Part shown: one piece after another, positions 1 through 64,000 of the stretch
Layout: each line of letters begins with the position of its first letter
Numbering within the stretch: the first letter of the stretch is position 1
Source of the DNA: a virus
IMG/VR virus record: IMGVR_UViG_3300049043_000117
Span: 1 to 64,000 of that record
Strand: one strand, 5' to 3'
Length of the DNA: 64,000 nt
Notes under the pieces: generated by a model
What the model was told of the DNA's origin: nothing
What the model saw: only the letters and a program-made list of their open reading frames with translations
Databases searched by the model: none
Program-made: the position numbers and the translations under genes

Positions 1-428
1 TGCTTCCACGTTTAGGGATGAAGGGGTTGGCTGATTGCGATGTATGGAGGCTAATTGGTCCTACCCCTTGCCCTTTGCCATTTTTCCTCCATGTTGGTGG
101 TCTATTTGCATATACCTAAGCTCCAATGTGTATTAGTTGGACACATTATCATAGAACACAGATGGCGTTTGATTTGGTTAATTTCATTGTACTCTGGTGT
201 TAACCATTTAAAATCATCATGCAAATGTAGCAAGCTCATCATCGTCCCTTCTACCTTGACTTCTCAAACCATTTGCATTTTCTAGCCATAAACCATATGG
301 AATAGGGCTTCTCCCCATTCTTCATGAACAATCTGGCTTCCTCATTGAGGGACATTAACTTCCCATTGGTCATGCCAGCGAATAAGGAGATGAGGTGACC
401 CACATGTCAAAGGCATTTGATAAATGAC

Positions 429-674
429 TTATTTGCACTTGGTACTCCTTAGTGAGGATTGAAGGATGAGGGTCTGAGCTTTTAAGGTCATCATATGTGC
501 CTTCACACTTTTGGTGAACAATATTTGTACCCCCATTTCAATCAACACAGCATTTGCATATCTAGACCACAAGACCCAATTATCATTGTTCAAGTTAATG
601 GGGTCAAGTTTTGGTGTGAGTTTCTGAGAGGTGGGTGCATGCATAAGCATAGCTTGGAGGAAACATCCCAACAC
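429..674 (-). pseudogene. Possible copia-type retrotransposon Gag fragment
   Basis: This 81-codon ORF contains a stretch reading KLDPINLNNDNWVLWSRYA, then AVLIEMGVQ. That resembles the start of plant Ty1/copia Gag polyproteins (UBN2/DUF4219 region: a 'leaving the element' pattern of asparagine-rich residues followed by W and a tyrosine). Homology is judged by eye only. No continuing reading frame, integrase or reverse transcriptase motif is visible downstream, so at best it is a decayed fragment. It could equally be a chance ORF. Confidence 0.25.
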
Positions 675-749
675 CCCTCCCAGTCCCCAAAACTATGTGG
701 CATACCGGAGAATGCAGATGAAATCAGGAGGGCCTGAATGGGGACCCCC

Positions 750-885
750 TGGATTCCAACCACCACCCTGGAGGACCACCCCGGAGGACCACCCCGGAGG
801 GCCCTGACCCTTGAGGACCACCACCCCCAGGAGGACCACTGCCACCTGGAGGACCACTGCCACCCTGGAGGACCACTGCGATGGG
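750..885. repeat. GC-rich minisatellite
   Basis: Tandem imperfect units built on GGAGGACCAC with spacers such as TGCCACCCT or CCC recur about nine times. The ORFs crossing it are low-complexity products of the repeat. It is unlike the AT-rich phage DNA in the rest of the window. Confidence 0.7.
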
Positions 886-2075
886 GCCCTGAAGTGGAAG
901 CCGTTCAGAGATGCCTGCATCTGGCTGTCAGAAAGAATGAAAGCGCAAGTGAGACATGTGGGTGTATCTAAGCTCCAGGCTTGTGAACATACAGAGCAGG
1001 TGGTAACTCGGGTGCACTAGCTTGCTCCTCTATATGTAAACTGGGGCACATACCTGTAAGAGGCTAGGGATGCAGACAGGCATGCTCCAATATACACAGG
1101 ACTTATACAATAGCATACTGGCCTAAAGTTGCTTGAGAACCGACCCTGAAAACTGCTACAGGAACTGCACAGGAAACTGCATGGGAAAGCTGCCCAGGAA
1201 ACTGTCCTAATACTGCATGGGGTTACCTTCCCCAGGTGGGACAGCTGGGTACTCAGTGTGGGTCACCGTCCTCTGAAGACCTCTCCCTTTCCCCCGAAGC
1301 CCGCTGGGTGGAGGAAGAGCCCATGGCAGAATCTGAACAGCGTCCTTTCATCCCTGTACAGTCATCCCAACAGGTGTCAGGAGAGGCCTTGAGGTATCAC
1401 TTATATCTTGTAACTACAGGCACATTTGTGCCTCCCTCTAAGTCACCATCAAAGTCGAAATCATTGTCTTCTGGGTAAGTTCGTAATTCACTAGGAGAAG
1501 TCATTAGAGCAAGCAATATAACTAAAGCCCTTAAAGGATCTATGATTGCTATAGTATCTTATGAAAGGCAATTGCCAGAAACCCGGAAAAACAACAGCAA
1601 CACAAAGGATTGATGGATCAAAATACTTTCATGTTCTTGGCTGCAAAATAAAGAAAAATATTTCTAAAATACCAGCAGCCAAAACAAAGTACTTCTGATA
1701 GATCAAAGATGAAACAAATGCAGAGTACGCTTCCGACGATGAAGAATATGGCAGCCAACAAAAGGTCAAGTGGTAGATCACAGTAAAAATAAACTTTTGA
1801 CGAGACGATCAACGATACGATCCGGATAGAAAATATTCAGCAAAAACTTAAAGCTTCTAAACCCCAACTTCACATGAAATAACAACAACCAGAAAGGTAG
1901 GTTGAAGTCTGATAAGTTTAGGATAGAGAAGAAGTCCGTCGCCGCGTAGGTCCCGCTTCAAAGTCCGTCAGATAGCAGAGAAAACGCAACCTTCTATCGC
2001 CGATACCATTCTTTCGTATGGCATCAACGCAAGCAAAATAAATACTTCATGCAATTCATATTTCAGCAATGCAAG

Positions 2076-2190
2076 CACCTACAAGCAGCGTCGAGATCCA
2101 TTAGCATAAGGGACGGACAGATTTAACGATGCCAACAAGTCACACGCAAGGACTTCACGAAGGCAAAGGAGACTTTAGATCACTGAGTCT
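2076..2190 (+). repeat. 115-bp direct repeat, copy 1
   Basis: The segment from CACCTACAAGCAGCG to TCACTGAGTCT recurs at 2233-2347 with no difference that I can see. The copies are offset by 157 bp with 42 bp of unrelated sequence between them. It may be a genuine recent duplication or an assembly artefact. Confidence 0.85.
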
Positions 2191-2232
2191 ATTACAAAGG
2201 CAAATCAAATGCTAACTATGTACATACTCACT

Positions 2233-2347
2233 CACCTACAAGCAGCGTCGAGATCCATTAGCATAAGGGACGGACAGATTTAACGATGCCAACAAGTCAC
2301 ACGCAAGGACTTCACGAAGGCAAAGGAGACTTTAGATCACTGAGTCT
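2233..2347 (+). repeat. 115-bp direct repeat, copy 2
   Basis: Second copy of the segment at 2076-2190, apparently identical. It lies just upstream of the degenerate triple repeat. Confidence 0.85.
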
Positions 2348-2564
2348 AAAGTCTTTCTGGACATCCCTGTGCCTATATGAACCTGAACTCCGTTGATCCG
2401 AAGGGATTCGACGGAATTACACGAGGATTTGACGACCTACGACAACTACGCCAGAAAACCCTCGAGATCAGCTCCGCTTGCCCGTGAGCCATACAGATAA
2501 GCCTTAATGCACTTAATTGTCCTATATATAAAAGCTGGCGTTGATTGATGCAGTGTGGAGTGTG

Positions 2565-2915
2565 CTCCACGTAGGTTGCCGACCTCTAAATACCGCCAAC
2601 TACGTCGACACACTCTGTACTGCTCCGTTTGCCCGTCAGCTTAACAACTAAGCATATAATGATGAAAGACACCTATGTGCCAAATCTGGCGTTAAATGAT
2701 GCAGTGACGAGCATGATCCACGTAGGGTTGCCGACTTGACGGAACTACGTGGATACGTGTCGACACACAAGGTATAGATCCCGCCTTCCTTGTATAAGCC
2801 TAAAATGAGGAAAGAAGCCTAGGTGTCAAATCTGGCATTTATTGGTGGAGTCTCGAGTGAGATCCACGTAGGGTTGCCGACTTGACGGAAATACGTTGCC
2901 ACGTGTCGACACACA
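2565..2915 (+). repeat. Three degenerate ~147-bp repeats
   Basis: The block TCCACGTAGGGTTGCCGAC, followed 20-30 bp later by CGTGTCGACACAC, occurs near 2568, 2717 and 2863 (the first copy has diverged most). Units also share a segment like CCTAGGTGTCAAATCTGGC. A TATA-like string (TATATATAAAAG) lies near 2523. The layout resembles promoter or intergenic repeats of plant mobile elements, but I cannot name a family. Confidence 0.55.
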
Positions 2916-3168
2916 AGACATGGATCACAAACCTTATCAGACACATGGAGCGACTTTGTGGTAGAGTTCAACGTACAGAAATCTTTCAATTGCTTCACTT
3001 TGGAAAAGCTAACGTTGACGACGAGCCGGAGACGAGGGGAACACTTGGCGTTCCCAATGGCTTCCCACATGGCCTTTCCAAGTCTCAAGTTCAGTGCGAA
3101 GACGACCTTCAGACTTCAGATTTTCATAACGATTTGAAGCTTTCTTCTTCCACCAAGTTACAAGGTTA

Positions 3169-4163
3169 TCAAAAATGAAACTCATCGTCGTTCTGAGCGA
3201 GGGCGAAGAACTTCTTCCTGTCCGAGAATAACTTCACGAGCATATCTCAAAACCATAATCGGAAATATAAATCTCTTCTGTTCAGTCAGATTTTTTGCAT
3301 TTGCAATCGCAGTCTGGAACTCCGCAACCTTTTGAGAAGGTAGCTTTCTGATAATTGCGATCATTCCGTTGTTGAGTCTTGAGTTTCCCGATGGATGCGT
3401 CCTCCTTCACCAGACTCTGATCGTTGTTCCTCTGAATAAACCATTTGTTCAACTCCTGGAAGATTTCATCATGGGCAGAGGAGTAAGATCACTTTGAGTT
3501 GACACCCTTGTACCTCATATAAGGTTTCAAACCATCATACTGAGATGAGGCTTGGTAGAACCATAAAGAGAGGTAGTCTCAAAAGAACAAATATCTGATC
3601 CATACTTCTTATCTAATGTTTCACGAGCTGTGTGAGAACAACAAAGGAGTGCAAGAAGTTTGCCTCCAGATAATTAAATCCGAAAGGTTGTGTGGGAACA
3701 ATAATGAATCCCATAATTGCATGACGATTGAACCTAGACAACTCAGGAGTTTGTCCAAGCCAGATCATTACGAGGTTTAGAGTTGATTGTAGGAGAACCG
3801 AAACGACAGAAACCAACAATCTTCTGTGTATTAGTTTCCTGTACAATCCATTTCAAAGACTTACCTGGAATACTATCTTCAATCGCATGAGAGGTAGTAA
3901 TCTGAAGTCTTTCATTAAAATATTCATTTGTAAATCCACCCTTCTCTCCTGCAGGATAAACTTTAAAGTTCATGTCCTGTGGGTGCATGTCAAATGCATC
4001 AAACATATCATCTTCTGGACCAAGCCCAAAATAGATGAAGGCATTTGTTCCATTCTTTCAAGTTTAATATTACGCAGGTATTCATGAATTCTTCCATGTT
4101 AGAGAAGTAATCAATGAATTGATCTGCCTGCGTTAAACAGCAATCATCAAGTTCTAGTTGCAT
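3169..4163 (-). CDS. DUF4338 (DruA-like) protein
   Basis: Joined across several indels this gives about 330 residues. The centre reads RFGSPTINSKPRNDLAW, LSRFNRHAIMGFIIVPTQ, then GKLLALLC and FETTSLYG. This conserved core resembles DUF4338 proteins found in cyanophages and related to the DruA component of Druantia defence. The start at 4163 follows the preceding gene by 1 nt, and the gene ends in DEFHF-stop at 3169. Its role in the phage is unknown: DruA alone has no settled activity, and a DNA-modifying or host-defence-related role is only inference. It is the last gene before the change to non-phage DNA, so its downstream neighbours (normally 62, regA and 43 near here) are missing. Confidence 0.65.
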
Positions 4164-4164
4164 A

Positions 4165-4460
4165 TCAGAGAATCAGTTTCTTTTCTGCGGGGGTAACAAG
4201 TTTACTCCCATAAATTTCATTATACTTGTTTTTAACTTGTTCCTCAACTTCTGCAATATAAACAATATGATGTTTTGCAATAATAAGATCGGGGATTGAC
4301 TTATTAATCACAGAAGCCCAAGAGCAAATCCGACCGTACCATTTGGTGTCGGAAGAACTACAAGTCCATTTTTTACGGTTACGAAGTTGGCATCTTCAGA
4401 AACAAGTTCTGCAACGACTTCTTCACCAGTTGCAATACGAAATAGTTTTACATTAATCAT
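4165..4460 (-). CDS. Small conserved cyanophage protein, Sm/SH3-like
   Basis: This is one of the few intact frames, about 98 residues. It opens with MINVKLFRIATGEEVVAELV, then a short beta-rich stretch (FVTVKNGLVVLPT), and ends in a charged helix (EEQVKNKYNEIYG). The opening pattern 'lys-leu-phe-x-ile-x-thr-gly-glu-glu' recurs in a second protein here (19605-20011, VIKLISGEEIFSVV), so both may share a small beta-barrel fold of the Sm/SH3 type. Its start overlaps the stop of gene 44 (ATGA), so it is probably translated with the clamp loader. No function is known. Confidence 0.6.
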
Positions 4461-5415
4461 TTAAATTCACACTCCACCATAATTTCAGTTAACGCTGCCA
4501 AGAATATTCACTTCCTGGTCAGTCACGAAACGCACATTGGTATTGATACTTAGCAATAATAAGAACGGCAGCAGGAATAGTTTGGGGTGAAGAACCAATC
4601 AGTAAGCGCGTCATAAACCCTGCGAAGTAGACTACTAGCATCGTTGTCCAGGTTGCCCGACCACCCACTTTCGGACTTCAGTAAAGTTTTTAGTTTTGAG
4701 ATGTTTAACAAGTTCATTGACATTTACATCAGAGAAATTCAGCAAGAATTGCCAGAGTCAATCTTCCCACCCGCAGAGTATCGTTGACACTCATTTAGGA
4801 CTCGTCACAAGTCGGGGAAGTGTTTGTTGATGAGTTCTGCAAGAACTTTAGGATCGTATTGTACGCTTCTTCATCCAAGATGTTCTGTAGTCGCTTGAAG
4901 AATGCTCCTGCAAGTTGAGCTTTTCTTTCCCTTTGATACTGAACTCAACGACTGCACATCGGGAGTGGAGAGGTTCGATGATCTTGTTCTTGTAGTTGCA
5001 AGTGAAGATGAATCGGCAGTTGTTATAAAATGCCTCAATATTGAGCCGTAGAAGGAGTTGAACGTCGTGGGCTGTGTTGTCACTTCATCAATGATGATGA
5101 CTTTGTGTTTTGCATCACCCGCAGAAAGTGAGACGGTCGAAGCAAAGTTCTTTGCTTGGTTCCGTACCGTGTCCAGAAATCGTCCTTCGTCAGATCCATT
5201 GATGACATAATAATCTGCTCCTAAGTTCATTCACATAAGTACTTTTGCAACTGTGGTTTTTCCGCATACCTGGAGGTCCAGCAAGCAGTAAGATTTGGAA
5301 TTTCTTTCTTCTTTAGAAACTCCTAAAAAGTTTTTTTAGTTTGCATCTGGGAGGATACAATCTTCGATTCTTGCGTGGGCGATATTTTTCTCCACAAAAA
5401 TTCATCACGACTCAT
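4457..5415 (-). CDS. gp44: Clamp loader large subunit (T4 gp44)
   Basis: ATPase subunit of the sliding clamp loader, which opens and loads the gp45 ring at primer ends. The start MSRDEFLWREKYRP is typical of the family. A Walker A remnant (AGPPG...KNHSC, frameshifted) lies near 5270-5240. Walker B is VIIIDEV, and a sensor/arginine-finger region (FIFTCNYKNKIIEPLHSRC, split by an indel) follows. The span codes for about 319 residues, the same as T4 gp44. At least five indels break it. The clamp gene lies about 1.4 kb upstream on the same strand. The small subunit gp62 usually follows but is not seen here. Confidence 0.9.
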
Positions 5416-5418
5416 AAT

Positions 5419-5673
5419 TCAAAAAGAAATTTCAATAAGTTTTACCAACTCAATAATAGCAAAAAAAGAACGAATGGTCATCATATCCCACATTCTTACT
5501 TTGTAGAAGTATGGAAACGACAAAAGGTTCCCAAACAACCTAAAATAAATTCCAAGTTGAACACTATTAAACAGAATTACAGCATACCCAAAAATAAAAA
5601 ATGCATTTCCAATAATCCTCAACCAACTCAATCTTGGATATTGTGGATGTATAAATTTATCAGTTGAACTCAT
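5419..5673 (-). CDS. Small membrane protein
   Basis: Intact frame of 84 residues. Two hydrophobic segments can be seen: LRIIGNAFFIFGYAVILF (about residues 18-35) and RLFGNLLSFPYF to IRSFFAIIELVKLIE. The protein is probably an inner-membrane protein. Similar small two-span proteins with a central MWD motif occur beside gene 44 in cyanophages (family recollection, not searched). It lies directly upstream of gene 44, with 3 nt between its stop and the gene 44 start. Function unknown. Confidence 0.6.
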   Translation of the reverse strand: MSSTDKFIHPQYPRLSWLRIIGNAFFIFGYAVILFNSVQLGIYFRLFGNLLSFPYFYKVRMWDMMTIRSFFAIIELVKLIEISF

Positions 5674-5676
5674 ATG

Positions 5677-6194
5677 TCATATCCATTCAGGTTTGCGTTC
5701 TGGCATACGAAGATAATTAGATGCAACCCAAGGTTTAGATGCGATATACATCTTGTAAGCAGTAAAAGTGTCAATGCTTGTCATCAAATTTATATTCATC
5801 CGGCATTGCACGAGCAAAAGGAGTTACTTCCGTAATCTTTACCTTTGGGAAACAAATAATATGCACCAAGAAGAGTATTATAACACGAATGTATGTTTAC
5901 CATATCGTAGATGTATACTCATCACACAGATTCATACCATGTTTAATCAACCAATAGGCATTATGAATACTTTCGAATGCCCATTTGAGTACATGGATGA
6001 TTCCGGAATGCACCTTTTTCAGTCGCATATGGAGTTTCATCGGACTTATGAAAGGTGCCATAATTATGATACCATTTTTAGATGCCACAATAGAAAGCAT
6101 TTGACAACACTCAAGTGGCATTTTCACAATATGTTTATCTGGGAGTACAAATTGCACTTTCAGCAGGAAATGGGTTAGTAACAAAGATATTCAT
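5677..6194 (-). CDS. Conserved phage protein of unknown function
   Basis: About 170 residues after joining frames. The N-terminus reads MNIFVTNPFPAESA, followed by PDKHIVKMPLECCQMLSI, then FRNHPCTQWAFES, HNAYWLIKHG, CDEYT and, in the C-terminal part, VTPFARAMPDEYK and KPWVASNYLR. Invariant-looking His, Cys and Glu residues (DKHIVKM, NHPC-W, DEY) suggest an enzyme. Proteins of this pattern are widespread in phages with no firmly assigned activity. Its stop lies 4 nt before the start of the membrane protein gene at 5673. Confidence 0.65.
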
Positions 6195-6205
6195 AGTATA
6201 AAAGA

Positions 6206-6774
6206 TTAAAGTTTAATCCAATTTTTCCAAGTTGGGGAACTTGATTTTACTCTTGCTCTTGCACAACTATAACTTATACTGTAGTAATTAGCAACTTCTT
6301 CTAGACCAGTAAAGTAAGTGTCCTCAATTAAATATGTTTGTTTTTTTGATTGACTTATACTTTTACCTCTAATTAAAAGAAATTGTTTATCATTTTCAAG
6401 TTCTCTTATTTTTTAAATCTTTTTTCTACAAGTTCTTTGGAGTGTTTTTTTCCAGTTAAACTTTGTCTCATTTTTTCAATTGAGTTTTCAGTTAATCTAA
6501 TTTGTCCTCCAGGAAGAATATTGTAATAGGGTTTAAGTAGTATCTATGTAATAGATTTCTCTTTCGTTTAATTCGTTCTAAATTCCTAGCAGTATCTAAA
6601 ATTTCAATAATAAAATTTTCTATTCCATACTTTCGCATAGCAGTTATGAAGTTTATATCCACTACCACGAATAGACATTTCTTTATGTTTCCTAAATCTA
6701 TAATCAATATTTTTTATAGTTTGACCTACATAAAACTCTTGAGTTTGCAAATTAGTTATTTTATAGATGAACAT
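6206..6774 (-). CDS. GIY-YIG homing endonuclease
   Basis: The N-terminus reads MFIYKITNLQTQEFYVGQT, which carries the paired motifs of the GIY-YIG family (YKI...YVG). KYGIENFIIEIL and a glutamate-containing segment (NEREIYYID after a frame correction) follow. The C-terminal half has RLTENSIEKMRQSLTGKKHS, the NUMOD3-type DNA-binding module found in homing endonucleases, and a helix-turn-helix-like tail. The expected length is about 190 residues. It lies downstream of clamp gene 45, with a hairpin and a late promoter box in between. Such free-standing endonucleases usually cut the equivalent site in endonuclease-free relatives and spread into it. Confidence 0.85.
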
Positions 6775-6777
6775 AAA

Positions 6778-6817
6778 AAGTATCCTATTACATTATTATT
6801 TATAAAATAGGATACTT
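6778..6817 (-). terminator. Hairpin between gene 45 and the GIY-YIG gene
   Basis: A perfect 12-bp inverted repeat (arms 6778-6789 and 6806-6817, AAGTATCCTATT/AATAGGATACTT) with a 16-nt loop is followed on the minus strand by a run of T. The gene 45 stop codon and a TATAAATA box both lie in the loop. It is symmetrical enough to work in either direction. Confidence 0.7.
6797..6804 (-). promoter_or_regulatory. T4-type late promoter box
   Basis: Exact TATAAATA on the minus strand, 23 bp upstream of the GIY-YIG start codon, inside the loop of the hairpin at 6778-6817. Late sigma gp55 together with the gp45 clamp recognises this sequence in T4. Confidence 0.55.
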
Positions 6818-7516
6818 AAAAATCATATCATATTGACTGTCAGGTTCTAGTGCGATACCAGTATTTGAGGTTTTTATCTTCAGATTGGAAACGAGACAGG
6901 AGTTTTTGGAGATCACAACCTCATAAGAACCAGGAAGAATCTTAATGTTCTCAACTTTGAAATTCAGAACAAAAGTACCAGTCAGTCTCACCCACAACCA
7001 GACGAATATTCATTGGAAGTATCGTTCTTCTTATCACGAACCACCAGTTTCACCACACCCGCTTCACCAACCACAGAAAGGTCAGGAACACCGATAAACT
7101 CCTAGCAGCCTTGAGGAGTTTATCCAGTTGTTGAGTATTCAGTTCAAAACAAACATCCTCAGAAGGAAGAGAGATGGATTTCTCAGGGGGAGTCACGATA
7201 CACTGCAGGATCTGCAAAGAAATACTTGGATCGTGCACTTACCTTCACTGATTCCCACATAACTATCGTTAGCGAATTTCAGTTGAGGGTTCTGATAGAG
7301 GGACATTGCATTCAGGAACTGATTCAGATCGTAAATACCGAAGTCGCGTTCAAATTCCTCTTCAACTTCTACTTCTGCAAGAATATTCTTCATCACAGAG
7401 ATAGTACGAAGTTTATTACCTTGCTTGAAAAGAATAGACTGGTTGATACCAGAGAAGTTCTTGAGAAGAGAAAGAGTTTTTTCAGAGAGTTTCATAGATG
7501 TATCTTTAAGTTTCAT
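6800..7516 (-). CDS. gp45: Sliding clamp (T4 gp45)
   Basis: DNA polymerase processivity clamp and activator of late transcription. The start MKLKDTSMKLSEKTLSLLKN, then GINQSILFKQGNKLRTIS, AEVEVEEEFERDFGIYDLN and FLNAMSLYQNP are the gp45 pattern. The C-terminal part is PGSYEVVISKNS and ends DSQYDMIFKYPIL. The span codes for about 238 residues (T4: 228). Indels near 7230, 7110 and 7000 break the frame. The ATG at 7516 fits better than an upstream TTG. Confidence 0.9.
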
Positions 7517-7518
7517 GA

Positions 7519-7849
7519 TCAACGGAATTCAGTGAGGCCATTGTTTTGACGGGAATAGTGTCCATCAAAGTGAAGCAGAAGCATTGCGTAGTGAATGACT
7601 TTCAGAAGATCGCGTTTGTTACGACCATCCTTGTCACCATAACGACTTCCATATTTCAAGATATTTCCATGGCAGAATCCAGTAGCAAGATCCTTTGCAT
7701 CCATTCAGATCAATCGTTTGAATACCTTTGTATTCTTGATTGTGACCACAATAGTGACTACCATAAGTACTAGTCACATAATCCTGAATATCTTTCAGGA
7801 TTTTATCTTCATTATATTTCCAAAGATGATTTTTGGGACTTTCACTCAT
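7519..7849 (-). CDS. DUF3310-like small protein
   Basis: About 110 residues from MSESPKNHLWKYNEDK. The C-terminal part reads DLATGFCHGNILKYGSRYG, then KRDLLKVIHYAMLLL. This 'GNxxKYxxRxG...DLxKxxxY' pattern is that of DUF3310, a small domain common in phages whose function is not settled. One indel near 7705 splits it. It sits between a terminator and gene 45. A longer start at 7975 exists in the same frame but would cross the terminator hairpin, so I prefer 7849. Confidence 0.65.
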
Positions 7850-7939
7850 ACGGGGATACATTTCCAAGTACAATTTGATCGGAACCACCTGGAGAGATGC
7901 GTAAATCGATAGTCTGAAATAGGGTAGTACTCGTTCCAT

Positions 7940-7973
7940 AATAAAAGGGAAGGTCATAAGTTTTACCTTCCCC
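7940..7973 (-). terminator. Intrinsic terminator after the MoxR ATPase gene
   Basis: On the minus strand GGGAAGGT and ACCTTCCC (8 bp, 10-nt loop) are followed by TTTTATTAT. It lies 25-55 nt past the ATPase stop codon. Confidence 0.8.
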
Positions 7974-7996
7974 AATTATATCAGAAAGGTGGACTT

Positions 7997-9099
7997 CTAT
8001 GAACAACTCTGTTCAGTAGGCATTTGGAAGTCTGCATCCACTTTGTCATAAAGTTCAAGGAACGATTGTTTGGTTTCATCATCAAAGCGATTCACACACA
8101 CTTGGATTGCCTTGGCTTTATCGTTGAAGATGGAGTAGGCACGGATGATGTGAACCAGACGACGGGTACTGATGATTTCCTCAATACCACCATCATAGAA
8201 AGTCTTACGGATGATATCCAGCCCAGTCAGCAAGCACTTGCAGAAGTTGGAATCATCCACTCCGAGAGTTTGTGCAACTTTATCAAGGATCTTGACTTCA
8301 TTTTCGACAGAAGGGTACTCCTGTTCAAAGGTCACAGGAAGCGTTCAAGGAATGCTTCGTTCAGAACATTGGTGCCGATAAAGCGACCATCATCCGAACC
8401 CTTACCTTTGGTGTTTGCAGTGGCGACCACATTGAAACCAGACGGCAGGTTTCACGAAACGACCGATCTTCTTCAAGAAGACACCCTTACCTTCCAGAAC
8501 AGATTGGAGACACAGGATCTTATTGGATGCAAGGTCAATCTCATCAAGAAGCAGAATTGCACCACGCTCAAGTGCACTTCAATCACAGGACCATTGTGCC
8601 ACGCAGTTTCACCATTCACTAGACGGAAACCACCAATCAGGTCATCCTCATCGGTCTCAATAGTGATGTTGACACGAATCAGTTCCCGACCCAACTGAGC
8701 GCAAGCCTGTTCAACACCGAAAGTTTTACCATTCCCAGACAAGACCAGTGATGAAGGTAGGATAAAACAGACGAGATTGAATAATTTTTTTAATATCATT
8801 AAAGTTACCAAACTTGACGAAGGTATCATCTTTCTCAGGAATAAGGTTTTGGTGAACTTCAGGAAGAACAGCAACATTCTGGAACGAACGCTCGATCTCT
8901 TGAACCCGTTCTTGAGTGACTTCCAGATTCCAACGACCACGAGAAGTCTTGAAGTTCTCAAGACGGCGAGTAACGGTAGGATAGGAAAGGTTGTTCATTT
9001 GCCACGATAGGCTTCGACATCACCAGAAGTGATATCAGAACCATAAGCGGACTTAAGACCTTCCAGAATTTGATCGTCGTTCATTTGGAGGCGGGGCAT
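7997..9099 (-). CDS. MoxR-type AAA+ ATPase
   Basis: About 365 residues starting [16 protein letters not shown]. After frame joining, Walker A reads [16 protein letters not shown], then [20 protein letters not shown] (pre-sensor loop) and Walker B as [13 protein letters not shown] typical MoxR stretch [16 protein letters not shown] lies near the C-terminus, where [10 protein letters not shown] gives the sensor-2/arginine region. These ATPases normally remodel complexes together with a VWA-domain partner. Such a partner lies about 4.5 kb upstream (13620-16006). Several indels break the gene. It ends at a strong terminator. Confidence 0.85.
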
Positions 9100-9218
9100 G
9101 ATGTGGTGTGTTTCTCAACTGAAGCCATCAATACACTAAAAAGGGGACTGCAAAACCAGGTGTGTAGGTTTCCGAAGTGGCCATCTACAAAATGTCTTTG
9201 ACTTTACCGCACAAATCT

Positions 9219-10550
9219 CTATTCCAAGAAATCACAAATGAAAATTTCTATTTCTGGATCAACAACATATAAAGAGGACAAACATCTTTGTTGTGAAGAT
9301 TGGACTTCTACATGACCGTATAAAAATGTTGTAGCATCTGTGGAAAATATGTTTGATAGATTGACAAATTTTTTACCCTTTCCAATAAAAATGTTTGCGA
9401 ATTTTACCGGTTCTTTGTATAGATCCACGGCAACAAATTTTACTTGTGTGTTTTTAAAAGTTTTCCAATATTTAATAAAATTTTCACGTCCATCAAAATG
9501 GTGTATTAGTTTTTTGTATAGAGTCAAAAAAGAATAATCTTCGACATAATTGTGACTATTTTTACCCAACCAAGTAAAGTAATCCCTATCTGGAAAACTT
9601 CTAATACAATCAATTAAATTATTACCTCTCCAACTATGAAAATGTTTATACCACTGTAAACTTTTTATATTGAAATCATAAACAATTATTTTACCATTTG
9701 GACTTAACTTATTATTTTTAAAAATATCAAACATATTTGAATCCACTTGCAGTATTAACGACTAGATCAAATTTACCTTCATTTTCTATGAACATTGTCT
9801 CACTGTTAAACAACCAAATTTGATCTTTTACAGATTTTATATCTGATATAATTTTAGATTGATTCCAATTTTGATTTTCGTATTGAGTTAGTGTTTTAAT
9901 ACTCTCTTCAAATCTATCAGTTTCATAATCTGGATAACAGTAAAACTTATTTGAACGCAAATTTTCATTCAGAGTAATGACAGGCCAACCACCCAAAAAC
10001 ATTGATTTTAAAAGTTTCCATCCTTGACCTGCATGAGATTGCATATCTTCTTTTCCAGTATATTTTACCCATAAAGGGGTATAGTCATGGTGAAAATTTT
10101 CAACACTTCTTTCCACTACTGGCAATAATTGTTCTCCAGTATAAAAATCTCCAAATTCTGGACAACCTACTTCTTTCCATGCAATAAGGTTTACTATAAA
10201 AAATTGATTATGCAATTCCAACCATTCACCAGGTCGATATAAAGGATGAGCAGCACGCACCAAATTTATTCTCTTTTATAAATTCCCTAATCTCCTGATC
10301 AAAATTAAAACTTCTTAAAGTACACCCAGCAGACTGTACCGCACAAATATTCATATCCTCGACTTCAAGACTCTCTTCTAATATCTCGTGTATTTCATCC
10401 CCACAGATTATCTCAAAATTACCTCCAACTCTATTGAGATAAAATAAGAGTTGCACCTTTTACTTTCAAATACATTGAGAAATTATTGATTACATTTCTT
10501 TGATTGTACACCCCATAACATATTTTGTTTTCCCTTTTATCTAAGTTGAT
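9219..10550 (-). CDS. Large unknown accessory protein
   Basis: Three overlapping frames join into one product of about 440 residues. The N-terminal part has FEIICGDEIHEILEESLEV and SAGCTLRSFNFDQEI. The middle has HPLYRPGEWLELHNQFFIVN and VITLNENLRSNKFYCYPDYE. The C-terminal part has FDLVVNTASGFK, GKIIVYDFNIKSLQW, IHHFDGREN and KFVAVDLYKEP, which alternate hydrophobic strands and could be a Rossmann-like (methyltransferase-type) fold. I do not recognise the family. It follows an oxygenase-like gene closely, so the two may act together. The start codon cannot be fixed. Confidence 0.5.
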
Positions 10551-10557
10551 CAAATCG

Positions 10558-11207
10558 TTATCTGTTAATTTTGGCACTGATGTCCCCATGAACAATAAAA
10601 TGATATCTTGTTTCAGAACTATTATTATAAACTGCATGGACATTTCCAATATCTAAAAAAAATCCAGTTCCTTGTTTAAAAGGAACTCTTCCCACTCTTC
10701 AAAATAAAAATTACATCCTTCAGGATTGTTAATTGCAATATTTAAAGGACCAAAAATTCTACCCTCACCATCAGAGTGAGGCATGATATATCACCAGGAT
10801 CCAATCTCATGATTCTCACTCTGTGATAGTTTGAATATCCCAACTTTTGTAAAAATTCCACACAAGTTGGAAAATATTCACAAACCTCAGTCCATTCATA
10901 ATCAGGTTCATCAACAAAACCATATTGTTCATAATTTTCTGTAGCATCTGGTCGTAACCCATGTAAAGTTAACGCTACCCAACCCTCATGCGAATAACTT
11001 AGATGTTTATCCTTCTGTCTATGTCCAACAAAAAGATGATCATTACTCGAATACACTCCTTGATGCATCTTTTCAAAATCATCCTCAAAATCTATTTGGA
11101 GATAAGGTCAATCGGATCCTATCAAATCAAAATCGGATGAAGGAACTGTTGGATTCCACTGATTCTTTGAATGAAAATTTTATAAATTGATTAAGTATTT
11201 CATTCAT
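10558..11207 (-). CDS. Asp/Asn beta-hydroxylase-like Fe(II)/2OG oxygenase
   Basis: About 215 residues after frame joining, starting MNEILNQFIKF. YSHEGWVALTLHGLRPD and RIMRLDPGGYIMPHSD follow, where HSD supplies the first His and the Asp of the iron site. GPLNIAINNPEGCNFYF, GNVHAVYNNSSETRYHFIVH (distal His and the 2OG-binding Arg) end the fold. This order is that of the aspartyl/asparaginyl beta-hydroxylase domain (PF05118 type). The substrate is unknown. The gene is cut by at least four indels. Its stop adjoins the large unknown gene. Confidence 0.7.
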
Positions 11208-11214
11208 ATATTTT

Positions 11215-12244
11215 TACATCCGACTACACCTTTCAACTTTTGAAAAAACTTCATTATTCCATCGTTTTTGTATATTTTGATCAAAATACCAATCTTCTGT
11301 AACAGGATGGAACTTCAAAAGATCATTATTTATTAACAATATGTCCAAGGTAATATCTACCCAATGACCTAAGATCATTTCAAATTTTCTATGGGAATTA
11401 ACTCCTGAGTTTCTTGATCTAAAGTCTCATACCAATTGATAAAAATCCAATTCTCTTACTTTTTGTATAATAGTGATTTTGTATTGAAAACAAAGCCACA
11501 CTTCAGAACTATATCATTTTTTGAACTTTTACTTGTTTATTTGATAATAACTCTAGTGTCATTATCACATGCAAGTAGATACATAATCTTTACCTAAAGT
11601 ATTGTATCCAAGATAAAGTTGACCCCAGGAGAAATCTGTCACTTAAAAATAATTTATCCTACTTCTTCTAATTTTTCACCAGGATATGGAGGATAAACGG
11701 TAACTAGCAGCACCATATTGTGGAAATACTTACCTCAGTTGTTTCCATCGCAACTTCTGATACATGAATATATGCATTTAAATTGCAACCAACGACGATG
11801 AATTATTTTTCCTAAGATGTAACGAATTTTGATTGGCTCCATAGTGTTCAAACTCTTTCATGTAAACTCATTAAGTATTTTTCGGCTCACTTGGATCTTT
11901 TCAGTTTATCTAAAGGTAAAACACACTATACTTTATATGTATCATTAATTACTTCAATTAGTGAATTTAATTTTTCAACCAATTCATCTATATGTAAATG
12001 ATTTTTATTTGATATATTAAGATCGAGATATGATCCTCCCTAATTTTCGTTGATGTTTTAATCGACATTAATCCACTTTTCTCTCAGACTATTTGGTTGC
12101 AACAAATAGGTCTAGTCCAAGCAATTTTCCATCGTCCAATCTAAAAGTAAATTTTACTAATTTATTTTTTCAAAAAAATTCATTAAAAATAAACTCCAAG
12201 TCATAATATAATTTATCTAACAAATCAGTCTCTTACCGAGTGCA
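11215..12244 (-). other. Badly broken coding region, products not identified
   Basis: No frame exceeds about 60 codons, yet pieces look coding on the minus strand. Examples are YYDLEFIFNEFF, KFTFRLDDGKLLGLDLFVA and LHIDELVEKLNSLIEVINDT near 11,950-12,220, and HWVDITLDILLINNDLLKFH with FDQNIQKRWNNEVF near 11,250-11,380. It probably holds one or two accessory genes wrecked by a local excess of indels. No family is recognised. Confidence 0.5.
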
Positions 12245-13572
12245 TCATTTCTTGGCTGCATATTTGTCTGCACGACGTTTTGCAACTGTTTGTTCTGGAG
12301 ATTCTCTTTCGGAACCATACTCTCCAGCAGTAGGTGGTTTTTTACCATGGTTCTTTCTCTGTCGTTGAATACCTACCAGGACCATTCTACCTTGCACCTA
12401 TGACTTTATGCATGTGTCTCATTACCTTCGAATCAAGATCATCACCACCCATGGTTCCACCTTTCGTTACCTTCTTACCAGTCTTATAATCTTTACCATG
12501 TTTCCTTTTCAAAACGATTAAGTTCCATAATATCTTCAAACCAAGATTCACTCATATTGAGAATGATTTTGTCTGCAGGCTTGTTCAGTTGATGCAAATC
12601 CTTCATCAAGGAGATATTCAAAAACTACTTCATAAGCATTAAAACTTTCTGCACTTACACCAGTTTTCTTTTGTCTTTCTACCTTTTTACCTTTTGGTTT
12701 TCCATCCAGGGTCACTTGGACCAGCCATCTCCATCTGGATCATATCCAGTATGACCATATTCAGATTGACCACTTGAAGATAATCTCTATCACTTTGGGT
12801 CATTCCCTTCCACTTTCACCACTTCTCTGATAAGTCCAAGAAGGTTTGGTTGATTTCTTCCTCTGTTTCCAGCATCAGTTGTTCTAGATGTTCTCTCGAA
12901 ATGTCTTTCAGCATCTGATACTGCTTTCGTTTTATCACCTCTCTTTGGATACTCACTTGCAGGTTTCATTCTCCTTTCATTGCCAAGTTTTGCATATGAC
13001 AGAAGTTGCCTTTGGAGTTTGTCCATAAGAACCTTCCAGCTTCGCCAATATATTCTTCTTTCCTCATTGCATTTATCATAGCACGATTTACGATTCACTT
13101 TGCCTCAACAATACTCTCTCTCCACTCTTCACTCATATTTACCATAATGACTTCTGCTGTTTCTGGTGTTTCAGCATATCCTTCATCAAGTAAATGTGAA
13201 AGGATGATGTCGTAAATATCTACTTGTTCTTTTTGAGTTCCTCTTACTATTATTTCTTGCTGATTTTCTTGTGCCTTTGTGAGGAGAGTGCCTAAGTCTT
13301 GTTTTGGAATTTTAAGTGCTCTACTTTCCAGATTTTTGTCCTTTATGCATCAACTTAGTAGTACTATCATCAAAACTAACAGTATTATTTCCATCGATCA
13401 GAACATGTCTCCTGTTCAGATAGCTCCAAGGACTCCTGCTCTTCCTGCGTGTTTAAGAGCTGCCTCGTTCATCTTATTTTTTGGTAAGTCTTTATAACCT
13501 TCATCAAGTTCCTGATTTTCAACAACTTCCATATATAGCTTCTTGAAGATTGCGAAGTTCTTGTGCGTCCAT
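12245..13572 (-). CDS. Cyanophage protein with repeated LLDEGY/F modules
   Basis: About 440 residues with many indels. It starts MDAQELRNLQEAY. A module of the form LLDEGYAETPE, then VIMVNMSEEWRESI occurs near 13,100-13,200, and a second, YLLDEGFASTEQA...LNMSESWFE, near 12,540-12,620. The segments between are rich in Lys, Arg and Gly (ERRMKPASEYPKRGDKTKA). The C-terminus reads PEQTVAKRRADKYAAKK. Such proteins are common in cyanophages and are often listed as structural or hypothetical. A late promoter box 20 bp upstream of the start suggests late expression. Confidence 0.65.
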
Positions 13573-13591
13573 TTTACAAATACTTTTTAAG

Positions 13592-13599
13592 TATTTATA
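13592..13599 (-). promoter_or_regulatory. T4-type late promoter box
   Basis: Exact TATAAATA, 20 bp upstream of the start at 13572 and fused to the T-run of the terminator at 13598-13621. Confidence 0.65.
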
Positions 13600-13621
13600 A
13601 AAAGGAGGGTCTCCCCTCCTT
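13598..13621 (-). terminator. Intrinsic terminator after the VWA/HExxH gene
   Basis: Minus strand AAGGAGGG-GAGA-CCCTCCTT followed by TTT. It begins at the stop codon of the upstream gene. Confidence 0.85.
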
Positions 13622-16006
13622 ATGCAACGAGTTCAATAAACTCTCCAAGAACTTTCTTGTTCATCTTTTTACTCTTCAGTGACTTAGCAAACGCAGATCG
13701 GATCTGAGTTTTACTTGCATCATCGGAAACTTCAAACTCTGCATCAGTGGAAAGTGCAGAACCAGAAAGTCCAAAGTATACATGATATCCAGATTTCTTG
13801 ATTGCAAAGGATTTGTTCTTGCGCCAATCATCCATGAGTTGATTGTACTCTTTGTTCTGTTGATAACGACCAGTAGAGTAATCTGCAGTGTCGTAATAAC
13901 GACGAATGAAGTTTCCTGCATCCCGACCTTCAAGAACACGAATGCCAATAAAGTTCACATCAGTAAACTTATCTCGCAGATGACGCAGGAGAACATCAGT
14001 GAACGCAGTAAACTCACCATCAAGTTTGTAAGTGCAACCCAGTTTACGATCACGAAGAATGGTATTGTTTCCAACCGCATTCAATCCAATATACACTTCT
14101 TCAGTGTCATAGTTAAAACGACCTTTGAATTCTTTATGGAACTTCAGAGGTGCAGCTTCACCATCAGTCAGAACCACACACTGAACTTTCTGGAGTTTGT
14201 TCTCCCGTTGGAACTGGGGAAGAATCTGATGAAGAGTGATCAGTGCCTCGTTCAAAGGAGTACCCGAGAGAGACAGACGAGAGGGATGAGTGTATTCAGG
14301 GGCATTGGTATAAGAATACTTAAACTCTTTCGCTAACCTGAAAATGTTAATCATCTGTTCCTCAAGAACACGATTGTTGACTTTACTGGTAAACAGGTTC
14401 ATCAAAGCAAAATCTTCTTCAATATGAAGGAATCCATGTTTTTTCTCATAGTGAGGAGTCAGAGGTTTTTGGCGATGGTTTTCATCATACTCATAACGAC
14501 GCCACTCATTAGTGAAAGCATAAACCTCAAAAGGAATCGTAACTTTCTTACAGAACCACATCAGGTTGAAGAGTTGTTTGAGAGTATCCAACATCACATT
14601 GAGTCATTGAACCAGACCAGTCAAGAACAAACACCAGACCATGATTCTTACCATTTGCAAGAGTCGTTACCTTACGGAAAAGATCTTCATTGTACTTATA
14701 TGAGTGAAGTTTAGAACAATCCAACACACCAGTACGAGCTCGTGGTCGCACGAGCATAAGAGTCCGCCAGCTTTTTGCATTCAAATTCTTTAACCAGATA
14801 GTTGACTTCTTTTTGTGCAGAACGCTTAAACTCACGATACTCTTTATCTACCATACCAAAGAGATGTTCTTTAGGATTGGGGTATTCCAGATATTCAAGT
14901 TTTTGAATCGTCGCATTCCACCAGTCATTAATATCTTTATGAACCTCAGAGTTTGATGCAATGATCGTATTAAGATTCAGTTTGGGAAGTTCCAAGTAGA
15001 TATTTTCATACCCATTATTACTCACAAGATCCCGAATCGCTTCCTCAAGATTATCAGCGGTTTTGACCTCAGGTTCTGCAGATTCTCCACCAAGATTTGA
15101 ACTAGCGTTAGTGGGTTTATCGGACTTGTCTTCCGATTGACCATCAGAGGACGCCTGGCCACCCTCTCCAGAAATCTCTAGGTCATTCTCCTGAGAAGGA
15201 ATTGATTCCTCTTGAGTGGTCTCAGAACCACTACCAGGAGCGGATTGGGCATCATCAAACGATTCAATCTTGGTTTCTTCTTTCTGACTCCTCTTGCAAT
15301 ACTCATAGAGTTTGACTGCGACTGCAATCGCATCATCAAAAGTTTCTGCATCTGCGATCATGTTGATGATCTCCATCTCCTCACCCCGTTCAATGGGGAT
15401 CTGAGTGAATCCACCGATCTTGAACCACAGGTTAGCTGGGTCAGCAAGATTGTAGGTAGAGAGATCATCATCCTTGATCTGGAAAAAATCATCCTCATGC
15501 AGTTCCTTATAACCCGCAAAGAAAGACTTGTTCAAACCTGCATAACGACGCTTCATCATCTTCTCAATACGAGCGTCTTCCGTCACATTCACAAATTGCT
15601 GAGGAATGGTGAACTTCTTACTCCAATCCTCATTAGGAGTGTAGAGAGCGTGACCCACCTCATGACCAACCAACATGTCGTACACTGCATTGGAAGCCTT
15701 CTCCCACATGGGAAGAGTCAACACTCGGGTATCCACATTGAAACATGCGGTCGGCACATGTTTGTGTTCCACCACAAGGTCTTCAGTTGCGAGAAGACGA
15801 GCAAGTTGACCTTTGACTTCGTGATTAACAGGCATGAGTTTTGTTTCGTATGCAGCCATAATACGACGAAACCGCCCATTGGAGCGGTTCATGTGACGCT
15901 TTTTGAACTCGGACCAGTGCGTGCTTTCGCCTGACGCAGTGCTCTGCGGTTTAAGTTTTCTTTTCTGGGGTTTTCCAGAATTGTGTTGCCAGTTTGGAGT
16001 GTTCAT
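13620..16006 (-). CDS. VWA-domain protein with an HExxH motif (MoxR partner)
   Basis: About 795 residues. The N-terminal half carries VGHEVGHALYT, a metallopeptidase-type HExxH near residue 115, followed by a glutamate-bearing VTEDARIEKMMKRRYAG. A Ser/Glu/Gly-rich linker runs from about 255 to 320. The C-terminal half has FVLDWSGSM, a MIDAS DxSxS motif, then SLSGTPLNEAL and VVLTDGEAAP, giving a complete-looking von Willebrand A fold. Cyanophage annotations sometimes call it a peptidase. VWA proteins of this sort (CobT, CbbO and NorD types) work with MoxR ATPases such as the one at 7997-9099. Indels lie near 14,720 and 14,600. The start overlaps the gene 46 stop (ATGA). Confidence 0.85.
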
Positions 16007-17720
16007 GACACGAGTTTACTGAATCCTTTTACTTTATCAAATTTCATCACCTTGTCAAATTTATCCATGAGGTCGTCAGTCTTATGTGAGATTACGAACA
16101 CATGAGCGTCCTGAATGACATATCGGATAATATTTGTGAAGAAATCTGTCCCTGCACCATCCAAAGAACTATCAAAGATTTCATCTAAGATGAGAAGATT
16201 TGTACTGACGAATTCCTGAGTTTGGCAATGTCCCGCCAGGTAAACAAAAGAGAAAGGTCAATACGCATCTTCTCACCTTCACTAAATGATTCATAACTAA
16301 AATCTTCGTGAACTGGTGATTTAATAACCTCCTTAAACTCTTCATCCAGAGTGAAGTTGATGTAGAAGTCCATCATCTGCAAATATTTGTTTATCTGCTG
16401 ATTCATGAGAGGCAGATACTTTTTGATGATTTTAGACTTCACACCACCATCTTTCATCAATGAATGAGCGAACTCGTAATAATTAACTTGTTCCTTTTCT
16501 TTAGATCTTTCGTTTTCTATTGTGTCAAGATCTGTTATTAAGTTTTCAAGGGCTTTGCGTTCAGAATTTCTGTTTTGAACTTGTTCGGCAATTTCTTGAA
16601 TTTCGTTTCGTAGATTTCTGATTTGTTTGTTAAGTCCAGTAATTTTAACATTGTTGTGGGAAATGTCATTGTTGAGTCTGTTAATCTCCGTAGAATAAGA
16701 TAAAAATTGTTTGTCTTTTTCCTGTTCTACATTGATTGCATCCTCCAACTCTTGGTATCCGTCATTGAGTTCTTTGGATTTCTCCTCAATATCTACAATC
16801 TTATTTAAGCGAAATTCGTTTTCAATACTCTGTGTACATGTAGGGCAAACCGTATTTTCCTGAAAAAACTTATGTTCAGATACCAGTGTTTGGATCTTTT
16901 GTTCTAATTTGTACTTGATTTGATTCAGTTTTTTAAGAGTTGAATTTGTATTAGTAAGTTCTTCCAACTTTGGTTGAAGATCTTTTTCAATCATTACCAA
17001 AGTAGCTTCATTATCAGTAGTTAATTCGTCAATTTCATTCTCAATCGTTTGAATATTTTCTTCTTTTCTCTTAATACGATCTTTCCCACTCTTGTCAAGA
17101 TCTTTGATAAAGTTCTCTTGCATCTCAATTTTATCTTCAATCATTTCTTTCTTGATTGAATACTCACGAATGAGTTCATTAGTACGACGCATTCTTTCTT
17201 TAAGAAGATTATTCATCGTAGAAAAGATCTTAATATCCAAAAGATCCTCTACAATCTCTCTACGATTTGAAGAGGTCAACTGCATAAATGGAACAAAAGT
17301 TGCAGATCCGAGAATGACTGTCTGAGTGAAAGACTTGTAGTTAAGTTTTAGAATACCCTCCTCAAGTTTCTTTTGTTGATCTTCGACTGCAGAGTCTTGA
17401 TCCTGAACTTTCCCATCAATCCAGATCTCAAAGATATTTGGTTTAATTCCTCGGATAACCTTATATTCTTTATTTCCAATTGCAAATTCAATCTCCACAA
17501 CACAATCTTTCTCATTCACAGAGTTGATGAGTTGCGGTTTATTGATCTTACGGAATGGTTTGTTATACAAAACAAAAGTAAGAGCATCCAATATGGTACT
17601 CTTACCAGAACCATTCGTTCCGACAATCAAATTTGTTTGAGCGTCTTGAAAATTTACTTCAGTAAATTGATTCCCAGTGGAAAGAAAGTTACGCCATTTA
17701 ATCGTTTTGAATAAAATCAT
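16003..17720 (-). CDS. gp46: Recombination nuclease subunit (T4 gp46, SbcC/Rad50-like)
   Basis: ATPase subunit of the gp46-gp47 nuclease that resects ends for recombination-dependent replication. Walker A is VGTNGSGKSTILDAL near residue 34. Long coiled coils follow, with a CPTC zinc hook near residue 290 (TVCPTCTQS). The signature motif is FSEGEKMRIDLSL, and Walker B (LLILDEIFDSSLDG) lies past a frameshift at about 16,195. The C-terminal switch reads VFVISHK. The span codes for about 570 residues (T4: 560). The gene is intact except for that one indel. Confidence 0.93.
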
Positions 17721-17973
17721 ATTTTCTAGGTGGAATCACAAAATCATCAGGTGATATAATCGCGTATCTGTAATTATACTCGTGACAAGTCTTTATTGCA
17801 AGTTGTGGATCAACTTCTACAACTTCCATTTCAGGATAATCATCAGCTCTAAAAGAACCAGCAAATCTTTCTGCGTCATCTTCATCCTGAAAAAAGTACA
17901 GAGTTTTATCGCATAATCATCCAGCCGCAGCGTATGCACCGTCTTCGTCTCCATATGGCGTGATCATGTACAT
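17698..17973 (-). CDS. DUF3110-like protein
   Basis: About 90 residues: MYMITPYGDEDGAYA, then KTLYFFQDEDDAERFAG, YPEMEVVEVDPQLAIKTC and NYRYAIISPDDFVIPPRK. This is the DUF3110 pattern known from cyanobacteria and their phages, and its presence supports a cyanobacterial host. It lies between genes 47 and 46, overlapping the start of 46, so it is likely translated with the nuclease. An in-frame stop near 17,917 follows an apparent indel. Function unknown. Confidence 0.75.
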
Positions 17974-17974
17974 A

Positions 17975-19023
17975 TTATTCTATTTCGCAGGCTTCTTGAT
18001 AGACCTCTCGTAAAAGGGTTTTGACTTTTTCTTTATCCAAGTCAAAATCAGAGTCCTCAACATATTTATTTAAAATAGTGATCGTATCCTCAATTTTCTC
18101 TTGATCAAAATCAACATCATCGTCATTAACTTCAAAGTTCTCAACGATTTTAATGTCAACCACTCCAGTTTTATAGATCTTATCTACAAATTTTTCAAAA
18201 AGAAGTTGATCTGATTTTTTACGAACAATGATCTTTACAATCTTGTCTTTACAGGAAGTTGTGTTGAACAACTTTGGATTTTGATCCTCATAATAGATTC
18301 TCTCAAACATATTATAAGGATTTTGAACAAACTCTAATTCAAATGTTTCCGTATCAAAAAAGTTGAATCCTCTCTTATCGTCCACATCGTTCCAATAAAG
18401 TTGGTAAGGATTTCCAAGATAGAAGATCTTTCCATTATTGGAACGAGTGTGATAATGACCCGAACAAACGATTCGGAAATTATCAAAGACACTTGACTTC
18501 CATTCCATGTTGTTGAACATTTCCTGGATATACACTAAACCCGTTTAACTCAAGATGTCCAAATGCAGCTTTTGCCTTTGTCTTTGAAAGTTTCTCAAGA
18601 GTTTCTTCACGATTCTCAGGAGAAATCCAAGGAATCATAAAGGTTTTTAAGTCCTGCAACTTCATACTCCCCAGGACTAGAAATAGGAACAATGTTGTCA
18701 TACTCTTTTAACAGGGACTCAATAGAGTTGACTTCATTTGTGTTTTTATAATATGCATCATGATTACCAACAATCTGATACACTTGAATTCCTAGATCCC
18801 GAAAACGATCATAAACATTTTCTTTTGCCCAATTTACAGCCCAGAAATCTACACTTTTGCGATTATCAAATGCATCACCCAAATGAATGCAGTGTTTGAT
18901 CTTGCGTTTTTCCAATTCAGGAAAGAACACATCCTCATAAAACTTTTTAAAATAATCATGAAAGGTTTTACTACCTTTTCTGGCACCGTAATGGCTATCA
19001 GTTATACAAGCAATTAATGTCAT
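17975..19023 (-). CDS. gp47: Recombination nuclease subunit (T4 gp47, SbcD/Mre11-like)
   Basis: Metallophosphoesterase nuclease that partners gp46. All the metal-binding motifs can be seen: ACITDSHYG, HCIHLGDAFDNR, YQIVGNHDAYY and VCSGHYHTRS. The C-terminal domain ends LREVYQEACEIE. The span codes for about 349 residues (T4: 339). Indels occur near 18,620 and 18,520. The start overlaps the gene 55 stop (ATGA), which sets it at 19023. Confidence 0.93.
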
Positions 19024-19500
19024 TGATACATTTTTGTTTGAATAGAATCTTTAATACTATTATAGTCGGAAGCATTCCAGGTAGTCATCATCAACGGTAA
19101 ATACTTCATCATATCCTGACCTTTCAATAATCTTAGAACGGATTTCCATCTGTTTCTTCTCTTTTTGGATTCTTCTCAGAAATGCGTAGTGAATAATTTG
19201 AGTGAAGTAAGCAAATGGATTTGAAGATTTTTCTGGATTAAAATTATGAATATACTGAACACAATTTTCAATACCATCGCAAATCATGTCTTCACGGAAC
19301 ATGTAGTTTACGAAGTTTGGTTTATAAGACAAGTGCGTGGCAATCTTCAGGAAACACTCACCAAGATAATTCGTAATACGAGGTTTTGGATCTCCGTTTT
19401 CCGCAGCTACTTTAATTTTTCTTTTGTACTCACATATAGCTTCTAAAAATTCTTTGTTGTTTACATAATGTTCTGATCTTTTTCTTTTTGGTGCCTGCAT
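19020..19500 (-). CDS. gp55: Late-transcription sigma factor (T4 gp55)
   Basis: Directs host RNA polymerase to TATAAATA late promoters with help from the gp45 clamp. The sequence KPRITNYLGECFLKIATHLS, REDMICDGIENCVQYIHNFN and NPFAYFTQIIHYAFLRRIQK is a sigma region 2-like core. The latter contains the aromatic-rich segment used for promoter melting. About 160 residues (T4: 185). A frameshift near 19,070 alters the C-terminus. The corrected frame ends IQTKMYQ, which fits the gp45-binding tail expected here. A sigma70-type promoter lies just upstream. Confidence 0.9.
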
Positions 19501-19532
19501 TTCATGAGTCCCTATTTGTATTAATTGTTCTT

Positions 19533-19561
19533 ATTATAACATTACAATCAATTGTTGACAA
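19533..19561 (-). promoter_or_regulatory. Sigma70-type promoter upstream of gene 55
   Basis: Minus strand TTGTCA (19561-19556), a 17-bp spacer and a perfect TATAAT (19538-19533), ending 33 bp before the gene 55 start. This is the best host-like promoter seen in the window and fits early expression of the late sigma factor. Confidence 0.75.
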
Positions 19562-19604
19562 GACCCCGCAATATCTTTATAATAACTCTGTGGAGTTTCA
19601 AAGA

Positions 19605-20011
19605 CTAGGATTCTTTAATATCCTGGCCTTTATAAAGTTTTTCTAATCTTTTTCTTGCTTCAGACACTGAAGAAAGGTATCCCATTTCTGGAGTCAAAGA
19701 ATTTTTTGAGTTTTTAATTTCTCTTTGTTTTATAAATTTATGATACATTTCAATGGTATCAGAATCACGAACTTCACTAATCGTCATAACCTTTTCCATA
19801 TCAAGCAAAAACGTATCATCATCGGCAAATTTAAGTTAAGAAGATCTATTTTGTATCCTTGCATTCCAATTTGTTTCATGACAACAACTTCTATTACAAC
19901 AGGATTGTTCAATATTAACATTGTTCTTCCCTCTTCTTCTGAGGGACATACAACGGAAAATATTTCTTCTCCTGATATTAATTTAATAACTGCATAAAAA
20001 TCTTCTTCCAT
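19605..20011 (-). CDS. Small conserved cyanophage protein, Sm-like N-terminus
   Basis: About 135 residues after joining two frames near 19,815. The N-terminal part is FYAVIKLISGEEIFSVVCP, then LILNNPVVIEV, followed by a helical part LLDMEKVMTISEVRDSDTI and YHKFIKQ. The beginning resembles the protein at 4165-4460. The start overlaps the uvsW stop (TAATG), so it is probably cotranslated with uvsW. No function is known. Confidence 0.6.
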
Positions 20012-21474
20012 TATTCTTTTAAATTAACTTGAACAAATTCGTAGTTGAAATTCTCTTCATTATAAATTTTGACTCTTTCTATTAAGTGATTTAGTGTATA
20101 ATTCTTTTTTGAGTTTTTAGTACAATCATCAGCAATATCATAAAGTACGGCTTGAGTTTTATTGTCACCTTTTCTGAGTACTCTTCCGATTGATTGTAAA
20201 TTTCTGATTCTAGATTTACTTGGCGAAGCAAAGATTACATTGTGTAGATTTTTAATATTGATTCCTGTACTAAATGTTCCGTATGAGGCTACGATGATTG
20301 CGTTGTTTTCTTTTTCCGTGATTTCTCGGACTAGTTCCCTTTCTTCTGCGTCTACTCCACCATGCACATAAAAAACTTTTCTTCCATCCTTAGCAGAACT
20401 ATTTATTGATTCGTAAAGAGGTTGACCATGAGTTTCAACTCTAGAGAAAAGAATAAGAGTATTTCCTTTTAGATCCAGTGCAAGATTTTTAATAAAGTTA
20501 TTTCGTTTTGGATGTCCAATAATGAATTGAACTTCATCTTCAAAGTTTTCAAATTGTTGTGGATTATGTTTAAGAATAATAATCTTGATTTGAAGTTTAG
20601 AAAGATGTCCTTTATCAATTAACTCTTTGGTTTGAGTGACTTTGTAAGATGGGCCAAACCAGCCCTCTAATACCCATTTATGCGTTTGAGTTCCATCAAG
20701 AGTACCCGTAAAACCGAACCTATATTTTGTATTATCCATCTTAGTCATGATTCCGACTAATGATTTGGATTTAAATTGATGAGCTTCATCTCCAATGACT
20801 ACATCAAATGCATCATAAAACCCTCTGGTCAGTTTGTAGATTGACTGCCAGGTAGTGATGACTACGGGAAACTCATTTGTCTTCTCACGACCACTATAAA
20901 TGCGATGGCAGAAGTCTTCAGCGTTCCATCCATAATCTTGAAAGTCCTTAAACATTTGTTCAACCAGAGATGTTGTAGGTACAACGAGAAGAATCTTTTG
21001 ATCTCTTTCTGCAAAGTATCTTACAATAGAGTAAATCATCAATGACTTACCAGATGCAGTTGGTGAAATTAGAAGTTTACGATTGTATCTGAGTGCATCA
21101 TAAACTGCATCAACCTGATAATCTCTCGGTTTATGTTTTGAGATACGAGTCATATAATCTTTGACTCCTTCATAAGAGATCATTTCATTCTCTTCAAGAG
21201 GAGTTCCATAGAACTTATTGTTTTTAAACTCTACTTGATAATCCCACTTTTTAGCCCAAGATACTACCTTGTCCAGAAGACCGACATAAATCTCTCCAGT
21301 ATGAGTTGAGAAAAGACGAATTTTTCCATCCCAATACTTACTTTTGTACTGGGGCATAAACTTTGCTCCAGGTACATCAAAGGTAAAGTGTTCCGAGAGT
21401 TCCTGATAGATGTGGGGTTCTGCTTCTATTTTTAGGAATACTTCGTTCTTTTTTGAAATTGTAATATCAGTCAT
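20011..21474 (-). CDS. uvsW: RNA-DNA and DNA helicase UvsW
   Basis: Superfamily 2 helicase that unwinds R-loops and branched DNA and switches T4 replication from origin to recombination mode. Motif I is ISPTASGKSLMI, motif II is IGDEAHQFKS, motif III is FGFTGTLDG, and motifs V and VI appear in FSTGINIKNLHNVIFASPS and LQSIGRVLRKGD. Length is 487 residues (T4: about 500), with an uninterrupted frame. The ATG at 21474, overlapping the uvsY stop, is preferred to one 11 codons upstream. Confidence 0.95.
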   Translation of the reverse strand: MTDITISKKNEVFLKIEAEPHIYQELSEHFTFDVPGAKFMPQYKSKYWDGKIRLFSTHTGEIYVGLLDKVVSWAKKWDYQVEFKNNKFYGTPLEENEMISYEGVKDYMTRISKHKPRDYQVDAVYDALRYNRKLLISPTASGKSLMIYSIVRYFAERDQKILLVVPTTSLVEQMFKDFQDYGWNAEDFCHRIYSGREKTNEFPVVITTWQSIYKLTRGFYDAFDVVIGDEAHQFKSKSLVGIMTKMDNTKYRFGFTGTLDGTQTHKWVLEGWFGPSYKVTQTKELIDKGHLSKLQIKIIILKHNPQQFENFEDEVQFIIGHPKRNNFIKNLALDLKGNTLILFSRVETHGQPLYESINSSAKDGRKVFYVHGGVDAEERELVREITEKENNAIIVASYGTFSTGINIKNLHNVIFASPSKSRIRNLQSIGRVLRKGDNKTQAVLYDIADDCTKNSKKNYTLNHLIERVKIYNEENFNYEFVQVNLKE

Positions 21475-21892
21475 ATCCTCTAATAAATTTTTGCCATTCA
21501 ATGGCATTTTTCAACTGGTATGTTCTATTTAATATAGTTTTAAGAATGCTCTCCAGATAGTTCAACATCATCTGGTAGTATTCAATCTTGGTCTGACACT
21601 TGATCAAATCCTCATCAGCATCCATGTACTTATCCAAATCCAGCTAAGTACCTTATGATCAAATGGCTTTTCAATATAAACATCTGGTTCAGCTCTTCCA
21701 GTGTAATATTGCCACTTTTCTTTTTTAAAATCTTATATTTGTTTTCCTGAGCTTCTTGAGAGTCAGGATATTGTTGAAGATCTTATAGTATTTTGCATGA
21801 AGACTTGGAATCTTTACAGATTCTGTATGCAAGTTGTCTTCATCAATTTTCGAGTCTTCTTCCCAAAGTTTTTGAATTTCATCCAGGTTCAT
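21467..21892 (-). CDS. uvsY: Recombination mediator UvsY
   Basis: Loads the UvsX recombinase onto gp32-coated DNA. The N-terminal part reads MNLDEIQKLWEEDSKIDEDN, then SLHAKYYKIFNNIL, WQYYTGRAEPDVY and, in another frame, RTYQLKNAIEWQKFIRGYD at the end. About 141 residues (T4: 137). Two or three indels break it between 21,745 and 21,640. It overlaps both the preceding and the following gene. Confidence 0.88.
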
Positions 21893-22417
21893 AAGGATAG
21901 ATTTTATAAAGAACATACTTAAAGGTTACTGTAGCCACTGCATATTGCACATCTTGCAAAGTAGCATCGAATTCAATATCAGATAGAGATGTTGGAAACA
22001 TTCCCTGAAATTTTACAAGTGTTGATGGTTGAAAATTACTATTGTAAATTAGTAGAGTTCCGTCAGAAACATTAGGATCTTGATTTGGATTTACTGGGTC
22101 ACTTTTCATCCATTCCATGTACTCATATACACTTTCTGGATATCCTAAACCTCTCATCCAACTTTGGATAATATTGTAATTTTCTAGATTTTCATCAATA
22201 TTGAAAGTGAGTCTAAAATCATCAAAAACAAGTTTATCTCCTGGAATGGGAATGTCCTTTAAATATGTTGGTTGAATTGCAACTCCCAAATTGATTCCAG
22301 GAACATTTGCTGATTTTGAAAAGAAATCTACCTTTGATGCTCGCTAAGATTAAACTTGAATCCTAGAGGACTGAGAAAATTTCTATTTGTAATTTGTTTA
22401 TCAAAAGCACTAGACAT
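21879..22417 (-). CDS. gp3: Tail completion / sheath stabiliser protein (gp3-like)
   Basis: About 178 residues, very close to T4 gp3 (176). It starts MSSAFDKQITNRNFLSPLGF and continues INLGVAIQPTYLKDIPIPGD, LVFDDFRLTFNIDENLENY and FPTSLSDIEFDATLQDVQY. Cyanophage genomes carry this gene between 23 and uvsY, where it is usually called gp3. The sequence also resembles tail-tube proteins, so an inner tail or tube-terminator role is likely. A single indel lies near 22,345. Confidence 0.7.
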
Positions 22418-22439
22418 TGTTTTTACTTTTATTTATCCC

Positions 22440-22467
22440 ATAAAAAAGAGGGTCCGAAGACCCTCTC
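22440..22467 (-). terminator. Intrinsic terminator after the capsid gene
   Basis: Minus strand AGAGGGTC-TTCG-GACCCTCT then TTTTTTA. It has an 8-bp stem with the very stable UUCG-type loop, 20 bp after the gene 23 stop. A near-match late box (GATAAATA, 22437-22430) follows and may drive the next gene. Confidence 0.92.
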
Positions 22468-22486
22468 GATTGAGTCGTGAAATGAA

Positions 22487-23885
22487 TCACATTAAATTGG
22501 AAACCTTTACTCTTCTGTAGTAACGGTTTGCATTGAGGCGGAGTCTTCCGAGTCCCTGATCGGTTCCTTCTGCAAATGGGTTGGCAACAATACCATAACG
22601 GGTCTTGAAGCCGATTTTTGGTTGGAAGGTGTCCTGACCGACGGCACGAACCATCTGGAGAGGAACATATGGGCAGTAGAAGATACCAGCATCGTAATGG
22701 CACTGGAACCCTTATAACCTACAACGTAATACTGATCAGCAGCAACGTTAGCAGCATATGGGTCAATGTATACACGATACTTACCTTGGAGAACACCAGC
22801 GAAGGTGTTACCGGTGTCATCAACATTGAGGTTAGCGTTGAGGGCAGGGGTATAATCAAGAACACCAGCCATGGTTAGAGCAGACGCAACATCAGCGGAG
22901 CAGATGATGGTGTTGCCCTTTCCTCTACGAGTTCTTTGTAGCGATAGCGTTTGCATCTCTCTCGATCTGGAAGAGTAGACCCTTGAACTTCTCAACAGAC
23001 CAACGACCATTGGAGTCAACGTCGAGGTCGAATACACCAGCGGTAGCAGTGTTAACGGCAGCACCTTGTCAGCAACCTTATAGATGGTTCTGATAACTTC
23101 TCTGTTGATTTCAGCGAGGATCTCAGTAGAGAGGAATGTTAGCAAGTTCTGCTTCTGCGTTTAGACCGTGGATTGCCTTGAGGTCTTGAGCAAGCTGTAG
23201 GGAGTACTCAGCCTTGAGGGCGCGTGACTTAGCAGTTACGGTAACCTTTTCAATGCTGAATGCCATCTGGTTGAAGGCATTAGCAGCAGCGTCTCCGAGA
23301 GCCTCGGAATTGCCAGTTGCCATACCTTGACCAACGTTATATGGTGATGGGTTGGTTGTAGCAGATCCAACTGGGTTGAGAACGTTAGGATTGGTTCCAT
23401 CCTGGTTGGTTGTACCGAAACCAACGAGACCATCGGAGAATCCGCTGGAAAGGTTACGGCTGTTGTTCTGACCAGAGAAGGTTGTATCTACTTCGTCGAA
23501 GAAGGTCTCAGTGCCAGACTGTGAATCGTAACGGGAACGCATTGCGAAGATGAGTCCAGTAGGACCAGCTCATTGGTTGAACGCCACAGATGTCATAAGC
23601 AATGAGATTGGGCATTGCACGACGAATGAGGCTGATTAGAACTGGGTCGAAACCAGCAACTGGACCACCAGCTGGCTGGAACCAGAGAATCCACCAGTAC
23701 CAGCAGAGTTAACTGGGGAAGCTTCGCCGAGAAACTCGAGCGGACTCGCGGAGTTCTCTTTCTTGGTTCTCTAGAAGTTGTGCAGTTACTGCACGTCTGT
23801 GGGAATCTTTGATATCTCCTAGACCATCGAAGTCTAGAACTGGAAGCCACTTCTCCACTAACATTTGTGAGTTAATTCCGTCCAT
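22487..23885 (-). CDS. gp23: Major capsid protein (T4 gp23)
   Basis: Forms the hexamers of the prolate head. It starts MDGINSQMLVEKWLPVLDFD. The delta region ends near residue 60, where gp21 would cleave. The HK97-type core includes GFDPVLISLIRRAMPNLIAY, SIEKVTVTAKSRALKAEYSL, LSTEILAEINREVIRTIYK, GNTIICSADVASALTMAGVL and GKYRVYIDPYAANVAADQYY. The C-terminal part NPFAEGTDQGLGRLRLNANR and VKVSNLM is typical of cyanophages. About 465 residues. At least eight indels. It lies between scaffold gene 22 and a strong terminator. Confidence 0.95.
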
Positions 23886-23944
23886 TTTAGTTTGATACCT
23901 CTTGGTAAGTGTTGTTAAACTGCGGTTTGAGTATTATTTAGAAA

Positions 23945-25089
23945 TCACTTTTTAGGAACGTTGGAAAGTGCACGTAGATAAGCGTCCATAGAAGGTGAAT
24001 GAATCACTTCCTGAAAATTCGCTTCTTCTGATAGATTTTCCGTTTCGTTTGCTGGAACACCAGCGTTTCTTGGGAAATAAGATTCCCTAAGAGTTACCAG
24101 CTTTTGGTAATAGTCATTATCGCTCTCAAACTCAACACTTTCAGCGAGACTTGCAAACTTATCCTTTTGGAAGTGCGAGACCCTCGGAAACTTGATTTAG
24201 AATTCTGTCAGCGACAGATTCTGCAAGTTTCGCATTTAGAGCAACATTTCTTTGAATTTGCTCGTTGAGTTTTGTTTCCATTTCATCAAGTTTTTCTACC
24301 ATGCTCTCTAACACATCATATTTTTCTTCAGGCATTGATACATAATGTTCTTCAAAAAGACCCTTCATACCAGAGATGAAGGATTCTGTAATTTCGGTCT
24401 TAAGACCGGTTCTGACCCTGTGAGCATTTCTTCTAACCACTCAGAAGATACATACTCAAGGTATGAGTCAACTCTTTCGGCCAGTTCTAGTTTAATCTCT
24501 TCAACCTCTTCCGCAAGACATCTACGTAATGCTTTTCTAGAACAGATTGAATTTCTTTTGTTTTGGCATGAAGAGCGACTTCAAATACTAGTTTTGCCTT
24601 CTCTCTGAATTCCTCAGAAAGTTCTTCTTCACCAGAGAGGAGAGCTTCTACGTCCTCGTCAATGATGGAATCCACATCCTCCTCAACTTCATCTTCTTCT
24701 ACATCAGAAAATTCTTCTTCTTCGCCATCTTCTGCAACAATTTCTTCATCTTCTTCAACTTCTTCCTTCATACCCCCACCTTGACCAGGAGTAGAAACTG
24801 GAGTTGCTGAAGTTGGAGGAGCATCAGGCGCGGAAGCCTGCGTTTACAACATCCTTAACTTGTTTAAGGGTTGTGCCAGGAGTCTTCAGCATATTGCTGT
24901 CGTCATCTGAGCCTGACTATTTTCTGGAGTAGGGCCTCCGAGATCTTCCCAGCTACCAGTTTGACCAGGAGTTGCAACCGAAGTTGCACTGGTGTGTGGC
25001 GCTTCCGGTGCAGACGCATTAGCATTTACAGCGGTTTTGGATTGTGAAGTGCCGGTTTCCATTTCTTGTAAATTCTTACCACGGGACAT
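23945..25089 (-). CDS. gp22: Prohead scaffold core protein (T4 gp22)
   Basis: Internal scaffold that gp21 degrades during head maturation. It starts MSRGKNLQEMETGTSQSKTA, followed by Pro/Ala/Gly-rich sequence, a long acidic stretch (EEVEEDEEIVAEDGEEEEF), helices such as AKLVFEVALHAKTKEIQ and LEEHYVSMPEEKYDVLESMV, and ends ALSNVPKK. About 380 residues (T4: 269); cyanophage versions are longer. Three or more indels. A late promoter box lies about 40 bp upstream. Confidence 0.85.
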
Positions 25090-25125
25090 TTGTACTCTCC
25101 GATTACCTTTAGTATAATCTGTATT

Positions 25126-25133
25126 TATTTATA
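25126..25133 (-). promoter_or_regulatory. T4-type late promoter box
   Basis: Exact TATAAATA, 37 bp upstream of the gene 22 start and just past the gene 21 stop. Confidence 0.6.
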
Positions 25134-25135
25134 AT

Positions 25136-25785
25136 TTATAGATTTGATAGAAACTCTTGAAACAAATTTAATTTTTGTTCATCGAGATTTTTTGATCAAC
25201 AAGGGTATTAATTCTTCTTTGAGTTTTGAGCCAACTGTTCACGAAGAACTCCCCCCTCCCAAACCCACTCTTTACCTTCCATAATTCCAGAAACAAATGC
25301 ATCTGGCAGCTGATGGGTCTGCTACAATATCAGCAGCAGTAGCTGAGCATAAAATCTTCACCAACGATTTTGTGTCCCTCACTTGTTGTTTGGAGTGAAC
25401 CGACTCCGCGAGAAGAAACACCAAGCATTACACCTTCATCAAGAAGAGAGGATGCAATCTTACCCATTGGGGTGTTTAAAATTTGTGCTTTGCCTTTAAA
25501 ATTATTTCCCTCTTGAGTAAGAGAAGTAATTTTATGAGAAACGCGATCTAAATTTACAGTGGGCCCATCTGGATGACCAAGTTCACCTAGGGCTCTACCC
25601 TTCATAATAAAGTTTTCGTTATAACGATTTACTTCACGAGAAAGAATGTTAATGGGATACATTCTTCCATTGCGGTTTTTAATTTCGCCCTGGAGAAATA
25701 CTCCTTCAATGTAAAGTTTTTTATTAACACCCTTTCCTTCGGTAATAATCTTTACATTTGTGACTTCTTCGGTGATTAGTTTCAT
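25136..25785 (-). CDS. gp21: Prohead maturation protease (T4 gp21)
   Basis: Serine protease that processes head proteins. It starts MKLITEEVTNVKIITEG. The core reads LYIEGVFLQGEIKNRNGRMY, ALGELGHPDGPTVNLDRVSH (the catalytic histidine lies in the ELGHP motif) and GVMLGVSSRGVGSL (SSRG, the serine motif). The C-terminus after two frameshifts near 25,330 and 25,250 reads LDEQKLNLFQEFLSNL. About 216 residues (T4: 212). It lies in its normal place between genes 67 and 22. Confidence 0.92.
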
Positions 25786-25790
25786 TGTTC

Positions 25791-26064
25791 TTAGTTGGTA
25801 AGTCCTACTTTAGCAGCTTTCACAGATGCAGAAGATGCAAAGATAACGTCGGTTGAAGCTTTCTGAAGAAACTCAACACCACCCGTTAGCCATCGTAAAT
25901 GTGTTGGTGGTTGCGGCACCAAGCAGGAGTTGAAACGCTAACCGGTAACTGCAGCACCAGAACCATTGTATAGTCTTACACAAGTTGCTTCAGTAATACT
26001 TGAAGCCGTTCCTGCTGCTTGTTGGCATTGCAACTTCTGTTGCAATTATTTTTGTTCTTTGCAT
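25791..26064 (-). CDS. Small cyanophage virion-type protein
   Basis: About 90 residues if three indels are repaired: MQRTKIIATEVA, then SSITEATCVRLYNGSGAAVT and TFTMANGGVEFLQKASTDVI, ending SVKAAKVGLTN. Small all-beta proteins with this N-terminus and a 'leu-glu-lys' strand near the end are common in cyanophages, often detected in virions (family recollection). It lies 6 nt before gene 21. Possible head decoration or tail role, unproven. Confidence 0.6.
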
Positions 26065-26095
26065 TGTTATAATAAAGTCCTATAATAGTTATTTA

Positions 26096-26320
26096 TTATT
26101 CCTCGTCTTCTTCTTGATCTTCGTCTTCTTCAAAATATTCTTCTTCAGTTTCGGAATCTTCTTCAAATTCCATTTCTGGTCTACCAAATATTGAAGATGC
26201 AACAACTGGCCTAATAATATCAATGTTTTCTGCAGATTTTTGCATTAAAATTTCTTTAATACGGTCACTAATGTCTGCAGGAGACTCGTTAGAAACCATC
26301 ATGTCAATGAGATCATCCAT
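26096..26320 (-). CDS. gp67: Prohead core protein (T4 gp67-like)
   Basis: Intact 74-residue frame. The N-terminal half is helical (MDDLIDMMVSNESPADISDR) and the C-terminal third is almost all Glu and Asp. Size (T4 gp67: 80), acidity and position between portal gene 20 and protease gene 21 match gene 67. Sequence similarity itself is weak, so the assignment rests mainly on synteny. Confidence 0.65.
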   Translation of the reverse strand: MDDLIDMMVSNESPADISDRIKEILMQKSAENIDIIRPVVASSIFGRPEMEFEEDSETEEEYFEEDEDQEEDEE

Positions 26321-26349
26321 TTTTTTTAAATATCGAAGTTTACTTAAAG

Positions 26350-28072
26350 TTATTTATTAGATTCTGCCACCTTTAATGCATTTTGAACTTTTGGTGCTTC
26401 CTCTGTTGGAAGCATTTCTGCAATTGAAGTGTTATCTTCTGGATTCATAGGAACTTCTCCCATAGATGGTTGTTTTCTGGTTGTTCTTGCCCAATAGGTA
26501 GTCCAGTAGCTGGATCTACTGGTGGAGGAATAATTCCAGAGACTGTTTCAGCACCAATCTGTTCATCAATTTCTACAATTTCTGCATCAGTTTGTTTTAG
26601 GATATTTCTTCTTATATAATCTACAGAAAAATACTTGCCCACATATGGTTCCGCAGCGAACAAGAACATTTAATCTATTTTGAATGAGTTCTGCTTCTTT
26701 AAGTTCTGCAAAATGATTATCATAAACATAATCAAATTGAATATGATCTGAAAGAACTTTCCAATCTTCTGGAGTAACAACATTCTTAAGGAGAAGTTGA
26801 GTTTTTAACATATCCATGAAAAGATAAGAAAATCTCTTTCTCATTCTTCCTACAAACTTAGTAAATTTAATTTCGTCCCTCAGAATTTCTGACGAACGAC
26901 CCAAATTAAATCCACCATTTCCGCCAAGACGAGACTCAGGAACTCCAAGGGATCTAAACAATTTTTTTTGAAAATACTCAACATCGGTGAGTTCTCCTAG
27001 ATTTTGTCCACCAGGGAGAGTCGTAATTTCTGTTCCGCGCCCACCTTCTCTTCTTGGAGCCAAAAATCTTCCATCATAGACATCATTTTTTTATCATCAC
27101 GAACTTCACCAGTATTTGCATCGTAAACTAATTTATTACGATAACGATTCATTATATCACGAAGATACTGTTCGGCTTTGATTCTTGGTAGGTTACCAAC
27201 ATCAATATAAAAAATACGACGTTCTGGAGCACGAGATAATCTGTAGATAACAAGACTATCCTCAATCATACGAAGTTGATTGAGAGCTTTAATTGACTTT
27301 ATGAAGATATGAAAGAACTACCTGTTTATTTCTATCTACAAGACCAGAATGTACGTATGTAATTGCGTCTTTTGAAATTCTTGCCGCTGCCAGCTGAATT
27401 TTTAAAACTACTGACTGATTGACCAGCTCCCCGTACCTCTCACATTTGGATCATACTCATAAAACTCCTCAACTTCGGGAGTTGACATGTTTCCATTTGG
27501 TGTTTTGCCAGATGTAACCGAAAAAGATGGATTTAATACATGTTTGCCAGTCTTTTTTAATTTTTCTGACCAATTTAATTTTCATGGGATCAATATATCT
27601 TATTTCTTTAATCCCTTCTTCTGGTTTTTCTAAATCAATAACTTTGTGATAATAAATTCTACCATCTACATACCAATTTCTTAAAATTTCATGACATCTT
27701 TTATCGAAATCTAAAATTTCTTTAATGTATTTAAATTCCTGTCTAATTATTTGTTTAAGTCTATCTGATACCGGAACATTTTGTAAATCAATTTGAACTG
27801 GAGAATCATTTTGATCAGAAACAATAGCCTCGTTGATAATGTCTTCAATAGCACTATCCACTTCTGGATGAATCGCCATTTCACGATATCTTTTGATTAA
27901 ATCGTACTCTGACTTGTAAACTCCTTCAATATCAACATACTGTCCATAAAATCCGACTTGCAACATAAAAATCCGAAGAATCTTCTTGATTCTCCGGAAC
28001 TGGGGAGACAATAGATTTTTTAGATCTATCGTCTCCCGAATCTTGGATTTTAAAACCAAATAATTTAGGCAT
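26350..28072 (-). CDS. gp20: Portal protein (T4 gp20)
   Basis: Twelve-subunit portal through which DNA is packaged. It starts MPKLFGFKIQDSGDD. Recognisable parts are HPEVDSAIEDIINEAIVSDQ, WYVDGRIYYHKVIDL, YRLSRAPERRIFYIDVGNLP and KAEQYLRDIMNRYRNKLVYD. TTLPGGQNLGELTDVEYF and LYRSLGVPESR-type sequence follow. These are the standard gp20 landmarks used in cyanophage diversity surveys. About 574 residues (T4: 524). Indels lie near 27,955, 27,560, 27,440, 27,300, 27,060, 26,670 and 26,470. Confidence 0.95.
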
Positions 28073-28098
28073 TATTCAAATATTAACTCTATTTCTAT

Positions 28099-28106
28099 TA
28101 TTTATA
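28099..28106 (-). promoter_or_regulatory. T4-type late promoter box
   Basis: Exact TATAAATA overlapping the gene 19 stop codon, 27 bp upstream of the gene 20 start. Confidence 0.6.
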
Positions 28107-28795
28107 GAGGGTTCAAAACTTGTGGATCTGTTCCTAACTGAGTTCCACCAGCAGAATCTAAAGCATCCCACCATTGTACTTGAAGATCCACTGTAAATTC
28201 TTCGATTGTATCTGAAGAATCATAAGAAAGATCAATTGCACTAACAGCAGTTGGGAATATTCCATAAAACTTATACGCTTTAAGAACAGGAATTGAATCT
28301 CCAGCATCCAGTCGTAGTAGGACTAATGACATTAGACTGTGCAGATGAAACTGATGATCTACCAAACTGTTTTACAATAGCATCTCTTTGGTATTGAGCG
28401 GGATTAATTAATCCAGAATTATCATCATGTTTGTTAATTGCATTCATCCATCTTTCAAAGGCTGTTCTGAGTGAAAAATCAATATCATTGATAATTGTAA
28501 TTGTCCAAACATCAAATGTTCTGTCTCCCGCAATTTTTAAAGTTCTTCCTCTGAAAGGGACTTCAATTACACCAACATTAGATGCTGGTAAATTTGCAGA
28601 TTTGATCATGAATCTAGAAAGTTCATTTACACTTCTAGTTTGATCTGTGGTTGAAGCTCCAATTGAATTAGTGGCAAATGCCGGAAAATTCATTTCAATT
28701 TCAAACAGATTTGGACGAGCTGCTCCACCAATCAACCTTGCTTTAAAGTCTTCTAACGTTCTGGAGCCAAAACTTGGAGTATTTGAAAATGTCAT
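28102..28795 (-). CDS. gp19: Tail tube protein (T4 gp19)
   Basis: Forms the inner tail tube. It starts MTFSNTPSFGSRTLEDFKAR, followed by ARPNLFEIEMNFPAF, MIKSANLPASNVGVIEVPFR, GRTLKIAGDRTFDVWTITII and, after one indel near 28,320, YKFYGIFPTAVSAIDLSYDS and EFTVDLQVQWWDAL. About 230 residues. It lies directly downstream of sheath gene 18. Confidence 0.93.
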
Positions 28796-28832
28796 TTTTG
28801 TTTACCTCTGTAGGGATTGATGTTTTAACAAA

Positions 28833-31231
28833 TTAAACGGTTCCAACAACTTCTTCAAAACTAATACCAGTTCTATTAGCAACAAAAGTAAGACCAATAA
28901 AGTTAATCGATCTGTTTGGTTTGATAAAAATATCAGCCCTAAATTGATTTGAGTCAATTACATCTGGAGTATTATTTGATTCATCACAAATAACTAAGAA
29001 GTCCGTGATTCCTCTTTTTGACTTAACATCACGAAGATATGGTTCAACGATATTTACAAAATTTGCTCTTGTAATAATATCATTAAATTCAAAGAGTTGA
29101 GCTTTGCCAGCTTCAGAAATAGTGTCTTCAATGGTCAGGAATAAACGGCGAACGTTAATGCGATCAAATGCACTTGCAATAGATAACGCCGTTTTATCTC
29201 CAAAAAGAATTATTCCAGCTCCTGGGGAAAATATTACAGGATTGATTCTCTTAGGATAAAGCAAATCTCTTTGTGCCTGAGAGGGATTATAAGCAAGTTT
29301 TACAGCATTATTAATTACTCCTCTTGAAGCTCCAGCTGGAGAAAACCAAGGATAATTATTAATTGAAGTTCTTGCCATTATTCCTGCAACATCTGCATTT
29401 AAAGGCACATATCTAAATTCATTATTAAATCTATCAAACATATACTTGTAACCAGAATCAAATACCGCATATGATGAAGAACTTAAAGAATCGAAGAAAT
29501 CAATAATATTATCTGTTTGAGTATCACTATTTGTAACATTAACTACTCCACTTCTTGTTGGAGAAACACATGCAATGCAATCTTTTCTATTTTCTGCAAT
29601 ATCAATTAATCTATTTGCTTTTGCTTGTGCATCAAATATTGTAGATCCGCCAGATGGCCCTGCAATTAAAAAGTTGATTTCATATTCTGCAGGATTTCTA
29701 AACACTTCATAAGATGTTAATACTTCACCTAAAGTTGCTGACATTCCTCCAGTAGCAGAAGAATAATCATATCCATTTGACAATGAATATGACTTATTTC
29801 CAAAACAACCAAAATTAGTTCCTGAAGCTTGTTGTCCAGAAGCTATAGAACCTCCACTAACTTGTGTATATCCATTAATATCTGTAAATTTAACTCCAGA
29901 AACAGAATCACTAGCACCCGCAAAAACGTAAGAGGATATATTTGACAAATAATTTTTGTAATAAATGTTTTCGGACGGAGAAATTTTCCAGTCAGAGCTT
30001 TTGATAAATTTGTATATTTTTCTAAAATATTACCAGATGTTCCTGTTATCGAACCACTTTCATCTACAACGGCAATATGAATCTCATCATTTTTCCCACC
30101 TCTTTCGACTGGCATATTCAGATGTACCTGGTTTTGGAGCAATCGACTTCCAGAAAATTGTAGAATTTGACAATCCCAAAGTTTGTTGATCATACCAATC
30201 CAAAGCAGTTGTACTCGAATTTGTAAGCAATCCCTCTCCAAAACCATCCGTTCCATCAGCAATACTTCTAGTATATCTCACGACTAAAGTAGTTGATGCT
30301 AACGATACTGGAGAAGCGGAATTGATCAAAAGTTGTCCTGTACTGATAGCAACAATTCTTGCCTGATAAAGCTCCATTTAAACTTTGAATTAAATCTCCA
30401 ACATTAATGGATGACACCGGTAGTGCTGATGGAAAAGTGACAACTGTTGATCCTATCCAATACGTTGCAAATCCATCAAATCTAAATTTCTCTAAAGAAG
30501 TCGCAGTCCCAGCATTATTGAAAACTTGATAATAATTTCCAGAACCATCTGGAAATCTATTTAATCCGAATGATTTATAAGAAATTTCTGTAGCAAGACC
30601 AGTGATATTGTTGTGAAGACTTATAACTTTAACATCAATGTCATTTTTATTTACTTTAGTAACAATTCCCTTCACATATCCATCAAAATTTTCTACCGTT
30701 CCTGCAGCTGTATGCATAACTAGTTCCGATTGAACAAGTGATGGCAAATCCAGGCAGAAATACCAAAGGTTCCAATTCCTAGTCTTTGATCCGCAAAAGC
30801 ATCAATAGCACAAACCTTTAAACCATTACCCCAGGATCCTGGGTTTTTAGCAGCAAAAATCCAATTATTATCTGAAGAATGATTATTAACAAAATCTTCT
30901 TGTCCAGTAATTTTTAAGTTAACTGGAGAAGAGACTGGGTAATTTGCATTTTTTAAATTGGTGGAATCTGTTCTAACCACTCTCAGAGTTCCACCATAAG
31001 ATAAATATGATGAAGCAGATAACCAATACTCATACTGACTGTCAGAACTTGATGGTTTACCAAAAGTATTCAATAAATCTTGTTCGGTTTCTATGAGAAT
31101 TGGTTCAGCTTACTGGACCTTTTATAAAAGGACCAGCAAACTCCTACTTGATCATTTACTGCATCAATTCTACCTACAGTAAGATCAACTTCTCTAACTT
31201 TTATGCCAGGTGATACTAAGTTTAGCGACAT
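28833..31231 (-). CDS. gp18: Contractile tail sheath protein (T4 gp18)
   Basis: About 800 residues. It starts MSLNLVSPGIKVREVDLTVG, the classic sheath beginning. FAGPFIKGPV, YWLSASSYLSYGGTLRVVR and WIFAAKNPGSWGNGLKVC follow. The C-terminal half includes NYPWFSPAGASRGVINNAVK, INPVIFSPGAGIILFGDKTA and INVRRLFLTIEDTISEAGKA, ending VANRTGISFEEVVGTV. Indels near 31,130, 31,105, 30,745, 30,370, 30,110 and 29,950 break it. Confidence 0.95.
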
Positions 31232-31304
31232 TTGTTTCCCTCTAAAGAAGTTCAACTTAACTACAAATTATTTATTATTTGCTAACTTTATATTGGGGAA
31301 ACAA

Positions 31305-31544
31305 TCAGTGAACACTACCAGTCGGGATATTCCCATGAGAAATCTTTGCTTTTTTCTTTCTATTGTTAATAATTCTTCTTTTAGTACACTCTTTACATTC
31401 ATATGAATAAGATGAAGGAATATCACCTCTTCCCCTTCGAGTTAAATAAAATCCATCTAATAGATCTTTAATTTCTTCACAAACTCTACACTTTCTTTCG
31501 GTGAGGAATAAATGTTCTAGATCAAATTGATCATCAAAATTCAT
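31305..31544 (-). CDS. Small zinc-ribbon-like protein
   Basis: Intact frame of 79 residues from MNFDDQFDLEHLFLTERKC. Cys pairs CRVC and CKEC are 32 residues apart and bracket SSYSYE, so a zinc-binding fold is likely. The tail is basic (KRRIINNRKKKAK). Such proteins are found between the terminase and sheath genes of cyanophages. The N-terminal part may resemble HNH-type nucleases, but no catalytic HNH triad is present. The start overlaps the gene 17 stop (TAATG). Confidence 0.65.
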   Translation of the reverse strand: MNFDDQFDLEHLFLTERKCRVCEEIKDLLDGFYLTRRGRGDIPSSYSYECKECTKRRIINNRKKKAKISHGNIPTGSVH

Positions 31545-33198
31545 TATTGATAATCCCACATAAATGATCTATCTCCATATTCATCTATGTACCACCTATC
31601 ACCCTCTTCATCTATAAAACTTTCTTTATTATCCAAACCGTCAGAAATAAATCCAAAAGGAGCCATGTCTTGTTCAATTTGATTTCGTTGTTCTTCGTAT
31701 AGTCTTTTACGAACATCGTTGTCCGTCATTTCTTTGAAATATGGTTGTGCAATTAACCAAGCAAAAATTACTAAACACATTGCAAGATCATCATTGCACC
31801 CATCTTCAGCCTCAAACGAATTTGATTTTTGAATAAATGTTGTCAATTCACTAATTGTGTCATAATCTTTAATAATAAGTTTATCACTTTCTATTAATGT
31901 TTTGAGATTCATGCATCCAATCTTTTTGACATTTTTGGACATCTTAACTCCCATTTGAGATTTCTTTCCAGAAAATCCCTGACCAACCAATTGTCCAGCA
32001 CGACCTCTCATTGTACACATGAGAACACTATCATATTCCAAATCCATATGAAGAATCTGTCCAACCTGTTCTCCAATATCATTAACTTCGACAAGAATGT
32101 ATGCTTTGTTATAAGCAACAGCAAGATCTTTAATGATATTCGGGAATAACATCGGTTTAATTTGATTGTCTCTATACTTTGCTACAAGATGATATGGAAA
32201 TGTCGTTACATCACATATAGTAAATGCAGAATAATCCTTTTCTACACCACGAGCTACATCTACAGTTAAAACATAATTATGATCTTTCTTCAGGTTCTTC
32301 ATAAATATCCAATCCTGCATTATGACTTGATTGGATCCTCGTAGATTAAAGATCTAAGTTTTGCTGCAGATATAAGAGTATCAACAGACCCTAAAAATTC
32401 ACACTCAAACTCAACTTTGAATTGTTGTTCCGAAGTGTTTGCAATGGTTCGTGCTTTCCATTTATCATCTCTACCAGGAACTTCAGACCAATGAACATCA
32501 GTAGGTACATATTCATTCTTACCGCGTTCGGCGTCGTGCCACATGCGGTAGAAGTGGTTCATACCACGAGGGGTAGAAACTATGATGACCTTTGTGCTTT
32601 GTCCAGACGATATAGTAGGATAAACAGAGGCAAAGAATTCATCAGCAATGTGATTTGGGATGAAAGCGAATTCGTCCAGAAAGATGATATTATACGATCC
32701 GCCTCGGACAGCAGATGCAGAAGTAGATGCGGCGATAATCTTGGAACCATTTTCTAATTCTAGTGATCGTTTATTCCATGATACGATACCTTGTTGCATC
32801 CACTTTGGTAGTTTCTCGTATGCAAACTGTAATCTACCTAAGAAGATCTTGTGCAGTGGATGCCTTGTTCGCTAGAATAGCTATGTATTAACATTATCGT
32901 TAAACACTGCATAATGTAACAAATATGATACGCAGGTTGTTGACTTACCCGTCTGACGAGGCATCCTACAAATATTAAATCTGTGTTTATGAAAATTATT
33001 GATCAACTTTTCCTGAAACGGATACATCTTAAATGGTATCTCACCATGATCCAGTGAAACAATTTTGATATAATTTTTAGCAAAATACACAGGGTCATTC
33101 TTGCACTTGATAAACTCAAGAATTTGATCCTGTGAAAATTCTACGGCTACATTAGCCTTTTTCAAATTTGGATTACCCAAATAGACTTGATCAGTCAT
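31544..33198 (-). CDS. gp17: Terminase large subunit (T4 gp17)
   Basis: Packaging motor ATPase and nuclease. Walker A is CRMPRQTGKSTTCVSYLL, Walker B and the catalytic Glu are in NIIFLDEFAFIPN, and the coupling motif is VIIVSTPRG. The nuclease domain has TVDVARGVEKDYSAFTI and VEVNDIGEQVGQIL, then CNDDLAMCLVIFAW (aspartates of the RNase H-like site). About 550 residues (T4: 610). Indels near 32,880 and 32,320 split it in three. Confidence 0.95.
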
Positions 33199-33202
33199 AA
33201 AA

Positions 33203-33381
33203 TTATAATTTTGCTAAATTTCCTACCAGCTCCTGTTGTTGTAGAAATAGTTTACAATAGCTTTCGCAAATTGCCTTGCCAGTTCATCTCCATCTAATTT
33301 ATCTATGATTCTTGCCTGTTGTTCATAAACAAGCATTTTATTAAGATCACTTAATTTAATATCATCGGGATCAATTGTCAT
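33203..33381 (-). CDS. Small protein upstream of terminase
   Basis: About 60 residues: MTIDPDDIKLSDLNKMLVYE, then QARIIDKLDGDELARQFAKA. After an indel near 33,235 it ends QQELVGNLAKL. It is strongly helical. It starts 1 nt past the previous stop and ends 4 nt before gene 17. Comparable small helical proteins sit upstream of 17 in cyanophages. Function unknown. Confidence 0.55.
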
Positions 33382-33382
33382 T

Positions 33383-35144
33383 TTACTTACCTTGAATTAC
33401 TACAATTGGTTTGGATGGATCGGTAGGGCTTGGATACCACTGCAGTATAACTGCACCTGGATAGAATTTCTCAATTTCCGTTTTTACTTCATCTTTAGAA
33501 GGTCTCTTCATATTTGGGAAGAAGAGTTGAAGATTCATCATGGGTCTACCTCTCCATGAGAAGAGTATAGTATAAACATTACCAGTGGATTGTATCCGTT
33601 GATAGTCCTCGTTTGTCAATTGTCCAGGTTGAATAACTGAATCTGCAAGAGGTAAAGAAGGACCAGAAAGTTTTCTCATTGCAGCATCCTTCTCACCTTT
33701 GTTTGTAGTTCCAGTTGCAAGATTTCTGATCTTTGATTGTCTTTGTGCCTGTCTATGTCCAGAACCGATTTCAAAACTTACATTCTCATTTGCTGGATGA
33801 ATGTTGTTCGGATCATAAGGTATTCTGGAGTTAATGAAGCGGGAAGTGAAAACATTTTCCAATAACCTTCACCATACTTACACTCCTTCATGGTTTCATT
33901 CTTTTTACATTTAGGACAATATCTTTCAACCTCACCCATTTCTTGGAGTTCAAATGATTCTTTCTTAGTTTTATTTCCCCAATTGGCTGCACCAACTTTA
34001 CGACACTTAACTAGAGCTCCAGATGCATATGCAGAAGGCCGAAACTCTATAACGAGATTTTACCTTTGAATAACACGCATCTTTTTCTCCAGCCAGCTTC
34101 TTTAACATCAGTAGAAACATAAGTTGGTTTTGCACCACCAGATTTTTGTTGTTGTCCTGGATCTCCTCTTTTCTTTCTTCTTGATGCAGACAATCTTTCT
34201 GCCTTTTTTCATACTCTCTCTTTTTTCCGAAGAGACGCACTTTGGAGTTCCCTCTCCTGGTTCATCACTTGCACAAGTCCCACCAGTAACAACATTTACC
34301 CATCCAGGTTTTCCTTCTTTTGATTCAGAATCATGAAACCAGTTCCAAAGTGGACTTTTTTTTGCACTTCTTCAAGTTCTACTTCTTCTTTTTTGACACA
34401 GTTTGGATATCTTTTTCCAAACATAGTCTTCATACCTTTTTCTTATATCCAGACCAACATTTTTCATCAAGCGGTTGTGTAAATGATTTGAACTCATAAT
34501 CGGAACCTTTAATAACATCAATTACGGTAGCAAAAAGATTTCCATTTGCATCAAGAATTTCAGCATCCTCTTTAATTCTTTTTTACGACCCTGACAATCG
34601 AGCTGCTCTGTGAGAATCCTTTTGGGTTGTCGCAATTAATTGACTTCTTATATTTCTCAGACCAATCTTCTTTTACTTTCTCTACTTTTTTGAGTTTAGA
34701 ATAGTAGTTTGGAACTTCATCTAAATGTTGGAGGGCAATATCCATTCCCTGATCATTATCTGTCGTGTGTTCATGTTCTACTTTCATCCCCATCTCAAGT
34801 TGTTTTTGGATTACTGATGGGGATACATCATAGCTTTTGCGATTTCTTCTACCGACTTGTGGCCTTTGAAACCTTCTTTTACTTCTTTAGTTCTTTTGGT
34901 GTCATCTTCTCCGTGAGAAAGATGATCGGCTGCTGTATCAAGATACTCTGCAGCTTAGTGATCTTTGACTGAACCCATACTTCAAGATCTCCCTCACCAT
35001 TGAGTTTAGTCATCAATCTATTAATTGCATCTTTATGTTCTTAAGTTCTCCACGGGCCATGGAAAACTCAAAGTCTTCTCCAAGAGGTGCAATAGTTTCT
35101 AGGTCTGCGAGAATAGACCACTCTTTAAAGGTGAGTTTATCCAT
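33383..35144 (-). CDS. Composite DUF5661/DUF5872-like phage protein
   Basis: Many short frames join into about 585 residues. The N-terminus is MDKLTFKEWSILADLETIAP. Then comes MGMKVEHEHTTDNDQGMDIA with LDEVPNYYSKLKK, the DUF5661 pattern. Next are KSINCDNPKGFSQRAHCQGR and a DUF5872-type block (GKPGWVNVVTGGTCA, EPGEGTPKCVSS, GDPGQQQKSGGAKPTYVSTD, in mixed frames). The last part, intact, includes SGPSLPLADSVIQPGQLTNE and ends KPIVVIQGK. It may be one fused protein or two adjacent genes; indels hide any true stop. It lies between terminase subunit genes 16 and 17. The function is unknown. Confidence 0.55.
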
Positions 35145-35167
35145 GTATGTTTATAAATTTCCTATTT

Positions 35168-35600
35168 TTATTTAGATAGATCTTGATTCATTGAACTCTT
35201 CAAAAACTTCTGGAGTTCTGCGGTAGATCCTAAGAACACTGCATTGTTTGTAACACTAGTAGGTGCAGATCCTTTTTGTTCTTGATTGATATCTTTCATC
35301 TTCTTCTGAAGATCTAGAAGTTTGTCAGTCACATCTCCAACATTCTTAATTAATTGTCCAGCAACTTCATATGCTCTAGGAGAATCCGATTCTTGTGCAA
35401 GTTCTAGAATGCCGTTGATTGCTTCTTGACCCTTTTCAATAATTGAATAGAGTTGTCCTCTAGAGTACTCATAGTCTTTTTGAAGTTGTTCAGTGGAATC
35501 CGCAATCTTATTAATTGCAACTGGTTCCGACTTCACAATTTCAGATTGAATTGGGGTTGTCTCAATATTCAGAAGCCTTATCAATGTTTTCAAAACTCAT
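35168..35600 (-). CDS. gp16: Terminase small subunit (T4 gp16)
   Basis: DNA-recognition subunit of the packaging motor. It starts MSFENIDKASEY; a frameshift near 35,565 follows. The core is DYEYSRGQLYSIIEKGQEAI, NGILELAQESDSPRAYEVAG and DKLLDLQKKMKDINQE, and it ends FLGSTAELQKFLKSSMNQDL. About 143 residues (T4: 164). Its start overlaps the gene 15 stop (ATGA). Confidence 0.9.
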
Positions 35601-36646
35601 ACATCGACACCTTTTGTTGTCGCTATAAATTCTACCGTCACCAAATTCGTAACGAGACTCACTAAATCCAAAATCATCATCCAAATTGATCAATTCATCA
35701 TCAGCATCATCAATCACATTAACAGAAGTTCCCGATGTGTGTATTTCAATATTAGTACTATCTTGACCTCTATTTACAAATATTGTATTTCCATCAATTT
35801 TACGAATGAACATAGACTCAGAATTAATCATGATATAAGATTTTTCAGATAATACGGATCCATCAACAACAGTAAATTCCGTTTCATCTACAGAGATGTC
35901 TTGAGAAATTTGAGTAATCTCATCATTGTTATAATCTTGCAATGCTCTTGGTTCTGCCTATATACCTTAATTGTCTAGATGCATTGATTCTATTTGTATT
36001 CGTATAATAATCTACTTGGACTTGTTTAATGATAGCATCATTTGGACTTCCAATCGGACCAAACAAATAAGTTTTAGCAACAAAATCTAAAGTATAAACC
36101 AAAACTCTTCTTGTAGTAAAATCTCCCTCATATTGATCATCCATTGCAATTCTTTCAAGTATCATTGGAACATCTCTTGTTTCTCCAACACTTGTTAATA
36201 AATCAATAGTTAAATTAAAATGTGGTTGAAAATATGGCAATATTTGTTCTACTACTTGCAAAGCATCTTCATTTAATTTAGACATTATTGAAAGTCTAAA
36301 ATTTACATTATAAGGAACAGGCATAAAAACCTTTGATAGCTGATTATTTGATTCATCTAAAACTTTAAAAGTTTGCATAGTAGAAGACTTTCTGCTAGAA
36401 TCGTATGAAATTCCAGTCATTTCAAAAGACATTCTGGGAAGAGTAATTGCAACTCTTTTTTCAAATCTGGAACTTGTTCAATTCTTGCCAGAATTTTTGA
36501 ACAGGTCCATAAGAAATTGGAACTGTAATGATACTAAAATCATCTCCAGCATTATCTTTGTGTTTAATTTGAATATTATTAAAAAGAGTACCAAAAGCTA
36601 CTATGGTTTTTCTCAGTATTTCGTGATAAAAGTAACTTGAGATCAT
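35597..36646 (-). CDS. gp15: Tail sheath stabiliser (T4 gp15)
   Basis: Caps the tail and joins it to the neck. It starts MISSYFYHEILRKTIVAFGT, followed by IKHKDNAGDDFSIITVPISY and RMSFEMTGISYDSSRKSSTM. VMPVPYNVNFRLSIMSKLNED and YTLDFVAKTYLFGPIG mark the conserved core. The C-terminal part DDDFGFSESRYEFGDGRIYS is a cyanophage extension. About 349 residues (T4: 272). Indels near 36,470, 35,940 and 35,625. Confidence 0.9.
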
Positions 36647-36679
36647 TACAAGTGTGCCTGTAGAGTAATAATTATTTAG

Positions 36680-38109
36680 TTAGTATTCACCAAAAGGGTT
36701 CTTCTGACTGAAATCTAAAATTTCATCTGCAGATAATTCAATTTCAATATTCTCTGCATATGCGTCTAAAAATTCATTTGTTTGAACGGTTGATACTTTA
36801 TAACTTGCAGCAGCTCCAACTATAGATTCTCCTCTTGCAAACGTACCATCAACGACAGAAAGTTTAAGAACTCTATTAATAGAGTCCCAACTTTTAACGT
36901 ATCCAGTTGTACCAGTTCTAGAACCAGTAACGACTTCATTGTAATCGTAATCTCCGAACGTTGTTGAAGTAGGATCAGTGAAAGATATTGTTGGCGTAAA
37001 TGTATATCCTGCACCAGCGTTGGAATAACGAACTGCAACAACGACACCATTGGAATTGAGAACTGTTTCAGCTTTGCATTTCTGATATTAGAAGAAATTC
37101 CGTACTTGTAGGAATGAAAGTTCTTTGAATTGTAACTTGAGGCACTGTAGTATATCCAACTCCTTCCGGATGAAATTCCAATGACCCCAAGAACTCTTGT
37201 GTTTATAACAGCAGTTGCAATTCCACCAAATCCACCTCCACCAGAAATACTAACGATGGGAGGTTCTGTATATCCAAATTCCGGGATTTGTAATAAGAAT
37301 TCTATCAATTGCAAATTTTTGATTTGTAGATCTACTTGTCATAATAGCAACAGCTGTTGCGGTTAACCCACCAGCTGGTGCAGTAGATATAGAAACTATT
37401 GGTGCAAAAGAATAACCAAATCCATCGTTAAGAAGATCTACATATTGAACCGATTTGGAATTTGGATTCGTTGTTGCAAACCCAACCGTCGCAGCAGCTA
37501 CTGTCGCACCAGATCCAACCATTTGAATGGTATAAACATTTCCAAAATCCTTGATAGACTCATTGACTTCAATTCCTGTTGGGTCAACTTCTGGTACATC
37601 AATAATCTCATCTTCGTATTCAAATCTTTCACATCTTAACTCATAAACATATAAGTTATTAAGTTGATAGAATGGTTTTTTCCCTCAACATATTTTATTT
37701 CAAATAAGGATTCATCAAGTGGAAACCAAATTAAATCTCCTTCTTGAGGTCTATACGCAACTTTTCTCTCGTCTTCTGGCCACAATTTCAGTAGAGGAGA
37801 AATAAAATCATCATATCTCTCCTTTGAAATTACAAGATTGATTTCATCATTACTTCTGACACCAAATTTGCTTAACAAATCTCCATTACCACCAAATCCT
37901 TCAAAGTTCATTAAGTAAGCTCTATACGAAAACTATCATCAAACTTTGATGCGGTAACTTCTTTAATGACCGTATTTTCTCCAATAATTCTTCTAGGCAT
38001 GTATAGAACATCCTGTCCATACATTTTGAGTTGTTCGTTAATTAGATCTTGAATAAGTCTCTACCTCACTCGGAGATCCTTGAAGAAAATAAGAGTTAAG
38101 TGGTGACAT
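36680..38109 (-). CDS. gp14: Neck protein (T4 gp14)
   Basis: Head-tail connector. It starts MSPLNSYFLQGSPSE. DLINEQLKMYGQDVLYMPRR and MNFEGFGGNGDLLSKFGVRS mark the conserved N-terminal half, with YRPQEGDLIWFPLDESLFEI. The C-terminal half repeats a beta-rich unit of the type GYTEPPIVSISGGGGFG and YSFAPIVSISTAPAGG, and the gene ends QKNPFGEY. About 476 residues, much longer than in T4 (256) but usual for cyanophages. Six or more indels. It follows gene 13 with a 1-nt gap. Confidence 0.9.
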
Positions 38110-38110
38110 A

Positions 38111-38946
38111 TCAACCTATGAGATCCATTGGTGGTAATTCGTATTCGTCTTTGAGTTGTTGTTCTAATTTTTCCACTTCTGCAACTCCATCATCATAGAT
38201 TTGTCTACCATTGAGTTGCACTCCTCCGGAAGAAGAACTCCGTTAAATTTAATCATGTTTTGACCCCATTGTTTTTTAATCGAGATGCGGTTAGATATTT
38301 TTTCAACCACCAATCATTATAGAGTTTAGGAGCATCTGCAGGATCAAGAATCCTATAACAATCAATAATTACATACTCATTCTCACCAACCTGAGACCAA
38401 TCAATATCAAGATAGAGTTTATGATTCTTTTTGTTAAAACGAATTTGTGCATTTGGGTTCAATAACCAATCCAAATCTTCGAGGTATCTTTTGACCATTG
38501 CATAGTTTAGGAGATCTAATGCACCATAATAATAAACATCATTTAAGAATAATTGATATTTGATATTGAAAAGACCATCTGATATGGTACTAGAATTAAT
38601 TTTGAGGATATTATTTACACCAATAATACTATCTGGAAGGGGTAGATAGTTAACTCCTTCAACATAAGTCAGAGAAGTTAATCCTGCACCAACTACTACC
38701 GGAGATGTACTTGCAGACCCTACTGGACCTGGTTGGGCTTAGAGTTGTTTTAGTTGCAGGAGTGAGTTTATGTTTTAGAAATACACGATCAATACCATCA
38801 TAGTGACAGCTCATGATAATATTGAATTGCATCAGTCAATTAGATTATCGATTTGATCGTCATCTACATTTATTTCTAAAACTGGCTTCCCTAGTTGTTT
38901 GAGACAGTAATCTTTCAACTCCGACTCTACTAGATGGTTGCACCAT
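38111..38946 (-). CDS. gp13: Neck protein (T4 gp13)
   Basis: Head completion protein that acts with gp14. After frame repair it starts MVQPSSRVELKDYCLKQLGK, then PVLEINVDDDQIDNLIDDAI and YYHERHYDGIDRVFLKHKLT. Intact C-terminal pieces are MVKRYLEDLDWLLNPNAQIR, LDIDWSQVGENEYVIIDCYR and LYNDWWLKKYLTA, and the end is LKDEYELPPMDLIG. About 278 residues (T4: 309). The leader contains a hairpin and a late promoter box. Confidence 0.92.
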
Positions 38947-38978
38947 AAAAAAATACCCCTAGTCTTCTAGAGGTATTT
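38947..38978 (-). terminator. Hairpin with T-run ahead of gene 13
   Basis: Minus strand AAATACCTCTAG-AAGA-CTAGGGGTATTT (12 bp, one G-U) followed by TTTT and then the gene 13 ATG. It can end transcripts arriving from the small minus gene at 39221-39407. The late start site would lie inside it (see findings). Confidence 0.7.
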
Positions 38979-38981
38979 ATA
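38974..38981 (-). promoter_or_regulatory. T4-type late promoter box
   Basis: Exact TATAAATA, 28 bp upstream of the gene 13 start, overlapping the 5' arm of the hairpin at 38947-38978. Confidence 0.6.
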
Positions 38982-38998
38982 AATTAACAATAAAGGCA

Positions 38999-39028
38999 TT
39001 GACTAAATAATCTTAGTACATTACTAAG
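38999..39028 (+). promoter_or_regulatory. Host-like promoter with palindromic -10
   Basis: TTGACT (38999-39004), a 17-bp spacer, then TACTAA (39022-39027). A perfect palindrome CTTAGTA-CAT-TACTAAG (39012-39028) covers the -10, which suggests an operator. The small gene at 39037 starts 8 bp later. Confidence 0.5.
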
Positions 39029-39036
39029 ATAGTAAA

Positions 39037-39246
39037 ATGACATTATATATTGTTAGCGCAAGACGTTTATCTGATGGTCATACCATTGAAAAATCCCCAC
39101 GCTTAACAACTAATGAGTTAAATGAGGCAATTGATTTAGCAAAAGAATTTTCCTACTGGAAATGCAAGAATCAGAAGGAACTGCATGGCTATTCAATGTT
39201 TTTGAAGAAGAAGGTTAAAATTAAAATCTCTCACAAAGAGTTTTAA
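39037..39246 (+). CDS. Small unknown protein
   Basis: Intact frame of 69 residues: MTLYIVSARRLSDGHTIEKS, LTTNELNEAIDLAKEFSYWK, then a basic tail KKKVKIKISHKEF. A beta-helix-beta arrangement is likely. I recognise no family. It is the first plus-strand gene of the accessory region, and its 3' end overlaps by about 26 bp the convergent small gene on the minus strand. Confidence 0.55.
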   Translation: MTLYIVSARRLSDGHTIEKSPRLTTNELNEAIDLAKEFSYWKCKNQKELHGYSMFLKKKVKIKISHKEF

Positions 39247-39407
39247 GCATTAAACAATGTTCTAAACCAGATATTACTTCTCTCACAGAAGATTCTGATC
39301 CAGATTCTACATGCGATAATACCGAAATGATTTCAGCATCTTCTTCTGGAGTCCAATTCAGCTCCATCTAAAATTTTTACTTGATCTTTAAGTTCTTCTA
39401 AGGTCAT
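39221..39407 (-). CDS. Small unknown protein, convergent with the plus-strand gene
   Basis: About 61 residues with one indel near 39,360: MTLEELKDQVKILDGAEL, then TPEEDAEIISVLSHVES and VREVISGLEHCLMLKTLCER. It is acidic and helical. It has its own late promoter box 20 bp upstream. No family is recognised. Confidence 0.45.
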
Positions 39408-39426
39408 TTTTCTGATACTTTAAAAT

Positions 39427-39434
39427 TATTTATA
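39427..39434 (-). promoter_or_regulatory. T4-type late promoter box, divergent region
   Basis: TATAAATA on the minus strand, 20 bp before the start at 39407. The same AT-rich stretch reads TATAAT on the plus strand (39431-39436), 7 bp before the halogenase start. It may serve both directions, though the plus-strand element has no clear -35. Confidence 0.45.
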
Positions 39435-39442
39435 ATTTAATT

Positions 39443-40909
39443 ATGACGATTAATCAAATAAAAACAATAACGATCGTTGGTGGAGGAACCAGTGGGTGGT
39501 TATACAGCTGCATTTTTATCCCACAATAACCCAAATATAAAGATAACAATAGTAGATAAAGAAGTTGGATGCCCAGTAAACATAGGAGAAGCAACCATAC
39601 TTAATTTTGGACCATTCATGGAAATGTGTGGATTTTATATTGAAGATTGGTTTATAAATGTAGATGCAACATATAAATCTGGTATCTTATTTCCAAATTG
39701 GGTAACAGAAGGAAAAAGTGTTTGGCATCCATTTTATATGAATCCAATTTTTGATGAAAAATTTTCATTGCATGATGCATGGTGTAAAAATAAATCATAT
39801 GATTTTGTTGAATATGCCTTACCCATGTATAAAAACTCAATGTGCAATACTATTGATAGAAATGAATTGACTGCATATGCATTTCATATTGATTGTGGTA
39901 AATTAGTTGAGTTTATAAAAAATAAACTCAAAAATAAAATTAATTTTATACAATCGGAAGTTATTAATTTAGAAAAAGATAATAATAAACTAAAAAAAGT
40001 ATTTCTAAAAAATTTTAAATAATCGAATCTGATTTGTTTATAGATTGCACTGGATGGAAAAGTTTATTAAAAGATTCAGACAGAAACTATTTGAATGGGA
40101 GATTGTTCTGTAATACTCCTCTATGTTCTAGAATACCATATACGAATAGAAAAGAAGAATTAACTCCGTATACAATTACCGAATCGGTACATCATGGGTG
40201 GATATGGAAAACACCAGTGCGAACAAGAATTGGATCTGGATTAGTCTTTAATAGAGATATCACAACAATAGAGGAAGCAAAAGAATATTTTGTAAATTAC
40301 TGGAATAATAGGATTTCAAAGGAAGATTTAAAAGTTTTGGAATTGGACCCCATATTATTCTAATAATATATGGGAGGAAAATATTGTTTCAATAGGACTT
40401 TCTCCTGGATTTATAGAACCACTGGAGAGTACTGGTTTAGCTCTTAATTATTGATGGATTAAAAAAATTGCAAAATAAAATATCAGATAGAACTTGGTCT
40501 AAACTTGACACAGAAATATATAATCTAGAAATGAAACTTCATTTTGAAGATTGTATTGATTTTGTCAGTACTGCATTATTCTAAACCATACAAAAATACT
40601 CCTTTTTGGAATTTTGTTAAACAAACTTACAATCCTTCTGAAAAAATAAAGTTAATCGAAAAAATTCTTTCCGAAAAACTTCTATACTCAAAAGACCGAA
40701 GCGAATATCAAGTATTTTCTGGTGCAAATTGGACTACTTGGATGATTCAACTGGGATACGAGGTAAATAGTAATACAACTGTTGATTCTAGAATTTTAGA
40801 AAAAAGTATGATAGAATATAACAATAAAATTGAAGCTTTCAGAAAAAGTTGGTCTGTTGACCATGATACAGAAATTAAAAGATTAGAATTATTCTATAAC
40901 CTAACATGA
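39443..40909 (+). CDS. Flavin-dependent tryptophan-halogenase homologue 1
   Basis: About 488 residues after repairing five indels. It starts MTINQIKTITIVGGGTSGWL, whose GGGTSGW is the FAD-binding GxGxxG. NIGEATI follows, then ATYKSGILFPNW near residue 78, which carries the lysine that passes on the halogenating species in this family. HGWIWKTPV is the WxWxIP-type motif (Thr for Ile). GFIEPLESTGLALI carries the Glu-Ser pair of the active site. All features of a working enzyme are present. The closest known parallel is VirX1 from cyanophage Syn10, which iodinates varied substrates. A reductase for FADH2 is not seen, so host or diffusible flavin must be used. It leads the operon and overlaps the next gene by ATGA. 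Confidence 0.88.
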
Positions 40910-41545
40910 TAAATAAAGGAATTTATAATCCAACACTAGAACCTAATGCAATTGTAGGTGGTTGTATTTCTATCTACCGAAAATACACTTGGACAAATTG
41001 GAAAGAAACTATTGAAACTCTAGAAAATGAATGTAATACTCCAGATTTCCAGAATATATTTGAAATGACCACAACAATAGGTACTGGTATATATCAAAAT
41101 CAAAGAACAAATCTAGATTTAGGAATCACTTATTGTGTCAGAGCTTCGGAAATAAAGAATTAATAAAAATACAAAATCAATTTTGCATGTTAATTAATTC
41201 TACTACCAACTTTCTATGTAAATAAATTCCAAATAACAGAAAGTTATTTTCATGAACCCTATAATTCCTTAAAATATAAAGAAAATACCGAATATAAAAC
41301 TCATTATGATGGATGCACATCTACGCATCGACACATTAGTTGTATATTATATTTTGAATGATAATTATCTCGGGGAGAAATAGAATTTCCAAATTTTAAT
41401 GTAAAAATTAAACCACAATCGGGAATGTTTCTAATGTTTCCATCCAATTTTGCATACGCACATACCGTTAAGCCAGTAGTAAGTGGAACAAAATACGCTT
41501 CTCGTTACTTGGTTGCACGATCAACCAACAGGAGAATTGAAATGA
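40906..41545 (+). CDS. Fe(II)/2OG oxygenase A
   Basis: About 212 residues, with indels near 41,150, 41,340 and 41,500. The N-terminal part is MINKGIYNPTLEPNAIVGGC. The jelly-roll core has FHEPYNSLKYKENTEYKTHY-D (HxD of the iron site), then ISCILYF and EIEFPNFNVKIKPQSGMFLM, FPSNFAYAHTVKPV (distal His) and TKYASRYLV (Arg for 2OG). This is the prolyl-hydroxylase-like arrangement. The substrate is unknown. Both ends overlap neighbours by four bases (ATGA), which strongly suggests one translated unit with the halogenase. Confidence 0.75.
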
Positions 41546-42311
41546 TATTTAGAGATAATTCAAGTATAACTATCGATTGTTTTACAAATTCTTCTGTAGT
41601 ACTATGAATATTTTCCTATTACACGGCAATTAATGTTAAGTCCAAGTTGGTGGGAAACTCTTTCTCCGAATTTTGAAGTAAATCAAAATGGTACTTTAAG
41701 AACAGAACTCGCAACAATTAAAAAATACCAGGTATTTTTTCTTTACTAAAAAAAGGATTTGTAGTTTTAAATCCTGCAGAACTTTCTATGCAAATTAAAG
41801 ATGTAAATGGAGAGTTAAAATTTACCTACAAATTTGTTGGACCTAATCCAAGATCATATGTTGATTTGCATGATCATAGACAATATTTAGGAGTTTTTGA
41901 CAACAAATATTTACAAGCAAAAATTACGTTACCTTGGTTAATAAAAGAAAAAAAAGGAGTTGAGTTTTTGTTATCAGAACCAACTTGGTCAATGAAAGAT
42001 CCAGGTGAATACCTAATTCCTCCGGAATATTAGATTTCAAGTATCAAAATAATATTAATATAAATTTGTTTATTGAATTAAAAGAATCTAGAATTAATAT
42101 ATCTCCTGGATTTCCTCTTCCTTACATTTTAATTCCTATTTCAGATAAAAAAATTAAAATAAAAAATCATTTAATAACTAATGAAGAATATCAAAAAAAA
42201 TTTGAACTATCCCAACCCCTTGGTTGGACCTCATTTCATAGAAAAAGAAAAGAAATAATAGATAGAAAATCAAAGTGTCCTTTTTTAAATTTTTGTAATT
42301 ATGTTCTGTGA
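41542..42311 (+). CDS. Unknown protein of the halogenase operon
   Basis: About 255 residues with at least four indels. It starts MIFRDNSSITIDCFTNSSVV, then SPSWWETLSPNFEV, LNPAELSMQIKDVNGELKFT, LGVFDNKYLQAKITLPWLIK and LLSEPTWSMKDPGEYLIPPG. The C-terminal part is INLFIELKESRINISPGFPL with PLGWTSFHRKRKE. The mostly-beta pattern with a PxWW motif recalls uncharacterised marine phage proteins that accompany such oxygenases, but I cannot name the family. It starts and ends with four-base overlaps (ATGA, GTGA). Confidence 0.6.
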
Positions 42312-42886
42312 TTTATTTTTCCTACTGCAGTTTGGTATGATACTCTATCAATTAATACGGAAAATTTATTAAATTTTATTTAAGAAAAAAGAAATACATG
42401 TGAAGGAAAAGTAGACTAGTAACACAAATGGTTGGCAATCAAAAGATTTTTCCCCAGAAAGTGATGTAAGATTGTATGAACTATCTTTACGAAATATATA
42501 CAAGAAGTTTAAAAGTAGTAGAACAATTCAAATATGATCTATCTGAGTTAAATTTAAAGTTCTTAAATATGTGGATAAATATTAACTACAAAAATTCATC
42601 AAACAGAGTTCATATTCATCATAATTCAATTTTATCTGGTGTTTATTATTTAAAGTGTCCAGAAAATTGTGGGGATCTTGTATTTCCTAGAAATTATTCG
42701 GAATCATTTATCATAGATAGTATCGGTTCTATTAAAGAAGACAATACATTTAATCATAGGTCAATCTCGTATAGACCAGAAGAAAATAAATTACTACTTT
42801 TTCCATCTTGGGTTCCTCATGAAGTGACAAATAATAACTCGGAAGAAGAAAGAATTTCAATTTCATTTAATTTGGGAATATCTTAA
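42308..42886 (+). CDS. Fe(II)/2OG oxygenase B (TIGR02466-like)
   Basis: About 192 residues from a GTG start that overlaps the previous stop (GTGA). The repaired N-terminus reads MIYFPTAVWYDTLSINTENL. The intact core has NMWININYKNSSNRVHIHHN (iron-site His), SGVYYLKCPENCGDLVFPRN, LLLFPSWVPHEVTNNN (distal His) and EEERISISFNLGIS (Arg). This order and the LSGVYY and FPSWxxHxV motifs match the TIGR02466/PF13759 putative 2OG oxygenases common in marine phages and bacteria. Indels occur near 42,320 and 42,470. Confidence 0.8.
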
Positions 42887-42887
42887 G

Positions 42888-44096
42888 ATGAAAGAATATA
42901 GTATCGGTGTAATCGGTGGAGGTTCGCTGCTGCAGCTGTATCAATTTTATCCATTTTGAATCGCTTCAAAAAGAGAAGGTCTTCCAATAAAATTGACATG
43001 CATTTACGATCCAAACATACCAACAATACAAGTTGGAGAATCAAGTAGTAGTCCAATATTAACTTTATTAATTAATGTTATCAACTTTAAGAGTTTTGGA
43101 TAATTTACCGGAAATTGATGGAACAATAAAGTATGGCGTAAAATATGTAAATTGGTCCAAAAAAGATTTTTATGTAAATCATATAGAACCTGCAATTCAT
43201 TTAAAATAGTCAGAAATTTAGTAACTGGATATTGAAAAAGTAAAAAATAATCATACAAATATATTTTCAATTTTTAATGACAATATTAAAAATTTAATAA
43301 ATGAAAAAAATAATCAAATAAGTGTACAAGGAAATAATTCAACTTATGTTTTTGATTATGTTGTAGATTGTAGAGGATTTGAAAACAATTTTTAATATCA
43401 ATTCCACAGAATATTCTAAACCCGAAGTTTCATCAGTAAATTCTGTTATTTTATTACCAGAAAATATATCAAATGCAAGTGAACTCTACACCACATCAAT
43501 AGCTGATGCATAGAAATGGTTGGATGTTTCAGATTCCACTAACAACAAGAAAAACTTCTGGATATTTGTATAATAAAGAATTGACATCGTATGATGAGGC
43601 AGTAAAAGATTTTTGTAAATTAAAAAATATAGATGAGAATATAGTCTATAATTTAAGGCATTTTTCTTGGGAAGAAAGATATAGAAAAAATCCTACTAGA
43701 ATGGAAATATATTATATTGTGGTAATAAATTATTTTTCTTTGAGCCCAGTAAGCTTTTGCATTACATTACTACGCTGTTTTAACTGATATTACTAATCTC
43801 AAGTATTAAAAGAAAATCCCAAAGAATCAAATACTATTGTTGATAACTTTTATTGTGATTCTATAAACAAAATACAAGATGTTATATCTTTAACTTACCA
43901 ATCAAATATAGAATATAAAACTGAGTTTTGGAATAATATTAAAAAAAAATCAGAAAAAAGATTAATGAACTCACAAAATTTTCGTGAATGGTGTTCAAAT
44001 ATTCAAAATTTTACACATTATTTTTCACATTCAAATGAAATGTTATTAAAGATAGTGGAAGGTATGGAGATAGACATTAATAAATTTAAAATTTAA
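42888..44096 (+). CDS. Flavin-dependent halogenase homologue 2, divergent
   Basis: About 402 residues, shorter than homologue 1. It starts MKEYSIGVIGGGSAAAVSIL (FAD-binding; Ser-Ala-Ala for Thr-Ser-Gly). IPTIQVGESSSSPI replaces the GEAT region, and GTIKYGVKYVNW near residue 80 keeps the catalytic-type lysine. NGWMFQIPLTTRKTSGYLYN is a WxWxIP variant with Phe for the second Trp. The region equivalent to EPLESTG reads FFEPSKAFALHYY, so the Glu-Ser pair seems lost. It may be a halogenase with changed chemistry, another flavin monooxygenase or a decaying copy. Indels are frequent (43,210, 43,400, 43,500, 43,730, 43,790). The start lies 1 nt after the previous stop. Confidence 0.75.
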
Positions 44097-44102
44097 AGTA
44101 AA

Positions 44103-45133
44103 ATGAATTATATAGAAATTTTTAAAGAACTATCTAATAACATAGATCAGTGGAAATGATAGTTATTTCAATCATTCAATATCTGTTTTTAATATATTAA
44201 AAAAACTAAATTTAGACGAAGATGTTTGTGCAGCCGGATTATATCATTCAATTTATGAAACGGAATTTTTCAATCCAAATATTCAAATTTCCAGACAAAA
44301 ATTAATTGAAATTATAGGTAAAAAATCTGAAGAATTGGTATTTAAATTTTGTCATATAAGAAATAGATTTGAATCAATTTTAAATAATGATTTTGAATTC
44401 AATTCTTTATATTCATAAATCACTTTGTTATATTGAATATGCAAATTTAAAAGAACAAAGTGAAAGAATTTCGGACCCTATCCTACTACAAAGATGTATC
44501 TTATTGCAAGAAAAATTAATGAATTATATTCAAAACATGAGCACTATGACTACAATTTAATTGACGAGAAAGATTTATATATTTTTGATCATTTTTTGGA
44601 TAAAAGTCATATAGAACTATTAAATCAATACTGTTATAATAGTTCCTATCAGACCAAATCATAAAAGTAATATATCTACAAATATTGATTCTCGTTTTGC
44701 GCTAATATCTCTCCGAGTGAATTTGAAAATACAAAATTAATTCCAATAATATCAAAAATATCAAAAATTTTAAAAAAACCTTTATATATTGCACATCACT
44801 ACATAAATCATTATGGACTATTAACGGGAGTAACTGAACATTGTGATAGAGATGATATTGGACAATATACAATATTGGTTTTTCCCAATAACTTTTGGGA
44901 TAGAACTTGAGGTGGAGAAATTGGATTTTATAATAAAGGAAACATTCATAATATTATAGAATATAAATCTGGAAGAATACTTGTATTTGATGCAAGAATA
45001 TCACACAAAGTTTTTCCATTAACCAGAAACTCACAGTCAGATAGATATTCTATAACTATCAAAACTTGTACCGAAGAAGGATTAAATATCTTTGGTAAAA
45101 TATTACAACCCCTACTTAAGAATAGACTCATGA
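44103..45133 (+). CDS. DUF6817-like domain fused to Fe(II)/2OG oxygenase C
   Basis: After repair about 343 residues. The N-terminal part reads MNYIEIFKELSNNI, FNILKKLNLDEDVCAAGLYH-SIYETEFF and KLIEIIGKKSEELVFKFCHI, which resembles DUF6817 (an HD-like fold with the HSxYxTxxF motif). The C-terminal part begins YIFDHFLDKSHIELLNQYCY and carries IAHHYINHYGLLTGVTEHCD (HxD in HCD-R), then GRILVFDARISHKVFPLTRN (distal His) and SDRYSITIK (Arg). The end is set by an ATGA overlap with the next gene in a corrected frame. Whether the two domains are one protein depends on the indel near 44,500. Confidence 0.6.
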
Positions 45134-45751
45134 ATGATTTTCACATAAAAGGATATATTGGAGTAAAAGAAATTGTCTCAAAAGACGTTGTTGATTTGGT
45201 TTCACAATATACCTTCTGGACGAATTATTAATTTTCAAGAAGAACTTGGAGATGAACTTCAAGTAAAAAATATGCACAGCAAATATGCAGACACTTTAAC
45301 GGAGTCGTTACACTTTACAACTACAACCAAAAATAGAATATGTTACTAAAATGGAACTTATTCCAACGTATTCTTACTATAGAATTTATAGACCAGGAAG
45401 TGTGTTAAAAAAACACGTCGATAGACCATCTTGTGAAGTATCAGCTTCAATATGTTTTAATTATTTTTACGAACATGAAACGGACACTCTAAAGTGGCCA
45501 ATATTTTTTAATGGAACTCCTTTGGTTTTGAAATCTGAAAACCTACTAGTTTATAAAGGAATGGAGGTCCCTCATTGGAGAGAAGAACTTAAAACTTCAG
45601 ATCTTTCTTTTCACATACAAGGATTTTTTCATTACGTCAATAAAAATGGTCCACATACGGACCACACTTAGATAAAAGAATGTGTATAGGAGAAAGAAAA
45701 AAATCTACTTCCAACAAATTTGAAAAATCTTATATAAGTACAATTAATTAA
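45130..45751 (+). CDS. Fe(II)/2OG oxygenase D
   Basis: About 205 residues. It begins MNDFHIKGYIGVKEIVSKDV, then HSKYADTLTESLLLQLQPKI and LIPTYSYYRIYRPGSVLKKH-VD (HxD), EVSASICFNYFYEHETDTLK and VPHWREELKTSDLSFHIQGF (distal His, Arg-containing strand). It ends near HYVNKNGPHTDHT followed, after an indel at 45,668, by LDKRMCIGERKK. This pattern is that of cyanophage 2OG oxygenases acting on small molecules or protein residues, with no assigned substrate. It is the last gene of the plus-strand operon and runs convergently towards the fibre genes. No clear terminator is seen before 45,789. Confidence 0.75.
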
Positions 45752-45788
45752 AATTTATATAAATAATGCAATCCTTGCCTATCAACTC

Positions 45789-46207
45789 TTACTCCGGATC
45801 CCATCCAATTGGATAGGTTGAAAATGGTATATTTTTTGATTTTAAATATTTTTTGCATTGTTTTTCTGCGTTAGATCCATAAAAAGTGACAAGACCTCCT
45901 TGGGATTTTGGCAAATTTACCATATAAAATTCTGCATGTGGTCTCCAGCTGCATATACTCCAGAAAATCCTCCTCCAGCCTCCAGCATTATTTGATGATT
46001 CTTCTGATATATTCCCTATCATTCCAGATGACCACTCCATAATCACTTCCCATATATCAATATCTTCTATTTGCAATTCTCTGCTCGTAATCCCATTCAC
46101 TTGTTGGGGGATAAACAGTTTGTCGTAAATCATCCAGGAAGATTCAAAATATTCAGATCCACGCTTGTCTGGATGAAAAATATGATCAGTTTCTCGAAAA
46201 GGGGCAT
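45789..46207 (-). CDS. Small unknown protein after the Gly-rich fibre gene
   Basis: About 138 residues with one indel near the start. The intact part reads MIYDKLFIPQQVNGITSREL, IDIWEVIMEWSSGMIGNIS, FWSICSWRPHAEFYMVNLPK, GGLVTFYGSNAEKQCKKYLK and ends FSTYPIGWDPE. The upstream codons MPLFRETDHIFHPDKRGSEY extend it naturally. The position after a Gly-rich fibre suggests an adhesin accessory or chaperone, but I recognise no family. Confidence 0.55.
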
Positions 46208-46213
46208 AATAAA

Positions 46214-47141
46214 TCAGCTAAATATCTTACTATACAAATACCTTGGAAATCCAGTCTCCTGCGCAGCATTACCATAATCCCAACTGCCGCAGGCCACTAC
46301 CATAAAATGTAGCATTATTAGAGCTCCGCTGCCAGGGTTGCCAGTTACCTCCACCGCCGGGGACCCGCTGCCGGTGCCGGTGGTAGATCCTCCACCTCCA
46401 CCAGCATAAGTAGTGGATGACCCACTTGTTGAAAATGTCCCTCCATTTCCTCCAGGAGCCACTTACCGATCAGCACCAGGCCAGGAATATCCGCCAGGCC
46501 ACCGCCGCGAAGCCACTGGTCAATCCCCCCGGTTTCCTTGGCCTGGAGTTCCTGATGCCTCAGTTCCTGGATAACCTTGTGGTGATCCTGGATAACCTGC
46601 ATGACCACCCCCAGAACCTCCAGGAGCACCACCGTTCATAATACCTGGACCAGTATTACCTCCATAACCTCCACCTATTGCGGTGCTTGATCCAAATACA
46701 GAGTTTGTTCCAGAAATACCTTGAGTAACTCCACCCGGTCTAAAAGGACCACCAGGGCCAATGCTTACAGGGGTCGCGCGCAAGTCCGACCGACGCATTA
46801 TAAACTATACCGCCTGCCCGCAGCGGCCGTGTCCCACTACCACCAGAACCACCGCCTGCAATTAAAAGAAGTTCTCCAACACCAGAACCAGTCGCACTAA
46901 AAGTTCCAGGAGAAGTAAAGGTATGTATTTTATAACCACCAACAGTGGTCTCAGTACCTCCTGTGGCACTAAATTTATTAATGGCACCCCATGAAGTTCC
47001 ATTATAGACTTCTATTGCTCCCGAAGTTGAGTTATATCTCAACATTCCCACACTCGGACTACCGGGTCTTTGTGCATCTGTTCCTACAGGTAATCGAAGA
47101 AAACCAGTGTCGTTAACTGTGGTATTTTTTAAAGTTGCCAG
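46214..47141 (-). CDS. Glycine-rich tail fibre/adhesin protein
   Basis: After repair about 308 residues. The N-terminal part reads MATLKNTTVNDTGFLRLPVG (start codon read as CTG here), DAQRPGSPSVGMLRYNSTSG and AIEVYNGTSWGAINK, a head typical of phage fibre proteins. TVGGYKIHTFTSPGTFS leads into a Gly/Ser-rich region (LLLIAGGGSGGSG, PGGNGGTFSTSGSSTTYAGG). The end region GFQGICIVRY resembles the VVIRY close of Gly-rich adhesin domains, which in phages form receptor-binding tips. Many indels, especially in GC-rich tracts, make the end uncertain. A late promoter box lies 26 bp upstream. Confidence 0.7.
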
Positions 47142-47166
47142 TTGATGTTATTCTCCTTTATGAATT

Positions 47167-47174
47167 TATTTATA
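47167..47174 (-). promoter_or_regulatory. T4-type late promoter box
   Basis: Exact TATAAATA, 26 bp upstream of the Gly-rich fibre start and 10 bp past the S74 fibre stop. A ribosome site AAGGAG follows at 47155-47160. Confidence 0.65.
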
Positions 47175-47183
47175 TTTAAAAAC

Positions 47184-50100
47184 TCAATTAGATAGTTTTT
47201 TGTTTATTTCAGAAATTTCATCTTTAATTTCTTTGATTGCTTCGATTATTAAAGCAACTAAGTTACCATAAGCAATAGACTTATAATCGGAAGAATCATT
47301 ATAAACAACTTCTGGTACAATTTCTTCAACCTCTTAAGCAATTAAACCAATTTTTTTATATCCATTAGATTTTAACGTGTATTCAACTCCCCTCAGGTTT
47401 AATAACTTATCGAGAGAATTCTCTAAAGATTTAATATTGTCTTTTAACCTAAAGTCGGAAGTTTCTGTAATTGAAACTGCAGTCAGTGTTGCACCAACTG
47501 ATACGTTACCAACAAATGAAGCTCTGTTACTAAGTTATATGCAGAACCATTACCAATTAAAATTGCTCCGTTTGCAGGTAATCCTGTTTGACCAGTACCA
47601 CCTCTATTAAGTGGAATCGTACCCGTATGATTCGCTGCAGATAGATAATATGCGCCCGTCTGGCCACCTAACGTTGCTGCGTTCTACGTCTCCAGTTGCA
47701 GAACTCTTAATACTTACAAGCGCCATCATCGCCAATCGCAAACGTAGACGTTTTGAACTAGCGAACACCAGTTGTAGAATGAGTATCAATAGTTGCAGCG
47801 ACTTTATTTGCAGTTAATGTAATATTCCCAAAGTGAGTTGCAAATCCAACACCAAAATTAGAACTTGAAGCAGTGATTCCAAATGGTTGAGTCGATGCAA
47901 TACCAACCGAAGTAACTACTTTTTGATAAGAAGAATTGCCACTAAGAAATGTATCAGAGTTTGCAGTACCAGAACCAAGTCTTGATGGATTAATGGTGCC
48001 GCTGATAAGTATCCTGGCAGGATCAATTTCATTACTTGCAAGTAAAGACCAGTTGGTGATGTCGCTCGATGATGTATTTACTGTATATTGATATCTTACA
48101 TTTTGTTTAGTAAATGTAATTCTACCACTTCCAGTTTCTGCAATACCTACTGCATTAAATGTGACACCACTTGCAGAAGATGTTGCGTCACTTTGGGTGA
48201 GTGTAATGTAAACGCATTTTGAGTAACGGAACCAACATAATAGAATGCTCCAGTATCAATACCAACAGGAGTATTTCCGGTAACTCTTACTGGATCTCCA
48301 GTTACAAATCCATGGTTTACAAACTGAATTGTATCTTTTGCAGTAGAAACCCCACATCTTATTAAATTATGTGTTCCAATTCCACTACCAGATAAATCTT
48401 GTCTGGAAACAAGAGCATATGTAGAATGAAGTTCAACTGAAGAAATGCCAACAGTTTTTATATAATATGATGTATTCTCAAGAATTCCAGAAACGTTTGT
48501 CCCTCCATTGATAGTGTATTTTACAACATCACCATTAACAAAAGTATGGCCAGCACCGACTACAATTCTATCATTAACGAAATCTACATTTCCACCAGTA
48601 TCAATTGTAGTAGGATCAAAACTATATGATACATCTAAATTTAATGTAGTACCTATTCCAACTGCATTTGAATCTGCAATATAATCCCGGCAATGATACA
48701 CTACCTGCAAATTTTTGACTATTGGTTAATTTTAAGTACAATCGAGTTTCAACATCGTTTACTGTAGCAGTAGAAGCACTACCTCCAGATCTTCCACCAA
48801 GAGCACTATCTATGGCAGTAAGAATATTTCCATTCGCATAATAACGACCGCCAGTTTTAATATTAACCGAAGTTACCGTTCCAGAAGTACACGAACAGTA
48901 ATTTCAGTTAGACTGATGTACCAATTCCTGTAGTGGATTGCAAGAAACATGTGTAAATTCCAGGTGTTGAATAACCAGATCCTCCAAGTGTAATTGCAGT
49001 TCTCAAGAAGAACTCCCTTAACTAATCCAGTAGTGCCATAACCAACATATGCTTGAACCGAAGTTCCAATTCCAACTCCTGTTGGCGGCGCGTTACGACA
49101 CCAATAGCAGCAGCGGCAAGAGAACTAATTACAGTATTTCCATTTGAAAATCCATAATTTGTTGTGTCGCTATCTAGAATAAGATATTGTCCAACTACAT
49201 CTTGAATAAGGACGTAAGATAAATCTGGTTCAACAACAGTATCTCCATTTCGAATATCAATTGCCGGTATTTCATTTACAAGGACTGTTCTACCATTACC
49301 AACATTGGTTCTGTTATAGTTAACAACTTTTGGTGGGATAAGATCTGCGTTAATTTGCCCAGAAGAATTGAGTTGAACAACAGGATTTGGAACAGCGTTT
49401 TGTGATACTGATTTATCAATAAATGTTCCAAGTCTATTCGAAAGGAAACTTCTAATAGCTGAATTGCGTTGGAACTCTTTTATTAAGTGGTCCACCAAGT
49501 TCGGATTCTCCCAGATTAGTGTCAGTTGAAAACTCTTCGAATAGGCAACTCCACCAGAAAGAGTTAATCGAATTGAATCAAGTTCTCCAATAGATACTTT
49601 GTTGTTAAAGACAATATTACCAGTTCTATTAAATGCAGTAATCTGACTTCCAATCTTAAAGTCTCCCAGTTCGTTAGTACCAGAAGCATAAACACGACCA
49701 CCTAATTCCGATACCTGTTCAGTAGCAGGATCAGACTTACCACCATTTTGTGGAAAGCATTGTAGTCTGTACCAGATCCAGAATATTCCCAAGTATGTGA
49801 AGATGAGTTAACAATTGAAGGTCTATGTAGATTACATTTATAAGTAACCGGCAAACTTCCAATACCCTGAATTACGTTTCCCTCAGTGGTAGAATTAACT
49901 TTAAATTCAATTGTCCTAAATGTTGTAATTCCTGCTACTTGAGTAACTCCAATCGCAATTGGAGACGCACTGTGATCTATGATATTTCCACCAGTAGTAG
50001 AGAAGAATCTTCTTGTTCCTCCAACTTGTTCTACAGAAACTATAAGTGATCTCGAAGTATTATGATATGTTAGTGCATAACCAGTTGCAGTTCCTCCCGT

Positions 50101-53100
50101 TACAGATTGTGTAATTTCTTGACCAGCATTAAATCTTGCTGTGGAACCAATACCAGCAAGAGTTAATGCTTGATAAGAGTTATGTGAAGATATAATCTCA
50201 TCTACAATAAACTCTTGGTTATTTTTTTGGAAAGTATTAATACCAGTTGAGACCGACGTTAAATCTATGGGTCTTCTAAATGAATCGTCTTCAAATAGTT
50301 TAAATGAACTTGCATTAATGTATTCAACGTAATATGTGTTACCATTCACAAGGCCACCAATTACAATTGGCGGCTCCTGCTTGTTCATTTCCAATATAAA
50401 CAACACTATCCGAATCTGCAAATGGATGTCCAGCAATGGTAATTACGTTGGTAGTAGTATTAACTCCCGTTGAGGGGTTTACTGTAGCTTCTTGTACAAG
50501 TGGTTTAAATAGACTTGTTCTGTCTATGTTACTATTATCTAAAAATCTTAAAACATATAGATCCTGATCTGTTCTACCAACACCGATAACTTTGAGAGTT
50601 TGTAATCCACCAGAAGTACCAGTAGCAGCAAATACGTCCTTTATCAAAGGAGAACGCATTTGGAGAGAATCCTGTCGCTCTAAAGCTAATAGATCCGAAG
50701 TTTGTTGCCGAGTTTGTAATTGATAGATATCCTCCAGACTGTGCAAGAGATCCATAACGGCAGAAAATCTGGAAACAGGAAACAACCTGAGAATATCCAT
50801 CATTAATTACACGCCAACCAATACCATCGAAAGAAATCATGGTAAAGGTTGCAGCAACCATTGATTTACCAAACTCTGGAATATCTCCACTGACAGGATT
50901 TTCAGTGAGAAGTTGAACTGCAGGAACGTTTGGTGAAATTACCTTATCACCATCTACAAGAATACCATTACCGCCCAAACTGGAAAGAATGGTGCAGTTC
51001 TGAATATACGGAGACTTGAAAATTTGTGGTTTACTTAATATAACTGTTCCGCCTATTCAGGAACATAATAATGTGGAATATTTGTCTTTTGTCCACGAAT
51101 CGTAAAAATATTTGTGGCAGCAACTGAAACAACACCAAAATCTCTTACCCACTTTGATGCAACTCTGGATAAAGTTGTATTTTTTGAATTGTTGGGACTT
51201 TTTGCACAGTTGGAACTTTTTTCGCAGTTCCACCACTTACATACGAATGAACAATTGTAGAAACACCGACATTGACTGTGAATGTGGTTGAGTTATCTAC
51301 ATTAGAAACTCTAAAGGTATATCCATAAGGGCTTGTTCCATCTGGGAAGATGGTTGTAGTGATGCCAGAACCACCTGGGCAAGTAAATGCAAGTCCAGTA
51401 AGGGTTACATAATCTCCTGCAACTAATCCATGTGCAGACAGCCGACGCAAGTGGCAACACCAGTTGAATTTGTATAAATGAATGTGGAAACTCCATACAG
51501 CACCATAACCAGTATAAGTATGGGCAATGGTAGAGATGCCTGCATTAAATGTGAAGGTATTTGTTGTTACTCCAGTAACTGTAAATGTATATCCATCAAC
51601 ATTAGTTGAAGTAATTGTCCCATCAGGGAAAATTGTGGTTGTTACTCCAGCACGTTGTGCAGCACAAGAGAATGGTAGATCTCTTAGAGTGATCTTATCG
51701 TCTGACTTGATAACCATGATTTTCTCTAGTCGGTAGCAGTAGAAACTCCAGTTGCGCTTGTGTAGACAAAAGTGCTAATTCCTAAATTTTGCCAACCAAC
51801 ATACGTGTGTGGAATGGTGCTGACACCACCTTGAATAGTAATAGTTTTTGCAGCAGTATTAACTCCAATAATTGGATAAATTGCTCCATAACCTTGTTCA
51901 TCTAATCCAAAATATGGGAAGATGGTTGTAGTCACTCCTGCATGTTCCGATGTACATGCAAATGGAAAGTTATAAAGGAATAGTTTTTCTCCAATAATAT
52001 AACTTCCACCATTACGTGTTCTATTTGGTGCAGAACGAAGTGTTAATGTGGAAACACCAACTACGTTATTATATCTAATACTTGCAATACCAGTTTCATC
52101 ATAACCACAAGTCCAACCAAGTCCAGGAAGTCTTACGGTATTTCCTGGATATAATTCATGATGCATTAGAAGTAGTTATTGTTGTGATTCCCGTAGATCC
52201 TTCATATACTGCTCCAATAATGTTTATAATTGAAGTTGCTGCATATCCAGTTCTATTTAAATTTGTATTAAATGGTTCGTCAAAAGAAATTGTATAGTTC
52301 CATGTGTGTTGAGGAACCTTTGAATTTGGATTAATATAGTCAGTAAAAGTTAATCCTGTAATATAGTTACCATTTCTTATTTTAAAGAAGTCTACGCCCG
52401 CATTTAATGGTCTTACAACAACATTTCTCAGAGAATCAGCAATAATATTAACATTATCATAAAGAATAATTGGGTTGTCTTCAATATAGTCACCAGATTC
52501 TACGAGAAATTGTAGCACCAGTGTTAAAGTAGAATCCTAAAAATGACGTCCATTTGAGCTGCTTTTTTAATACTTTGTACAGGAAGAGTTCTACCATCAT
52601 TATTGTCATTACCGAGCAGCTCGGGAGACTCTTACAATTACTCTAGAACCAGTGCCTCCACCAGTACTAAATCCAAGATTTCCATTACCATCTGTAGTTA
52701 TAACTTGTCCGTTTAATCCATCTTGCGTTGGATATTTTAATCCATTTATTGTAGCAATTCCTGTTACTCTTAAATTTTCATTAATAATATTTTTTAGCTA
52801 CTAGAGTTGTTTGATTTGCAGGAATTCTTCTTACGGAAACTGCAGTTGAATTGGGAATAGTTCCTTGATATGTTGAAGAAACTCCGATAGTTAAAGAACT
52901 TACTGTATTAGTAACTGTAGAAATACTTACACTTGTATTCTGCGGAATTTGAACAGTCAGAGTAGAACGCATATCCAATTAAAACCGCATCATAAACTAA
53001 AAATGTAGGTCTAGAAATATTAACTGATGTATTAATTGGTAAAACTGTTCCAATTCCGCTGGAAAGAGTTATGGAATCTTTACCAAATCTAACAGTGCCA

Positions 53101-54307
53101 ATAGAAACTGTTGTTCCAGAATTAATGCTATCTGCAGGCGAACGTTTACAACAACAGAATTAGTATTTACTTCCAGAAATACGGGAATTATTAAAAATGT
53201 AGTAACTCCGTAAGCTGTGTACAAGCTCACTGGAATGAAAACCGAGTTACCAACAGAAACGTTGGTAACAGAATTTAATGGGACAATTGTAGTCTGCAGA
53301 GGAAACAATAGTTGATGTATTTGCTGTTAAAATACCAACATTGTATCCGTCAACAGTTGTTGTACCAACCAATTAAGTTGATCTATTATACAGTCAATAC
53401 GGATAATGAATCTCCTGGCAGAAACATTTGCAGTTGACGCTACTCTATAATAGTGTCACTAATTGATGTAACTCTTTGAATTGTTGTTGTTAAAACGGAA
53501 TTATTAACTAATGGTCCAGATACAGTAGTAAATCCAACAATTGGAGTTTTATTTGTCGATAAAACAGAAACAGTATATGATATAGAATTTCCAACAGAAA
53601 CTCCACTGATGCTTGAGAGAACAATTATAGTAGATCCTATGGATACCGTTGTAGCGATTGTTGGACTTAAAATAGTAAGATCAATTGGAGATGTTGATGT
53701 AGTCGTTCAAGGCCGAGATTGCTGAAGCCGTTCATACTGTAAGTTCCGATACTTACAAAATCTCCGGCTTTAAACGGCAAGAGTTGATAAAACAGGAATT
53801 ATAGTTGAACCTGTAGACACAGTTCCTACTGTTGTTGTATATTGAGACTAAATGTTGTTACTCCAAATCCAGTAATGTCTAATTTATTTACAACTAACGT
53901 TGGGGCTTGTAAAAGTTCTGTGGCTGACAATCTAGTTGCACTAATAATTCCAGTACTACCAGAAACCGTAATAGCAGAACCAACTCTAACTATATCATTT
54001 GATCCATCAAAAGTTATAGTGCCTTGTCCTACAGATAATATTCCTGTAACTCTAGCATTTCCAACAAAAAGAGAATCGCCAACTACATGTAACGGTTTTT
54101 GTGCATTTGTAGTTCCAATCCCGATTGCAAGTTTGTTAGTTATTGTTTGTGCAGCACCAACACCAACTAAGTAATTTCCTCCTGATGTAGAACCATCATG
54201 AACAACCGCAACTTTAAGGTCTGTATCTACTGTTACTTCTGCTAAAGCGCCGTAAAACCTGAATGTCTAGTTGTTGTACCTCTTCTTAACTGTACCTGCT
54301 TAGTCAT
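47184..54307 (-). CDS. Giant tail fibre with C-terminal S74 chaperone domain
   Basis: Frames join into about 2,370 residues. The N-terminus MTKQVQLRRGTTTRHSGFTG and AEVTVDTDLKVAVVHDGST matches the Mtd-like fibre N-terminal domain. The middle is a series of beta-rich units (VGVSTIVHSYVSGGTA, TTIFPDGTSPYGYTFRV). The last ~90 residues, DFRLKDNIKSLENSLDKLL, GVEYTLKSNGYKKIGLIA and SDYKSIAYGNLVALIIEAIK, are an intramolecular chaperone (peptidase S74), which normally cuts itself off after trimer folding. The site GLIA-stop-EVEEIVPEV has TAA where most relatives have Gln. Dozens of indels make the exact length uncertain. A late promoter box lies 34 bp upstream. Confidence 0.85.
51180..51960 (-). repeat. 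Internal modules of the S74 fibre
   Basis: Related units of about 85-105 residues recur near 51,180-51,400, 51,420-51,700 and 51,720-51,960. Each carries a loop reading GVTTTIFPDGT or GITTTIFPDGT and a strand VSTIxHTY. They match tandem beta modules of cyanophage fibres and are the result of in-frame duplication. Confidence 0.7.
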
Positions 54308-54340
54308 GGAAATACTTAATGACGGTTTACCTTCTTCATT

Positions 54341-54348
54341 TATTTATA
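54341..54348 (-). promoter_or_regulatory. T4-type late promoter box
   Basis: Exact TATAAATA, 34 bp upstream of the giant S74 fibre start. Confidence 0.65.
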
Positions 54349-54350
54349 CT

Positions 54351-57300
54351 TTAAATTATACAAACATAGGTTCTTGGTATCTGGAATGGATTATTAATGA
54401 TAAGTGAAGAAATTGGTTGAATGTAAATCGTTCCAACTCCAGTATAAGTAGATTTTGTGAACGATTCCAAGCCAGAAGAAAATGCGAAAAGACTTCCAAG
54501 AAGCATCATTATATATTCTTGTAATCGATTCATTAGAAGATCCAAGAATATTAATAGTACCAAATCCAATCCGGAAGATGGAATAAAACTAATATTTGGA
54601 GGAATAAGTTGCCCAGAAAGAGATATAACTCCCAAACCAACCTGAGTATACGCTGCCGGTTTCAGATGTAATCGCGGATCCATTAATTGTAAATAGACCA
54701 ATACCAACAAGTTGATATTCAAATTCTACAGATGTTACTGCAGATCCAGAAAGTTGAAGTATGATTGTAGATTCTGGAGTCTGTGCAGAGTAAGACTCAG
54801 ATCTACCAGATAATGTAAATAGAGTTCCAGATCCGACATAAACATCTCTTTCACTGTAAGAAGAACTGGTTGCAATAAATACCGTTCCAATTCCAGACTC
54901 TGAGTGACCAAGTTTAATATCTTGATACGTTCCAGATAATGTATAAATGCCCGATGCAAATTTAGTGTATAGAGCAGTTTTTGTATCAATCGCGTTTCCA
55001 CTAATATTATAAAGAATAGTATTTTCTGGGGAGTTCGCAATGAAACTTACATACGCAGAATTTCGATAATCACAGGTAAGTTGTTCACTATCGCAAGTAT
55101 CATAAATTTGATCTGAAGTGTACTTAACAAATCTAAACGTCCCACTTCCTTCATGCGCTGCTGAGAAGTTTATGTTTGCAGTTCCACTAAAGTCAATTGA
55201 TCCAGAGCTGGAATAAGACTTAACAAGTTTTTCATCACTTGCAGCTGCCAGAGAACTGATATAAGACAGTGTTTTCTGGAGTTTGTGCAATGAAAGATTC
55301 CTGAGTACTTCCAGAAACGGTGAAGAGTTGAGTCGTGCTTGTAGATTGTATTATTAATGACTCGGATACTCCACTTCGAGCACTTATTCTTCCAGTTCCT
55401 TCATAAGCATCCGTTTCTGTAGTGATAGCTTCAGAGTATATAAATTCACTTGAAACTATCATCGAATCCTACCGTATCATCATCAAATGTTAACGAATCA
55501 TCTCCAAGAGATTGTGTTATTACTTCATACTTACCTAAGTGAATAGTGTCACTTTGGTTAAATACGATTTTGTATCTCTTCTGGTAATATTTCCAGATAA
55601 TGTAATGGTTCCAAATCCAACTGCAGTATAAACTGCAATTTCTCTTGCCGAAGCAATACCAGAAATTGTGAAGAGTCCAGTTCCAATTTCAGTTGTTGGT
55701 GTGAAACTTTCATTAGCACCAATTTCCACTCCATCGAGATTACCATTGGCCAGCCGTACCAATACCAAGAATATAAATTGTACCTTTTGCACTAACAGGT
55801 AAAGTCGCTCTATTAGAATGTTATTTGATTGTCATCATTAATCCTAATGGTTCCAATTCCAGATCCTGGAACACCAGAATTTCTTGGATATATTGGAGAA
55901 TAATAATTTGTAAGAGCAACTCCAGAAGATATATTTAATGTTCCCTGAGCAATATACGTTGATCTTGTGTAACTCCAAGATCTACCAATTCCTGCACCAG
56001 GTAACCAAGGATATGATTCTTGTGGACTAAATCCATTAACAACAGAAATTGATCCCGTACCCCTGGATATACGTTGTGCGGAATCATCAACTGCCACCAG
56101 AAATTTGAATACCAGTTGTTCCAACACCAATATTTTTCTCAATACCATAATGCGGAGTATAGTCTATTTGTGGGTGATTAAGTTCTCCAGAGAAAGTGAA
56201 TAATTGAGTATTTGTTGGTATTTGAGCAGAGAATAACTCTAAAGATGTTCCAGAAAGAACAATTATTCCAGATCCAACATATGTTTCTTGATCTGATTCT
56301 AGGAGCTGCATCGGAAATCAATATTGTTCCGAGACCAACGTATACTTCTGTATCTTTTTCTAAACTGTATCTGAAGCAAAAATAGTTCCGAGACCAATAT
56401 AAGAATCCGTTTCACTTTCAAGTATAGAACCAGAAATTTCAACATTTCCAATACCAACATAAGACTCGGTATTTTTTTCTATTGCAGATCCAGAAATAGT
56501 AATAGTAATATCATTTTCTGGCGATTAGAACTATAAACTTCAGCTAATTGTCCCGACAGAACAATTGTTCCAGATCCGACATACGTTTCTTGATTCGATT
56601 CTCAACTGCATCAGAAATGAATATCGTTCCGAGACCAACATAAGAATCTGTTTCACTATAAAGTGCATCACCATAAAAAGCGATAGTTCCACCACGTCTA
56701 CCGGTCTACACCAAATGCATCGGTTTCACTTTCAAGTGCAGTACCCGAAATAGTGATAAATCCACTACCAGTATATTTTGGTGTATAATCAACTTCTGGG
56801 TATACAAGAGGTGTACCAGAAATAGTAATTGTACCAAATGGATATAATATGGAAGGATTATCGTAAATAAACCCAGATTCTTCAGTATTTTCATTTTCAA
56901 TTTCGGATACAAATCCATAATCACTAGAGAGTTGTGTTGTAATAACACTCACATTACCATAATCAAATATTTGTTGATTTATAGTTAGAATTGAAGATTC
57001 ATTATAACTTCTAGTTCTTCTTTCAATTAAAGTTCCAGATTCAATTAAAGCACCAGAGGTTGGATTTGCGGAAACGAAGACTACATCCGCTGTGCCACTA
57101 ACATTGAGAGGTTCGTCTCCACCAGTAAATTCTGGTGTAAAATCAATAGTTGCAGAACCAGATATAAAAATAACACCAGTAAATATGATATTTTGAATAT
57201 AAGACTCTACGGAAGATCCAGAAACTATTAAAGTTCCAAATGGATATACATCGGATGAGGCAGAAAATGCAATAATAAATCCTTGATCTTCAGTTTGAGA

Positions 57301-60203
57301 ATGTATTTCACCTATTGATCCATAATCAGATTCAATTGTGTGTATAGACCCAATACTCTCATAGTCCGTATCACCTACGAAAAGTATTGAATTCTCATTA
57401 TAATCATAAGATATAGCTTCAGATTTTTCACCAGAACTAAAGAGAGTTCCATCAGTATTATCTGGACTATAAACAACTTTTACATCAGCAGTTGGTTCAT
57501 CCCCATAAATGTTAAGATTTATCCATTCTGTAACTGCTGATCCACCAAAGGTTAAAGATCCAAATGGAGTTAGTGTATTATTATTGACTACTAATCCATT
57601 ATCCTCTTCTCCTGTGTATGTTTCAAGAATTGATCCATAATCAATAGAAGAAGTTATTGCATCAACTATTAATCCATTGTTTTCATTAATAAGTGATAAA
57701 ACAGAATCCTTAGTGTAATCATAAGTTACAGATTCGTCTAGAGTACCTACATTAAATAAAGAACCAGATCCAATTTCAGAATAAATTACGGGAGAATCTG
57801 CACTAGATCCAGAAAGTAAAATATTAGATGTTTCAATTGCAGGAACATAAGTCGTTTTTTCAATTAAAGTTCCACCAACATTAATAATCAATTTATTTTC
57901 TGGAGTTTGCGATTCTAAAATTTCAAATCCAGATCCACTAACAGAAATTTCACCAAATGGATATAAATCTTCAGAAACACTAGGACCGACAATGAATCCA
58001 AAATCATCTGTTGTGGAGTAAATTTCTGTTATTACTTCGTAGTTTTCAGAATTCGTATGAGCGTCAGAAATTAATCCATAATTGGTATCACCTACGAAAA
58101 GTATTGAATTCTCATTATAATCATAAGATATACCTTCAGATTTTTCACCAGAACTAAAGAGAGTTCCAGAAGTATTATCTGGACTATAAACAACTTTTAT
58201 ATCGACTTTTACTGCATAGAAATTAATATCAATATATTCAGTAGTTCCTGATTCCATTTAAAGTTAAAGATCCGAAAGGAGTTAATGTAGAAGATATATC
58301 AAAAGATCCATATGTCTCAACTTGACTACTAATTTCAGTTACTAATCCAATGTCTTCAAATTCTGTCGCTCAAAACACTTATAAACCCATAATTAATGTT
58401 GGTAAACTCAAAAGTTGATTCTAAATTGTAATCATAAGTTATAGACTCAACTTTTTCACCAAAACTAAAGAGAGTTCCAGAAGTATTGTCTGGACTATAA
58501 ACAACTTTTACCTCGGACTTTTGGAGCATAGAAATTAACATTAGTATATTCAGTAATCGCGGATCCATTTAAAGTTAAAGATCCAAAAGGATTTAATCCA
58601 CCAACCTCAGCAAGAGTTTGATAATTTCTAAATTCTATAGGTTCATCAGATAATATCCCATAGTTATCAAAATCTACAGCACTAACAGATACTGTTCCAA
58701 AATCTTCTTGACTTTCGATAACCCTAGAGTCTAAATTATAATCATATGCAACAGACTCTATGTTGTTTCCAACATTAAATACTGTCGCTATATTTTACCG
58801 GAGGATATAAACTACACTATAATTTGCAGTAATATTATAAATTCCAACATCAATTGGGGGAACAATTACTGCGGATCCAGTTAGATCCAATAGATCCAAA
58901 TGGTTCAACAGAATTAAAAACTATTAGATCAAAATCTTCACTTCCAGATGTAATTTCATTTAATATCAGACCATAATCAAAAACCTCTGTTGGGGAATTT
59001 GTTATTAATTCATAAGAATCTGATACGAGGGGGTTATCCGAATCTTCATTATAGTCATATGAAATTTTTTCTGTACTTGTAACTATTAGTTCTAAATTAA
59101 TAGTTTCTTCTGGAGGATTATAACTTACAAATTCCGTTGCAGCAGATCCTAATAATTGTAGTTGTAATAAAGACTCTGGCGGATTATATGTAACTTTTTC
59201 AACAGAACTCCGTCTAAATATATCTCCAGAGAATAATTGAAAACTACTTTTTGAATTGACACTTCCTGATTCCAAATAAGGAAATTATCCCTGTTGATGA
59301 AGATGTGGTTTGTAATCTTTCTGTAGCTCCATTAATCTTCTTGCTCCTTCGTCGATGACATCAAATATATTTCCATAATTTTCTGTTTGAGTTACTCCTC
59401 CATCAATTTGTCCATTATTTTCGGAAGAAAACTCTACAATCGACTCTAAATTATAATCATAGGTTATTTTTTCTATGCAAATACCAGAAGATCCCGATTC
59501 AACCGAATCGGGAATATTTTGTTTTATAAGAAAACTAGAAGAAGATCCTGTTATTTGTAATTCACATAAAGATTCTGGCGGGTTATATACAACACCTTCT
59601 AATTTTTCGTTAGAAAAATTAAAAATTATTGTTGATCCTACATATTTTTTAATAACATCTACACTTCCACTAGAAGATGTTACTATAACTGAAAATTGCG
59701 ATCTATATTCGTAAGATATTTTTTCGGAATATTCTAATCCAGAACTAAATGTAAGTGGGCAATCCTACAACACCACCACTCCATATTTCTGGATATCCAG
59801 TTGTTTACCACTGAGAAATGTAATTATAGTTCATAATCGACCTCCACCAGAAACATCAGGTATTACTTTTCTTTTGAGGTCACCGGAAAAGTTGAAAAAT
59901 AATACTAAATCCAATCCATCTAAGAACAATCCCATAAAAAATAATTGATTTCAAATTAAGATCAATGTATTTTTTAAATATTGAAGTTTTTTTAGTATAC
60001 TTTGTTTTATTTCCAAATACTTTTATTGATCCAAATGGAATTAAAGTTTCATTGTGTGCAATTTCGTAATGATTTTCACTATCAACTGTGATATTAGTTA
60101 TATTTCCACAATCATCCGTCTCCCAAGAAGAATTTGTTATAGTGCCAAAATCTTCTTGAAAATAAGTATTAACCGTGGATGAATTATACTGATAGACATT
60201 CAT
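54351..60203 (-). CDS. Giant repetitive structural (adhesin-like) protein
   Basis: About 1,950 residues after joining. The start MNVYQYNSSTVNTYFQEDFG, with TNSSWETDDCGNITN and TLIPFGSIKVFG, is typical of very large cyanophage fibre proteins. The body repeats short units of the form LYPFGTITISGTA, YTPKYTGSGFITISG and IYDNPS. Longer near-identical units VVYSPDNTSGTLFSSGEKSE and ISYDYNENSILFVGDT occur at least three times. It ends IINNPFQIPRTYVCII. No known catalytic motif. It is likely a long fibre or a baseplate-linked adhesin. It contains many indels and follows a terminator. Confidence 0.75.
57368..58510 (-). repeat. 717-bp-spaced near-identical repeats in the adhesin gene
   Basis: A segment of about 112 bp (57368-57480) recurs at 58085-58197 with two or three differences, and a partial third copy lies near 58,430-58,510. 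The 717-bp offset equals 239 codons, so the duplication keeps frame. Confidence 0.8.
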
Positions 60204-60230
60204 CTTGACACAACGATAAAAGACTCGATA

Positions 60231-60261
60231 ATAAAAAAGGGATTGTATTGATTACAATCCC
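60231..60261 (-). terminator. Intrinsic terminator before the giant adhesin gene
   Basis: Minus strand GGGATTGTA-ATCAA-TACAATCCC, then TTTTTTATTA. Perfect 9-bp stem (60239-60247 with 60253-60261). It closes transcripts from the gene ending at 60292. Confidence 0.88.
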
Positions 60262-60291
60262 GAAAAATAGAATAATATATTTATTTATCAA

Positions 60292-61299
60292 TCAGTCAAG
60301 AGCAACATTGAGAGTGATCTTAATTTGGTCTCCGTTGTTTTGAATGCTGTAAGGACCGTTTGTAAATCTTTCAGCGATACATGATTGAACTATATAAAGT
60401 CGCAGTATTAAGTCCTACAGTTGAACTTAATCTTGGTGAAAGAGATGGAGTTGTATAGAATTCATTTGCATTTGGAACATTGAATACTGTATAAGTTCCA
60501 GATGTAGTTGTTGTGTTACCAGTTCCTGCTGCAATATAAAGTACATCTCCAGCTACTAATTGATGGCCAGTTGCGGAAATTTTAGAAAAACTAAATGTAA
60601 CACTTGGGTCTGTAGCAACCTGAATGTTATCAATCAAGGCTTTGTCTAAATAGATAACTTTTAGTGCTCTATCAATACCAATGACTTGAGTTGATGTTTG
60701 AATTCCAGCATTACCACCAACAATCATTCCGAGAGTTAAATCATCAACGGTTTGATCTGGATCGATTGTAATGTATTGATTCCCAACAACTCCAATTACT
60801 GGGTCAGTGTTGTCACCTTTAGATATGGTAGTTCCAATACCAACACTTGCATAATGAACTTTGCCCTGCACTGCGACCGGCATGTTGTTTGCACGAGTTA
60901 CGTAATAACCGTAAACATCGCCAGGTCTCCAGTGAATGTAAATGTTTGTTCAGGATAAGTTGCAGTGGTTCCAGAACCAACATTATTAATTCTCCAACGA
61001 GAACCATTAAGAAGAATGCCTGTTTGTGATGTATATGTTTGATCAGATCTGTTATTTACGCAATATGGATATCCTGTAGTTGGAGCAAATCCATATGCAT
61101 TAGTATTACCAACTCCATATGGTTCATAATAAGCAGCTGCGGAAGGAACATCCGATTCTGCTGGAGTCGTATTACTGGTGAAGAGTTTGAGAACAAGGTT
61201 TCTGGGAGATTGATCAGCTAAAGATGCAGTATGATTATTCTGAGCAATCAAATACCTTAGTGACTCAATTTCTCCAATATTAGGAACTAAAAGTGCCAT
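60292..61299 (-). CDS. Cyanophage virion structural protein
   Basis: About 335 residues from MALLVPNIGEIESLRYLIAQ and NNHTASLADQSPRNLVLKLF. TPAESDVPSAAAYYEPYGVG and TQTGILLNGSRWRINNVGSG follow. Past an indel near 60,890 come RANNMPVAVQGKVHYASVGI and PVIGVVGNQYITIDPDQTVD. Near the C-terminus, after an indel near 60,385, it reads ERFTNGPYSIQNNGDQIKIT and LNVALD. Proteins of this pattern are regular members of cyanophage virions. The domain order (a fibre-like head, a VQG-beta barrel) suggests a tail or baseplate part, but no T4 counterpart is evident. A late promoter box lies 43 bp upstream. Confidence 0.65.
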
Positions 61300-61342
61300 T
61301 TAAACAACTCCTTACAACTTGGTGACGTTTGATAACTATCTT

Positions 61343-61350
61343 TATTTATA
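61343..61350 (-). promoter_or_regulatory. T4-type late promoter box
   Basis: Exact TATAAATA, 43 bp upstream of the gene start at 61299. It overlaps the stop of the preceding gene. Confidence 0.6.
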
Positions 61351-62023
61351 ATTTTAATTTTAAAGAAATTAAAAATCGATTTATATTATTGACTGCAATG
61401 ACATCAAAAGTCAAAATATCACCTGCAATCAATATTTGTGTCCCAATTATTTAGTACATCATCTCTGACTTTTCTTGAATTGGAAAGTTGTGGATACACT
61501 CCACCAACTATGGATGCAAATGTTGGAAAATTACTATAATTTGACTTTTTAATATCTATTGTTAAATCTCCCTGTTGATCAGAAAGAATAGTCAAAGATT
61601 CTATTATTCCACTTACATCCAAAGTAACCGATCCTTTATTTCCCGCAGTCATTGCAATAGATCCACTATCAACAACATAATTGATGGTTCTAGTTAAATC
61701 TGCTGTTGTTGCAAGAGCAATAATAAAAACATCATCTCCAATGTCTGGAGCATTTGTAAAAATAATATTATTACTAGAAACGACGAAATCCTGAATTGGT
61801 TCTAGAACAACATTATTTAAACTAACAATAAGCTGTTGTTCATTAATAGGAACATAATTATTTCCAGTATAAAGTAAAGCAAAAGTATGTGCAACTCCAG
61901 TAAATTGTGAATTTATATTGTCAAGAATTACATTACCATATTGTATAGATTTTGTAGGAATTTCATAATCTACACCGATTCTAAACGGACGGGTTCATTG
62001 AGAGTTACTAAGTAGTCTGTCAT
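61346..62023 (-). CDS. Cyanophage structural protein
   Basis: About 225 residues. After an indel near 61,990: MTDYLVTLNEPVRFRIGVDY, GNVILDNINSQFTGVAHTFA, LYTGNNYVPINEQQLIVSLN, NNIIFTNAPDIGDDVFIIAL, TINYVVDSGSIAMTAGNKGS and LVDLDVSGIIESLTILSDQQ-type sequence. SNFPTFASIVGGVYPQLSNS and KVRDDVLNNWDTNI close it. Near-exact versions of the SGSIAMTAGNKG segment are widespread in marine phages. Likely a fibre or baseplate component. Its start overlaps the previous stop (TAATG). Confidence 0.65.
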
Positions 62024-62353
62024 TATGATACTCCCGGAGTTACCAAAACATTTCCTTGAACAGCTCGAGTTCTATAAGAATTAGGAGAAATGAGAATAAC
62101 ATCATAAACATAACGGCCACCTTCAATGGAATCAGTTGCAGTAAACCCCATTGAAACAGCTATTTTTCCATTTAATCTGTCAACAAAAGAAAGAATTAAC
62201 GGATACGCAGTGGAAGAAGTTGGGTGTTTTCTAATAGAAGAAATGCCGTATACCCTGTTAAATTTAATGGTGCATTATTGGTGTTCCTGATTGTAAAGGT
62301 GACTGAAAGTCTACCCCCTGTTCAAGAACTAAGTTTACATTCCTTGCAGCCAT
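62024..62353 (-). CDS. BppU-like N-terminal domain protein
   Basis: About 110 residues. It starts MAARNVNLVLEQG, then after an indel LSVTFTIRNTNNAPLNLTGY, SFVDRLNGKIAVSMGFTATD and VYDVILISPNSYRTRAVQGN, ending VLVTPGVS. This compact beta domain, with 'leu-thr-gly-tyr' after a strand and a final 'val-gln-gly', is like the N-terminal domain of phage baseplate upper proteins (BppU_N), known for attaching receptor-binding parts. It lies in the same transcription direction as the next two structural genes. Indels near 62,320, 62,265 and others. Confidence 0.6.
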
Positions 62354-62376
62354 TATTGGAAACCGTTTCTAAGTAT

Positions 62377-62568
62377 TTATGAATCTGGATGCAACTTTTC
62401 AATGATTATCTTCATCATTTCTTTTATTTCACCAACATCCGATTTCAATTTATCAATTTCGTTAATTTTATCATTGATTTGATTTAATCTTTCAACTTCC
62501 TGTGTTTTTGTTGTTTTTAATTTTAAATATTTTTCATAGTCAGAATTGGAACAATTTAAAATAGGCAT
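62377..62568 (-). CDS. Small coiled-coil protein
   Basis: Intact 63-residue frame: MPILNCSNSDYEKYLKLKTT, then a heptad-like helix VERLNQINDKINEIDKLKSD and VGEIKEMMKIIIEKLHPDS. It is entirely helical and charged, and may trimerise. Such proteins accompany fibre genes in marine phages. It starts about 55 nt after the preceding gene. Confidence 0.6.
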   Translation of the reverse strand: MPILNCSNSDYEKYLKLKTTKTQEVERLNQINDKINEIDKLKSDVGEIKEMMKIIIEKLHPDS

Positions 62569-62621
62569 TAGAATTTTTATCTCTAAACAATCCCATATTT
62601 CCTTCTACTGGTATTAACATA

Positions 62622-64000
62622 TCAAATGCTTGCAATTACTCTAAAATCTCTAATTTTTGGTACAAATGCAGAATTAGTTCCTGACATCAAAATTTTAATT
62701 TGGAATCCATTAAATTGTGATAAATTAGAAGCGGTAAATTCATAAGAATTGAAATTGTTTTCTGATATTGAATTTGCAACTTTTCTATCAGGCAATCCAC
62801 TATTTTTTGAAGGATCAATCACTTGTAAATTTATATCTAAATTATCATATCCGGGAAATAATTGCCAAAGCTGAGATTCTGATGGAGAATCAGATCTAAA
62901 GATTCTGTAACATACTCTAATATCATTTGTGGAGTGTTTAAAAGCGTCAAAGAAAACTTTTAAGTTATCTGAAGCTTTATCCAGAATAACAATATTACTT
63001 AAGTAAACTGCTGCTGTTGGGTCATCATCTAAAGAATTGACTCTTGAGTCAGTAGCATAATTTTGAATTTTGGAATTAATTCTATTAGAAACAGTAACTA
63101 TGTTTACTCTATCCAAATCAACCATTGGAGAAACTTTTTCATCATTTGTTTTTAATGACAATTCCATGGTAAATGATTTTTTGCCAGGAAAATCTGATAA
63201 AAATGTTTCTTCATTGATTTGAGAACAAATAATTCTTGGAGAATTGAATTCATTATTTGAATTCAAAGATATATCAACAAATCCTTGATCTAAGAAAGGT
63301 GTTAAGCTACTATCTGGAGTAGATCCACTAAAAGTTCTAACTTTTGCGGATATGGAAGTTTTTTGTGGTAATAATGTTTGTATATTTGGTCGAATAATAT
63401 TAAATGGTATGTTTTGAGTTGATTTGGGTCCCTTTGGGGATCCTAATAGAGGAACTGTATCATAAGACCCACAAGATTTATCGGCATTAAAATAAAGAGC
63501 TGGATATGAAAGAACGTTTGCTGGAGTTCTATCAACACCTCTACTACTCATACCAACTTTAATGTAGTAATAATCTAAGTCCGTTGGATATGTTACTAAA
63601 TCCGTATCAGATAAATTATGAGTTTTATTAATTCTTCTCAAAGATACACCATTTAATTCATATTTGAATATTGGAAGTTCGAGATCATATGATCCAGAAA
63701 TAGTATCATCAATATTTCTAGTTATTCCAGTTAAATTATTAGCAGCTGTTATTACTCCTGTATATCGAATAACTTCATTGTCTATCAAAATATATCCAGG
63801 ATTAACTGATGAAACTGGAAGATTTTCGAAACTGGTAAATATGCCTACAGAACTTACTACAATATTATCCGTAGATGTTGAATTGTATACAGATTTCAGT
63901 GTTTCTGGTTTTCGATCTGGCTCTATACCAGAAAGTGTCACTTTATCTACTAAAGAATACATACCATGATTATTGTGACTCACTTTAAAATGAAGACCAT
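62622..64000 (-). CDS. Virion structural protein, N-terminus outside the window
   Basis: Open from the window edge, with 459 residues visible. The best internal start candidate is GTG at 63983, but the frame is open upstream (GLHFKVSHNNHGMYSLVDKV), so it is probably the C-terminal part of a longer protein. Notable parts are VSSVNPGYILIDNEVIRYTG, VITAANNLTGITRNIDDTIS, ISAKVRTFSGSTPDSSLTPF and LDKASDNLKVFFDAFKHSTN. VCYRIFRSDSPSESQLWQLF and GFQIKILMSGTNSAFVPKIR close it. This matches large tail or baseplate structural proteins of cyanophages that follow gene 5-10 type clusters. An intact frame over this length is unusual for this sequence. Confidence 0.65.
   Translation of the reverse strand, partial: GLHFKVSHNNHGMYSLVDKVTLSGIEPDRKPETLKSVYNSTSTDNIVVSSVGIFTSFENLPVSSVNPGYILIDNEVIRYTGVITAANNLTGITRNIDDTISGSYDLELPIFKYELNGVSLRRINKTHNLSDTDLVTYPTDLDYYYIKVGMSSRGVDRTPANVLSYPALYFNADKSCGSYDTVPLLGSPKGPKSTQNIPFNIIRPNIQTLLPQKTSISAKVRTFSGSTPDSSLTPFLDQGFVDISLNSNNEFNSPRIICSQINEETFLSDFPGKKSFTMELSLKTNDEKVSPMVDLDRVNIVTVSNRINSKIQNYATDSRVNSLDDDPTAAVYLSNIVILDKASDNLKVFFDAFKHSTNDIRVCYRIFRSDSPSESQLWQLFPGYDNLDINLQVIDPSKNSGLPDRKVANSISENNFNSYEFTASNLSQFNGFQIKILMSGTNSAFVPKIRDFRVIASI

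Follow-up and report, generated by a model that had tools for sequence, protein, structure and literature searches.

Locus and gene order

The window, the whole stretch of 64,000 nucleotides that was analysed, is part of a virus record of 121,674 bases. Judging by its genes, the source of the window is a T4-like cyanophage, a virus of marine cyanobacteria; the product of gene 45 (gp45) matches T4-like cyanophages and has its best match among isolates in Synechococcus phage S-SCSM2R (80%). The order on the minus strand of the window is gp45, a hairpin, the gene of a GIY-YIG endonuclease, the next gene and gp44. The features of the locus are as follows:

6827–7495, minus strand: gene 45, encoding the sliding clamp; its frame is broken by single-base indels and its tail is EPD-S(AGT)-Q, as in the relatives carrying the endonuclease (tblastn with S-SCSM2R gp45; 91% nucleotide identity to L072; tail codons)
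6806–6817, minus strand: 5′ arm of the hairpin, present in the gp45 read-through RNA only (inverted repeat; covariation over 11 sequences)
6797–6804, minus strand: late promoter box TATAAATA, located in the loop at a distance of 30 nt from the ATG (sequence; all 13 relatives have [TC]ATAAATA at this place)
6778–6789, minus strand: 3′ arm of the hairpin, holding the likely Shine-Dalgarno sequence (inverted repeat; folding; covariation; accessibility)
6783–6786, minus strand: AGGA, the likely Shine-Dalgarno sequence, 8 nt upstream of the ATG; in the read-through RNA it is predicted to be fully paired (sequence; predicted accessibility)
6791, minus strand: predicted late transcription start (from the box position and the T4 rule of a box at −13 to −6)
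6206–6774, minus strand: gene of a putative GIY-YIG (Seg-like) homing endonuclease, spread over three frames (tblastn with the L004 protein)
5897–6193, minus strand: start of the next gene (MNIFVT...), directly behind gp45 in several relatives with an empty site (sequence comparison)

Indels are frequent in the contig. Of its core genes, gp47, gp20, gp23, gp17 and gp46 are matched in two to four pieces lying in different frames, unlike uvsW and cobS, which are matched in one piece each. The window copy of the endonuclease is frame-broken, yet it matches the protein of the relative L004 over its length in the tblastn search. The endonucleases of the relatives consist of 188–189 amino acids; the L004 protein matches PF01541 at 7.8e-9 and the homing endonuclease family phrog_314 at 8.5e-30, and PF01541 is also present in the L016 protein. 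At the far end of the contig, window positions 1–3075 have a G+C content of up to 53% and contain tandem repeats, and no match to phage records lies before position 3076 among the best five matches listed. This part is possibly a foreign or chimeric contig end.

The hairpin and the late promoter box

The preliminary description of this DNA reported a perfect 12-bp hairpin with a late promoter in its loop, and the analysis confirms it: the two arms are perfect inverted repeats of 12 bp separated by a gap of 16 nt, the box TATAAATA lies within this gap on the minus strand, and the ATG of the endonuclease is found at position 6774. The minus strand folds with an energy of −14.2 kcal/mol (shuffle mean, −5.5 kcal/mol), a stability that none of 200 shuffles equals, while an RNA begun at the late box has no such structure (z 0.45). 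The box was also compared with a set of 65 NATAAATA boxes, 27 from the window and 38 from phage Syn9. It has the top promoter-spanning stem score of the set, equalled by 0 of 200 shuffles, and the boxes of Syn9 show weaker promoter-spanning repeats only. The search of Rfam gave nothing for positions 6600–7000 at E values up to 1 and nothing for the whole window at the gathering thresholds.

Conservation and covariation in relatives carrying the endonuclease

The protein search for relatives of the endonuclease in IMG/VR gave 64 loci. Thirteen contigs, L004–L016, are close relatives, 79–85% identical over the tested part; the contig of a fourteenth, L052, ends before the leader. All 13 possess the hairpin, preceded by gp45, and a [TC]ATAAATA box lying 29–30 nt upstream of the ATG; the stems were rescored for nine of them. 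Box and stem occur together in every one of these close relatives. A degenerate pattern of the whole hairpin found 14 contigs in the viral collection, namely the 13 endonuclease carriers and L233, whose contig ends inside the hairpin, just after gp45.

Since L006–L009 share one common leader, the 13 relatives provide 10 distinct leaders, which were aligned with the window (11 rows, 40 columns). RNAalifold predicts for these rows a stem of 16 bp with a loop of 8 nt, on which 97.5% of the cells pair, the remaining mispairs being found in two rows at pair 2–39, in one row at pair 14–27 and in the window itself at pair 13–28. Five of the 16 stem pairs have changed on both sides: from G-C to C-G, from C-G to U-A (twice), from A-U to U-A and, at the top, from U-A to C-G; G-U pairs occur at two stem positions. 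The covariation score of 0.165 was reached by none of 500 shuffles; structures slid along the alignment score 0.069 at most, a comparison in which the RNAalifold structure is favoured, being derived from the same 11 rows.

The end of gene 45

The preliminary description also placed the stop codon of gene 45 in the loop. A mechanical open reading frame (6800–6997) does end there, at the TAA in positions 6802–6800, but this is probably not the true stop. Compared with its nearest relative L072, the window gp45 shows 91% nucleotide identity over 680 columns with seven single-base gaps, while four comparisons of relatives with each other gave 0, 2, 0 and 5 gaps. In all 13 carrier relatives, gp45 stops 47–49 nt before the ATG of the endonuclease, upstream of the stem. 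Because of the several single-base indels in the window gp45 and the position of the stop in the relatives, the stop seen in the loop is probably an artefact of indels in the window contig, and a true stop of gene 45 in the loop was rejected.

Relatives without the endonuclease and signs of mobility

The comparison with endonuclease-free relatives, proposed in the preliminary description, was carried out on two sets, each of 80 loci and partly sharing contigs, in which the sequence following gp45 was read. In the first set, 79 of the 80 loci have no late box near the end of gp45, the exception being L085. In the second set, 77 of the 80 loci were readable and 75 have no late box (one locus, L170, holds only 6 nt after gp45); the exceptions are L148, on the same contig as L006, which has the element, and L185, which has a box. 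Behind gp45 in L085 and L185 lies a different gene, that of L185 matching Endo VII families. The hairpin was not seen behind gp45 at loci without the GIY-YIG endonuclease in either set, and so it goes with the endonuclease. As far as these sequences indicate, it belongs to the mobile cassette and is not a feature of gene 45. The view that the element serves the endonuclease is supported.

In many of the empty loci gp45 leads directly into the next gene, with stop and start codons often overlapping or adjacent (e.g., TGATGAACATC). The end of gp45 itself was compared in 175 loci, three of which were unreadable. In all 14 rows of carriers (13 contigs, one of them represented twice) the tail reads EPD, then Ser encoded as AGT, then Gln, Lys or Met, whereas the other 158 gp45 rows have mostly TCN followed by Thr, and AGT with CAG, AAG or GAG occurs in four of them. 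The carrier L016 and the empty locus L078 are 94.5% identical over 600 nt, with 48% identity in the tail. The window gp45, which is nearest to those of non-carriers, also has such a tail, GAC AGT CAA. Carrier and empty alleles are therefore found at one site, with the flank altered in carriers, and the tail pattern is consistent with an insertion in which the target was replaced or recoded, as would be expected of a homing endonuclease. In L096 and L208, which are one contig, gp45 ends in EPDSQLIELE with AGT CAG and is followed by gp44, no GIY-YIG gene lying between; it is possibly a site that has lost its endonuclease.

Comparison with known systems

Hairpins of this kind are known from T4. 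Edgell, Gibb and Belfort state in a review (PMC2988022) that the intron-encoded I-TevI is controlled by a hairpin and a late start, and they give similar arrangements for I-TevII, I-TevIII, SegB and MobE of Aeromonas phage Aeh1. For gene e, PMC3014915 describes late promoters from which the RNA starts too far downstream to include the 5′ part of an inhibitory stem, and it lists soc alongside. The box NATAAATA is given in PMC2984593, a review of cyanophages, as a late promoter identified in S-PM2, and cyanomyoviruses are described there as being without motA. The same kind of script, applied to T4 sequences as positive controls, places the late box of segB at −30 and that of I-TevI at −31, in both cases in a hairpin reaching the start region; in the window and the 10 distinct leaders of its relatives, NATAAATA stands at −29 or −30. 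No late box was found by the same kind of script for T4 mobE and segG.

The closest likeness is to T4 SegB, which like the window gene is a free-standing GIY-YIG endonuclease with a hairpin over the start region and a late RNA without the 5′ arm, as described in the section of PMC2988022 consulted. In segB, however, the 5′ arm includes the box CATAAATA and the stem extends to the AUG. In the window, the box is placed at the top of the stem and in the loop, and the whole 12-bp 5′ arm comes before it. The neighbours differ as well, being tRNA genes for SegB and gp45 for the window endonuclease. The L004 protein has its best matches among named phages at about 28–31% identity, several of them Seg-like. 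The hairpin of T4 I-TevI, located in the td intron, pairs the ribosome-binding site, which a late start frees, as proposed here for the window, but I-TevI is intron-encoded and has an operator for autorepression (PMC2988022, in part); no intron was seen at the window locus. MobE of Aeh1 is free-standing and also has its ribosome-binding site in a hairpin (same source, in part); compared by description, it differs in being of the HNH family and in its location in the region of the ribonucleotide reductase genes. T4 genes e (lysozyme) and soc, likewise compared by their description in part of PMC3014915, are not mobile. F-CphI of S-PM2 (PMC6083498) is a homing endonuclease of a T4-like cyanophage, like the product of the window gene. 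It differs in its Endo VII-type catalytic motif and in being linked to psbA. In the accessible text of the literature searched, no such hairpin was found described for a cyanophage. The hairpin and late box of the window are most likely a further case of the T4-type hairpin-controlled late homing endonucleases (I-TevI, SegB, MobE).

Proposed translational delay switch

Sequence, modelled folding and the analogy with T4 make it highly probable that the hairpin and its internal late box act as a translational delay switch of a mobile free-standing GIY-YIG endonuclease. The endonuclease gene lies directly behind gene 45 and ahead of the following replication-cluster gene in a T4-like cyanophage. 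An RNA reading through from gp45 would hold both arms, so that the hairpin would fold and pair the Shine-Dalgarno sequence of the endonuclease, and in some relatives the AUG too; the endonuclease would then remain untranslated, and the downstream genes would stay transcribed despite the folded hairpin. In late infection, the phage late-promoter machinery would initiate at TATAAATA in the loop. The late RNA would begin approximately at the foot of the loop, without the 5′ arm, and so would form no hairpin and be translated. The argument of the preliminary description that a late transcript would lack the 5′ arm and read-through RNA would form the whole hairpin agrees well with the positions of the arms and the box.

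In T4 late promoters, the box occupies positions −13 to −6 relative to +1, and the late leader was modelled as an RNA starting 13 nt after the start of the box. Over the 11 rows, positions −15 to −5 have a mean unpaired probability of 0.00–0.02 in the read-through RNA and of 0.22–0.63 in the late RNA; in the window itself it rises from 0.01 in the long RNA to 0.58 in the short one. The pairing of the likely ribosome-binding site in the long RNA is predicted, and the covariation agrees with it.

Several details count against this switch. The AGGA of the Shine-Dalgarno sequence is short, and it is weakened in L006–L009 and L016 by changes that keep the stem paired. The pairing is thus better conserved than the Shine-Dalgarno sequence, and it seems that selection holds the pairing more than AGGA. 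The late leader of L016 is fairly structured, having the value of 0.22, and the accessibility of the AUG drops in the late RNA, from 0.34 to 0.23 in the window and from 0.16 to 0.08 in L016. Finally, gp45 of the relatives stops only a few nucleotides before the stem, and a terminating ribosome might therefore open the 5′ arm.

Alternative explanations

The preliminary description had read the hairpin as terminator and promoter in one, ending the gp45 transcripts while the late box starts that of the endonuclease. A stable stem does stand beside a run of four or five T in the window and in seven of the 10 distinct leaders of the relatives, and a lax terminator scan calls L004, L013 and L014, three of the four relatives scanned from these 10 leaders, terminator-like. 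The lax scan is negative for L006, and the window went uncalled in a scan whose loop limit of 8 excludes a loop of 16 nt. The T residues that the lax scan counts belong partly to the first codons of the endonuclease itself. The 12-bp stem contains only two or three G-C pairs (three in the window), three T followed by the ATG stand behind it in the window, and the T-run is missing in L005, L010 and L014 (ATAT or ATTT; three of the 10 distinct leaders). Moreover, the relatives without the endonuclease show no such hairpin behind gp45 in the two sets of loci. As gp45 runs straight into the next gene in many empty loci, an efficient terminator would cut the replication cluster. The likely ribosome-binding site, too, is within the 3′ arm, an arrangement shared with T4 segB and I-TevI. 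Termination of the clamp transcript is consequently an unlikely function; as the main role it was rejected, since the T-run is not kept and the hairpin is absent where the endonuclease is missing, with the calls of the lax scan standing as counter-evidence.

The repeat might instead be a DNA operator over the late promoter, bound by the endonuclease for self-repression. I-TevI binds such an operator overlapping its late promoter (PMC2988022, in part), and the inverted repeat of the window overlaps the late box. However, the operator of I-TevI is described in the same part of that source as resembling its homing site and not as a long perfect palindrome, and the pairing-preserving changes on both arms, together with G-U pairs at two positions, fit pairing in RNA better. 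An operator is thus improbable as the explanation of the repeat, but it could coexist with the translational switch.

Gating by ribosomes is a further alternative. Ribosomes completing gp45 near the stem would open it, and the endonuclease would be made in proportion to the translation of the clamp. The distance of the gp45 stop from the ATG, 47–49 nt in 13 of 13 relatives, puts it near the foot of the 5′ arm, as such coupling would need, but it gives no clear role to the late box and its constant spacing within the stem-loop, and the T4 counterparts are interpreted as delay devices in the part of PMC2988022 concerned; we consider coupling very unlikely. A chance inverted repeat in A+T-rich DNA, which the 29.6% G+C of window positions 6501–7000 might suggest, is practically discounted and was rejected on the folding shuffles (0 of 200 as stable), the paired changes and covariation, the promoter-spanning stem score and the presence of the hairpin in 13 of 13 relatives.

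Late boxes of other endonucleases and of the window

A second free-standing family, Endo VII-like (L085, L185, L246–L273), was observed behind gp45 and other genes; the endonuclease of L185 matches phrog_1035 and phrog_3322. The late box lies exactly at −32 in 28 of its 29 loci. The best inverted repeat covers the AUG in 18 of the 29 and is mispaired or absent in others, with a mispair in the core of the stem in several rows (these repeats being scored without a shuffle control). With the AUG covered in only 18 loci and mispairs in the core, no hairpin is claimed for this family.

More distant GIY-YIG relatives comprise 51 loci, one of them too short to read, with 26 distinct leaders. A late box lies within 45 nt of the ATG in eight of these leaders, and the start-spanning stem beats the shuffles (≤0.02) in four of the eight (L021, L033, L054 and L060); in L062, L064, L051 and L038 it does not beat them at 0.02. 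In L054–L059, L060, L062 and L021–L022, the late box, at −30 to −32, was observed to lie within a hairpin or to overlap one.

Other combinations of late boxes with repeats were noticed. On the minus strand of the window at 38981–38940, a hairpin has a T-run behind it and a 5′ arm that overlaps with the late box TATAAATACC; this place is a better candidate for a combined terminator and promoter. Late boxes at 13599 and 28106 (minus strand) overlap short inverted repeats (AAATACTT/AAGTATTT and CTCTAT/ATAGAG, respectively). In L244 at 13906–13931 (about position 113,914 of Syn9), an 8-bp hairpin with ATAAATA in its loop is located between the tail tube and portal genes.

Implications

In T4, gp45 is a clamp taking part in late transcription. 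A joint reading of the two endonuclease families is offered tentatively, as having somewhat less than an even chance of being right. At least two unrelated free-standing families, GIY-YIG and Endo VII-like, may each have entered T4-like cyanophages at a site behind the clamp gene, as a self-contained cassette with its own late box at a fixed distance (−29/−30 and −32, respectively) and a start-covering hairpin, so that the late switch would travel along with the gene. The GIY-YIG cassette would bring with it a recoded gp45 tail, which may protect carriers from cutting themselves. Given the part of gp45 in T4 late transcription, the gene invaded by the cassette would then supply the protein that switches the cassette on.

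The analysis of the locus corrects a tempting misreading, a terminator with an overlapping stop codon, which was founded on an indel-rich contig. The paired changes and the comparison of carriers with non-carriers point to the device as a part of the mobile gene and not of the neighbouring replication gene. It seems that the translational delay device of T4 and of an Aeromonas phage would thereby be extended to viruses of marine cyanobacteria.
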